From the NCBI GenBank assembly GCA_030154025.1, contig JASKKT010000014.1, forward strand, positions 1-47,337: DNA of 47,337 nucleotides, in the 5' to 3' direction. Positions 1-47,337 of this stretch are shown here, piece by piece. The position numbers and the translations under genes are program-made. The notes beneath the pieces are model-generated. The model had not been told where the DNA came from and did no database searches. It saw nothing but the letters and a program-made list of their open reading frames with translations. This DNA comes from Methanolobus sp. (GTDB lineage Archaea > Halobacteriota > Methanosarcinia > Methanosarcinales > Methanosarcinaceae). Each line of letters starts with the position of its first letter. Position 1 is the first letter of the stretch.

Positions 1-40
1 CAAGAAGAAAAAGACCTAGACTGGTTGAAGATGTGTTAAG

Positions 41-112
41 TGGACTCGGCGGGATTTGAACCCGCGGCCTTTACGTTGCGAACGTAACGATCTACCCCTG
101 ATCTACAAGCCC
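41..112 (-). tRNA. tRNA-Ala (anticodon CGC)
   Basis: Read on the minus strand this 72-nt stretch folds as a full cloverleaf. The acceptor stem is GGGCTTG with CGAGTCC, the anticodon stem TTACG/CGTAA encloses loop TTCGCAA (anticodon CGC, codon GCG), and the T arm is GCGGG-TTCAAAT-CCCGC. The third acceptor pair is G-U, the known alanine identity element. CCA is not fully encoded; only the discriminator A is present. It lies downstream of the EF-1beta gene on the same strand. Confidence 0.96.
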
Positions 113-123
113 AAACCTGATCG

Positions 124-162
124 GAATGAATAATGGTCAAAAAAGGTAAAAGAAAAAAAGGC
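124..162 (-). terminator. T-rich termination region after aEF-1beta
   Basis: On the minus strand, directly after the EF-1beta stop codon, come two runs of six to seven T separated by a short TTTTA stretch. Archaeal RNA polymerase commonly terminates at oligo-U tracts without a hairpin. The region sits between the EF-1beta stop and the tRNA. Confidence 0.55.
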
Positions 163-432
163 TTAAACAGGTCTGCCGACTTCGGTGACCGTTACGCTCT
201 CAACGCCTTCAACAGCTGCGAGGGCCTCTTCGACCTGCTCGGTGCCGCCTTCAAGGTCGCCTACAAGCACTACCATTATAATGGCCTTCAGGCCAAAGGC
301 GATGGGTTCTTCCTTGGAGGTACCAAACTCTGAGCCTGACGGAAGGGCTGCCACGAGCCTTTCCTTAAGGTCCTTGAGGTCGGTCTCTACGGAAACCGGC
401 ATGATCCTTATGGTTGCTGCTACATCTCCCAT
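163..432 (-). CDS. ef1b: Elongation factor 1-beta (aEF-1beta)
   Basis: This encodes an 89-residue archaeal EF-1beta, the nucleotide exchange factor that recharges aEF-1alpha with GTP during translation. The N-terminus MGDVAATIRIMPVS and the C-terminal half with EGGTEQVEEALAAVEGVESVTV match the family, and length is normal. A GTG nine bases upstream would add three residues, but the ribosome site TGAGGTGG (about 6 nt before the ATG at 432) and the family N-terminus favour the ATG. The gene follows the small zinc-ribbon gene by 10 nt and is probably cotranscribed with it, a pairing I recall from other archaea. Confidence 0.95.
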   Translation of the reverse strand: MGDVAATIRIMPVSVETDLKDLKERLVAALPSGSEFGTSKEEPIAFGLKAIIMVVLVGDLEGGTEQVEEALAAVEGVESVTVTEVGRPV

Positions 433-442
433 TCTGTCCACC

Positions 443-610
443 TCACGGCCCTACAAAGCCGCATTTCGGGCAGGTGTACGGGTTGCTCTGCTGTCTGCAG
501 CTCTCACATCTTCCAAGCTCCCTGCCACATACGGGGCATGGGAAGCGTGCAAATCCGGCTTCTACAAGCCTCTTGTTGCAGGAAGTACAGTTCTCGACTT
601 TATTTACCAT
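443..610 (-). CDS. Small zinc-ribbon protein (HVO_2753-like family)
   Basis: A 55-residue protein starting [11 protein letters not shown] and ending CPKCGFVGP. It carries four short Cys pairs: CTSC (8-11), CPVC (25-28), CESC (35-38) and CPKC (47-50), enough for two zinc ribbons. Small archaeal proteins with this spacing are known (HVO_2753 in Haloferax has a solved two-zinc structure; biological role unclear). The start is supported by AAAGGAGAG about 6 nt upstream. AT-rich TATA-like stretches lie at about 641-651 and 692-703. Ten bases separate it from the EF-1beta gene, so a role linked to translation is an inference from context only. Confidence 0.85.
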
Positions 611-699
611 TTAAACTCTCCTTTAAGCGTGATATCTGATCAATATAATACTGAAAAGTTCAGCATGTCGATGATTTCAGTACATACGCAGTATATAAT

Positions 700-1341
700 T
701 TAAATATTCCCCTTGATGTAAGTCCCCACTACATCTTTTCCAAGAACGGCATCAATGACCCTTTCCGGGTGAAGGCCGTTCACTATGAGGCAGTCCATGT
801 TATTCTCCTTCAGGAACATGGGTAAAGCCCTGTCCACGCAGGTAGCACCCATCTTCATGACCTCATCCGCTGTCAGGAACTGCTGCACCACATCCTCGGC
901 GTAGATCCCGTCCAGATCGGTGACCTTCACAAAGAGAGGGGCTCCGAACTGCCTGGCTATCCAGGCGGCGATGGTGTCCGCAGTCACATCCCATGAATGC
1001 GGAAGCTCATCCTTATCCCTCAATATCCTGTACGGAAGTAACATCGTGACACCATAGGGAATGCCATCAAGTGATCCAGTAATATCGATCCCGGTCTTGT
1101 CATGGATATAATAGGCATACTGCTCCATTGCAAGTATGGCCATCCAGTGAGCTGCCTCATCGCTTATCCTGTACTTCTCACTGGCGGAACGGACAGCATC
1201 CGCAAAGATACCTCCTCCCGGTATCACGAGAATTGATATGCACTCCTTATCGTCGCATGTTCCGAACCTTGCCTGCAGCGCTTTTATTACCGGCAGGGAG
1301 TCATCCATGAGACTGCCCCCAAGCTTCACCAAGATCCTCAT
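700..1341 (-). CDS. mfnE: MfnE-like [5-(aminomethyl)furan-3-yl]methyl phosphate kinase
   Basis: A 213-residue amino-acid-kinase-fold protein. The N-terminal phosphate-binding motif KLGGSL (residues 6-11), the glycine-rich IPGGGIFAD near residue 40, and SWDVTADTIAAWIA in the second half (nucleotide site) fit the fold. MfnE adds a phosphate to the aminomethylfuran phosphate, giving the diphosphate that is coupled to tyramine-glutamate in methanofuran synthesis. The gene overlaps mfnF by 4 nt (ATGA), and with mfnD upstream this forms a methanofuran operon. The assignment rests on the fold plus the two specific neighbours; other archaeal small-molecule kinases of this fold look similar. Confidence 0.85.
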   Translation of the reverse strand: MRILVKLGGSLMDDSLPVIKALQARFGTCDDKECISILVIPGGGIFADAVRSASEKYRISDEAAHWMAILAMEQYAYYIHDKTGIDITGSLDGIPYGVTMLLPYRILRDKDELPHSWDVTADTIAAWIARQFGAPLFVKVTDLDGIYAEDVVQQFLTADEVMKMGATCVDRALPMFLKENNMDCLIVNGLHPERVIDAVLGKDVVGTYIKGNI

Positions 1342-2342
1342 GTTTCTTCCTTATTCCTGTCCTTTACTGTTGAAACGCCTGCCTCGAACATCTTTGCAGC
1401 TGCATATGCAGGGAATACCTTTGATATTTCCTCTCCCCAGCGTTGTGCAACAGAGATACATTCAAAGCCAAGCCTCTTCGCAGCTGCACGGATGAGGAAC
1501 TCACCAAGGCCTGCTGACACTATAGTGGAAAGTTCGTTCTTCTCTGCAACTTCTGTGATCGCATCGCTCAGCAGGGTTACCTGCATATCCCTAACCTGTT
1601 CTGCAATGCGATATATCTCATCGGGAGATATCTCAGACAGGTCGGCGCAGACCACACGTGCAATCCTCCTCATTGCATCTGTCTTGCTCTTTCCTGCACC
1701 ATCGGCAGTCTCGCATGTGTATAGTTCCTCTGATATGTCTCCCAGTAAAAGATACACATCGGCTGTGGTTGCGAAAAGCTCCGAGGATACCCTGCACTTC
1801 CCGGCTGCCAGGTCCAGGCTGTCTGCAAGATATGTCAGGTTCGTCCTCAGCACCCCTGCATAGACCAACTCGCTGCGGATGAGCCTTGAAAAGTCCGTCA
1901 GGCCGGCTGCATGTTTTCCGCCCTTTATCGGGATGATGTCGCTGGTGGTGCTTCCCACGTCCACGAAGATGCAATCCCCTACTTCCGAGCCAATGAGCTT
2001 GGCCGAGGCCGCCCAGTTGGCAGCTGCCAGCTTGCGCAGGTCTCCGGAACCATCATAGAATTCACCGTTACTGTCAATGTAGCGGACCTCGCAGTCAAAG
2101 GCCTGCTCAACGGATTCCATGATGAACTTTATCCCTGCCATCTTGTCCTCGAAGCAGTCGGCAAGCTCTCCAGTCATGACAACGCTCACCCTGTCAGGCT
2201 GGTGTTTCTCGGCGATCTCTTCCAGTGCTTCGGGAAGTCTTGTGTCCTTCCAGAGGGGTATATAGTGCAGTTCAATAATCTCGCCATCGGCAGAAGCGAT
2301 CTTTGTATTCGCGCCGCCAATATCTATCCCGATTGTTTTCAT
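1338..2342 (-). CDS. mfnF: MfnF-like methanofuran furan-tyramine-glutamate synthase (hydantoinase/oxoprolinase fold)
   Basis: A 334-residue ASKHA-fold protein. It opens with GIDIGGANTKIA (residues 4-15), a nucleotide-binding phosphate loop, and has a second loop FVDVGSTTSDIIPI near residue 150. These are the hallmarks of the 'H4MPT-linked C1 transfer pathway protein' family to which MfnF belongs. MfnF joins the furan diphosphate to gamma-glutamyltyramine with loss of diphosphate. The gene overlaps mfnD upstream and mfnE downstream by 4 nt each, so translation of the three is probably coupled. Confidence 0.88.
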   Translation of the reverse strand: MKTIGIDIGGANTKIASADGEIIELHYIPLWKDTRLPEALEEIAEKHQPDRVSVVMTGELADCFEDKMAGIKFIMESVEQAFDCEVRYIDSNGEFYDGSGDLRKLAAANWAASAKLIGSEVGDCIFVDVGSTTSDIIPIKGGKHAAGLTDFSRLIRSELVYAGVLRTNLTYLADSLDLAAGKCRVSSELFATTADVYLLLGDISEELYTCETADGAGKSKTDAMRRIARVVCADLSEISPDEIYRIAEQVRDMQVTLLSDAITEVAEKNELSTIVSAGLGEFLIRAAAKRLGFECISVAQRWGEEISKVFPAYAAAKMFEAGVSTVKDRNKEET

Positions 2343-3259
2343 ACAATGTCCTCAAAGTCATCTTTCGTGAACGAGAACTCCCCTTCAGTGATCACCGCAT
2401 CAGGCAGCTCCCCTGAGATGTTCTTCAGCAGGAGTTCTCCGATCTCGGTCCTGAGTGTCCTGGCCAGCCCGTAAATGGCTGTAGTCGGCCGGGGGTTCAC
2501 ATCAACAACATACGGTCCTTTACCATATACTATGTCTACTCCGATATAACCATTGCATCCCAGGACTTCTGCAGTTCTGGCTGCAACATCGAATAACTCC
2601 CGTTCATGGCCGGTCCTGTAAGGCACGATATTGCCCTTGTAGGTCACAGGCGACCCGGGCCTGTTGCGATCTATCTCAATATGCTGTTTATTTACGCTGA
2701 GCGGAAGTGAGCCGGTCCCACATATCATACTGACGCTGAGGTGCTCCCCTTCAATATACTCGGTAGCGATGAAGCCTTCTTCCGTATCGCTGGAAGATGC
2801 CACTCTGACGCCCTCGGATGCACAGCCGAATCTTGGTTTGATCACGCATGCAGTTGCAACCCCACATTCCAATATACGGGGAACACTGACAGAGTGGGAC
2901 TGCAATGTCCTGGTACACTCCAGCTTGTCAGCACATAGTCTTACCGATCCTGAGGAACATCCCAGATTTGCGGTGTTCTCCTCGATCACAGCTGAAAGGT
3001 CTGCAAGCAGTTCATCAGGACCTATCACCAGGCCGGCGTCTGCATGAGATGCTTCCCTTTCCAGGACTTCCTGGAACTTGTCCGCAGAGGAACTGACTGC
3101 CTGGCCTCTCAGGAGTACGGGGCCTGAGGAGAGATACGTTACCTCATGGCCAAGCCTTGAGAAACTGTCCACCAGTGTCCTAAGCATGGCTCCTCCTTCC
3201 TTGAGCAGGGTTCCGTCAAGTCCTATCCCGACTGCATATTCGGCCAGCAGTATCTTCAT
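2339..3259 (-). CDS. mfnD: MfnD-like tyramine-L-glutamate ligase (ATP-grasp)
   Basis: A 306-residue ATP-grasp enzyme. The central domain has VIKPRFGCASEGV (about residue 137; lysine and glycine-rich loop binding ATP), the stretch FIATEYIEGEHLSVS, and the metal-binding C-terminal VDIVYGKGPYVVDVNPRPTTA. MfnD joins tyramine to the gamma-carboxyl of glutamate, an early step in methanofuran synthesis. It is first in the mfnD-F-E operon and is read divergently from the membrane protein gene at 3375. The ATP-grasp fold is certain; the substrate comes from the operon context. Confidence 0.88.
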   Translation of the reverse strand: MKILLAEYAVGIGLDGTLLKEGGAMLRTLVDSFSRLGHEVTYLSSGPVLLRGQAVSSSADKFQEVLEREASHADAGLVIGPDELLADLSAVIEENTANLGCSSGSVRLCADKLECTRTLQSHSVSVPRILECGVATACVIKPRFGCASEGVRVASSSDTEEGFIATEYIEGEHLSVSMICGTGSLPLSVNKQHIEIDRNRPGSPVTYKGNIVPYRTGHERELFDVAARTAEVLGCNGYIGVDIVYGKGPYVVDVNPRPTTAIYGLARTLRTEIGELLLKNISGELPDAVITEGEFSFTKDDFEDIV

Positions 3260-3374
3260 GGTGAATGCAAGTGCATTATTTGATATATCATTTACTATTG
3301 TTTATTGCTGTTGGGATAATTGTATATTAAAAATAAATATATAGTATCACGTGAATACTCGACAAGGGATGAAA
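3260..3374. promoter_or_regulatory. Divergent promoter region for mfnD and the 3375 membrane protein
   Basis: The 115-nt gap between the two divergent genes is very AT-rich. The segment at about 3326-3347 contains AAAAATAAATATATAG, a TATA box that fits plus-strand transcription starting near 3365. AT-rich TATA-like sequence in the same segment can also serve the minus strand. Shared control of the two genes is possible but not shown. Confidence 0.5.
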
Positions 3375-3797
3375 ATGGAATTGAATGCTGATAACCCGTT
3401 TGTGCAGGCACTGGCAGTTTCAACTGCAATGGCCCTCTTCATGATAAGTGTGGCACTTGGCATCATGAATATGGCTTCCAACGTTGCTGCATCCAGTGAC
3501 ACCACGCCTGTTCCGACGGCTGTCATCCTGCTCATCTTTGCAGTAGTTTTCATTGCAGGCTCCGTTTTTTTTGAAAGCCGCGGTGCAGACTATATCGGCT
3601 CCATGGCCGGAGGCGCTATCGCATCCTTCATTGCCACTTTCGTAGCCACGGCCTTTTTCACAGGAGTGACATATGCACTGAATGGCGGCATCCGGGCACT
3701 CTGGTGGGAACAGATCATGTCGGCACTTGCCGTCTGCATGGTTGCAAGCATGTTCATAATCAGGCTATTGCAACATAAGTTGCAGTCATCTTATTAA
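3375..3797 (+). CDS. Four-helix membrane protein of unknown function
   Basis: I do not recognise the family. The protein has about 140 residues with four hydrophobic helices, roughly 10-35, 45-65, 75-100 and 110-130, short loops and a positively charged C-terminus (RLLQHKLQSSY). The ATG at 3375 (MELNAD) is chosen because AAGGGATG lies just upstream and the nearby TATA box would place transcript start near 3365; ATG 3369 is nearly as good, while GTG 3351 lies upstream of the predicted start site. The gene sits between the mfn operon and grpE, but its own job cannot be inferred. Confidence 0.7.
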   Translation: MELNADNPFVQALAVSTAMALFMISVALGIMNMASNVAASSDTTPVPTAVILLIFAVVFIAGSVFFESRGADYIGSMAGGAIASFIATFVATAFFTGVTYALNGGIRALWWEQIMSALAVCMVASMFIIRLLQHKLQSSY

Positions 3798-3860
3798 CTT
3801 TTACATCGTATCTATTATAGGGATCATTGGGTTATTGTTGACAAAACCTTCCCATGATGA

Positions 3861-3916
3861 GAAACATATTTATAGAACTTCAAACAATGATTAAACCAAA
3901 TGCGCATAACTGCGCA
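3861..3916 (+). promoter_or_regulatory. grpE promoter with a TGCGCA repeat near the start site
   Basis: GAAACATATTTATA at 3861-3874 is a good BRE plus TATA box. About 25 nt downstream, at 3901-3916, lies TGCGCATAACTGCGCA: two copies of the self-complementary hexamer TGCGCA separated by TAAC, so it is both a direct and an inverted repeat. Its position at or just after the predicted start suits a repressor operator. The sequence does not match the bacterial CIRCE element. Confidence 0.6.
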
Positions 3917-3937
3917 TCAACCAGTGGAGATATCGAG

Positions 3938-4453
3938 ATGGATAAAGGATCTGAGAAATGTGATGACCTGGATTCAGAGTCAACAAATGCTGAAAACCAG
4001 CAGGAGGATGAAACTGCACAGCTTCGTGATAAATTACTGCGGCTCACCGCAGAATTTGATAATTTCAGGAAACGAAGCATCCGGGAAAAGGAAGAGTACC
4101 GCAAGTTCGCAGTTGAACAGATCATCACAGAGTTACTTGAAGTATATGACAACTTCGAGCGTGCAATAGCATCTGCAAAACAGACCGACAATGTTGAATC
4201 CGTCGTAAAGGGTGTGGATATGGTGTTCAGGCAGTTTGCTTCTATCCTTGAGAAGGAAGGCCTCCAGAGGATAGAATGCCATGGCGCTGCGTTCGACCCC
4301 CACCTTCATGAGGCTATTATGCACGTTGAGCATCCGGAGCACGAGGAGAACACTGTCGTGGAAGTATGTAAGCCGGGATACTACCTGCACTCCAAGGTGA
4401 TCAGGCCGGCAATGGTAGCGGTGTCAAAGAAGCCTGAGACCGGAGGAGAATGA
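3938..4453 (+). CDS. grpE: GrpE nucleotide exchange factor
   Basis: A 171-residue GrpE, the exchange factor that releases ADP from DnaK. An acidic N-terminal tail is followed by a long coiled coil (LRDKLLRLTAEFDNFRKRS, about residues 30-80) and the C-terminal beta domain (FDPHLHEAIMHVE then GYYLHSKVIRPAMVAVS). An in-frame ATG at 3854 lies upstream of the TATA box and is unlikely. The ATG at 3938 follows GTGGAGAT by 6 nt and gives normal length. The gene is followed after 76 nt by dnaK. DnaK systems in archaea are regarded as acquired from bacteria. Confidence 0.95.
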   Translation: MDKGSEKCDDLDSESTNAENQQEDETAQLRDKLLRLTAEFDNFRKRSIREKEEYRKFAVEQIITELLEVYDNFERAIASAKQTDNVESVVKGVDMVFRQFASILEKEGLQRIECHGAAFDPHLHEAIMHVEHPEHEENTVVEVCKPGYYLHSKVIRPAMVAVSKKPETGGE

Positions 4454-4529
4454 CCCTCCTTTGCAAAGAATGCTGTCAAATAAAAGAAGAACATAATTGT
4501 ATTATAAGTAACCGAAAAGAGGTATAATC

Positions 4530-6389
4530 ATGGGAAAGATTTTGGGAATCGATCTGGGAACTACAAATTCATGCATGGCTGTGATCGAGGGTGGAGAACC
4601 AACAGTTATTCCAAACGCCGAAGGGGGAAGGACAACACCTTCAGTAGTTGCGTTTTCCAAGAAGGGAGAGAAACTGGTGGGCCAGGTTGCAAAGAGACAA
4701 CTCATAACCAACTCCGAGAACAGTGTAAGCTCTATCAAGAGACACATGGGAGAGGCTAACTACAAGGTCACGCTCAACGGCAAGGATTACACTCCCCAGG
4801 AAATCTCCGCAATGATCCTGCGCAAGCTCAAGGATGATGCAGAGGCCTACCTGGGTGAGACCATCAATGATGTCGTGATCACTGTCCCTGCTTACTTTGA
4901 CGACTCTCAGAGGCAGGCCACAAAGGATGCAGGGGCCATTGCAGGATTTAACGTAAAGAGAATAATCAACGAGCCTACTGCTGCAGCCCTTGCCTATGGG
5001 ATAGACAAGGAGGCAGGGGAACACAAGATACTGGTATACGACCTTGGAGGAGGTACATTCGACGTATCCATTCTTGATCTGGGCGAAGGCGTATTCGAAG
5101 TGTTGTCCACAAGCGGTGACACACACCTCGGAGGAGATGACTTCGACCAGAGGATCGTCAACCATATCGTTAACGAGTTCAAGAAGAACGAGGGCATCGA
5201 CCTTTCAAAGGACAAGGCAGCATTGCAGCGCCTGAAGGATGCAGCGGAGAAAGCCAAGATCGAGTTGTCCAGTGTCACATCCACCAACATCAACCTGCCG
5301 TTCATCACAGCGGACTCCAACGGCCAGCCAAAGCATATTGACATGGATCTCACAAGAGCCCAGTTCGAGAAGATGATAGGCGACCTGCTTGACAAGACAC
5401 TTGTATCTGTGAACAGGGCAATGGAAGACGCAAAGCTCAAGCCGAAAGACCTTGAGAAGGTACTTCTTATTGGTGGTTCCACAAGAATACCTGCAGTTAC
5501 CGAGCTTGTCCGCAAGGTCACAGGCAAGGACCCATACAAGAACATCAATCCGGATGAAGCTGTAGCTCTTGGTGCTGCAGTACAGGCAGGAGTCCTTGGA
5601 GGAGAGATCCACGATGTGCTCCTGCTGGACGTCACTCCGCTCACCCTGGGTATCGAGACCCTGGGAGGTGTTGCGACGCCTCTTATCGAAAGGAACACAA
5701 CCATCCCCACAAAGAAGAGCCAGGTGTTCTCAACAGCTGCGGACAACCAACCATCCGTGGAGATCCATGTGCTGCAGGGTGAGAGAGGTATCGCTTCTGC
5801 GAACAAGACACTGGGAAGGTTCATGCTTGACGGCATTCCACCAGCTCCGAGGGGCATGCCACAGATCGAGGTCACCTTCGACATAGACGCCAACGGCATC
5901 CTGCATGTCACTGCAAAGGACCTTGGCACCGGTAAGAAGCAGTCCATCTCCATCCAGAAGCCCGGAGGACTTTCCGAGGATGAGATCGACAGGATGGTCA
6001 AGGATGCAGAACTTCACGCAGAGGAAGATAAGAAGCGCAAGGAAGAGGTAGAGGTCAAGAACAATGCCGAATCCCTGATAAACGCAGCTGAGAAGGCTAT
6101 CCAGGAAGCAGGAGATGTTGCCACTGCAGAACAGAAATCCAAGGTTGAGTCCGCCATCGATGACCTGAAGAAGGAACTTGAAGAAGACAACATAGACGGT
6201 ATCAAGTCCAAGACCGAGGCACTCCAGACTGCGGTATACGATATCTCTGCAGCAATGTACAAGAAGGCCCAAGAAGAAGCAGCAGCTGCGGCCTCAAGTG
6301 AAGGTGGCGCAGGTTCAGCTTCAGCAGGCTCATCCGACGAGAACATCGTGGATGCAGACTATGAAGTGGTCGACGAGGACAAGAAGTAA
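4530..6389 (+). CDS. dnaK: Chaperone DnaK (Hsp70)
   Basis: A 619-residue Hsp70. The ATPase domain shows [10 protein letters not shown] (residues 4-13), the second phosphate loop [13 protein letters not shown] (about 170) and the adenosine motif [12 protein letters not shown] (about 315). The linker [19 protein letters not shown] (about 370) leads into the substrate-binding domain and helical lid. The C-terminus [12 protein letters not shown] follows an Ala/Ser/Gly-rich stretch and is bacterial in style. It folds cytosolic proteins with GrpE and DnaJ encoded beside it. GAGGT about 5 nt upstream supports the start. A hairpin terminator follows the gene. Confidence 0.98.
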
Positions 6390-6405
6390 TCCCGAACAGT
6401 TTTAC

Positions 6406-6438
6406 GTAAGGTACTCAAGCACCGTACCTTACTTTTTT
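6406..6438 (+). terminator. Hairpin terminator after dnaK
   Basis: A perfect 9-bp inverted repeat, GTAAGGTAC and GTACCTTAC, with a 9-nt loop is followed directly by six T residues. It lies between dnaK and dnaJ, so some transcripts probably end here and dnaJ may be partly separate. Confidence 0.75.
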
Positions 6439-6475
6439 ATGTTTATTCAGCCTAGGTAACCCACAGGAATCATTT

Positions 6476-7651
6476 ATGTCCACTACACGCGATTATTACG
6501 AGATACTTGGTGTATCGAAAGAGTCAACGGAAGCTGAGATCAAAAAAGAGTATCGAAAGCTTGCGATGAAGTATCACCCTGACAAGAATAAGGAGCCCGG
6601 TGCTGAAGAGAAGTTCAAGGAAATATCGGAAGCCTATGCAGTCCTTTCCGACCCTGAGAAGAGAGAACAGTACGACCGTTTCGGTCATGCAGGTATTGAC
6701 AGCCGTTACAGCCAGGAAGACATCTTCAGGAATGCCGATTTCAGAGGTTTCGAGGATCTTGGCGACATCCTTGGAAGCATATTCGGCGGCGGCTTTGGAG
6801 GTTTCGGGGGCGGCTTCGGAGGATTCGGCGGACAGCAGCAGCGCCGCGGACCTGTACGGGGATCGGACCTGCGCTATGACCTGAACATAACACTCGAACA
6901 GGCAGCAGATGGAGTGGAAACCACCATCAATGTACCCAGGGCGGAGATATGTGAGACCTGTAGCGGGACCGGCGCTAAGCCCGGCACCACTCCAAAGACA
7001 TGTACCAACTGCCATGGGACCGGACAGGTCACACATGCCCGCGACACACCCTTTGGACGCTTTATGTCCACAAGCACCTGTAACGTATGCAGAGGCACCG
7101 GCGAGATAATCGAAGAGCATTGCCCGGCATGCAGGGGTACTGGCAAGCAGAAGAAAGTACGTAAGATATCGGTCAAGGTGCCCAAGGGCGCAGACACGGG
7201 ATTAAGGCTGAAGATCAGCGGAGAAGGAGAGCAGGGAAGTCGGGGAGCTCCCCCGGGAGACCTGTATGTGGTCCTCCATGTGGAACCCCATAGGATGTTC
7301 GAGCGTGCGGGAGATGATATACTCTACGAGCTGCCACTGACCTTTACCCAGGCGGCGCTGGGAGGCGATGTAATGGTACCCACGCTCCATGGCAATGTCA
7401 AGATGAACGTCAAACCAGGCACCCAGACACATTCAATACTGAGGCTCAAAGGAAAGGGCATGCCATACCTGCACGGGCGCGGCCAGGGTGACCAGCTTGT
7501 GAGGGTTGTTGTAAGGACTCCCACAAACCTTACAGATTACCAGAAGAATCTTCTGAGGAAGCTGGATCTGCCGGAGGAGGGCGGGAAGTCAAAGAACCCT
7601 AAAGGCGGAAAAGGCATCTTCGATAAGGTAAAGGAAGCCTTTGATACGTGA
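6476..7651 (+). CDS. dnaJ: Chaperone DnaJ (Hsp40, type I)
   Basis: A 391-residue full-length DnaJ. The J domain carries HPD at 34-36, which stimulates DnaK ATPase. A glycine/phenylalanine-rich linker runs from about 95 to 125. The zinc domain has four CxxCxGxG repeats ([32 protein letters not shown]), and the C-terminal substrate-binding domain follows. The gene completes a bacterial-type grpE-dnaK-dnaJ set. AGGAAT upstream is a weak ribosome site. A T-rich stretch follows the stop codon (7665-7679). Confidence 0.98.
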
Positions 7652-7768
7652 ACAACCTCCTGCACCCTTTTTCTTTTTTACTGTCCTATGGTAAGGTTTA
7701 AAAAGTACTACACTCAATAAGCCTTCTTTACGTTCATCTTTATCAATAAACATATTAGAAGGAATTTT

Positions 7769-9097
7769 ATGAAGATTGTTATTATCGGTGCCGGCGAGGT
7801 CGGTTACCATATTGCCAAGGCACTTCATCAGTCTAATGACATCATTATAATAGATCAGAGCGAAGAAGCTTGTCATCGTGCAGACGAGCTTGACGTACAG
7901 GTAATCCAGGGTAACGGTGCCAATGTGTCCATTCTCAGCAAAGCCCTGGAAAATGCGGACCTCCTTGCAGCAGTGACAGGTTCCGATGAAGTGAATATTG
8001 TCGCCTGCATGGCATCAAAACTGGTGGCCAAGGACCGGCTCAAGACCGTCGCAAGGGTAAGTAATCCTGACTATATCGATAAGCCTGTGGCAAAGCGTAC
8101 AAAGATAGGCATCGATACCATGATATGCCCAGAGCTGACACTGGCTTCTGAAATAGCGGAGATCCTTTCCATTCCGTATGCCATAGGCGCTGAGTATTTC
8201 GCAGAGGGAAAGGTCGAGATGATGGAGTTTGCAGTCTCAGATAGCAGTGAGCTTGTGGGTAAAGAGCTGCAGGAGCTGAATCTGGCCAATTGCTGCATAG
8301 TCAGTGCACTTTTCCGTGATTCGGAAGTCATCATTCCTCATGGCAAGGACACAATACAGAATAACGATCACATAGTGGTTATCGGCAAGCCGGCTGCCAT
8401 TAAAGAAGTCCGTGACATGTTCGGTGAAAAGACAGGGAAGCGCAGTAAGGTCATGATAATAGGCGGAGGCATAGTTGGCTTCTATCTTGCCAGAGTGATC
8501 TCGAACGGAGAATTCGACATCAAGGTAATCGAAGCGAACAGGGAGAGGTCTGAGCATATAGCAGAGGAGTTGCATGGCGTCCTGGTCCTTAACGGTGATG
8601 GTACCGATATAAACCTCCTGAAGGAGGAAGGCGTTGCTGACATGGATGTCGTTATTGCTGTTACCAACAGTGATGAGAAGAATCTCCTCTGTGCCCTGCT
8701 TGCAAAGCATCTGGGAGGCAAGAAGGTCATAGCCAGGGCTGACCGGTCAGATTACGTATCCCTGTTCGAGATGGTGGGCGTGGACAGCGCAGTCAGTCCC
8801 AGGCAGGCTACTGTCGGCGAGATCCTCAAACTGACCTTTGGGAAAGGAATCGAGTCTGTCACGACTATAGAAGGCGAGAAGGCCGAGATCATAGAATACA
8901 CCACCTCAAGGAAATCAAAGATAGTCGGCAAACCCCTGAAGAACGTGAAGTTCCCGCCGGGTGCTATCGTAAGCATGGTCGTGCACAAGGGGAATACAGT
9001 CGTCCCCCGCGGCGAGTATGTGATTGAGGAAGGCGACAGGGTAGTTGTGTTTGCCCTGCAGTCCGCACATAATGAGGTCGAGAGTCTTTTCCACTGA
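7769..9097 (+). CDS. trkA: Trk potassium uptake regulatory subunit TrkA
   Basis: A 442-residue cytoplasmic protein made of two RCK units in tandem. Each begins with a Rossmann motif: IIGAGEVGYHIA (residues 4-15) and IIGGGIVGFYLA (about 229-240). Each ends in a TrkA-C domain (around 140-210 and 365-440). TrkA binds NAD(H) or adenine nucleotides and gates the TrkH channel. The trkH gene follows after 20 nt, so the two form an operon. A TATA-like GTTTAAAAAGTAC lies near 7693. Confidence 0.95.
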   Translation: MKIVIIGAGEVGYHIAKALHQSNDIIIIDQSEEACHRADELDVQVIQGNGANVSILSKALENADLLAAVTGSDEVNIVACMASKLVAKDRLKTVARVSNPDYIDKPVAKRTKIGIDTMICPELTLASEIAEILSIPYAIGAEYFAEGKVEMMEFAVSDSSELVGKELQELNLANCCIVSALFRDSEVIIPHGKDTIQNNDHIVVIGKPAAIKEVRDMFGEKTGKRSKVMIIGGGIVGFYLARVISNGEFDIKVIEANRERSEHIAEELHGVLVLNGDGTDINLLKEEGVADMDVVIAVTNSDEKNLLCALLAKHLGGKKVIARADRSDYVSLFEMVGVDSAVSPRQATVGEILKLTFGKGIESVTTIEGEKAEIIEYTTSRKSKIVGKPLKNVKFPPGAIVSMVVHKGNTVVPRGEYVIEEGDRVVVFALQSAHNEVESLFH

Positions 9098-9117
9098 CCC
9101 GGAGATGTAGTATCTTG

Positions 9118-10551
9118 ATGAACAAGGCTGTAATCTATAACGTACTGGGAGAACTTCTCACCTTTCTTGCTCTTGTGATGCTGATTCCCCTGTTTGTGGC
9201 ATTCTACTATGGAGAGTCACCTATACCTTTCGCGGCAGCAGTGGTCATCACAGGCACTCTCGGCCTGGTGCTCTCCAGGAAATATAGTGCACAGGGCGAA
9301 TGGAAGATCAAGGAAGGTTTTGCCATAGTAGCTTTAGGCTGGCTGTCGGTAGCCGTCTTCGGTTCCATTCCATATCTGCTGGATGGCATAAGTCCTGTTA
9401 ACGCTCTTTTTGAATCAATGTCCGGTTTTACGACTACCGGAGCGACGATCATGCAGGATATAGAATCCCATTCCAGGAGCATACTTTTCTGGCGTTGCAT
9501 GACACAGTGGCTCGGCGGTATGGGCATCATTATGATCTTCATTGCTATCCTCCCCAAACTCGGGGTTGCAGGAAGGCAGTTGTTCCGCGCAGAAGCGCCA
9601 GGCCCCACTGAAGACAAGCTGAAGCCGCGGATAAGGGGAACTGCGAGGATACTCTGGACTGTCTATGTGTTCATCTCTGTTGTGCAGGCAGTTGCACTCA
9701 AACTTGCAGGCATGTCATACTATGATGCTGTAACACACACTTTTACAACAATGTCGACAGGCGGCTTCTCACCTTACGGGCCAGGTATAGCCGGATTCAA
9801 CGATCCCCTCATAGAAGGGATCATAGTTGTCTTTATGTTCATTGCAGGAGCCAACTTTGCACTGCATTACCGTGTGCTGTATGTTGACCGTAACAGCTTC
9901 ATAAAGGATGAAGAGTTCAAGTTCTATACTGTCATTATCCTGCTGGCGACCCTGGTGCTGACGTTCTCCCTCTGGAAAGACATGGGTCAGACAGTTGAGA
10001 CAGCTTTCAGATATGCTGTTTTTCAGGTAGTCTCCATCACAACGACCACTGGTTACGCTTCCGCAGATTTTGATATATGGAGCGACTCTGCACGGATCGT
10101 ATTGCTGGCCGTCATGTTCATAGGAGGTTCTGCAGGATCCACAGCCGGCGGAGTGAAAGCTGTAAGGATACTTCTTTTATTGAAGTACGGAAAGAACGTA
10201 CTGTTCAAGGCTCTGCACCCCAAGGCGATAAAGCCCGTGAAGTATAATAGCAGAGCTGTGCCTGAGGAGATCATGCAGTCCATTGTTTCCTTTGTTGTCA
10301 TCTACATGATGATATTTGCCATATCGACAGGGATACTGGCCCTGATGGGCATGGACCTGATAAGCTCCATCACTGCATCCATTGCAACACTGGGTAACAT
10401 CGGACCCGGTTTCAATGCTGTGGGCCCAATGGCCAACTTTGATGTTGTTCCTTTCCTGGGCAAGCTTCTCCTGATAGCCAACATGTGGATAGGCAGGCTT
10501 GAAGTGTTCACTGTGATAGTGATGCTGACACCTGAGTTCTGGAAAGACTGA
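9118..10551 (+). CDS. trkH: Trk potassium transporter membrane subunit TrkH
   Basis: A 477-residue polytopic membrane protein, the pore of the Trk potassium uptake system. The four pore-loop filters can be recognised: SGFTTTGATI (about 100), TMSTGGFSPYG (about 215), TTTTGYASADF (about 310) and TLGNIGPGF (about 423). About ten hydrophobic helices surround them. The ATG at 9118 is preferred over a TTG directly before it; GGAGATG lies about 10 nt upstream. It works with TrkA encoded just upstream. Confidence 0.95.
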   Translation: MNKAVIYNVLGELLTFLALVMLIPLFVAFYYGESPIPFAAAVVITGTLGLVLSRKYSAQGEWKIKEGFAIVALGWLSVAVFGSIPYLLDGISPVNALFESMSGFTTTGATIMQDIESHSRSILFWRCMTQWLGGMGIIMIFIAILPKLGVAGRQLFRAEAPGPTEDKLKPRIRGTARILWTVYVFISVVQAVALKLAGMSYYDAVTHTFTTMSTGGFSPYGPGIAGFNDPLIEGIIVVFMFIAGANFALHYRVLYVDRNSFIKDEEFKFYTVIILLATLVLTFSLWKDMGQTVETAFRYAVFQVVSITTTTGYASADFDIWSDSARIVLLAVMFIGGSAGSTAGGVKAVRILLLLKYGKNVLFKALHPKAIKPVKYNSRAVPEEIMQSIVSFVVIYMMIFAISTGILALMGMDLISSITASIATLGNIGPGFNAVGPMANFDVVPFLGKLLLIANMWIGRLEVFTVIVMLTPEFWKD

Positions 10552-10608
10552 GAGCTACAGGTGCTTCTATATTAATATCTGAAGAAAAATAAACTGGAAA
10601 CAAAGTAT

Positions 10609-10630
10609 GATCGGCAGTTTCCTGCCGGTC
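10609..10630. terminator. Hairpin between convergent trkH and the reductase gene
   Basis: GATCGGCAG and CTGCCGGTC form a 9-bp stem (one G-U pair) with a 4-nt loop. It overlaps the last bases of the minus-strand reductase gene and lies 58 nt after trkH. A bidirectional terminator is plausible, but there is no long T tract on either side. Confidence 0.4.
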
Positions 10631-11843
10631 AGCGCTCAAAATCAAGTTCGTGTTTGACCACGTTCTTGAAAAGTACTCTCAGGTCCCAGAGAAGCTTCTT
10701 GTTTGCCTTGAAAAGGGCATATAGCAGGTCAATGAGACTCATGCTGGAGAAGTTAACACCTTCCAGTGAGTGTGCCAGAGAATTGATTTCCCCGTCCGTA
10801 AAGCTTACGAAGAGATCTTTAACAATAAGACTGTTGTCGATTTCCAGGCCTATCGTCTGGCGCCACCTTTTCTCATACATTTCCAGCATTGAGACTGATA
10901 CGTCGTTCCTGGAGACGGCTTCATATGCGACCTCTCCTGCAATCTTCCCAGCTTCCATGGCAGTTATTATACCACCTCCGGTTATCGGGTCGGACTGCCT
11001 TGCCGCATCCCCTACCAGCATAAGGCCATTGGCAATGGTCCTCTCAATACTGCCACTGACAGGTACTCCCCCTACATCTATCTCAAGTATTTTTGCACTT
11101 GGGAACTTCTGCTCAACGAACTCTTTGAGGTAGTCAATAGCATGCTTCTTACCTGACTTACTGCCAAGAATGCCTATACCTACGTTAGCAAGATCCTTGC
11201 CTTTGGGGAATACCCATATGTATCCACCAGGAGCTATCTCGTTGCCCAGGAAGAAGTAGCAGTAATTCTGGTCAATACCTGTCCCACCCATGAGGAACTG
11301 GGCGCACGTCTCGAGATCAGCCGGCTTGAGCGATGTATCAATGCCAGCCCACCTGCCTACCTTTGATTCGACACCGTCTGCGCCGATAACCAGTTTTGAG
11401 CGGACATCCTTTTCTTCTCCCAGGTGCATCAGCCTGACACCCCTGACGAACCCGTTCTCGATTATGAGCCCTGTCGCCCTGGTCTTGACCATTACCTCCG
11501 CGCCTGCTTTTGCACTTTCGTATGCAAGCGCACGGTCAAAGGTCTTACGTTCCAGGACGTAACCGACCTCCCCGCCGGCTATTTCCTCTGCCATCTCGAT
11601 CATAGTGCCATCAGGCGAGAAGATACGTGATCCCTTTACATCGGCGCATATCCACCTGTGATCAGGCTCAATATGCTTGCGCAGCCACACCTTGCTCACT
11701 CCCTCTGCACACCTGACAGGGTCCCCTATCTCCTGACGTTTCTCTATCATAAGCACGTTGAGACCTTTCATCGCTGCGGTCTTGGCAGCAATGGATCCGG
11801 CAGGACCTGCACCGACAACAATGACATCATACTGGTCTTTCAT
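10629..11843 (-). CDS. Geranylgeranyl reductase family FAD-dependent oxidoreductase
   Basis: A 404-residue flavoprotein. The FAD Rossmann motif [12 protein letters not shown] lies at about residues 10-21, a second FAD motif [14 protein letters not shown] near 150, and [15 protein letters not shown] near 290. This is the geranylgeranyl reductase family that saturates the isoprenoid chains of archaeol lipids. The gene overlaps a 57-residue ferredoxin gene by 4 nt. In Methanosarcina acetivorans a ferredoxin encoded beside the reductase is known to supply electrons, so the same partnership is likely here. The exact substrate (phospholipid or other prenyl chain) cannot be told from sequence. Confidence 0.9.
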
Positions 11844-12013
11844 CTGGACACCTCAATGGCTCCCACCGGGCAGATCTTGGCGCATATCCCGCAGCTTGTG
11901 CACTCCTCATCCGCTTCTATCCAAGTCTCGACCAGTTCAAGCGCACCGGGAGGGCACACGCCTACGCATGCACCACAGTATCCGCATTTGAATTTATTCA
12001 CCTTGATGGCCAC
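11840..12013 (-). CDS. Small 2[4Fe-4S] ferredoxin, partner of the reductase
   Basis: A 57-residue ferredoxin starting [14 protein letters not shown]. Two complete cluster motifs, [12 protein letters not shown] (10-21) and [12 protein letters not shown] (38-49), each have the CxxCxxCxxxCP pattern. The start is GTG at 12013, preceded by AGGTGAT. The stop overlaps the start of the reductase gene (ATGA), which implies coupled translation and a shared role as its electron donor. There is a 120-nt gap to cofC upstream. Confidence 0.92.
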
Positions 12014-12133
12014 TTATTATCACCTGTATTAATAACGTTTTATCTGTAGTGAGGAAATCTATGATCCCACGGCATGGAACCGGGAATGGCATGAGGTTAT
12101 CCTATATGGCGGAAGGGTTACAAATACTTTACA

Positions 12134-12766
12134 TTACTGAAGGAGCTCAAGCCTGGCCCTTGACCTGCCATTGCCTTCCATACCAAACTTACTGTCAACG
12201 TATGCCTTTGATAGGCCGTGCCCGTGCAGCATCACCTCTATGAGATCGTGGGGCTCATCGATATCGGTGCTCAGCAGGAAGGAATCGTATACATGGACAG
12301 ACTGCTTCGTTTCCTCCGCTATCCTGCAGTGGTTGAGAAAACTGGAATCATAGTACCTGACATGGAAGCTTCCCGGATTCCTTATAAAGAGCACATTGGT
12401 CCCCCCTCCTTTCCCGGGAACTATGACCAGGTCCCTCTCTACGGAAACTATCTCGCTGATATGCCTGGGAAGCACCATTGGCAGGTCTGCCATTATTATG
12501 AGCACGGGTTCGCTGACAGACTCAAGATACTGGTTGATGGCCTCATTGAGATCGTGCTCGCTGAGGAGTATGTTCACTCCCAGGTCATTTGGGACACCAT
12601 TGCTTGGTGTTGTCAGGACATCAATAGTGCTGACACCTGCCTTCTGAAGGCTTCCTACCACGTCCCTGAGCATGAGTTCAACAAAGTGCTCCCGTTCACG
12701 GAGAGAAAGCGCAGGAGAGAGTCGTGATTTAGCGTTCTGTTTTTTGTAAGGGATGAGTGCTTTCAT
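12134..12766 (-). CDS. cofC: CofC, 2-phospho-L-lactate guanylyltransferase
   Basis: A 210-residue nucleotidyltransferase. The N-terminus ALIPYKKQNAKSRLSPALS is the family signature for GTP binding, and IIMADLPMV (about 92-100) carries the metal-binding Asp. CofC activates 2-phospholactate as a GMP anhydride for attachment to Fo in coenzyme F420 synthesis. Two in-frame ATGs are 6 nt apart; 12766 is chosen because it gives a 4-nt ATGA overlap with the cofH stop. It is the last gene of the cofG-cofH-cofH-cofC cluster. Confidence 0.95.
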   Translation of the reverse strand: MKALIPYKKQNAKSRLSPALSLREREHFVELMLRDVVGSLQKAGVSTIDVLTTPSNGVPNDLGVNILLSEHDLNEAINQYLESVSEPVLIIMADLPMVLPRHISEIVSVERDLVIVPGKGGGTNVLFIRNPGSFHVRYYDSSFLNHCRIAEETKQSVHVYDSFLLSTDIDEPHDLIEVMLHGHGLSKAYVDSKFGMEGNGRSRARLELLQ

Positions 12767-13842
12767 CTGCATTCCTCATAAACGGCGTTCCTTCTTTTTG
12801 GTATCCTGCCGCTCTCCCGGATGATCCACTCCAGTTCGCTTGCAGGGGTGTATTCTCCGTTGCTGCCTCCCGAAGCAGTGGTGATGTGATCTTCCATGAG
12901 CGTTCCTCCAAGATCATTGGCGCCGCTGAATAGTGCAACCTGTGCAAGCTTCTTACCCAGCTTCACCCAGGGTGCCTGTATATTATCGATGTGAGTGTTA
13001 AGTATGATCCTTGCAAGGGCGAACAGCTGAAGGTCCTCGATGCCGCCGGTCATGTACTGGCCTCTTTCCATCATGCTTTCCCCTATCCTGTTGTTATAGG
13101 GCATGAAGGGCATGGGTATGAACTCGGTGAATCCGCCCGTCTGCTTCTGTATATCACGTATAAGGAAGATATGCTCAAGCCTTTCCCTTATGCTCTCCAC
13201 GTGGCCGAACATGATTGTCGAATTGGTGCGCAGTCCGATCCCATGAGCAGTCGTTATGATGCTGGCCCACTCAGCTGTGCTGACCTTGTCAGGGCATATT
13301 ATATTGCGCACCCTGTCCACAAGGATCTCTGCCGAGGTACCCGTAAGTGTCCCGAGTCCGCTCTCCTTCAGGAGCACCAGTGCTTCTTTTACACTCACCC
13401 CCGCCCGGGATGCGGAATAGGATACCTCCATGGGTGAGAGACCATGGATGTTCATCCCGGGGTACTCTGACCTGATAGCCCCGAAGATATCCAGGTAATA
13501 GTCAAGTGTGAGATCCGGATTATATCCTCCCTGCACGCATACCTCGACGGCTCCGGCGTCATCTGCCAGTTTCACTTCCCTGAGCACTTCCTCCCTGGAA
13601 AGCACATAACCCTTGCTCTGCCTGAAAGCACAGAAACCGCAGGTTCCGACGCAGTGGTTTGTAAGGTAGATGTTCCTGTTGACCACGTAGCTGACAGTGT
13701 CACCTACCGAATCGTAGCGTATGTCGTTTGCAAGGCTGAAGAGATCGAAGGGATTTGCATCCAGCAGCTCCAGGGCGTCTTCATACCCTATATCTCCGCT
13801 GAGGGCATTCTCAATGATATGGTCGGGAAGCAAGGTCCTCAT
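12763..13842 (-). CDS. cofH: CofH, Fo synthase subunit 2 (second paralogue)
   Basis: A 359-residue radical SAM enzyme with CVGTCGFC binding the catalytic [4Fe-4S] cluster near residue 64, in the stretch YVVNRNIYLTNHCVGTCGFC. CofH attaches the tyrosine-derived hydroxybenzyl group to the ribitylaminouracil ring precursor of Fo, the F420 chromophore. A longer reading to 13944 would overlap the upstream gene by 100 nt. The ATG at 13842 gives a 4-nt overlap and the expected start (MRTLLPDHIIENAL). It is roughly half identical to the cofH directly upstream, which points to tandem duplication. Confidence 0.92.
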   Translation of the reverse strand: MRTLLPDHIIENALSGDIGYEDALELLDANPFDLFSLANDIRYDSVGDTVSYVVNRNIYLTNHCVGTCGFCAFRQSKGYVLSREEVLREVKLADDAGAVEVCVQGGYNPDLTLDYYLDIFGAIRSEYPGMNIHGLSPMEVSYSASRAGVSVKEALVLLKESGLGTLTGTSAEILVDRVRNIICPDKVSTAEWASIITTAHGIGLRTNSTIMFGHVESIRERLEHIFLIRDIQKQTGGFTEFIPMPFMPYNNRIGESMMERGQYMTGGIEDLQLFALARIILNTHIDNIQAPWVKLGKKLAQVALFSGANDLGGTLMEDHITTASGGSNGEYTPASELEWIIRESGRIPKRRNAVYEECR

Positions 13843-14957
13843 GCCATCCTTATATTCACTTTTCCATGGGTGGCTGCATCGAACACCTTGGTATAGACCG
13901 TGTTCCTCTGCTTTGGTTGCCTTCCTGCTGTCCTTATGAACCATTCAAGTTCCTGTGAGGACATGAATTCTCCGTTGGTGGCACCTGCAGAACGGGATAT
14001 CTTCTCTTCCATAAGGGTCCCGCCAAGGTCATTGGCTCCGCAGAATAATGCTACTTGGGACAGCTTCTTTCCAAGCTTCACCCAGCTTGACTGGATATTC
14101 CTTACATGGGTGTTGAGGATTATCCTGGCAAGGGCATACATTTTCAGGTCTTCCATACCCGGGGTGACATACCTCCCGGATCTCAGCATCTGCTCACCGA
14201 TCTTATTGTTATAGGGCATGAAAGGCAGGGGTACGAACTCTGTAAAGCCGCCTGTTTCTTTCTGTATCTTCCTGATAAGCATTATATGCTCTACCCTTTC
14301 CTCCATGGTTTCGATGTGACCGTACATCATGGTGGCTGTGGTGGGTATGCCGGTCCTGTGGGCTTTTGTGATCACTTCGGTCCACTCAGCGGTGTTCAGT
14401 TTGCCGGGACAGATCACTTTCCGTACCCTGTCGGAAAGTATCTCTGCTGCTGTTCCCGGCATGGAGTCAAGACCTGCCTTTTTCAAAGCAAGCAATGCGT
14501 CATCGACTTCCACGTCACTCCGTCTTGCTGCGTGGTAGACCTCCATAGGAGAAAAGGCATGAGTGCTTATGTGAGGGAACGCTTCCTTCACCGACTCAAT
14601 GATATTGATGTAAAAATCCAGGTCCACATCAGGCAGCAGGCCACCCTGGATGCATACCTCGGTTGCCCCAAGCCTGTCAGCCTCCCCCACCTTTTCAAGT
14701 ATCTGTTCGGTACTGAGAATATAGCCGGAGTTATCCTTGAAGGCGCAGAATCCACAGTTGCCAATACATCTGTTTGTGAAATTGATGTTGCGGTTCACAA
14801 TATATGTGACAACATCCCCGACTGTTTCGTAACGTAACCTGTCGGCAAGTTCAAAGAGCTCGAATGGATGCGCCTGCAGCAGGGAGAGTGCTTCTTCCTT
14901 AGTAGTTCTTCCCGCCAGGGCATTCTCAATTACATCGTCACTGATAGTCGGTTTCAT
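13839..14957 (-). CDS. cofH: CofH, Fo synthase subunit 2 (first paralogue)
   Basis: A 372-residue radical SAM protein. CIGNCGFCAF near residue 76 is the cluster-binding CxxxCxxC motif, preceded by IVNRNINFTNR. Motifs shared with the next gene include GTAAEIL/GTSAEIL, TAEW, and the C-terminal CGANDLGGTLMEEKI. Having two cofH genes is known in Methanosarcina. Which copy is the main Fo synthase, or whether the two specialise, is not visible in the sequence. An 89-nt gap separates it from cofG. Confidence 0.92.
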   Translation of the reverse strand: MKPTISDDVIENALAGRTTKEEALSLLQAHPFELFELADRLRYETVGDVVTYIVNRNINFTNRCIGNCGFCAFKDNSGYILSTEQILEKVGEADRLGATEVCIQGGLLPDVDLDFYINIIESVKEAFPHISTHAFSPMEVYHAARRSDVEVDDALLALKKAGLDSMPGTAAEILSDRVRKVICPGKLNTAEWTEVITKAHRTGIPTTATMMYGHIETMEERVEHIMLIRKIQKETGGFTEFVPLPFMPYNNKIGEQMLRSGRYVTPGMEDLKMYALARIILNTHVRNIQSSWVKLGKKLSQVALFCGANDLGGTLMEEKISRSAGATNGEFMSSQELEWFIRTAGRQPKQRNTVYTKVFDAATHGKVNIRMA

Positions 14958-15046
14958 GAAATTCTCCGGTGTGTTGTGTTCAGGCAGATCTCTTCTTCCG
15001 GGCTTATCCCATTGGAATTATCCCCACTATACAATGCCGTAGCATT

Positions 15047-16033
15047 TCAAGCTTTCCGGTATCCGTCCTCATCCGAAACAGAATGGATGAGATCCTTCAG
15101 TTGTTCGCTGTACCAGCCCTTGCGTATGTATTCCGGATATATAGGGAGTCTTTCCCGCAGCGTGATACCCCTTACCATCTGCTTCAGCCTGTCAAGGTCA
15201 GGCCAGTTTGCTTCCGGGTTGATCCAGTCAATGGTTGTAGGGGATATGCCTCCAAGATCGCCTGCCCCACACTGTATCAGGACATAGGGATCGATGAGAT
15301 TGGGTGCGACCTGTATCGTGACATCCTGCGGAAGTATCTCGCTTGCTATCAGTACGCTCTGCATCATCTCTTCATCAGTGGGAGGAAGACGGTCTGCCAT
15401 TTGTGTATCCTGCTTTGGCATAAAGTTCTGGATTATGACTTCCTGGATATGTCCGTACTTCTCATGCAGTTCTGCAATGGACTGGAGAGCGTTTATCCTG
15501 TCATCCAGTGTTTCTCCGATCCCGACAAGTATGCCTGTAGTGAAAGGTATCTGAAGCTCTCCTGCGTAACTTATGGTCTTGAGCCTTGCTGAGGGTCTCT
15601 TGCCGGGGCTGCTGGCATGTGCATCAAGGTCAGCGGTGGTCTCGAGCATAAGGCCCATGCTGGCATTCAGTGGCCTAAGGGTCTCAAGTTCCGTGTAATT
15701 GAGGATCCCTGCGTTGGTATGTGGCAGGAGCCCGATATCTATGGCAATCCTGCAAAGGTCGGAAACATACTCTACAGTAGAAGAATATCCGATCTCCCCA
15801 AGCAGATCCTTGTATCCAGGCACTTCCTCGGCATATTCACCGAACGTGAAAAGTGCTTCCGTGCACCCTGCTTCCTTGCCCTCGGTCAGTATGGGGACAA
15901 TTTCCTCTCTGGTCATCAGCCTGGCTGCAGGGTCATCCGGACTGCGTCTGAAAGTGCAGTATCCGCATTCATTCCTGCAGATGTTGGTGACCGGTATGAA
16001 TACATTACGGCAAAAAGTTATGAATTCAGGCAT
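15047..16033 (-). CDS. cofG: CofG, Fo synthase subunit 1
   Basis: A 328-residue radical SAM enzyme. The cluster motif CRNECGYCTFRR lies at residues 18-29. CofG closes the deazaflavin ring of Fo after CofH has coupled its two precursors. C-terminal features such as GAGDLGGISPTTIDWINPE are typical of the family. The ATG at 16033 is the only reasonable start. An AT-rich TATA-like stretch (AATTAAACTTA on the minus strand) lies at about 16065-16075, so cofG may open its own transcript with the cofH pair and cofC behind it. Confidence 0.95.
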   Translation of the reverse strand: MPEFITFCRNVFIPVTNICRNECGYCTFRRSPDDPAARLMTREEIVPILTEGKEAGCTEALFTFGEYAEEVPGYKDLLGEIGYSSTVEYVSDLCRIAIDIGLLPHTNAGILNYTELETLRPLNASMGLMLETTADLDAHASSPGKRPSARLKTISYAGELQIPFTTGILVGIGETLDDRINALQSIAELHEKYGHIQEVIIQNFMPKQDTQMADRLPPTDEEMMQSVLIASEILPQDVTIQVAPNLIDPYVLIQCGAGDLGGISPTTIDWINPEANWPDLDRLKQMVRGITLRERLPIYPEYIRKGWYSEQLKDLIHSVSDEDGYRKA

Positions 16034-16114
16034 CTTTAATCAATGAATACAATAACATCTACATAAGTTTAATTGAATGTTCCTCTTCCATCCCATGAGT
16101 AACTGTCACCCGGT

Positions 16115-17410
16115 TTACTTCCCTTCGAGTATCTCCTTCATGGTTTGTTCCACACCAAGGGCCACACCTTCCACTTCTATGCCTCCCCTGCCCTTTGCCC
16201 CGTCCCCTACAACGAACAGGTTGGAAACTGGCGTCCTGTTCTTCAGGTCAGCCCCGGAAGGGGATCTGTTGACAGGCCAGCCGTCCGAGTATGACTGGAT
16301 GAGCAGCACTTCATAATCCTTCCCTGCAAATATATCCCTGAGATCCTCCAGGCCAAGTTCTATCTCTTTGTCCAGTTTGTCAAGGTCTTCCCAACGGACA
16401 CACTGGTGGGACATGGCCATGTGCTTTCCGGAAGGCGCAAGGCCCGGATCGATATTGGTGACCTCGTTAATGCCATTCACTCTCTTTGCATAAGGCGTGA
16501 GCATGACACCCCCATGTCCGATGAGTGGCTTATCCGATGAAAGGCATATCTTAATACCGGCAGAGGGTTTCAATCCGCCGGCTGTGCACGTATAATCCTG
16601 AAGCTCCCTGTCGGCCTCAAAGCCTTGCAGCAAAGTGGCCGTAGCTTCATGTCCGATGTCACTGACGATAATGTCTGCTGTATACTCAGTGCCGCAGGCA
16701 ATGACACTGCCGGCTTTTGCACCACCGGCTGCTCCTGCGGCTATGGATGTCACTTCCGACGAGGTATGTATCACGCCCCCGTTGGAGTTTATCACTTTGA
16801 CAAGAGCATCTGTCACACCCTTGCATCCTCCCATAGGCACGCCCGATCCTCCGTAGCGATAGAGGTTCTCTATTATCTCAAATGCCTCCTCTACGGGCAC
16901 GTCCGTCGCCCTGAGGCTCAGGGCCCATCCGAAGAATGAGTCTGATATCCTGTGTGTCCAGTCCTGGTCTATGTGGTCCGTACACCATTGAGCAAACGAG
17001 ATTCCCTTGGGCGGGTTCTTCCGGGTGCTTATTACGTAGTAGACAAGCTTAAGGCGGTTCACAAGGGAGAATGGTACCTTGAAATCCTGAAAAAGGAGAT
17101 CCTTGTGGCCGAACTTGTAATCCGTGTCCCCTTTCTTCCGTGGCACCCGGATAACTGCGGTTGGTTTCGAGCGGATGATCTCCACCTCTGCTCCGACATC
17201 CCTGAGAAGCCTTGCAAGAGGACCTGAAGGGCCGTGGGGTATCATATGCAGTGCACCTGTGGACAACTGGAATCCATGGTAAGGTATGTTTGTGAACCTG
17301 CCACCTATAAAGGGAAGTCTCTCGAACACTTCTACGTCCCATCCTTCTCCTGAGAGCTTGGCTGCGCTCAACAGGCCTCCAAGCCCGGCACCTATTACAA
17401 TTGCCTTCAT
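16115..17410 (-). CDS. Phytoene-desaturase-like FAD oxidoreductase
   Basis: A 431-residue flavoprotein of the phytoene desaturase/amine oxidase superfamily. The FAD motif VIGAGLGGLLSAAKLS lies at residues 5-20. The C-terminal FAD motif NLFVVGDGAKGRGGIEVEG near residue 390 completes the site. The protein is full length. A ferredoxin gene ends one base upstream, so ferredoxin-linked electron transfer is likely. In archaea this superfamily acts on isoprenoid chains or carotenoids, but no carotenoid genes are present here; a role in prenyl lipid saturation or desaturation is inference. Confidence 0.85.
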   Translation of the reverse strand: MKAIVIGAGLGGLLSAAKLSGEGWDVEVFERLPFIGGRFTNIPYHGFQLSTGALHMIPHGPSGPLARLLRDVGAEVEIIRSKPTAVIRVPRKKGDTDYKFGHKDLLFQDFKVPFSLVNRLKLVYYVISTRKNPPKGISFAQWCTDHIDQDWTHRISDSFFGWALSLRATDVPVEEAFEIIENLYRYGGSGVPMGGCKGVTDALVKVINSNGGVIHTSSEVTSIAAGAAGGAKAGSVIACGTEYTADIIVSDIGHEATATLLQGFEADRELQDYTCTAGGLKPSAGIKICLSSDKPLIGHGGVMLTPYAKRVNGINEVTNIDPGLAPSGKHMAMSHQCVRWEDLDKLDKEIELGLEDLRDIFAGKDYEVLLIQSYSDGWPVNRSPSGADLKNRTPVSNLFVVGDGAKGRGGIEVEGVALGVEQTMKEILEGK

Positions 17411-17411
17411 C

Positions 17412-17567
17412 CTATCCCTCTATTGCCTTGACAGGGCAGTAGGCGGTGCAAATACCACATTCTACACACTTTCCGTTCATACTTGCCCTGCCTCTCACTT
17501 CAATGGCGTCAAATCTACAAAAAGAAACACATTGGCCGCATCCTACGCAGTTTTCGTTCACTCTCAT
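17412..17567 (-). CDS. Small 2[4Fe-4S] ferredoxin beside the phytoene-desaturase-like gene
   Basis: A 51-residue ferredoxin, MRVNENCVGCGQC at its start. Cluster one is CVGCGQCVSFC, whose last Cys is followed by Arg rather than the usual Pro; cluster two is CVECGICTAYCP. It starts at ATG 17567, preceded by GGTGAAAG, and ends one base before the flavoprotein gene. The gene order ferredoxin then flavoprotein repeats the arrangement at 10629-12013. Confidence 0.9.
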   Translation of the reverse strand: MRVNENCVGCGQCVSFCRFDAIEVRGRASMNGKCVECGICTAYCPVKAIEG

Positions 17568-17783
17568 GGTCTTTCACCGTTTTTTGTTTTATTAACGAAC
17601 TCAATAATAAAAAGTGTTATTGTCATTACTGTTAATTGTCCTGTTCAACGGAGAATATGGACTCTCATGTTTTGTGTCATTGGGGCCATCATAATGAAAT
17701 ATTTGGGTTTTAGTCCCTTAATTTGTTTCCAGAAAGGCCTAAAAACAGAAAAATATATTATTAACATTGCATATTTTATCTGT
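17568..17783. promoter_or_regulatory. Divergent promoter region (ferredoxin/flavoprotein and Lrp gene)
   Basis: The 216-nt AT-rich gap has a TATA-like CTTTTTATTATTG for the minus strand at about 17604-17616. For the plus strand AAAAATATATTA lies at about 17749-17760. The plus TATA box is only about 27 nt before the ATG at 17784, so the regulator is probably made from a leaderless or nearly leaderless transcript. Confidence 0.5.
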
Positions 17784-18245
17784 ATGGATGAGGTAGATAT
17801 CGCTATATTGGAACGTCTCTCCGAGAATTGCAGGATGCACAGCACTTTGATAGCAAACGAACTTGGTGTGGCTACATCCACTGTGCACAAAAGGATAGAT
17901 AAGCTGCACAGCTCAGGTATCATCAAGGAGTTCACTATCAGGGTAGACCCGGCTGTTGTTGGATTCAACATCACGACCTTTATAGGGATAAACATAGAGC
18001 CGACAAAAAGGACCAGCGTGATAGAAAGCCTCAAAGCTATTGAGGATGTGCTTGAGATATATGAACTGCTTGAACCTTATGACCTGCTTTTGAAAGTACA
18101 GACATTTGATGTGCATACTCTAAAAGAGAACGTACTCAATCCTATCGCCGCAGTTGACGGCATAAAGAAATCATACAGCATCCTGACCACGAAATGCCAC
18201 AAGGAAAGCTCTCTTTCCATACGTAGAAGGAACCCTCCTTTATAG
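17784..18245 (+). CDS. Lrp/AsnC family transcription regulator
   Basis: A 153-residue regulator. Residues 1-50 form the winged helix-turn-helix (DVAILERLSE-type start, then LIANELGVATSTVHKRIDKL). Residues 60-150 form the RAM/AsnC ligand-binding domain with the usual alternating strands. A much longer open frame extends upstream but lacks coding character, and the TATA box lies at 17749, so the ATG at 17784 is used. The basic tail SIRRRNPP is unusual. Its targets are unknown; it lies between the F420/lipid genes and the fpo operon. Confidence 0.9.
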   Translation: MDEVDIAILERLSENCRMHSTLIANELGVATSTVHKRIDKLHSSGIIKEFTIRVDPAVVGFNITTFIGINIEPTKRTSVIESLKAIEDVLEIYELLEPYDLLLKVQTFDVHTLKENVLNPIAAVDGIKKSYSILTTKCHKESSLSIRRRNPPL

Positions 18246-18318
18246 ATGTCATGATTATTCATGATAGTTACTCGGAACTTATTTATACATAGATATTGTA
18301 CTTCATTTTGGTGATCGA

Positions 18319-18744
18319 ATGAAGGAAGAAGTGGTCCGGGTAGTATGCAGGGATAACGGTGAGCTTGTCTGCAAGAATGTCAGAGCAGCACCCTACGAAT
18401 TCACAGTTGCCACGCGTGCCAGGTGGGAAATGGTCATCTGCGATGAGGATACAGACATCCGTGCAGGGGAATTCAAAAGAGTGAATGTCAGGGAAATATA
18501 CCTGGAGCCGGATACGGTGGCCATGCCCTGTACTTTTACACATCATGCATTCGTTTCTCTTATCAAGGTTGGTACAAAGGGCGGTGCAAAGCCAGTTGAC
18601 AATGAGCGTGTGATCAGCCACGCATACGTCCTGGGCCAGGAGACAGGGCAGGTAAAGAAGGGCGACCTGCTGGCAGTGCTCAACATATTCCCGATAATGT
18701 TCACCCGTGAGGCTATGACACCCCGGGAAGTACATGAGGCTTAA
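18319..18744 (+). CDS. Conserved archaeal protein, possibly DUF22 family
   Basis: A 141-residue soluble protein. The sequence TRARWEMVICDEDTDIRAGEFKRV and the later YVLGQETGQVKKGDLLAVLNIFPIMF look to me like the archaeal DUF22 family, an assignment from memory and not secure. Function is unknown. The start has a near-perfect ribosome site GGTGATC 2-8 nt upstream, and TATA box CTTATTTATACATA lies at 18278-18291. The short inverted repeat CATGA-TTAT-TCATG at 18250-18263 lies just upstream of the TATA box and could bind a regulator. The next gene follows after 13 nt. Confidence 0.75.
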   Translation: MKEEVVRVVCRDNGELVCKNVRAAPYEFTVATRARWEMVICDEDTDIRAGEFKRVNVREIYLEPDTVAMPCTFTHHAFVSLIKVGTKGGAKPVDNERVISHAYVLGQETGQVKKGDLLAVLNIFPIMFTREAMTPREVHEA

Positions 18745-18757
18745 GGAGTTATGACCT

Positions 18758-19264
18758 ATGGACACATGTCTGATATGTGGCAACCAGCAGGACACCCGGC
18801 ATTATGAAGGTTACAATATATGCACCACATGCGCCGACCTTATGGAAGATATCATGGGAGAGTACTTTGTACGGACCATATGGAGAAGCGAGCCAAAGGC
18901 CCACGAGGGCTATCTTAAGTACCTTGACCGGACGACCAGGTATATTTCAGACTATAAGAAGCTCACACAGAAGTCAGGCCAGCACACAACGCGTGTGAGC
19001 GAGAAGGTCTCAAATGCCATACAGAACGGCTCCGGCAACTCTCCAAAGCAACGATATTTCGAGCATATGCAGAAGGTCCTTGACTGGCTTGCCAGAACAC
19101 CCGAGTTCTATCATTATTACTTCAAGGAATACTATGTATGTCCCACATGTAGCTCTTCCATATTCGAGAAGTACGCTCAGCACAATCTGGGCGAGTGGCT
19201 TGTGGTTTCCTGTTCTAACTGTGATACGGTCATTAAGAAATACTATTCACCGAAACAGGTCTGA
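18758..19264 (+). CDS. Zinc-ribbon protein of unknown function
   Basis: A 168-residue protein with two Cys pairs at the N-terminus (CLICG at 4-8, CTTC at 22-25) and two near the C-terminus (CPTC and CSNC). Each end can form a zinc ribbon, and the middle is helical and charged. I do not recognise the family. It follows the 18319 gene by 13 nt and is probably cotranscribed with it. Confidence 0.8.
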   Translation: MDTCLICGNQQDTRHYEGYNICTTCADLMEDIMGEYFVRTIWRSEPKAHEGYLKYLDRTTRYISDYKKLTQKSGQHTTRVSEKVSNAIQNGSGNSPKQRYFEHMQKVLDWLARTPEFYHYYFKEYYVCPTCSSSIFEKYAQHNLGEWLVVSCSNCDTVIKKYYSPKQV

Positions 19265-19621
19265 GACGGCTCCGGCTGAACACTTTTGAGGCGGAAGGCC
19301 TTATCCCTTCCGTCAATCAGATTTCCCTTGCCACCCATAGTTTCTGCCACGTTATCATATTCTTTAATATGCAAAGTGATGTCTTTGTGCAGAAAGGCTT
19401 CCTTTTTCCAGAGTGCTGATATTGAATCACTGGAACCTGAATTGCCACAATTTAAATATGATGAATTATTATCAAGTAGTAGTCAATTCGCTCTATTGAA
19501 AAATATATCAAAAGATATGTTTTATTCCATAAAGTTGTGAACGCGCGTATATGAAAAAAATCACACGGAAGGTGTTTTATATCTATAATTTATCTACGTT
19601 ATAACTATCAGGAGAATCGTT
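19265..19621 (+). promoter_or_regulatory. Intergenic region and fpo operon promoter
   Basis: No convincing gene in these 357 nt; an 84-codon open frame has no ribosome site and no protein-like composition. Near the left end CGGAAGG (19292-19298) pairs with CCTTCCG (19306-19312), a possible terminator for the preceding gene but without a T tract. At the right end TTTTATATCTATAATTTATC (19575-19594) contains the likely TATA box for fpo. CAGGAGAA lies 6 nt before the fpoA start. The long AT-rich stretch 19440-19530 is unexplained. Confidence 0.6.
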
Positions 19622-20011
19622 ATGTCAGGAATAATCGATATAAGTAACATTATATACAGTTACATACCGGTTGCAATCATCCTTGTTGTGGCACTTTTGA
19701 TGCCTCCTCTGACCATGTTCCTTGTCAAGACATTAAGCCCAAGGAGCAGAGGGGTTTCAAAATACGACACCTACGAGGCTGGTTCCGTTCCTATCGGAGA
19801 TGCAAGGATACAGTTCAATGTCGAATATTATCTTTATGCCATTGCTTTTGTGCTATTTGATATAGAAGTACTGTTCCTCTATCCGTGGGCCATGATATTC
19901 CAGGGTCACGGGATCACTGAGATAGCAACCGTTGAAATGCTGGTCTTTATCTTCGTTGTATTGTTTGGTTACGTGTACCTGTTAAAGAAGGAGGCTCTTA
20001 AGTGGCAGTAG
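19622..20011 (+). CDS. fpoA: F420H2 dehydrogenase subunit FpoA
   Basis: A 129-residue membrane protein of the NuoA family with three transmembrane helices (about 10-32, 70-92, 100-120). The loop KYDTYEAGSVPIGDARIQFNVEYYLYAIAFVLFDIEVLFLYPWA contains the conserved acidic residues that line the quinone-channel region in complex I. Here the acceptor is methanophenazine. It is the first gene of the fpo operon, overlapping fpoB by 10 nt. Confidence 0.97.
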   Translation: MSGIIDISNIIYSYIPVAIILVVALLMPPLTMFLVKTLSPRSRGVSKYDTYEAGSVPIGDARIQFNVEYYLYAIAFVLFDIEVLFLYPWAMIFQGHGITEIATVEMLVFIFVVLFGYVYLLKKEALKWQ

Positions 20012-20529
20012 AGCAAACTGATTATGAAGAGATCCCTGGCGTCATAATGACCGACAGCAATGCTATCAGTGACTTCCTGAAAAGGACAAAGGTCCAGGAT
20101 GTTCTCAACTGGGGCAGAAAGAACTCGCTGTGGTTCACTGTGAACGCAATGGGATGCTGCGGTGTGGAACTGCTTTCCACCGGTATGGCACACTATGATA
20201 CAGACCGCTTCGGGATCATCCCCAGGAACTCTCCCAGGCATGCGGACGTGCTTATCATCAGCGGGTATGTTACCAAGAAGTACCTGCCTGCATTGAAGAG
20301 GATCTGGGAACAGATGCCTTCACCAAAGTGGGTCATAGCCTTCGGCGACTGTGCGATCAGCGGCGGCCCTTTCTACGAATCCTACAGCACCCACCAGAAT
20401 GTGGATGAGATCTTCCCTGTGGATGTTTTTGTCCCGGGATGTCCTCCAAGGTGTGAAGCACTTATCCAGGGATTCTTTGAGCTGCAGAAAAAGATCGAAG
20501 CTAAACAGGATAGGGGTACGGAGTATTGA
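20002..20529 (+). CDS. fpoB: F420H2 dehydrogenase subunit FpoB
   Basis: A 175-residue NuoB homologue carrying the terminal [4Fe-4S] cluster (N2 equivalent). Ligands are visible as the paired Cys in AMGCCGVELLST, the Cys in FGDCAISGGPFYES and the Cys pair in PGCPPRCEALIQG. It hands electrons to methanophenazine at the interface with FpoD and FpoH. The start is GTG at 20002, supported by AAGGAGG about 9 nt upstream inside fpoA. Confidence 0.97.
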   Translation: MAVEQTDYEEIPGVIMTDSNAISDFLKRTKVQDVLNWGRKNSLWFTVNAMGCCGVELLSTGMAHYDTDRFGIIPRNSPRHADVLIISGYVTKKYLPALKRIWEQMPSPKWVIAFGDCAISGGPFYESYSTHQNVDEIFPVDVFVPGCPPRCEALIQGFFELQKKIEAKQDRGTEY

Positions 20530-20539
20530 GGTGACTTAA

Positions 20540-21016
20540 ATGGATGCTAATACTATGATAGATTCACTTTCCACCCAGTTCCCGGATGCAGTTTATGATA
20601 CGAAGGTAGAATCCAAGATCAGGATCCTTGCAAAAGTGAAGCCAGAGAACGTAAAGGATGTATGTGCGTATCTCAAGGAAAACCTGTCCTTCGGGCACCT
20701 GTGCTGTGAGTTCGGTGTTGATTATCCGGGCAGGAACGAGATAGAAGTCGTGTACGTTATCGGTTCATACGAACACCCGGTAGTACTCACCCTGAAAGCT
20801 CTCCTTCCAAGGGACAATCCCGAGATCGAGTCTGTTGTATCGGTATACTGGAACGCTAACTGGTATGAGAGAGAGACATACGAACTGCTTGGTGTGAAAT
20901 ACCTTAACCATCCGGAACTGCGACCGCTTGTTCTCCCGGAAGATATGCTCGGGGAATGGCCTCTCAGGAAGGACTACAAAGGCTTCCCCAACAAGACCGC
21001 TAAAAACCTAGTGTGA
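20540..21016 (+). CDS. fpoC: F420H2 dehydrogenase subunit FpoC
   Basis: A 158-residue NuoC-type subunit of the connecting module. The family stretch SVVSVYWNANWYERETYELLGVKYLNHPELRPLVLPEDM is complete, with Asp/Glu-rich contacts near the end. The gene is separate from fpoD, unlike the fused nuoCD of some bacteria. It starts 10 nt after fpoB and ends 9 nt before fpoD. Confidence 0.96.
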   Translation: MDANTMIDSLSTQFPDAVYDTKVESKIRILAKVKPENVKDVCAYLKENLSFGHLCCEFGVDYPGRNEIEVVYVIGSYEHPVVLTLKALLPRDNPEIESVVSVYWNANWYERETYELLGVKYLNHPELRPLVLPEDMLGEWPLRKDYKGFPNKTAKNLV

Positions 21017-21025
21017 GGATTTATT

Positions 21026-22153
21026 ATGCTGGACGAAAAAGTCGGACCTTCTGAAATGATAGTGCACCTCGGACCACAGCACCCCATGATGCCGGGACCT
21101 TTCAGGCTGAATGCAAAACTGAGGGGTGAGACAGTTGTGGACTCCGAAGTGGAGATGGGGTGGCTCCATAAAGGGATCGAGAAGATACTTGAGAACAAGA
21201 CATACCTCCAGGGTATAACCATCGTGGACAGGATATGCTACCTTGCAGCGCTGACCAACGAGGAGGCGTACGTGGGCTGTGTTGAGAAACTCGCGGGCAT
21301 AGAAGTGCCTGAGAGGGCCCAGTACATCCGTGTGATAATGGAAGAGCTTTCCAGGATACAGAGCCACCTGCTGGGTATGGGTGAATACGCGTCCTTCCTA
21401 GGCTTTGTTAGTATGTTCATGTACACCATCAGGGACAGAGAAGATGTGATGACCCTCATGGACTCGGTCACAGGGGCACGTATCACACACAGCTTCCTGC
21501 GCTTTGGCGGTGTGAAGGATGACCTGCCGGAGAACTTCAAGGATGACGTGAAGTACGTATTCGGTAACCTGAGAAAAGCCATTGATTCCTATGAGGAGAT
21601 GTACAGTTCTGACGAGATCTACAGATCCAGGACCCAGGGCATCGGCGTACTGACTGCTGAGGTGGCAAAGGACATTGGTGTTTCCGGGCCGCCTCTGAGG
21701 GCAACCGGGGTTGCTTTCGATATCCGCCGGGATGAACCGTACCTAGTCTATCCTGACCTGGACTTCAAGGTCTGCACCCGCAAAGAGGGCGACGTGTACG
21801 CAAGAGTGCAGGTTCGCCTTGACGAGATGCGCGAAAGCATGTATATTATCGAGCAGTGTCTGGACCAGATACCGCAGGGACCTCTGTTTCCCGAGGGAAC
21901 ACCCTATGGACGCAGGACACCTGTCATGAGAGTGCCTGCAGGAGAGGTGTTCCACCGCGTAGAGGACCCAAGGGGTGAAATGGGCTTCTATATGGTATCC
22001 GATGGTTCTGACAAGCCTTACCGTGTGAAGATCAGAGGTCCGGTATATCCTACATTGCAGGGATTGCCTCCACTCCTTAAGGGAGTGAGGGTTGCTGACA
22101 TCGTGGCAATTGCCGGAAGCATGGATACATGTACCAGTGAGGTTGACAGGTGA
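21026..22153 (+). CDS. fpoD: F420H2 dehydrogenase subunit FpoD
   Basis: A 375-residue NuoD homologue. LGPQHPMMPGPFRL near residue 12 is the conserved loop with the His that contacts the quinone or methanophenazine head. RIQSHLLGMGEYASFLGF and the C-terminal DIVAIAGSMDTCTSEVDR also match the family. The Cys ligands of the ancestral NiFe site are absent, as in all complex I relatives. It is soluble and pairs with FpoB and FpoI in the connecting module. Confidence 0.97.
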   Translation: MLDEKVGPSEMIVHLGPQHPMMPGPFRLNAKLRGETVVDSEVEMGWLHKGIEKILENKTYLQGITIVDRICYLAALTNEEAYVGCVEKLAGIEVPERAQYIRVIMEELSRIQSHLLGMGEYASFLGFVSMFMYTIRDREDVMTLMDSVTGARITHSFLRFGGVKDDLPENFKDDVKYVFGNLRKAIDSYEEMYSSDEIYRSRTQGIGVLTAEVAKDIGVSGPPLRATGVAFDIRRDEPYLVYPDLDFKVCTRKEGDVYARVQVRLDEMRESMYIIEQCLDQIPQGPLFPEGTPYGRRTPVMRVPAGEVFHRVEDPRGEMGFYMVSDGSDKPYRVKIRGPVYPTLQGLPPLLKGVRVADIVAIAGSMDTCTSEVDR

Positions 22154-22157
22154 TAAT

Positions 22158-23183
22158 ATGGAATTACCGGAAATCCTATTCAATCCTCTTGTAAGAGGTA
22201 TCCTTGGCCTGTGCCTGATGGGTGGCATTTTCCTTGGTGCGATGGCAGCCGTATGGTTCGAACGTAAGCTTTCTGCCGATATCCAGCAGAGATACGGTCC
22301 GATGAGGACAGGTCCCCACGGACTGCTCCAGCTGGTGGCAGATGCGATCAAGCTGTCCACGAAAGAGGATATCATACCCAGGAACGCTGACCGCTTACTG
22401 TTCGTTGCAGCACCTATCATGATGATGGGCTCAGTTTTCCTTATGCTTGTTGCTATTCCTTTTGGTGCCATTATAATCAACGGCAATACTTATCCGATAG
22501 CCGCCACTGATATGGATATCAGTATACTCTATATAGAGGCGGTGTCAGCTATCTCCATCATAGGAATATTCATGGTGGCATACAGTTCCAATAACAAGTA
22601 TTCTCTTCTTGGTGCCTTCAGGAACTTTGCACGTATGATCGGATACGAGGTTCCCCTTGGACTTACAATTGTCAGTGTTGCCATCATGGCAGGTTCACTT
22701 AATATCGTAGAGATAGCACAGGCTCAGAACCCCCTGTGGTTCATTTTCAAGCAGCCCATCGGATTTATCGTGTTCTTCATTGCACTTATGGCCGACATGG
22801 GACGTCTCCCCTTCGACCAGAACGAGTCTGAGGAAGAACTTATCGCAGGATGGATCACCGAATATACAGGTATGAGATTCGGTCTCGGTTTCTTCGCGGA
22901 ATACATCCACCTTATCCTGGGTTCAATGCTTGTTGTGCTGCTATTCCTTGGCGGCTGGAACCTGCCTGCGGTGCTGACATCCAACAATATACTTGGAATA
23001 ATCCTGCCGACAGTCTTCTTCCTGCTGAAGGTAGTCCTGGTGATACTGTTCATTATCATGCTCAGGTGGGCTGTCCCGAGGTTCAGGATCGACCAGGTAG
23101 TAGACATCAGCTGGAAAAAGCTTCTCCCCTTGGCCCTTCTTAACCTTGGATGGGTAATTGCACTGGGTCTGCTGGGAGTGTGA
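22158..23183 (+). CDS. fpoH: F420H2 dehydrogenase subunit FpoH
   Basis: A 341-residue NuoH homologue with about eight transmembrane helices. WFERKLSADIQQRYGPMRTGPHGLLQLVADAIKL (about 30-65) is the conserved cytoplasmic loop region. RLPFDQNESEEELIAGWITEYTGMRFGLGFFAEY (about 215-250) is the conserved acidic loop at the methanophenazine entry. The ATG at 22158, 4 nt after the fpoD stop, is used; a longer frame reaching into fpoD is not needed. It anchors the connecting module to the membrane. Confidence 0.97.
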   Translation: MELPEILFNPLVRGILGLCLMGGIFLGAMAAVWFERKLSADIQQRYGPMRTGPHGLLQLVADAIKLSTKEDIIPRNADRLLFVAAPIMMMGSVFLMLVAIPFGAIIINGNTYPIAATDMDISILYIEAVSAISIIGIFMVAYSSNNKYSLLGAFRNFARMIGYEVPLGLTIVSVAIMAGSLNIVEIAQAQNPLWFIFKQPIGFIVFFIALMADMGRLPFDQNESEEELIAGWITEYTGMRFGLGFFAEYIHLILGSMLVVLLFLGGWNLPAVLTSNNILGIILPTVFFLLKVVLVILFIIMLRWAVPRFRIDQVVDISWKKLLPLALLNLGWVIALGLLGV

Positions 23184-23189
23184 TAAAAA

Positions 23190-23633
23190 ATGGTTATCAA
23201 GAATGTAATAAGAGCTGTCAAGAACATCTATTTCGGCCCCTCGGTAACCAGGATGTGTCCAGAGGTGCCCACAAAGCTCTCGGACAGGTTCAGAGGGCTG
23301 CAGAAGCTTGATAAGAGCAAATGTATCGGCTGCGGGATATGTGCCAACACATGCCCTAACAATGCTATAAAGATAGTGAAGGCCAGGGTCAGTCCCACCA
23401 GCGACAAGAAGAGATGGTTCCCTTCAATAGATATCGGCCACTGCCTTTTCTGTGGCCTGTGTATAGACCAGTGTCCCCAGGGGGCTTTGGACAACACCAA
23501 GGTCTACCTGACAGGTATAATCCGCTACGACCACTGCGACCTCCTCTTTACGCCTGATATGCTGGCAAGAGAGGTTGACATCCGTGCTGAGAAAGAGGCA
23601 GGCAAGGAGGTGAGCAGATGGACACCTCAATAG
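23190..23633 (+). CDS. fpoI: F420H2 dehydrogenase subunit FpoI
   Basis: A 147-residue NuoI-type ferredoxin subunit. Two cluster motifs, CIGCGICANTCP and CLFCGLCIDQCP, bind the [4Fe-4S] centres that carry electrons from the F420-oxidising subunit FpoF to FpoB. FpoF is normally encoded elsewhere in these genomes and is not in this window. The gene overlaps fpoJ by 16 nt. Confidence 0.97.
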   Translation: MVIKNVIRAVKNIYFGPSVTRMCPEVPTKLSDRFRGLQKLDKSKCIGCGICANTCPNNAIKIVKARVSPTSDKKRWFPSIDIGHCLFCGLCIDQCPQGALDNTKVYLTGIIRYDHCDLLFTPDMLAREVDIRAEKEAGKEVSRWTPQ

Positions 23634-23896
23634 GCACAATACTGCATCTGGCTGTCTTTACGATCATGGCCCTTGCAGCCATCATGTTCGCGCTGTTCGT
23701 GGTAACGGCAAAGGATGTTGTCAGGGCAGCACTGTCACTGGTATTCACAATGTTCGTAGTCGCAGGCCTCTACGTCCTGCTGAACGCACAGTTCCTGGGT
23801 GTTGTCCAGGTACTGGTTTACATAGGAGCTATCGGAGTACTGATACTGTTCGCCGTCATGCTCACGAAAAAGGAGTTTGGTTCAGATGCTGAATAA
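23618..23896 (+). CDS. fpoJ: F420H2 dehydrogenase subunit FpoJ, N-terminal part
   Basis: A 92-residue membrane protein equal to the first half of NuoJ, with three helices at about 8-30, 35-55 and 60-82. The last, VQVLVYIGAIGVLILFAVMLTK, contains the conserved pi-bulge-type region of the family. NuoJ is encoded here as two overlapping genes; a two-gene fpoJ is also known in Methanosarcina. Confidence 0.93.
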   Translation: MDTSIGTILHLAVFTIMALAAIMFALFVVTAKDVVRAALSLVFTMFVVAGLYVLLNAQFLGVVQVLVYIGAIGVLILFAVMLTKKEFGSDAE

Positions 23897-24188
23897 ACAG
23901 TTTACCATAATGCAGATCATCACCTCTGTATACAGGTTTTTCAGGCCGCGTATAGTGGGAATGGTCATTGCGCTTCTGTTCCTGGCTATTGTCCTGGTAT
24001 CGGTCATCGGGACCAGCTGGCCTGCAATCGACCAGTTGCCACAGAACCTTGATGACCAGAGTAACATCAAGGGCATCGGGCTTCTGATATTCACTGAGTT
24101 CGTAGTGCCTTTCGAGCTACTCTCCATCGTGCTGCTCTCAGCAATGGTGGGCGCTATCTACATCGCAAAAGGGGAGGCAGGCAGATGA
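23886..24188 (+). CDS. fpoJ: F420H2 dehydrogenase subunit FpoJ, C-terminal part
   Basis: A 100-residue membrane protein equal to the second half of NuoJ, with one helix at about 20-40 and one at about 72-92 separated by a periplasmic loop. The ATG at 23886 overlaps the first fpoJ gene by 11 nt; AAGGAG about 10 nt upstream supports it over a TTG at 23877. The two reading frames differ, so the two parts cannot be one protein without a frameshift. Confidence 0.9.
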
Positions 24189-24487
24189 TACCTGTTGAAC
24201 TTTATATAGGACTTGCTGCTGTCATATTCGCAATAGGCCTTTTTGGCTTCATGACACAGCGCAACGGAGTCAGGATGCTTATGTGCGTGGAGCTTATGTT
24301 GAACTCCGCAAACATCAACCTTGTTGCCTTCTCAAGCTACCATGGGAACCTTACAGGACAGGTATTCACCCTGTACGTTATCGCACTGGCTGCTGCAGAG
24401 GCTGCAATCGGGTTTGCCATACTGATGTCCATCTTCAGGATGAAGGACATGATCGATCTTGATAAAATAAATGTACTGAGGTGGTAA
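24185..24487 (+). CDS. fpoK: F420H2 dehydrogenase subunit FpoK
   Basis: A 100-residue NuoK homologue with three transmembrane helices. [19 protein letters not shown] (about 35-53) contains the conserved membrane Glu used in proton translocation, and [19 protein letters not shown] (about 70-88) carries the second. It overlaps the previous gene by 4 nt (ATGA). Confidence 0.96.
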
Positions 24488-24490
24488 AAA

Positions 24491-26503
24491 ATGGCAATAG
24501 GCGATTATGCGTTCCTAATACCACTCTTACCTGCACTGGCCTTTGTGCTTACATTCTTCCTCGGGAAGAAATTGCCAAACGGCGGTGCAATAATACCTAT
24601 TGTAGCAATTGCTACATCGTTCGTTATCTCCCTATTGATCACACTGGGCCTGCTCCAGAATCCCGAACAGGTCATCAACCAGTCAGTCAGCTGGTTTGCA
24701 ATGCTCAACCTGGGAATACTTGTGGACCCGCTCGCTGCAGTGATGCTGACAATGGTGTCATTCGTAAGCCTGCTGATCCACATCTACTCCACAGGCTACA
24801 TGTCACATGACAGGGCCCAGTACAGGTACTTTGCAGAGACTTCACTCTTCACTGCTTCAATGCTGAGTCTTATAATCTCGGACAACATACTGCAGCTCTT
24901 TATCTCATGGGAGCTTGTGGGCCTGTGCTCATACCTGCTCATCGGATTCTGGTACCAGAAACCTGCAGCAGCAAGTGCAGCAAAGAAGGCTTTCCTGACC
25001 ACCAGGATCGGTGACGTGATGTTCCTTGCAGGTATCGTTGTACTGTTCGCAGACCTGTTCAGGCTGTATAACGGTGCAATCCCCGATGGTATATTCATAC
25101 TGAAGTTCGATGAGATCTTCAGCCAGATCCCGCAGCTTGCTGCAATGAGCACACCGGTCCTCGGTTTCCAGGTCAACCACCTGACCCTGATAACACTGCT
25201 GTTCTTCGGTGGTGCGGTTGGTAAGTCCGGCCAGTTCCCCCTTCATGTGTGGCTTCCGGATGCAATGGAGGGCCCGACAACGGTCTCCGCTCTCATCCAT
25301 GCAGCAACGATGGTTACAGCCGGTGTCTACCTGGTGGCAAGGACATTCCCGATGTTCATAGCAGCCCCCGATTCACTTATGGTGGTAGCCTACCTTGGTG
25401 CATTCACAGCCATCTTCGCAGCAACGATGGGTATCGTGATGAACGATCTCAAACGTGTGCTTGCATACTCCACCATCAGCCAGCTCGGTTACATGATGCT
25501 GGGACTTGGGGTGGGTGCGGCCATCGGCGCTGAGGCAGTCGGCATCTCAATATTCCATCTCATCAACCACGCATTCTTCAAGGCTCTGCTCTTCCTGTGT
25601 GCAGGCAGTGTGATCCACGCAGTCGGCACCCATGATATGAGGCAGCTGGGAGGTGTTGCAAAAGTAATGCCAATAACGGCAGCCACAATGATCATCGCAG
25701 CCCTGGCCCTTGCAGGTATCGGTATACCGGGCACCTCCATCGGGTTCAGCGGTTTCATCAGCAAGGATGCTATCATAGAGGCAGCATATCTCTTTGGTGA
25801 AAATGGCGGAGGATGGTTCCCTTACGTACTTTCGATTGCAGCAGCCCTGCTGACATCTATCTATATCTTCAGGCTGATCTTCATGACATTCTTCGGCAAG
25901 CCACGTACGGCTTACGGAGGACATGAGTCCCCTGCATCAATGACCATCCCTCTCTCCATACTTGCACTGTTTGCTCTGGCCTTCGGTGCTCTTACAACAG
26001 AGAGATTCAACAAATTTGTCAGTGAGACCTTCGTTAACAACTTCGTGCACATGGACATCCCGGGACTTGCAGAGCTGGGAGGATACCACCTTGCAGCCCA
26101 TGCAGGCCATGAGCCTCTTATCATACTCTGGCTGCCTGTCATCGTAGGAGTTGCAGGCCTGCTCATAGCCTATCTTGTATACGGCATGAGAATAGTAAAC
26201 ATGGATAAGCTGGTCTCAAGGAACAACCCCGTGTACAAGCTTCTCTACAACAGGTACTACCAGAATGCTATCCTCACTAACTTCCTTTCAATAAAGGTTG
26301 TCTACGAGGGTCTTGCGTTTGCAGGTCGTGCCGTTGACAGGGGCTTTGACTGGATAGTGGACTGGATTGGCAACATTTCCCTCGATGCGGGAGATGCCCT
26401 GCGCCAGTTCCAGACGGGCGTTGTGCAGAACTACGCAATGATCGTAATTACAGGAGTAAGCCTCCTGGTAATACTAATAGCAGTTGTCAGGGAGGTACTC
26501 TGA
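24491..26503 (+). CDS. fpoL: F420H2 dehydrogenase subunit FpoL
   Basis: A 670-residue NuoL-type antiporter-like subunit with about 15-16 helices. LFISWELVGLCSYLLIGFWY carries the conserved membrane Glu, and GAVGKSGQFPLHVWLPDAM carries the central Lys of the proton channel. The C-terminal region includes the long amphipathic connecting helix and last anchor. It is one of three proton-pumping subunits of the complex. It ends on the first base of fpoM. Confidence 0.97.
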   Translation: MAIGDYAFLIPLLPALAFVLTFFLGKKLPNGGAIIPIVAIATSFVISLLITLGLLQNPEQVINQSVSWFAMLNLGILVDPLAAVMLTMVSFVSLLIHIYSTGYMSHDRAQYRYFAETSLFTASMLSLIISDNILQLFISWELVGLCSYLLIGFWYQKPAAASAAKKAFLTTRIGDVMFLAGIVVLFADLFRLYNGAIPDGIFILKFDEIFSQIPQLAAMSTPVLGFQVNHLTLITLLFFGGAVGKSGQFPLHVWLPDAMEGPTTVSALIHAATMVTAGVYLVARTFPMFIAAPDSLMVVAYLGAFTAIFAATMGIVMNDLKRVLAYSTISQLGYMMLGLGVGAAIGAEAVGISIFHLINHAFFKALLFLCAGSVIHAVGTHDMRQLGGVAKVMPITAATMIIAALALAGIGIPGTSIGFSGFISKDAIIEAAYLFGENGGGWFPYVLSIAAALLTSIYIFRLIFMTFFGKPRTAYGGHESPASMTIPLSILALFALAFGALTTERFNKFVSETFVNNFVHMDIPGLAELGGYHLAAHAGHEPLIILWLPVIVGVAGLLIAYLVYGMRIVNMDKLVSRNNPVYKLLYNRYYQNAILTNFLSIKVVYEGLAFAGRAVDRGFDWIVDWIGNISLDAGDALRQFQTGVVQNYAMIVITGVSLLVILIAVVREVL

Positions 26504-27984
26504 TGTTATTATCAATGATAGTGCTGATACCTCTGATATTCGCAGTATTGACACTACTCACAAAAACAAGAGCACAGGCAAGGGCGCTTGCACTGGTTTC
26601 CAGTGTGGCAGTCCTGCTGCTCACAATATACACGTACTTCATGTTCGACAGTACGTCAGCCGCAACGCAGTTCGAGGAGATGTACACATGGGTTCCCTCC
26701 CTCGGTATAAGTTACAACCTGGGAATCGACGGGATATCACTTCCATTGATACTTCTCAATGCAATAGTAATACCACTCCTCATTCTGTTCACATGGAATG
26801 ACGAAAAGCATGCACCCAACAGGTTCTACTCACTCATACTGATCACACAGGGTGCCGTACTTGGTGTGTTCTGTGCACTGGACTTCTTCCTGTTCTACGT
26901 GTTCTGGGAACTGACCCTCATACCGCTCTTCTTCATGGTGAGCATGTGGGGCGGTCCGAAGAAGCACTACGCATCCATAAAGTTCTTCATATACACCCAT
27001 GTGGCGTCCCTTGTGATGTTACTGGGTATATTCGGCCTGTATTTTGCAGCCTGGAACAACACCGGAACCCCCAGCCTTAACATACCCTACCTGCTTTCCC
27101 AGTTCCAGTTCATAGGATCCGGAATGACAAGGGATCTCATATTCCTTGCACTGCTGTTCGGTTTCATCGTTAAGCTCCCTGTGTTCCCGTTCCACTCCTG
27201 GCTTCCTGATGCATATACAGAGGCACCTACCGCAGGCAGCGTGCTGTTCGTATTGCTTAAGATCGGAGGATACGGCATATTCAAGATAATGCTCCCGCTG
27301 CTTCCATTCACTGCATCACCCAACCTGATGATCACTATAATGGGAGCTCTCGGTGCGGTCAGTGTTCTCTACGGTGCTTTCCTTGCGCTCGCTCAGCAGG
27401 ACATGAAGAGAATGGTTGCATACTCAAGCCTGAGCCACATGGGTTACGTAACCCTTGGTGCAGCAGGACTTGTGTCACTCTCAGTATCAGGCGCTATGTT
27501 CCAGCAGTTCTCCCACGGACTGATCATGAGCATAATGTTCATGGCATGCGGTGTCATCAATAACGCCACAGGTACCAGGATAATGAACGAGCTTGGAGGC
27601 CTTGCACAGAGGATGCCAAAGCTAGCTGTCATCATGGTGCTGGCGTTCATGGCCTCACTGGGACTTCCGGGACTTACAGGCTTTATTGCCGAGTTCTCCG
27701 TCCTTTCAGGCAGCTTCGTGAACCTGCAGGGTTACGTTGTGATCGCACTGATGGCAATAGTCATAACCGGAGCATATCACCTGTGGGCTCTCCAGAGGTC
27801 AATGTTTGGCGTATACAAAGAAAAACTGGGCAACGTTGTCGATATCAATGGCTACCAGACCTTCGCAATGGGTCTTATTGCCATCCTGATAGTATACTTC
27901 GGACTCAACCCAAGCCCGGTGCTTGATATGATGTTGACGAATTCAGAATATCTGGTCGGCCTTATGGCTGGCATGGGGGTGTAA
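26503..27984 (+). CDS. fpoM: F420H2 dehydrogenase subunit FpoM
   Basis: A 493-residue NuoM-type subunit with about 14 helices. LFYVFWELTLIPLFFMV (about 125-141) contains the conserved Glu, and IVKLPVFPFHSWLPDAYTEA (about 222-241) the channel Lys. MKRMVAYSSLSHMGYVTLG is the conserved antiporter-family loop. It overlaps fpoL by one base (TGATG) and is followed by fpoN after 3 nt. Confidence 0.97.
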   Translation: MLLSMIVLIPLIFAVLTLLTKTRAQARALALVSSVAVLLLTIYTYFMFDSTSAATQFEEMYTWVPSLGISYNLGIDGISLPLILLNAIVIPLLILFTWNDEKHAPNRFYSLILITQGAVLGVFCALDFFLFYVFWELTLIPLFFMVSMWGGPKKHYASIKFFIYTHVASLVMLLGIFGLYFAAWNNTGTPSLNIPYLLSQFQFIGSGMTRDLIFLALLFGFIVKLPVFPFHSWLPDAYTEAPTAGSVLFVLLKIGGYGIFKIMLPLLPFTASPNLMITIMGALGAVSVLYGAFLALAQQDMKRMVAYSSLSHMGYVTLGAAGLVSLSVSGAMFQQFSHGLIMSIMFMACGVINNATGTRIMNELGGLAQRMPKLAVIMVLAFMASLGLPGLTGFIAEFSVLSGSFVNLQGYVVIALMAIVITGAYHLWALQRSMFGVYKEKLGNVVDINGYQTFAMGLIAILIVYFGLNPSPVLDMMLTNSEYLVGLMAGMGV

Positions 27985-27987
27985 GAG

Positions 27988-29439
27988 ATGGATCTGATGC
28001 TCTTTGCACCTGAAATAACGATGGTTGTCACAGGCCTGGCTGTACTGCTCATAGGCCTGTTCCTTCCGGTTGAATCCAAGAAAGTGCTGGGATACCTTGC
28101 AAGCCTCGGTATCCTTATAGCACTCTACTTCACAGTGGCAAGCCTCGGAACAAACGCACTGGCCTTCTATGACACCTTATCCGTTGACGCACTCTCGCAG
28201 TTCTTCAAGATAGTGTTCCTTGTAGTGACCCTGCTCTTTTCCATAGCAGCCATCAAGTACACCGAAGGCAGCAAGAACACCGAGGAGTTCTATGTGCTGG
28301 CTATCTTTGCCACCATCGGAATGATGTTCGTGGCATCTGCCAATGACCTCATGGTGCTCTTCGTGGCATTCGAGCTTGCAAGTATATCCACATATACGCT
28401 CTCCGGATTCGAGAAGAACAACCCGCAGTCCCTTGAGGCATCAATAAAGTACTTCCTTATAGGCTCCCTCTCGGCCGCACTGATGCTCTTCGGTATCACC
28501 TTCCTCTACGGTGTAACAGGGACAACCAGCATCCCAGGCATTGCAGCCGGCGCAGCTGCACTGGCAGCAAGTCCTATCGGGATCCTGGCCGTGGTGCTCC
28601 TTATCGCAGGTTTTGGTTTCAAGATAGCCCTTGTGCCATTCCACATGTGGGCACCTGACACATACCAGGGTTCACCTTCACTGGTCTCGTCCCTGCTTGC
28701 TGCAGGCTCCAAGAAGATGGGTATCGTAGCAGCGTTCAAGGTGTTCATTGTCGCCCTGATAGCCCTTAAGGTAGAGTGGCAGATCGCATTTGCGGTCCTT
28801 GCTGTAATAACCATGACCGTAGGCAACGCAGCAGCCCTTTCCCAGACAAGCGTGAAGAGAATGCTCGCATACTCCTCACTTGCACAGGCAGGCTACATCA
28901 CAATGGCATTCGTAGTCCTGACACCAATGGCACTTGGCGGTGGCATACTTTATGCCCTCTCCCACGGTTTCATGAAGGCCGGAGCTTTTATAGTAACAGC
29001 TGCGGTAGTCTACATGGTGCTCTCAGAGAACAAGGATGCACAGAACCCGGACCATATTGACAACTTCAGGGGTCTTGGCAGGAGGATGCCGGTCACTGCA
29101 CTCTCGATGACGATCTTCGTGTTTGCGCTGGCAGGTATACCGCTCACGGCAGGATACATGAGCAAGTTCGTATTGTTCTCCTCGACCATCCAGGCAGGAT
29201 TCGCGTGGCTTGCAGTCATCGCCATACTTAACAGTGCCCTTTCTCTATACTACTATGCCAAGATAGTGAAATACATGTACTTCCTGCCCACCGAAGGAAC
29301 AAAGGTATCCGAGCCTCTCCCATACACCCTCGCCCTTGTTGTGGCTGTTGCCGGTGTGCTTGCGATAGGTTTCTGGCCCGAGCCCTTCATCTACTGGGCT
29401 ATGGAAGCTGCAAAAGTATTGCTTGCAGGAGGAATGTAA
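27988..29439 (+). CDS. fpoN: F420H2 dehydrogenase subunit FpoN
   Basis: A 483-residue NuoN-type subunit with about 14 helices. LFVAFELASISTYTLSGF carries the conserved membrane Glu and GFGFKIALVPFHMWAPDTYQ the channel Lys. VKRMLAYSSLAQAGYITMAF is the shared antiporter-family loop. With FpoL and FpoM it forms the proton-pumping arm. The stop codon is directly followed by the fpoO start. Confidence 0.97.
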   Translation: MDLMLFAPEITMVVTGLAVLLIGLFLPVESKKVLGYLASLGILIALYFTVASLGTNALAFYDTLSVDALSQFFKIVFLVVTLLFSIAAIKYTEGSKNTEEFYVLAIFATIGMMFVASANDLMVLFVAFELASISTYTLSGFEKNNPQSLEASIKYFLIGSLSAALMLFGITFLYGVTGTTSIPGIAAGAAALAASPIGILAVVLLIAGFGFKIALVPFHMWAPDTYQGSPSLVSSLLAAGSKKMGIVAAFKVFIVALIALKVEWQIAFAVLAVITMTVGNAAALSQTSVKRMLAYSSLAQAGYITMAFVVLTPMALGGGILYALSHGFMKAGAFIVTAAVVYMVLSENKDAQNPDHIDNFRGLGRRMPVTALSMTIFVFALAGIPLTAGYMSKFVLFSSTIQAGFAWLAVIAILNSALSLYYYAKIVKYMYFLPTEGTKVSEPLPYTLALVVAVAGVLAIGFWPEPFIYWAMEAAKVLLAGGM

Positions 29440-29823
29440 ATGGCAGATTGCGATCTTTGCGGAATAGCCCTTCCGACACTTGTCCCGGTGAAGGTGTACA
29501 AACCGAAATACGCCCACCCCTATCCGCAGGGCATGTGGCAGGGACTTTGCGAACTATGTGTCAGTGCAGCGATAAGGACAAAAGAGGAGCAGGCCAGGAC
29601 CGGTTCATGCGGTACAGCCGGCACATGCCAGTTCTGCGGCTCCATCGAACGTCTCTATCCCGTGCACATCAGCAGGCCATCCTTCTCCCAGGGTGAGGAA
29701 AAGGACACTGTCTATCTTTGCAGCAGGTGCCTGAACTCCATAGCCGAGGCTAAGGGAGAATGGGACCGCGATAAAGCTGAGCACTCGCACGAGCACATAA
29801 CCCGCGGACACACAGACCATTAA
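29440..29823 (+). CDS. fpoO: F420H2 dehydrogenase accessory subunit FpoO
   Basis: A 127-residue soluble Cys-rich protein found only with the methanogen Fpo complex. Cys pairs are CDLC (4-7), CELC near 40, CQFC near 66 and CSRC near 100, and the tail is His-rich (HSHEHITRGHTDH). A [2Fe-2S] cluster has been proposed for FpoO; its role in the complex is not settled. It is the last gene of the operon and is followed by a hairpin terminator. Confidence 0.93.
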   Translation: MADCDLCGIALPTLVPVKVYKPKYAHPYPQGMWQGLCELCVSAAIRTKEEQARTGSCGTAGTCQFCGSIERLYPVHISRPSFSQGEEKDTVYLCSRCLNSIAEAKGEWDRDKAEHSHEHITRGHTDH

Positions 29824-29830
29824 ATGATGT

Positions 29831-29866
29831 GAGACCGGCATCACGCCGGTTTCGGCTCTTTTTTTC
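29831..29866 (+). terminator. Terminator of the fpo operon
   Basis: GAGACCGGC and GCCGGTTTC form a 9-bp stem (one G-U pair) around the loop ATCAC. A run of T residues follows at 29858-29864. It begins 8 nt after the fpoO stop codon. Confidence 0.75.
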
Positions 29867-30138
29867 TTATTTCTTCACTTGGAAAGACTGTGGACACCAC
29901 ATCTGTATCACTGTCTTGATATCCGTTTCCAGCTGAACGGCCTCTATACTCATCGGATACATGACCCGGGTAAAAAAGGGAACTTGATCCATAGCATGGC
30001 TATAATGAAGAAAAGATAACAGTATCAGGATCGGAAATGAAAGATGCCAGCCAGATCAAAACAGGTAGTACATAATCCTGGAATCATTCCAGGATTATGT
30101 ATTTACTCAATCGGAACACTGAGATAAGTTTCTCAGGA
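29867..30138. other. Intergenic stretch without a gene
   Basis: No open frame with a ribosome site is seen between the fpo terminator and the DUF2795 gene. The only clear structure is the palindrome at 30069-30101. The base composition becomes more AT-rich here, at the change from the housekeeping block to the accessory region. Confidence 0.5.
30069..30101. repeat. 33-nt palindrome (16-bp arms, 1-nt centre)
   Basis: Each arm reads TACATAATCCTGGAAT, with a single C in the middle, and the match is perfect. It lies 38 nt past the stop of the minus-strand DUF2795 gene. It may be that gene's terminator or a protein-binding site; no T tract follows on either strand, which makes a simple terminator less likely. 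Confidence 0.8.
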
Positions 30139-30405
30139 CTATTGCCTTCTCCAGCTCTCCATATCCCTGTCTATCTTCTCAATATCCTCATTGATCCTTT
30201 CCGGCGTCTCTGCTTCCCTGTGTTCACCAAAGACATTCCGGATATCTGCCGGACTTTCGTATTGTCTGTCAGGAAGGTCCTGCAGGTCTGAAACTATATT
30301 CTCCGAGGCGTTGTGACTTCTTGCATAGTCAAGAATATCCTTCTTTGATCTAGGATACTCCATTCCTAAAAGTGCTTCCTGTATTGCAGTTGCATTGCTT
30401 CTCAT
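30139..30405 (-). CDS. DUF2795 family protein
   Basis: An 88-residue soluble protein. IQEALLGMEYPRSKKDILDYARSHNASENIVSDLQDLPDRQYESPADI matches the DUF2795 pattern (short helical domain, 'YP..K.dll..A......v...L..LPd..y..p.dv'). The charged C-terminal tail is not conserved. Function is unknown. SD sequence AGGGGGAG precedes the ATG, and a minus-strand TATA-like stretch TTTATTTATA is at about 30457-30470. A decayed second copy lies directly upstream at 30578-30757. Confidence 0.8.
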   Translation of the reverse strand: MRSNATAIQEALLGMEYPRSKKDILDYARSHNASENIVSDLQDLPDRQYESPADIRNVFGEHREAETPERINEDIEKIDRDMESWRRQ

Positions 30406-30577
30406 CTATTACTCCCCCTGTTTAGGATTTACCATAATATTATGTGAGGCGGCATATAAATAAATACTTAAATTCGATTTGTAAGAAAAAATAATGCTGA
30501 TTGCATAAATCTTGCTGGTCAGCCTTTACTCTTTGCAAACCATTCCAGTAAGCCAAATCAGTATACTACTGGTCTAT

Positions 30578-30757
30578 TTACCTTGTTCCCCTTTCATCCC
30601 TTGAGTGGCTCTCATTCTCTTTGACAGACTCCCTTACTGCCCCGGACTGTCGGCCTTCCTCGAATTCATTTCTTACTTCAAGTGGATTGTCATATGTCCT
30701 GTCCGAGATCTACTGCAGGTCTGCCATCATATCCTCCGAAAGATTGTGACTTTTATA
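30578..30757 (-). pseudogene. Truncated second copy of the DUF2795 gene
   Basis: Reading the minus strand from 30757 gives KSHNLSEDMMADLQ, a stop, then ISDRTYDNPLEVRNEFEEG. This aligns with RSHNASENIVSDLQDLPDRQYESPADIRNVFGE of the intact gene at 30139. The frame then runs on to a TAA at 30578. The first third of the gene is missing: it is cut at a TA by the IS630 fragment, and an in-frame TAG interrupts what is left. The copy is not functional. Confidence 0.8.
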
Positions 30758-31042
30758 CATGCCGACCTAAGTAATTACGCATAATTTTGTCAATTGATCA
30801 TTAGGTTTTGTCCATTCCTCGAACTTGTTGGATATTGCTGTGAACAGATCCTCCAGACTGGGAAAATATCGATTATGAGTGCATAGTTTCCGAGTAAGTT
30901 TCCATACTCTTTCAATTGAATTCTGATCTGGTGAATAGGGCGGTAGAAAGAAGAGATGTATTTCTTTTTTATGTTCTTCTAACCACGGACGGAGCAGTTT
31001 TGCATGGTGATAACGACTATTATCGAGAATCAGTAGTAATAC
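30758..31042 (-). pseudogene. IS630-family transposase, C-terminal fragment
   Basis: On the minus strand the segment from 31042 to the TAG at 30767 encodes about 91 residues. LLLILDNSRYHHAKLL holds the second catalytic Asp and FLPPYSPDQNSIERVWK holds the last catalytic acid of the DDE_3 domain, both typical of IS630/Tc1 transposases. The N-terminal half is absent. The right edge is the terminal repeat of the IS4 element; the left edge lies at a TA within the DUF2795 pseudogene, as expected for an element that inserts at TA. Confidence 0.85.
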
Positions 31043-31064
31043 TTTCCATATGTCATCGGTTAAG
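31043..31064 (+). repeat. Left terminal inverted repeat of the IS4 element
   Basis: 22 bp; the inner 14 bases are TGTCATCGGTTAAG, identical to the reverse complement of the right end. Only the eighth base differs (A here, G there). Confidence 0.88.
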
Positions 31065-31183
31065 AACTAAAAGAGTTTATTGATACGTTTTTTCTACTCT
31101 CGTCTGTTCCGACTTGTTTTCTCTCCCAAACTCCGGTCTTTATATACTCAACTACCTTTATTTTATTGTCTGAGGGGACAATA

Positions 31184-32482
31184 ATGGCAAACGATCCACA
31201 CATAATTGAGAAAAACCTATGTGGTATTTTCTCTCCTGACTGGCTACGCCAAACTGCTCACGAAACAGGTCTGGTAAAACGGGAACGAAAAATAGACCCA
31301 TTGATAATGTTTTGGGTTCTGACCCTGGGTTTTGGTGTTCAGCTTCAGCGCACTTTAGCCAGCCTTAAACGCAGTTATGAGAAAGCAGCTACTAAGAAAA
31401 TAAGCGATGGTGGCTGGTATGAACGTTTCACTCCTGAACTTGTGGCATTCCTCCGGGCTTGTGTTATGCACGGGATCGAACAACTTGCTCAAGAGCAGAA
31501 CAAACACCTGTCGGAAAAGCTTTCCCAATTCGAAGATGTACTGATCCAGGATAGCAGCATTGTTCGTCTACATAGCTCATTATCTGAAAAATGGCCTGCA
31601 ACACGGACACGAACGATAGCTGTAGGCGTAAAAGTAGGATTGCTGGTAAGTGCAGTAGCCAATGGGCCAAAAAATGTAGCTCTTTATGCTGAAAGCACTA
31701 ATGAATTGAAGACATTGCATATGGGACCATGGATCAAGAATAGAATCTTCCTTATTGATCTTGGATATTATAAGCATCAGTTATTCGCAAGGATCCAGGA
31801 TAACGGTGGTTACTTTGTGTCCAGATTGAAGAAAAATGCTGACCCACTGGTCGTCAATGTTAACAGTGTCCATAGAGGTCGAAGTATCGATGTTAAGGGA
31901 AAATGGATAAGTGAAGTGTTACCCCATCTGAAAAGACAGGTTCTCGATGTAGATGTGGAAGTTTCTTTCAAACGCCGAACTTATAATGGCAAGCAGAAAA
32001 ACGATACTGAGAATTTCCGATTGATTGCGATAATGAATAAAGAGACAGAGGAATATCATACATATATCACTAACATTCCGCAGGATGTACTGGATGCAGA
32101 AGACATTGCAAAGCTATATGGAGCCAGATGGGATATTGAATTAGTGTTCAAGGAACTCAAAAGCAGGTATGCAATGGATGTTGTAAACACAACCAATCCA
32201 AATATTGTTGAAGCATACATATGGATAGCATTACTGACGCTTCTTGTCAGTAGAAGAATATACACTATTGTAAGAAGTCACAATGAAAAAGAGATGATGA
32301 TAAGGTATACACAACTGCGATGGAGCACGATATTCTCAGAGAATGCGAATGGTCAACTTAGATCGATATTGAAATATTGTGGAATAGAAATGTCACTTGA
32401 GATGTTTATGGAAGTGTATTCGAGTCAAGCACTTGACCCACATGTCAATAGACAACGGTTTAGAGATCAGTGGTGGGCTTAA
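31184..32482 (+). CDS. IS4-family transposase
   Basis: A 432-residue DDE transposase that appears intact. The first catalytic Asp is in LIQDSSIVRLH (about 120), the second in FLIDLGYYKH (about 190). The IS4 signature YGARWDIELVFKELK has the Y-x2-R-x3-E-x6-K spacing and includes the catalytic Glu (about 315). The ATG at 31184 follows GAGGGGACAATA; an upstream in-frame codon at 31166 lacks a ribosome site. The IS4 family is secure; the ISH8-like subgroup is only a guess. Confidence 0.92.
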   Translation: MANDPHIIEKNLCGIFSPDWLRQTAHETGLVKRERKIDPLIMFWVLTLGFGVQLQRTLASLKRSYEKAATKKISDGGWYERFTPELVAFLRACVMHGIEQLAQEQNKHLSEKLSQFEDVLIQDSSIVRLHSSLSEKWPATRTRTIAVGVKVGLLVSAVANGPKNVALYAESTNELKTLHMGPWIKNRIFLIDLGYYKHQLFARIQDNGGYFVSRLKKNADPLVVNVNSVHRGRSIDVKGKWISEVLPHLKRQVLDVDVEVSFKRRTYNGKQKNDTENFRLIAIMNKETEEYHTYITNIPQDVLDAEDIAKLYGARWDIELVFKELKSRYAMDVVNTTNPNIVEAYIWIALLTLLVSRRIYTIVRSHNEKEMMIRYTQLRWSTIFSENANGQLRSILKYCGIEMSLEMFMEVYSSQALDPHVNRQRFRDQWWA

Positions 32483-32499
32483 CCGATGACACATGGAAA
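32478..32499 (-). repeat. Right terminal inverted repeat of the IS4 element
   Basis: 22 bp beginning CTTAACCGATGACA on the plus strand; it overlaps the last bases of the transposase gene including its stop codon. Confidence 0.88.
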
Positions 32500-32533
32500 A
32501 CATTTATAACAAAAAACTTCTTTGAATTGTACT
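32500..32533 (+). promoter_or_regulatory. Promoter of the cas operon
   Basis: ACATTTATAAC at 32500-32510 is a TATA box; the GGAAA just before it, which could act as BRE, belongs to the end of the IS element. Transcription would begin about 25 nt downstream, at or just before the ATG at 32534, and no Shine-Dalgarno sequence is present. The cas6 message is therefore probably leaderless. Confidence 0.65.
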
Positions 32534-33328
32534 ATGCGTTACACTTTGATCTCACTTGATATTTCTACAAAGAAAGTTCTGAAAAAGGATTTTATAGGTG
32601 CTGCTTTTCGCGGGTGGCTTGGTCATGCATTGAAGTGTGATACAAAGCGCTCCTGTGCTGACTGTGGAGATACTCTGCAATGTCCTTACTTTATGGTTTT
32701 CAGGGAACACAGTGAGGTCCGGCCTTATTCGCTAATGGCCTTCAAGGATAAAGAGAACATCACTGCCTTCATTCGTCTCTTTGGTGATAAGAAGAAAATG
32801 GCGCCCCGAATACTTTCAAGTATCAATGCAAGGAATGGAATACCTAATTTTGATGGTCTGGAATACAATATTGAGTCCATAGAAGCAAAGAATCTGGAGA
32901 TAAAACCTGTTAAAATGGGCAACATACTGCGTCTTGTTACAACATCGCCTCTTTCCCTTAAAAGCAATGGGCAGCTCGAGGTATTGCCTTCGTTCAATAC
33001 TCTTCTGCGCTCGTGCATAAGGAGTTACAATAAGATCACAAAGTACCATGACATTCAGAACTATCCTTTTCACGTCTCAGAAGAAATTCGGGATCTTGAT
33101 GCGGAACTACTTGATTTTGATGTACAGGTGGTAAAACACCAGCATACAAACATAAAAAAGAAGACAATAAAAATGGGGGGAATCAGTGGGTGGATGGACT
33201 ATGAGACATCCTCAATGCCCGCGGAAGTGGCAACTATTCTGGGAATGGGAGAATCCCTGCAAATTGGAAAACATACAGTATATGGATACGGAGGATTTAT
33301 GATGCTGGACCGGGAGGACTTGACTTGA
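32534..33328 (+). CDS. cas6: Cas6 CRISPR RNA endoribonuclease
   Basis: A 264-residue Cas6, which cuts the repeat RNA to release crRNAs. The N-terminal ferredoxin-like half has an inserted four-Cys site (C35, C41, C44, C50: CDTKRSCADCGDTLQC) often seen in archaeal type III Cas6. The C-terminal half ends in LGMGESLQIGKHTVYGYGGF, the glycine-rich loop of the family. A TTG at 32522 could extend the frame by four residues, but the promoter position favours ATG 32534. The stop overlaps the cas10 start. Confidence 0.88.
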   Translation: MRYTLISLDISTKKVLKKDFIGAAFRGWLGHALKCDTKRSCADCGDTLQCPYFMVFREHSEVRPYSLMAFKDKENITAFIRLFGDKKKMAPRILSSINARNGIPNFDGLEYNIESIEAKNLEIKPVKMGNILRLVTTSPLSLKSNGQLEVLPSFNTLLRSCIRSYNKITKYHDIQNYPFHVSEEIRDLDAELLDFDVQVVKHQHTNIKKKTIKMGGISGWMDYETSSMPAEVATILGMGESLQIGKHTVYGYGGFMMLDREDLT

Positions 33329-35679
33329 GTGAAAACATAGGAGTAACGGACTGGTTTACCAAAAAGAGGTCCAATGTGGATTACCCAACGCAAAGCGACA
33401 AGATGCTCGATAAGCTTGTTGCAGGAATTACAGATACCTTTAACACAGCATCAAAAATGAGTGATGTGGCCGACGGCATATATGATGTATTTGAAAGAGA
33501 CCCGTTCTTGAAAAGCATAAGTTCAGACTCTCGATTCCCGGTATGTTCTCTTTTCCATCACCTCAAAAACACATCTGGCATAGCTGTATGCCTATTGATA
33601 CAAAAAATGGAGGATGATTCTTCTTACGTTCAGAAATGTCTTGACGCCTATAACATAGGCTGTGAATACGATAAAAAAGATTTTATTGCACTTCTCAGAG
33701 TGGCTGCATTATTGCATGATATTGGCAAACCTCGCTCATACACATCTGATTCAAAATATCAGCAGTTCCATTATCATACAAAGCAGGGAAAGGAGATAAT
33801 AGATGATATTCTCTCCAGAACCACTTCAAAGCTTGTAGAGAGATTTGAGCTGAAAAAAATTCTTCCTCTGCTTGCATCCAGACATCATGGAAGGGATGTA
33901 GTGACAGACCTTGAAAGACTTTTGAGTACCGCAGACACAGTAGCCTCAGCAGCTGACCGAGTTAATGAGATAGAAGCTGGACTTGATTTGAAGAACGGCA
34001 TGCTCAAAGTATCAAGCCACGACAGGATATTCCCGCATGAGCTCAATTTCGATGCAGGGGGACTGAAATGCCTGGATACTCCACATACTGTGATTCTTGG
34101 GAACGGAAGCATTCAGGTAAAAAAAGTTAAACCGAAAGATGCCAATGCAATCAGTATCCAGCTATTTGTCGATAATACAACCGGTGGAGGGCCCGTGCAG
34201 TATCTGGGTTCCTCAAGTTCTCTAAAAGGTAAGATTGGCATCCTTTCCCTTGATATGACAGGCATCCAGGGCTTTATTGGCGAGGCCGAGAAGCTTAAAA
34301 TGCTAAGAGGTGGAAGCTTCCTTGTGAGCAAGACTCTTGAACTTGCAGCTGACGTCATCTCAAAACATGTCTGCAAAGAAGCTGTTCTTTTTGTGGGCGG
34401 TGGCAATCTACTCTCTTTTATGCCGGACACCCCAAACTACCGGGAGTTGCTAAAGAGGGAGATTAAAAAATGTATTTCTGATGAATCGAAAGAAGGACTA
34501 AAAGCGGCAGTTGTTGCATTCTCAATTGATATTGATGATGTTGCCCACGCTTTCGATAAAGTGCTGGAGAGATCTCAGGAACTGCTGGATATAGAAAAGA
34601 ACCGCACATATCATGTCCCTTCAATATCAGATAAGAAAGAGATCTGTAAGTTCTGTTCAACACGACCTCTTCCTGCAAGTGCTGAAATGTGCGAGGTCTG
34701 CACGGTCAAGAACCAGAGGGGTGAAAGTGAAAAGTGGGGACTATCAAAAAGGTATATAGAAAATACCTACGGTGCCAGTCGTCCTACCGAGCTTTCACAC
34801 TTGGGCAATTCCATAGGAGTGCTTATGGTAGATGGAAATATGATGGGACGGATGTTCCAGCAGACAACAACTCCTGCGGAATATACTTTCAAAAGCCAGA
34901 GTTTCGGATCAAGGTTCGATGAGATCCTCAAGAATACCATTGCAGATTTCCTGAAAAATGAACAGGTTCGTAGGGATCTGGTTATGGTCAGCAGGGAGGA
35001 TGGGAACTATCTAGGCATGGAAGTAGTCTATGCAGGGGGGGATGACATCCTGATTTTAATGAATGCTAAGGGCATCATCCAGTTTGCCGAAATCTTAGCA
35101 AAGAACATAGCGGGAGACTTCAAGTTCCAAAAAAAATTCCATGATACTAAGGTATTCAGTAACCCTGTTGTAACGGTCTCATGTGGTATAGCCATTGCAG
35201 ACCATAAATTCCCAATATACTTTTTGCTTGATGCTGCAAGAAAAATGGAATCGAAGGCAAAGGAAATATTCCGCGGGGCAACATTTACGGATGAGCTTGG
35301 TATCATCAGACTTCCAGAGGGAGCCATTGCTATAACAGGAATAAGCTCTGCAATGCCAAGCGATAATTCCAGTTGTTTTGTATTAGGAGATGGTGGCCAT
35401 GAAGAATCCTTCGTCCAGCTTAAAGGAATGATATCCATAGCTTTGAATAAGAAGAGCTCACGTGCCCTCCTCTCCGATCTGATCACATGTGGCGACTCTG
35501 AGCTAGAACGGCTGAACCTTATAAAGTACATGTACACATCTTTGCAGCGCAAGAGCAGCGATATCGGACTTGATGACTGCGAATGGATGGCAGGCATACT
35601 GAAAAATACTAAGGTCCTTGGCGCATCACGTATGATAATACCACATCTGTTGCACGGAAGTGAGGAGGGGTCTATATGA
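33325..35679 (+). CDS. cas10: Cas10, type III CRISPR large subunit with HD nuclease and cyclase
   Basis: A 784-residue Cas10 with every catalytic site present. The HD domain shows H78/H79, HD at 131-132 (ALLHDIGK), H151 and HH at 187-188, for single-stranded DNA cleavage. The first Palm domain begins near 305 (ILSLDMTGIQGFIG). A zinc finger uses C441, C444, C456 and C459. The second Palm domain carries YAGGDDILI with GGDD at 571-574, the site that makes cyclic oligoadenylates. The start is TTG at 33325, with GGGAGG 7 nt upstream and a TTGA overlap with cas6. The CARF proteins encoded downstream are the expected receivers of the signal. Confidence 0.95.
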   Translation: MSENIGVTDWFTKKRSNVDYPTQSDKMLDKLVAGITDTFNTASKMSDVADGIYDVFERDPFLKSISSDSRFPVCSLFHHLKNTSGIAVCLLIQKMEDDSSYVQKCLDAYNIGCEYDKKDFIALLRVAALLHDIGKPRSYTSDSKYQQFHYHTKQGKEIIDDILSRTTSKLVERFELKKILPLLASRHHGRDVVTDLERLLSTADTVASAADRVNEIEAGLDLKNGMLKVSSHDRIFPHELNFDAGGLKCLDTPHTVILGNGSIQVKKVKPKDANAISIQLFVDNTTGGGPVQYLGSSSSLKGKIGILSLDMTGIQGFIGEAEKLKMLRGGSFLVSKTLELAADVISKHVCKEAVLFVGGGNLLSFMPDTPNYRELLKREIKKCISDESKEGLKAAVVAFSIDIDDVAHAFDKVLERSQELLDIEKNRTYHVPSISDKKEICKFCSTRPLPASAEMCEVCTVKNQRGESEKWGLSKRYIENTYGASRPTELSHLGNSIGVLMVDGNMMGRMFQQTTTPAEYTFKSQSFGSRFDEILKNTIADFLKNEQVRRDLVMVSREDGNYLGMEVVYAGGDDILILMNAKGIIQFAEILAKNIAGDFKFQKKFHDTKVFSNPVVTVSCGIAIADHKFPIYFLLDAARKMESKAKEIFRGATFTDELGIIRLPEGAIAITGISSAMPSDNSSCFVLGDGGHEESFVQLKGMISIALNKKSSRALLSDLITCGDSELERLNLIKYMYTSLQRKSSDIGLDDCEWMAGILKNTKVLGASRMIIPHLLHGSEEGSI

Positions 35680-36344
35680 AGATATTAAAGATAGAACTCA
35701 AGGCTACAACAGACTTTCATACTACTGGCGATTCCCAAGGCTCCACACTAGATTATCTCCGTGACAATAAAGATGTTCCATACATTCCTGGATCTCATAT
35801 CAAAGGCGTGATGCGTACTGAAGCGGAGCGCATTGTACGAAGTGTTCAGAATATAGATTGCTGGATCACAGGGGATGTTGAAAAGAAGAATGCATCTGAG
35901 GAGAACAAGAGAGACATAGTCCTCTGTGACGAGCTCAAAGAAGGCAAATATGGTTGTGATGTCTGTCCTATATTCGGTGTCCCAAATAACGATGGTAAAG
36001 CAGGATACTCTGAAGGCAAGATAAGGATCATGGATTTTCGAACTGCTGGTAAAGCAGGCTATGCTGCAAGGATGCATGCTTCCATTGACAGGGATAAGCT
36101 ATCCAAGATAGACGGTGGACTTTTCAGGACAAAGGTAGTCCCTGCAGGAACTATCTTCACAGGCCATATTATCATCAAGAATCTGACAGAGAGTGAGTGC
36201 AGACTACTCAAAGCAAGCCTTCACTCCATGTGCCATTATGGTCTAGGAGGAAACCGCTCACGTGGACTTGGGGGTTTTGAGATATGCGGAGGTATACAAG
36301 AGATATCTCTTGATGAATATACCAGAGGAGGTGCCCAGCAATGA
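35676..36344 (+). CDS. Cas7-type RAMP protein (Csm3-like)
   Basis: A 222-residue RAMP subunit of the type III backbone. VPYIPGSHIKGVMRTEAERI (34-53) is the conserved RAMP thumb region, C84, C94 and C97 with IFG form the usual Cys-rich site, and GLGGNRSRGLGGFEI is the glycine-rich loop. D26, in TLDYLRDNKDVPYIPG, lines up with catalytic D33 of Streptococcus thermophilus Csm3, so it may cut target RNA. Its start overlaps the cas10 stop, with GAGGAGGGG just upstream. Confidence 0.88.
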   Translation: MKILKIELKATTDFHTTGDSQGSTLDYLRDNKDVPYIPGSHIKGVMRTEAERIVRSVQNIDCWITGDVEKKNASEENKRDIVLCDELKEGKYGCDVCPIFGVPNNDGKAGYSEGKIRIMDFRTAGKAGYAARMHASIDRDKLSKIDGGLFRTKVVPAGTIFTGHIIIKNLTESECRLLKASLHSMCHYGLGGNRSRGLGGFEICGGIQEISLDEYTRGGAQQ

Positions 36345-37462
36345 TAGAAATATCAGGCACAATGAAAGCACTGTCTTCTCTACATATAGGTACTGGTAAA
36401 AAGAGTGGAACCTTTGCAGACACCCTCGAGTATGTTCCTGGGAGGACCATACGCGGAATGCTTGGGTATTATCTTTACACAAATCATCGTGACCTTTTTG
36501 AAGAAATGAAGATTAGTGAAGATAATGACATGTCTAACACGAATGCCTTCTTCAAAAATGCTCTTCCCATGTCTAGTAGTGAAGCTGCGGGTTACAAAAG
36601 AACAGTAGCTAGTTCGTCCTCACTGAAATGGTGTAAAAAGTGCGGACATCTGATTGCAGAAGGCACAAAAGCTTGTAGCAATTTCGTGGATGGAAAGCCA
36701 TGTTTGCAGGAAGGGAAGAAAGTATCTGGGTTTATAACACTGGATTCTTTAGAAACAGGAAAACTTGAAAAGGCCTCCGTTGGAACGCATATCTCCACTA
36801 AATGTCCTATTACCCGAGACGGCCATACCAGCCCCGGATCTGATTTTGAGATCTCACCTTATCACGTCAAAAGTATAGTTCCAGGTACAGTCTTTGAGTT
36901 CAGATGTCTTGTTGAAGACTCGTTTGTAAATAAAGTCAAGAGCGCTCTTCATGAAGCGGGTATATTCTCTGGACTTGGTGGATATCGGTCAAGAGGCTAT
37001 GGAAGTGTGGCGTTCTCAGACCTGAAAGAAAAACCGGTCAATGATATCATACATGAAAGAGCCAAAGAGCTGTCTGACAAGAGTAATCTGATGATGGTGA
37101 CAAATTCATCGATGATACTTAAAGATGAAAATAATTCTGTCATCGGTTTTGATAGTACTTTTAAAGACTATATCTCAAAGTTCTGCTCCCTCCGAGGCTA
37201 CAAAGATGATTTTAATGTTCTATTTCACGGACAGGAAGCAGGGTCAGGTTTGCCACGGCAAATCATAACAAGAGGTGTCGCCAGAGGATGGTCTCTTAAA
37301 AACGGGAACCGGGTTTCAGAGATTGTTCGGTGCATAGGACCGGGAAGTTGTTTAATGGTCCGGGGAAACCCTGAATTGCTTGCAGCCCTCGAAATATATG
37401 GTATTGGAGAAATGACCAATAGTGGCTATGGAGATGTCTATTTTATGGAGGGACAGGTATGA
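36341..37462 (+). CDS. csx10: Csx10-like RAMP protein (Cas5-group)
   Basis: A 373-residue RAMP protein. The N-terminus LSSLHIGTGKKSGTFADTLEYVPGRTIRGMLG resembles Csx10, the Cas5-equivalent of subtype III-D that caps the crRNA 5' tag. A zinc site is formed by C98, C101, C112 and C121. FSGLGGYRSRGYGSVAF is the glycine-rich loop, and a C-terminal second RAMP-like half follows. It overlaps the genes on both sides by 4 nt. The family name is from sequence resemblance and gene order; confidence in the RAMP fold is higher than in the Csx10 label. Confidence 0.75.
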   Translation: MIEISGTMKALSSLHIGTGKKSGTFADTLEYVPGRTIRGMLGYYLYTNHRDLFEEMKISEDNDMSNTNAFFKNALPMSSSEAAGYKRTVASSSSLKWCKKCGHLIAEGTKACSNFVDGKPCLQEGKKVSGFITLDSLETGKLEKASVGTHISTKCPITRDGHTSPGSDFEISPYHVKSIVPGTVFEFRCLVEDSFVNKVKSALHEAGIFSGLGGYRSRGYGSVAFSDLKEKPVNDIIHERAKELSDKSNLMMVTNSSMILKDENNSVIGFDSTFKDYISKFCSLRGYKDDFNVLFHGQEAGSGLPRQIITRGVARGWSLKNGNRVSEIVRCIGPGSCLMVRGNPELLAALEIYGIGEMTNSGYGDVYFMEGQV

Positions 37463-37989
37463 GCAACAGCTCAAAGATCAATGCTGATTCATGGGAACTG
37501 GCACTGCTTGCCGTATTGAACAACAGAGGTAGCATACAGGCCTATTCTACAGCCCAGGTCAGAAAAATAATTGCTTCTGCACTGTCAGAGGATAATATTG
37601 CAGAGATACAGCGATTAAAGGTAGGCTATAATCCTGCTCCCCCACAAGGTAAAAAGCCAGACCAGGCACGCTTTGAGATCAAGGCTAAACGTGACAAGAA
37701 CGAGATTTTTGCAACTCATATCCTTCAGACATTGGGAAAATATGATAGACACGACCTTCAGCAGCTGATGCAGTATACATTATGGAACATCAAACTGCTT
37801 GAAGATAAAAAAGCTGTAAAAAATGCTGTTAGCTATGCTCAAAGGTTGGAACTACTTTTTGAATGTGAAGGAATTGACAAAAAGTCGGCTATGAGTAAGA
37901 TCAATCCATTACTTGAATCCGGGCAAAGCCCAAGGAATAACGATCGTAAGGATACCAGGGGTCCACAGAAGAACTACAGGAGGTATTGA
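37459..37989 (+). CDS. Small helical type III CRISPR protein of unknown family
   Basis: A 176-residue, mostly helical and basic protein. No catalytic motif is visible. Helices cover about 10-45, 80-115 and 118-150; the C-terminal 25 residues (SPRNNDRKDTRGPQKNYRRY) are basic and disordered-looking. Its position after the Csx10-like gene is where III-D loci carry csx19 or a small subunit, but I do not recognise the sequence as Csx19. It overlaps its upstream neighbour by 4 nt. Confidence 0.7.
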   Translation: MSNSSKINADSWELALLAVLNNRGSIQAYSTAQVRKIIASALSEDNIAEIQRLKVGYNPAPPQGKKPDQARFEIKAKRDKNEIFATHILQTLGKYDRHDLQQLMQYTLWNIKLLEDKKAVKNAVSYAQRLELLFECEGIDKKSAMSKINPLLESGQSPRNNDRKDTRGPQKNYRRY

Positions 37990-37990
37990 A

Positions 37991-38500
37991 ATGGATATTG
38001 AATTTAAACCGGGAGAACTGAAAGAGCTTGTTTTAAGTTCATATGACTTAATGTTGAGCATTGAGGATTTGGATAAGAACTATATGGTACAGTCAAGGAG
38101 CAAGTTAAAGAACCTGCCGGAATCTCTGCGGGAATTTGAAGATGCGCGTTCTTCTGTAGTTCATTTCGTTAAAAGCGCAGCTTATTTCCTCCCACGCTCA
38201 GATGCAAAGTTGAATAAATATCTCACTCAGTTACTCATTTCAGTTAATAAAATCCAAAACAGCCAACATGATCCGGAGAAAGTTAGAGAGATGATACGCT
38301 ACCTTATAGGATATAGTAACTGGAGCATGGATTCAGTATGCACTATCTTCAAAAAAGCCGGGGATGATACAGAAGTAAGAAAGCGCCTGAAAACCATGGT
38401 TGCCGCAGAGATGGATATAGTTGGTGGTTCTGAACACGTGGATAACATTGTCAACAATATGATGAAATGGAAGGCCGGCGCTGATGGTAGGAGGTATTGA
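37991..38500 (+). CDS. Probable small subunit Cas11 (Csm2/Cmr5-like)
   Basis: A 169-residue all-helical protein with no catalytic motif, of the size and composition of the Csm2/Cmr5 small subunits that line the target RNA channel. A helix-rich stretch (DARSSVVHFVKSAAYFLPRSDAKLNKYLTQLL) and the C-terminal EMIRYLIGYSNWSMDSVCTIF fit such a bundle. GGAGGT lies about 8 nt before the ATG at 37991. Placement between RAMP genes supports the role. The assignment is by fold and context, not by a signature. Confidence 0.65.
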   Translation: MDIEFKPGELKELVLSSYDLMLSIEDLDKNYMVQSRSKLKNLPESLREFEDARSSVVHFVKSAAYFLPRSDAKLNKYLTQLLISVNKIQNSQHDPEKVREMIRYLIGYSNWSMDSVCTIFKKAGDDTEVRKRLKTMVAAEMDIVGGSEHVDNIVNNMMKWKAGADGRRY

Positions 38501-38501
38501 G

Positions 38502-39254
38502 ATGTTCAGAAAATTAGATAACCGCGCACTCATCCATTACAGAATAGTGGCAAAATCTGACCTGCATGTTGGAGGTCACACCACAATCGAGCCAGCTGAG
38601 GTAGATAATCCGGTCATTAAGAACAGTGATGGAGTCCCGATAATTCCTGGAAGCAGCTTAAAAGGTGTTCTAAGAACAGAAATGGAGAGGTTGCTTCGTG
38701 GATTGAACACCGTTAAAGTATGTGATATATTTGATAATAAAGCTCGCGGAGGCTGTAACGAGTGCCCTGTATGCAATTTATTTGGTGGCAAGGACCTTGC
38801 CTCTTCCATCAGGATCAGAGATGCTATTGCAGATAGCAAAAAAACATTAGTGAGAGATGGTGTTGCTATAGACCGCCAGAGCCGGAAGGCAAAACCGGGT
38901 GGTAAGTACGATACAGAGGTTGTTCCAAAAGGTACTGTCTTTACAGGTATTCTCACCATTGAGAATACTGGTTTAAAGGATGTCTATGACAAGGCCAAAC
39001 TTGGTGCTTTCTTAAGTCTTACAGACTTTTTCAATGTGTGCTGTGGAAGTATCGGGCACGCGGTATCCCGTGGATTCGGAGAGGCTGAGATACATATCGA
39101 TCGGATAAACCTCATAACTGCAGAGGACTACCTTGAAGGCAGGTATGAAGGACGCGAATACGCATCTGGAACCGACGAGTTTGCGGACCTGAAGGACCAG
39201 TCAAGGGTCGACTGGGCTGGCGCTATCAAGAGTGGTGAGTATGAGCAGGTTTGA
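38502..39254 (+). CDS. Cas7-type RAMP protein (Csx7/Csm3-like)
   Basis: A 250-residue RAMP protein resembling the Csx7 (SSO1426-type) and Csm3 group. VDNPVIKNSDGVPIIPGSSLKGVLRTEMERLL (34-65) is the hallmark stretch; D35 matches the catalytic Asp of Csm3, so target RNA cutting is likely. C74, C85, C88 and C91 form the zinc site (CNECPVCNLFGG). A strong ribosome site GGTAGGAGGT lies upstream of the ATG at 38502. It overlaps the next gene by 14 nt. Confidence 0.88.
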   Translation: MFRKLDNRALIHYRIVAKSDLHVGGHTTIEPAEVDNPVIKNSDGVPIIPGSSLKGVLRTEMERLLRGLNTVKVCDIFDNKARGGCNECPVCNLFGGKDLASSIRIRDAIADSKKTLVRDGVAIDRQSRKAKPGGKYDTEVVPKGTVFTGILTIENTGLKDVYDKAKLGAFLSLTDFFNVCCGSIGHAVSRGFGEAEIHIDRINLITAEDYLEGRYEGREYASGTDEFADLKDQSRVDWAGAIKSGEYEQV

Positions 39255-40572
39255 TACTTTCCAGAACAGATGGCAAATAACTGCAACGCTCACTCTTGTA
39301 ACACCCTTGCGCATCGGGGGAGGTCAGAATGCTGGTGCTTACTCAATGTCCCAGACACCTGTACTTCTTTCATACAATGCACAAAGCAAGACTGCTGAGC
39401 CTTATATCCCAGGCAGTAGCCTCAAGGGGGTTCTAAGAAGCACAGTAGAGCGCATGGTAAGAACATTCAACGAGAATGAGTCGTGCATGGGCGTCGGAGA
39501 CCGGAAAGCGGGCAAAGTACTGTGTGGTAGCATGACATGTATTTCATGCTCTATATTCGGTTCGCAGAACACCGGTGCATCCATTAGGGTACAAGACGCC
39601 CATGTTTCAAATGACGCAGGTAATCTGGGTATGCTTGAGGAAAGGCCGCACTGCGCAACAAAATACAGGATAAATAACAATACTGAAGAATATGAAGTCA
39701 TCACTGATAATAAGGGCAAACCAAAGTCTACTCCTCGATTTGAAGAGGTCATTGCTGCCAACACATCCTTTAATCTGGCAGTTAACCTTGACAATGCAAC
39801 TGAAACCGATGTCGGATTGATTGTCCTTGCGCTGAACGAGTTTAACCACAAGCGTTGCTATCTTGGAGGAGGAGCATCCAGAGGATATGGTTTTGCAGAT
39901 GTAGACCGCCTGAGAGTTACCAGAAGGACGGTTGCAGATGATGAGGATTTCCTGTTCAATGTAGACTCAGAGCAAATAGATCCCTATCAATTCTGTGATG
40001 CCGCAAGAAGATACCTGGCTAAGATAAATGACGGAAAGGAAGTTTCTCGCAGGGATTTTGATGTCTATTACAAGGCCTATTCCAATGATAGGCTTGAAGG
40101 GAATATAGTGGTTAAATATGATGTAGAAACGCTTACAGATTTCCAGATGCCAGGTATTGATGAGGCCACAGTGACAAATATGGGCGTACCGGTAATTCCC
40201 GGTTCAACCATCAAGGGGTTTTTGCGCCATACTCTCATTGAAAGTGGAACATCTTCAGGGGTTATTGATGATATGTTCGGTTCTAAGAACACACACCGCT
40301 CCAGAGTGATAGTATCGGATGCTTTTTCGATGGACGATTTTGCGGGCCGTGATGTTATACCACAGGGTACACACCTTTCCATGTGGATAGCTTTTGATAA
40401 TGTCACAAAGGAACAACTGCTCCAGATCAGCGACATAATGGAATCTAAATGCCGCATAACAGGAAAAAGAGTTGCTAATGTAGACAGATCGGGCAATGCT
40501 TCAAAGAACATGGTCGAGTTTGAAGCAACTGAAGTACAAAAGTTCCAGATAGAAGAATTCCTGGCAGAATGA
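39241..40572 (+). CDS. Tandem Cas7-Cas7 RAMP fusion
   Basis: A 443-residue protein with two RAMP units. Unit one (about 10-230) has PYIPGSSLKGVLRSTVERMV at 55-74, a Cys site (C82, C95, C100, C103) and the glycine loop LGGGASRGYGFAD. Where Csm3 has its catalytic Asp this unit has Gln (Q38 in SQTPVLL). Unit two (about 285-443) has VPVIPGSTIKGFLRH at 316-330 and keeps an Asp, D307, at that place, but lacks a clear C-terminal glycine loop and is shorter. The ATG at 39241 follows AGTGGTGAGT. The protein would fill two backbone positions, one with a cutting site. Confidence 0.82.
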   Translation: MSRFDTFQNRWQITATLTLVTPLRIGGGQNAGAYSMSQTPVLLSYNAQSKTAEPYIPGSSLKGVLRSTVERMVRTFNENESCMGVGDRKAGKVLCGSMTCISCSIFGSQNTGASIRVQDAHVSNDAGNLGMLEERPHCATKYRINNNTEEYEVITDNKGKPKSTPRFEEVIAANTSFNLAVNLDNATETDVGLIVLALNEFNHKRCYLGGGASRGYGFADVDRLRVTRRTVADDEDFLFNVDSEQIDPYQFCDAARRYLAKINDGKEVSRRDFDVYYKAYSNDRLEGNIVVKYDVETLTDFQMPGIDEATVTNMGVPVIPGSTIKGFLRHTLIESGTSSGVIDDMFGSKNTHRSRVIVSDAFSMDDFAGRDVIPQGTHLSMWIAFDNVTKEQLLQISDIMESKCRITGKRVANVDRSGNASKNMVEFEATEVQKFQIEEFLAE

Positions 40573-41069
40573 CCATGAAATACTGGATAACGTTCATTGG
40601 CTCAAGCCCCTTCGCCGTGATTAACACCATATGGGCTGCATGCAAGATAGATGGCTTTGTCCCTGATAAATTGATTTTCCTTGTCAACCGAGATCTTTGG
40701 GCAGGCTGGATTAACGATGTAAAGCATTGGGTACCTTTGGTAATCTCCGGGTATTCCTCAAAATCTTCAGAAATGGTTTTTCATGAAGTTAAGGAAACTG
40801 ACTTTTCCACTATCAAGAATGCTTATAGGAATTATATGAAGAATCTCAGCAAAGAAGATGAGGTAGCCATAGATATTACGCCTGGCAGGAAGTATATGTC
40901 TGCTATTGCAATGGAAATTGGTTTATCAATGAATGCAGACCACGTTTATTATCTTCATTTGACCGACAGACAGTACGAGAATAGTCCCTATCCGGTTATT
41001 CCTGTGTTCAGGCATACTCTGATAGACCTTAAAAAAGAATTCGAGGAAACTGCACCAAGAGGTCTTTGA
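40569..41069 (+). CDS. Stand-alone CARF-domain protein
   Basis: A 166-residue protein that looks like a CARF domain and nothing else. FIGSSPFAVINTIWAA (9-24) is the first ligand loop after strand one, and DITPGRKYMSAIA (102-114) is the second conserved loop (usually D-x-T-G-G-x-K). CARF domains bind cyclic oligoadenylate made by Cas10. No effector domain is fused, and the PIN nuclease gene begins on the very next base, so the two proteins may act together. The start overlaps the previous stop (ATGA). Confidence 0.72.
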   Translation: MTMKYWITFIGSSPFAVINTIWAACKIDGFVPDKLIFLVNRDLWAGWINDVKHWVPLVISGYSSKSSEMVFHEVKETDFSTIKNAYRNYMKNLSKEDEVAIDITPGRKYMSAIAMEIGLSMNADHVYYLHLTDRQYENSPYPVIPVFRHTLIDLKKEFEETAPRGL

Positions 41070-42101
41070 ATGATAATACCAAAGAACTACCTCATCTCAC
41101 TGTTCAACGAGATAAAGTCACATACTGGCTCAGTTGAAGTCGTATATCCTCCTATTGGAACGCTCTTTAAAGTGGATTTTGGGGACACCTGTACTCTGTA
41201 CACTATGCCCATTAAGATATATCAGGAAAAAAGAGAATCACTGTTCCGGTGGAAGCATGGGTCCGTGCTTGATAAAGAAGTCCCTACTCATAATGACCTG
41301 CAGGTATGCTATTATGCTGCCTCTTTATGGAGATCGGATAATGAACCGGAACTGATAGAGATTATTCGTGAAGGATGCAACAGAGATCTATTAAAAGGTC
41401 AGAAGCCCCTATTCATAGGATATGATACAAATTCCATGCGCCATCAGACAACTCGTGTGGTCGAAGATATTGTTTCACACATTTCAAGAAAAGGCAATAC
41501 CAGTATGGGATACTGCCTTAGCGAGAATGTAAAGGCAGAATTAAGATATCAATGGGATGCGAAATACAGATTTGAAGAGATTAAAGAATTGGCAACGCAT
41601 CTTCCTTTTGCAAACAAGTTCCTGAACCAGCCACCAAAGGACGCTCGAATGGCTAGGCTTGGAGCTGTGGAATATAAGAGGATAATGTCACTGCCAAACT
41701 GTCAGGAAACAGACGGTAAAGGAAGAACTGGTGATGAAAAAATCATCAATTCATATGAATCCTTCAGAGACAAGCGCAATGTGGATATCCTGCTTATCAG
41801 TGGAGATAACAATTTTGTGGCAATGGCCCATGAAGAGAGGATGCAGGCCATTTATATGAAACAGCCTGTAAGACACCATGATGTATTGGAGCTTAGATGG
41901 GAAGACGTTACAGAGATGATATACATTGTGGCCATTGTTTTTGGGTATATCCAGATAAACGGTATATCCGTCTTTGGATCATGGAAGGGTAAACTGGAAG
42001 AGGATTGGGACAGGTGCAGGCTATACATTGATGCTCTAGATGACAATCAGAAAAAGTTTCTTTTCAAGGATCTCGAGATACTGATAAAAGGCCAGTCCTG
42101 A
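41070..42101 (+). CDS. PIN-domain nuclease of the CRISPR operon
   Basis: A 343-residue protein. The N-terminal 110 residues are unassigned. The rest fits a PIN RNase: FIGYDTNSM (D119), SENVKAEL (E157 likely), GDEKIINSYESF (D222) and VDILLISGDNNFVAMA (D239, D246), in the order and spacing of the PIN acidic set. No CARF domain is seen in the same chain. The gene follows the CARF gene with no gap. A nuclease switched on by, or working with, the CARF partner is inference. The family is not one I know as a standard type III accessory. Confidence 0.7.
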   Translation: MIIPKNYLISLFNEIKSHTGSVEVVYPPIGTLFKVDFGDTCTLYTMPIKIYQEKRESLFRWKHGSVLDKEVPTHNDLQVCYYAASLWRSDNEPELIEIIREGCNRDLLKGQKPLFIGYDTNSMRHQTTRVVEDIVSHISRKGNTSMGYCLSENVKAELRYQWDAKYRFEEIKELATHLPFANKFLNQPPKDARMARLGAVEYKRIMSLPNCQETDGKGRTGDEKIINSYESFRDKRNVDILLISGDNNFVAMAHEERMQAIYMKQPVRHHDVLELRWEDVTEMIYIVAIVFGYIQINGISVFGSWKGKLEEDWDRCRLYIDALDDNQKKFLFKDLEILIKGQS

Positions 42102-42122
42102 TTTAAGTTTCCTAAGTGCTTT

Positions 42123-43343
42123 GTGATAATTACAGGAGGTTTATCTCTGAAAAATGAATTGGGAGATGAGGTGCCTTCTCATATAGAAAAGAAGGCAAAT
42201 GAGCTTGGATGCCATAAAGGAGTAACTTATGTTTACAGAGAAGGATCTTACGGATCAAGCGGGATGCCTGCTTCCAGTATAGGTGGTAAAAGGGCTCACA
42301 GATTCGGGGATAGAATATCCTTTGAAGCGAATAAAGTCAAGCTAGGGGATGGCTGGGTTGCTTTCAGGCCACCTTCAGGGGGAGGAGTAGCTGTACGTAA
42401 TAACAAAGCATCCACACCCTATCTGGTAAACAATAAAGACCCAATATTAGGTGACTTTGATAATGCCGATGGGCTCTGGAAGAGCTTTGATGAGCATCTG
42501 CAAGGTGTCACAGCAACACCAGTTCGCAGGAAGTGCCAAGAGATATTAGAAGTAGCCCTGTCTTGTCAGAATAAAGGTATCCAGACTTTTAGCAGGAAAG
42601 ATGGTTTTTCATGTATCATAAAAGGTCTGAAAGTGGCTCAGCTGCATATAAAGCCCTCTTCATTTTCCATGAAACTTGCCAGTTATTCTGAGAAATCGAT
42701 GTCCCGTAAGGTGAACAGGCTAGAGGTAAAGTATGACTTTGATAGTGATAACGTCGACTCCGTTGTGACCGAGGATATCAGACAGCATTTACTGCAGCAA
42801 TCTGAGATTATACTCAGCTTAAGAAAAGAAGGCAGCATCGGCTATGAAGAGAAATGGCTTCATGGACTGCTGATAAATAAAATGAAGGAAGGAGGGTTAT
42901 CTGAGCTTGGACTGGATTTTCTCCGTTACGAAACATCTCTGGGGAAGATAAAACGCAATATCCGCTTTGGAAGAATGCATGCCGACATCCTGGCACGTGA
43001 ACGTAGTACTTGCTCACTTGCAGTTGTTGAGGTCAAGATTAGATCTTCTGAAATGAAGGAAGCAGTGGTCCAGGGTTTATCCTATGTTGAGTGGCTAAAC
43101 ACCTACAAGGCACAGCTAATTCCAAGGGTGAACAAACTTGATTGGGACGTGAACTTTGAACCAGTCAAACTTTATGTTATCGCTCCTGGATCTAGCGTCC
43201 CTCTAGATGAGATTAACAAAATAATAAGAGATTATCAGGGAAGAATAGCAGGAGATATTTATTCCGTTTTGCTCAATGCAGACTGGCATATTAACGAAGG
43301 GCTGAGGATTATGGACAAGAGAATAGTACATGGGGATTTCTAG
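42123..43343 (+). CDS. RecB-like PD-(D/E)XK nuclease of the CRISPR operon
   Basis: Up to 406 residues. The C-terminal part shows GRMHADIL (D288), VVEVKIRS (E303, K305) and VQGLSYVEWL (Q317, Y321), which together make the D-ExK-QxxxY motif of RecB-type nucleases. The N-terminal 230 residues are unassigned. The start is uncertain: GTG 42123 has no ribosome site, while AGGAGGT at 42134-42140 lies inside the frame and points to CTG at 42147; the nearby ATG at 42154 is out of frame. The coding part is certain from at least 42160. Confidence 0.7.
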   Translation: MIITGGLSLKNELGDEVPSHIEKKANELGCHKGVTYVYREGSYGSSGMPASSIGGKRAHRFGDRISFEANKVKLGDGWVAFRPPSGGGVAVRNNKASTPYLVNNKDPILGDFDNADGLWKSFDEHLQGVTATPVRRKCQEILEVALSCQNKGIQTFSRKDGFSCIIKGLKVAQLHIKPSSFSMKLASYSEKSMSRKVNRLEVKYDFDSDNVDSVVTEDIRQHLLQQSEIILSLRKEGSIGYEEKWLHGLLINKMKEGGLSELGLDFLRYETSLGKIKRNIRFGRMHADILARERSTCSLAVVEVKIRSSEMKEAVVQGLSYVEWLNTYKAQLIPRVNKLDWDVNFEPVKLYVIAPGSSVPLDEINKIIRDYQGRIAGDIYSVLLNADWHINEGLRIMDKRIVHGDF

Positions 43344-44813
43344 ATGAATGATGTGTTCAACGTTATACGTGGCAGAGTAAAAAATAAAGCAGATCTTGAT
43401 AATGTGCTTGAAGAGTTAAAGCTCTTTCAGGATAGTTCAGACACGGGTGTCCTCAGAGATGTATCTTCAAGGCTTTTCCCCTATGAGAAAAGATACATCG
43501 AGCATTATAAGGGCGATTGCGACGTGCTGATATGTACAGTGGGTATGCGTGAAAGCCCTATAATCCTTTCTCTGCTAGCTGTCATGCCTAAAACTGCTGT
43601 TCTTTTGCATACTGAAGGATCTCTTAAGACAATTGAAAGGATAGTCACGGACCAGAGTGTTATCGATTCCGGGATGAAACTGGAGATGGTGATGATCGAT
43701 GAGGTGGACGCAGCAAAAAACTATCGAATACTGAAAGAGGATGTGCTTCCAAGGACTCTGAACAGGCGTGTGAGGATAGACCCCACTGGCGGTAGAAAGA
43801 TCATGGGAACAGCTGTCGGCGCATTTGCGTTCTTTTTCAGGATACCTATGATATACCTGCACGCGGAAGAAAAGATGGGGGTCAGTGTACCCTTCAGCGG
43901 AAGTATCCGAGATATCGACAATCCTTTCGAATATTTCGGGGATATTGATATGAAGATGCTGAAGGACAATTTTGACCACGGATACTTTGGTGCGGCTTTT
44001 GAAGTCTGTGAAAAGTTGAGTGAAACCGTACACGATGCAGCCCTTTTCACAAAGATCGGACTTATTCGGGAGCTTACAGAAGTCTATAGTGACTGGGATG
44101 GGTTTGTCCATAGCCGATATTATAAGAGCAAGAAGGAAAGGGAAAGCTCCACTTATCTTGCCAAGAGACTTGAATCGATTGTATCCAGATGTGACAGGCT
44201 TGGTTTTAAGCTACTGAACAGCAAGGATGCGGAAAGAAATATCTCATTCCTCAAGGCACTTGAAGATAACTGGGAATGCAGATCTAACATTACTGACAGA
44301 TTCCGTCTTATTGATGTATACATGAATGCAAATCGTAGGGCAGAACAGGGCCTTTTTGATGATGCTACTGCACGTATGTACCGTTGTTTTGAGATCTGTG
44401 CCACTCTTTTGCTTGAGAAGGAAGGTATCAGCAATCTTAGCAGGATAGATTACGAGAGCTTTGCGCAGAGGCATGACATGGATGTACTTTCTATAAAGAA
44501 GAGATTCAAAGAGTTGTCAGGTTTTGATGAACCGAGATCTCCTCCTGGGCTGAATGACCAGATGGTGCTCCTCCAGATAATCAACAATCCTGCGGGCAAG
44601 ATATATGCTGGCATGAATGAGTCTGCTGATAAAGGAGAAAGCATCCGCGACAAGAGAAACCGTTCAATCCTGGCTCACGGCACAAGTCCTATCAGCAAAG
44701 AAGATTACCTTTCTTTTGAAAGGGAAACTACTAAAATAGTGATAGTGACGCTTGGAAACGCTACGTTCAAAACGCTTTGTGAACAGGCTACCTTCCCAAA
44801 ACTTATGGTGTGA
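43344..44813 (+). CDS. Csm6/Csx1-like CARF-HEPN ribonuclease
   Basis: A 489-residue protein. The N-terminal CARF domain has VLICTVGMRESP (61-72) and RIDPTGGRKIMGTA (144-157), the ligand-binding loops. The C-terminal HEPN domain has RNRSILAH (438-445), an R-x4-H RNase motif with R440 and H445. Such proteins degrade RNA when cyclic oligoadenylate binds the CARF domain. The sequence resembles the TIGR02710 group. It starts directly after the preceding stop codon. Confidence 0.88.
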   Translation: MNDVFNVIRGRVKNKADLDNVLEELKLFQDSSDTGVLRDVSSRLFPYEKRYIEHYKGDCDVLICTVGMRESPIILSLLAVMPKTAVLLHTEGSLKTIERIVTDQSVIDSGMKLEMVMIDEVDAAKNYRILKEDVLPRTLNRRVRIDPTGGRKIMGTAVGAFAFFFRIPMIYLHAEEKMGVSVPFSGSIRDIDNPFEYFGDIDMKMLKDNFDHGYFGAAFEVCEKLSETVHDAALFTKIGLIRELTEVYSDWDGFVHSRYYKSKKERESSTYLAKRLESIVSRCDRLGFKLLNSKDAERNISFLKALEDNWECRSNITDRFRLIDVYMNANRRAEQGLFDDATARMYRCFEICATLLLEKEGISNLSRIDYESFAQRHDMDVLSIKKRFKELSGFDEPRSPPGLNDQMVLLQIINNPAGKIYAGMNESADKGESIRDKRNRSILAHGTSPISKEDYLSFERETTKIVIVTLGNATFKTLCEQATFPKLMV

Positions 44814-44814
44814 T

Positions 44815-45831
44815 ATGACTGAAATGACCCCGCAGACCCTGCACATAAGTGGTTATGGGAAGAAGCTGAAGAAGCATAATGAAATGCTGGCCGTCGAGTG
44901 GAATGAGGAGGATGAGAAAAAGTCCTTACTGCTGACCCCTTCAACACTCGAACACCTCATTATATCGGGTGAGCACATGATCAGCACGGGTGCCATGCGT
45001 TTGATAGTAGATAATGATATTGCACTGTCTTTGCTCGATTGGTTCGGAAATCCTGTAGGCTATCTTTTTTCCCATGAACAGGGGAGACAGCTTGATACTT
45101 GGGAGAAGCAGCTGATGCTTGATCCTGCCCATGCCGCCGGTATTGCCAGAAGCATTTGTATCGCTGCAGCTGAAAACAAGATATCTGTCTTATTGTCCTT
45201 GCAAAAGAGAAGAGATGTGAACTTTCATGAGCAAATCAGGCAGATGAAGGACGCCATAGCAATTATGAGTGAGATCGAGGATGTCCCTGTACTGATGGGA
45301 CATGAAGGACGGGTTTCTAATGCTTACTTTAGCGCTTTGAAGGAAGTAATACCCGATTATCTCCAATTTGCCGGCAGGATCAAACATCCTTCGCCTGATC
45401 CTGTGAATGTGATGCTAAGTTATGGTTATGGCATTCTGTACTCAAAGATACGCTTTGCTTTGATGAAGACAAATCTGAATCCATACTATGGAGTTCTTCA
45501 TTCTAGATACAGAAAGCAGGAGGCTCTTGTGTATGACCTTATTGAGGAGTTCCGCCAAGCTGTTGTGGATAAAACGATACTCACAATGATAGGAAGAAAG
45601 CAGGTGAGTATAAAAGATTTCTCCATGGAAGGCAATCTATGCGTGATGCAAGATGATCTCAAGAAGGAATTTTCCACTGCTGTGCTTTCGCGTCTTGCCG
45701 GTAACACCCAATATGAATGTGCTGACGTAGAAATCAATGAGATCATACAGAGACAGGCTGTGGCACTCAGGAATGCGATCGTAAACGGTACTCCATATAA
45801 GGCTTACAAGTACCAGTGGCGCAGGAGTTAA
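44815..45831 (+). CDS. cas1: Cas1 integrase
   Basis: A 338-residue Cas1, the integrase that inserts new spacers. The metal-binding residues are E164 ([11 protein letters not shown]), H229 ([19 protein letters not shown]) and D241 or E244 in the following helix. The N-terminal beta domain is normal. The ATG at 44815, two bases after the previous stop, gives the expected N-terminus; a longer frame would overlap the RNase gene. cas2 follows after 5 nt. No cas4 or reverse transcriptase gene is present. Confidence 0.96.
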
Positions 45832-45836
45832 GGCGG

Positions 45837-46126
45837 GTGAAAGTATCGACAAAAAGTATCTGATCGTTGCATATGATATAACTGATAATCGCCTGAGGAA
45901 CAGTATTGCAGAACTGCTGATGTATCACGGGCTTGTGCGTATACAGTATAGTGTTTTTGCTGGCGATATCCTTGAAAATGATATAAATAAGCTATCAAAA
46001 GCCCTCTTTGATATGGATCTTGAAGATGAGGATAATATTACAGTTTTCACGGTGTGTCCTAAATGTCAGACTTTGGTTAAATCCGTTAAACCTCTTCCTC
46101 AGTCTATAAAGCACTTGAGCATATAA
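45837..46126 (+). CDS. cas2: Cas2, apparent -1 frameshift near the N-terminus
   Basis: From 45854 to the TAA at 46126 the frame encodes a good Cas2 ([22 protein letters not shown], then QYSVFAG), but no ATG, GTG or TTG lies in that frame before 45920. GTG at 45837 has AGGAG nine bases upstream and encodes MKVSTK in another frame that stops at 45861. One extra A in the run at 45851-45855 would join the two into a protein of about 96 residues starting [14 protein letters not shown]. The sequence may contain an error, a real mutation or a slippage site. Cas2 forms the integrase complex with Cas1. Confidence 0.8.
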
Positions 46127-46431
46127 ATAAAATTACCATTTTGTGGACACATGTTTATAAAAGCTATTGCAAAAAGTAAATGTTCCCGGAAATTTAGCTC
46201 AAGATCGCACTAAAATATAAGATTTAGATAGCAGTACAGCATCAAACCTTAGTAATAAAGGCGATAGGCATTATTTTACTGTTCAGCAAACATTTTAGAT
46301 TACAAATTCTACAGATATTGATTGGGACGATGTTTATAAACTATCTCCTGAAAGTTAGATGTTCCCAAAAAGAGTCTGAAATAAAGGCTTAAAATGTCAG
46401 CAAAATCAATTTAAAGGTAAAAAGATATAGT
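46127..46431 (+). promoter_or_regulatory. CRISPR leader with duplicated promoter motif
   Basis: No gene fits in these 305 nt. Two promoter-like copies are seen. In each TTTATAAA is followed 26 nt later by ATGTTCCC: TATA at 46154-46161 with ATGTTCCC at 46180-46187, and TATA at 46333-46340 with ATGTTCCC at 46359-46366. Weaker identity covers GGAC before each TATA and AAAGT between. The second copy puts a start site near 46359, about 73 nt before the first repeat, and should drive the array. The first lies 28 nt after cas2; what it transcribes is unclear. Confidence 0.75.
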
Positions 46432-47337
46432 GTTGAGAATAAGACCCGTGAAAATAGGGTATGGTAACACCATAAGCGCAGGATATCATTTTTTTGTTGT
46501 TCACTGAAGTTGAGAATAAGACCCGTGAAAATAGGGTATGGTAACGCACTCTCGCCATGAGCTAGTGGTCTGCAGGTTGTTCGTTGAGAATAAGACCCGT
46601 GAAAATAGGGTATGGTAACTCTAATGTAGCCCAAGAAAAATATAGAATTTATATTGTTGAGAATAAGACCCGTGAAAATAGGGTATGGTAACACCATTCC
46701 TTCGTTAATCATTTCTTCTGCAATCTCTGTTGAGAATAAGACCCGTGAAAATAGGGTATGGTAACTCGTTAATACTGCTTCCTGTGGAGTTGGAAGTATT
46801 GATTTGTTGAGAATAAGACCCGTGAAAATAGGGTATGGTAACTCATCAATATCATCAGGTGCAGCCTCATACATCATTTCATGTTGAGAATAAGACCCGT
46901 GAAAATAGGGTATGGTAACTTCATATAGTCGGTATTGTTAAGTTTTGCTACATAGTTGAGAATAAGACCCGTGAAAATAGGGTATGGTAACATATCCACC
47001 CCAGCCGGAGTCCAATCGCACCCAGAGTTGAGAATAAGACCCGTGAAAATAGGGTATGGTAACAATAAAACCGTATTATTGTTGATCGCTCCTAATAGTT
47101 GAGAATAAGACCCGTGAAAATAGGGTATGGTAACCCTTCTACTATGTATCCAGTGGTTATTATAATATGTTGAGAATAAGACCCGTGAAAATAGGGTATG
47201 GTAACTACTAATGCCCTTTCCGGTTCTTGCGTGGGTTTCCGTTGAGAATAAGACCCGTGAAAATAGGGTATGGTAACAGTCTGTCAAGGATCTCTTTGGT
47301 TGTGTAGATGTGTTGAGAATAAGACCCGTGAAAATAG
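46432..47337 (+). CRISPR. CRISPR array, 12 complete repeats plus one cut by the window edge
   Basis: The repeat is 37 nt, begins GTTGAGAATAAGACC and ends AATAGGGTATGGTAAC, and every full copy is identical. Repeats start at 46432, 46509, 46583, 46656, 46729, 46806, 46883, 46955, 47027, 47098, 47169, 47241 and 47312 (last incomplete). The twelve spacers are 40, 37, 36, 36, 40, 40, 35, 35, 34, 34, 35 and 34 nt, all different. ACCC and GGGT inside the repeat can pair around a 9-nt loop. The leader is on the left, so crRNA is read rightwards; ATGGTAAC would be an 8-nt 5' tag if Cas6 cuts at the usual place. The array continues past the window. Confidence 0.99.

Follow-up and report, generated by a model that had tools for sequence, protein, structure and literature searches.

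The window, that is, the whole stretch of 47,337 nucleotides from Methanolobus sp. that was analyzed here, contains an operon with the gene order cas6, cas10, RAMP genes, csm2, RAMP genes, CARF, PIN, the nuclease gene under study, CARF-HEPN, cas1 and cas2, followed by a CRISPR array. Since Cas10 carries both HD and GGDD motifs, and PADLOC recognized the Cas5 as Csx10-like and the small subunit as Csm2 gr11, the host system is inferred to be III-D-like and would be capable of cyclic oligoadenylate (cOA) signaling. The coordinates of the features are collected in Table 1.

Table 1. The nuclease gene, its domains and its neighbors in the window.
Feature	Position	Strand	Remarks
cas10 with HD and GGDD (cyclase) motifs	33325..35679	+	
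Upstream neighbor, PIN effector	41070..42101	+	C-terminal partner of split CARF/PIN pair
Remnant of ancestral PIN/CARF-HEPN junction, AAGTGCTTTGTGATAATTA (predicted)	42114..42132	+	Matches AAGTGCTTTATGATGGTTA in G111
Shine-Dalgarno AGGAGG	42134..42139	+	Perfect motif, 7 nt upstream of CTG 42147
Modular nuclease, probable true coding region	42147..43343	+	398 aa, CTG start
Exchangeable N-terminal domain, residues ~9-95	42147..42407	+	Methanosarcinales-specific, without a family in the searched libraries
Constant middle alpha+beta domain, residues ~105-235	42435..42827	+	Fold weakly resembles YdhG/DUF1801 and YjbR
Predicted NucS/DUF91-like PD-(D/E)XK nuclease domain	42828..43322	+	Conserved residues, profile match, low-confidence fold match
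Nuclease residue codons	E270 42930, D288 42984, E303 43029, K305 43035, Q317 43071, Y321 43083		
Downstream neighbor, CARF-HEPN (Csx1/Csm6-like)	43344..44813	+	ATG directly after the nuclease stop codon
CRISPR array at contig end	46432..47337	+	Repeat family shared with the orphan array next to the relative in G119

Other features of this operon were also recorded. CARF (40569-41069) and PIN (41070-42101) are encoded separately, as a conserved split sensor/effector pair, both in the window and in the four related operons L097-L100, and the corresponding PADLOC model, CARF_m1--CARF_PIN, is fused. A 176-aa ORF before csm2 (37459-37989), with no PADLOC match, is kept in all five related operons at 26-38% identity and is possibly an unnamed subunit. 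A DDE transposase gene (31166-32482) lies directly upstream of cas6. In the related operon of G041, cas10 is split into two ORFs (L100:1670-4260) and cas1 appears truncated.

Sequence inspection found the reading frame of the nuclease, 42123-43343 on the forward strand, open and intact. Its GTG at 42123 falls within 42114-42132, a segment that forms the junction and the start of CARF-HEPN in related operons. Relatives with the same N-terminal domain start with M-x-NEL or a near variant, and their initiator ATG/Met aligns with the CTG at 42147. Because of this alignment, of the Shine-Dalgarno motif just upstream of the CTG and of the position of GTG 42123 on CARF-HEPN-start sequence, the start codon is probably CTG 42147 and not GTG 42123, which would give a protein of 398 aa. 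The gene has the same codon usage as the operon, so a foreign origin by composition was dropped, and it is probably co-transcribed with the III-D-like operon.

Modular architecture of the protein

The C-terminal domain is a predicted PD-(D/E)XK nuclease of the NucS/DUF91 type, RecB-like in its motifs. The residues D288, E303, K305, Q317 and Y321, which the preliminary description had read in the motif order of RecB nucleases, do follow that order (catalytic D, ExK, Q, Y) and are conserved in the relatives: E270, D288, E303, K305, Y321 and W324 are invariant across the window protein and 10 homologues, and all but one of these 11 proteins have Q317. When the nuclease half was compared by hhalign with archaeal proteins carrying NucS_C-like and DUF5655 domains, a match over 90 columns was obtained (probability 96%, E=4e-9, 30% identity), which places the nuclease motif far beyond chance. 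The Pfam NucS_C profile gave weak, sub-threshold matches in seven of the 11 members, and no single-sequence Pfam match rose above the cut-off. A match to SHLD1_C in two of the 11 members, also below the cut-off, was dropped as chance similarity. Additionally, a Foldseek search with a low-confidence model of a relative retrieved the Shedu nuclease 8ti9 (prob 0.99, rmsd 2.7, 87 columns).

The N-terminal half of about 230 residues had been described as one unrecognized region. Searches of Pfam, NCBIfam, PADLOC and PDB sequences, which between them covered the whole protein, the core and the N-terminal domain, gave no match to it, in keeping with that description, but it is made up of two modules, an exchangeable domain (residues ~9-95) and a constant one (~105-235), and is not one unit. 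AlphaFold models built from four sequences had mean pLDDT values of 50 and 59, with the N-terminal domain below 50, too low for a statement on its fold; the middle domain was modeled with moderate to high confidence as two helices and a five-stranded sheet. The best Foldseek matches of the middle domain were YdhG/DUF1801 and YjbR, all with E above 0.02, a weak resemblance between predicted folds that is suggestive only. Homology of this domain is claimed neither to these families nor to DUF5655, for which the profile comparison gave a probability of 0.9%.

The N-terminal domain of ~90 aa, which on its own had no Pfam or PDB relative, was found in 13 of the 238 genomes of the class, all of them Methanosarcinales. 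Its hosts are this nuclease (three proteins in three genomes), FGE-sulfatase membrane proteins (five genomes, two of them checked against Pfam), a family of uncharacterized proteins of ~415-557 aa and, in a single case, a PheRS-alpha (L024:514-2262), where it lies between the N-terminal winged-helix part and the catalytic domain. It also stands alone as a 101-aa ORF. A tandem 48-bp (16-aa) repeat of varying copy number was observed in two of the FGE-sulfatase proteins with this domain (L112:10379-11050 and L114:10211-10786). A zinc finger in the ~90-aa domain of the window protein was considered and dropped, as no conserved Cys/His set was found there.

The other eight relatives have two CxxCxxWH...H repeats in front of the nuclease core in place of the ~90-aa domain (six proteins, and two more with truncated or frame-shifted N-termini); this tandem module is zinc-finger-like by its pattern. 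The two front-end types separate as one change in the tree of the core, with modest support (72/84), and the window copy sits on a long branch. The family is, as far as its sequences tell, modular, with front ends swapped over a constant core.

Relatives, related operons and CRISPR arrays

In overlapping genome draws of the class (238 genomes) and the phylum (393), the nuclease core was confined to Methanosarcinales; the weak matches outside this order that were inspected proved to be DUF91 proteins or other nucleases. Within the order the family occurs sporadically, several genomes contain decayed fragments of it, and no relatives were found on plasmids, phages or viral contigs at the sensitivity used. 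The family sample comprised about 12 relatives, some of them on short contigs, and within it only the window copy lies in a cas10 locus, so that recurrent presence in such loci was not found. No other relative was seen beside cas10, and the Cas10 matches in their genomes are on other contigs; most of the relatives are solitary genes. Moreover, four genomes with a relative (G119, G023, G070, and G072) had no Cas10 palm and no RAMP, and no Csm1 match except one to the HD region in G119; G016, with no Cas10 match but with RAMPs, was left out of this count. Homologues were thus found largely outside CRISPR loci, a pattern that the preliminary description had named as one that would refute its reading. 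Given the relatives in genomes where neither Cas10 nor RAMP was detected, it is unlikely that the family requires a cOA signal.

Three orthologous operons (G143, G111, and G105), with Cas10 proteins about 55% identical to that of the window, share the gene order of the window except that CARF-HEPN follows PIN immediately and the nuclease gene is missing; it is also absent from a fourth related operon, that of G041. Because of the adjacency in the three orthologous operons, the simplest reading is that the nuclease gene would have entered the PIN/CARF-HEPN junction once, in the lineage of the window. The protein had been described as lying in a type III operon; its gene does lie inside a III-D-like one, but it is not a regular part of the type III system.

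CRISPR arrays adjoin three of the about 12 nuclease loci: the window, G044, where the array is of type I-E and is accompanied by cas genes, and G119, where the relative directly follows an orphan array similar to that of the window in both repeat and leader. Two contigs of G119 overlap by 161 identical bases, which joins them into one array with a ~90-aa-domain protein upstream and the nuclease downstream. The orphan array (L119 and L005; contigs C8 and C24) is thus flanked on both sides by ~90-aa-domain proteins, in a genome without a RAMP or Cas10 match. No arrays were found near ten other ~90-aa-domain loci within the fetched stretch, which for most of them extended about 10 kb to either side. 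For three of 12 copies at arrays the binomial probability was 0.0002-0.02, with assumed backgrounds of 1-5% and a count made post hoc. The proximity to arrays is unexplained and is taken as a lead only.

Possible roles of the nuclease

Several known nucleases share part of this plan. NucS/EndoMS and other DUF91 (PF01939) proteins, including the archaeal DUF91+DUF5655 ones, have the same C-terminal RecB-like nuclease, with the motif order D..ExK..Q...Y/W. In NucS/EndoMS an N-terminal DNA-binding domain precedes the nuclease (PMC5290159), but none was found by Pfam in residues 1-235 of the window protein. DUF5655 was likewise not detected in it; its extra domains precede the nuclease and its distribution is sporadic. 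Shedu (SduA, DUF4263) has a variable front end before the nuclease, a plan like that of the window protein, and its nuclease gave the fold match to the low-confidence model of a relative; no match to the DUF4263 profile was found in Pfam or PADLOC. Can1, Can2 and Card1 are also PD-(D/E)XK nucleases of type III operons next to CARF effectors, but they have a CARF sensor in the same protein. The absence of CARF, by which the preliminary description had set the window protein apart from these three, was upheld: Pfam, NCBIfam and PADLOC found none in the nuclease and did find CARF in both neighbors. In further contrast to Can1, Can2 and Card1, relatives of the window protein occur in genomes without detectable type III systems, and the gene is missing from related operons. 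The cOA effectors, PD-(D/E)xK ones included, are presented as sensor-effector proteins in the available portions of two accounts (PMC12669027 and PMC11229360), and the present family is not described among the cOA effectors in those portions.

With somewhat more confidence than doubt, we favor the reading that the protein is an accessory nuclease that works independently of cOA, has swappable front ends for targeting and is a passenger in the operon. The gene would have entered the III-D-like operon between PIN and CARF-HEPN; the N-terminal module would most likely recognize the substrate, either DNA or a partner bound to DNA, and the C-terminal nuclease would then cut it. The locus would thereby gain a DNA-cutting arm, presumably for defense, without cOA sensing. 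At the sequence level this reading draws on the modularity, the intact catalytic residues, the insertion at an otherwise empty junction and the relatives in genomes without detectable type III systems. Of the two functions proposed earlier for the N-terminal half, a type III sensor is unsupported, but a nucleic-acid-binding or targeting module may well be correct. Some observations run against a passenger: its presence at arrays appears more frequent than would be expected of a pure passenger, and the nuclease stop codon followed directly by the CARF-HEPN ATG, together with the operon-like codon usage, fits a functional link. The solitary relatives are not in clear defense islands, so that a defense role is putative.

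A rival reading is a dedicated type III auxiliary effector, in which the N-terminal or middle domain would bind a nucleotide made by Cas10 or dock on the type III complex and so activate the nuclease. The gene sits in an effector cluster and is tightly coupled to CARF-HEPN, the operon combines an HD and cyclase Cas10 with two CARF effectors, and the G119 relative adjoins an array of the same repeat family. We nevertheless regard this role as unlikely, considering the four genomes with neither Cas10 nor RAMP, the orthologous operons that lack the gene, the lack of CARF similarity and the presence of the N-terminal domain in FGE-sulfatase proteins and inside PheRS-alpha. The clean one-gene insertion, the sporadic presence, the decayed copies and the association with unrelated CRISPR types (III-D-like, I-E and orphan) would also suit a selfish or homing-type free-standing nuclease gene, one that spreads through cleavage and insertion close to CRISPR arrays or operon junctions and brings its host no benefit. 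However, no direct repeat of more than 6 nt was found between the insert ends, no common target was seen, most copies lie away from arrays and the codon usage matches that of the operon, all of which makes such a gene unlikely. Finally, the closest nuclease profile, the NucS/DUF91 group, would fit a housekeeping DNA-repair enzyme, a NucS/EndoMS-like cutter of mismatched or branched DNA that is in the operon by chance; this is improbable for a protein that is sporadic rather than universal, has exchanged front ends and showed no NucS N-terminal domain by family search.

The window protein would therefore be a new domain combination of a known kind of nuclease, probably an accessory that acts independently and is carried along as a passenger. 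It is one of a small group of NucS-like nucleases whose front ends are interchangeable and which are unnamed in the searched libraries. A direct comparison with empty sites, as made here, tells a true type III effector apart from a passenger gene. A more speculative proposal, which we hold to be a long shot, is that the ~90-aa domain is a Methanosarcinales-specific adaptor tethering different enzymes to a shared target, which in this genus would bring the NucS-like nuclease to CRISPR arrays or type III complexes. The two different proteins with this domain on either side of the G119 orphan array belong to this proposal. If it holds, a nuclease would be added to CRISPR independently of cOA, and archaea would have a route for attaching nucleases to targets that needs no second messenger. 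Otherwise, the family would serve as a warning against calling every nuclease of a type III operon a sensor-driven effector.
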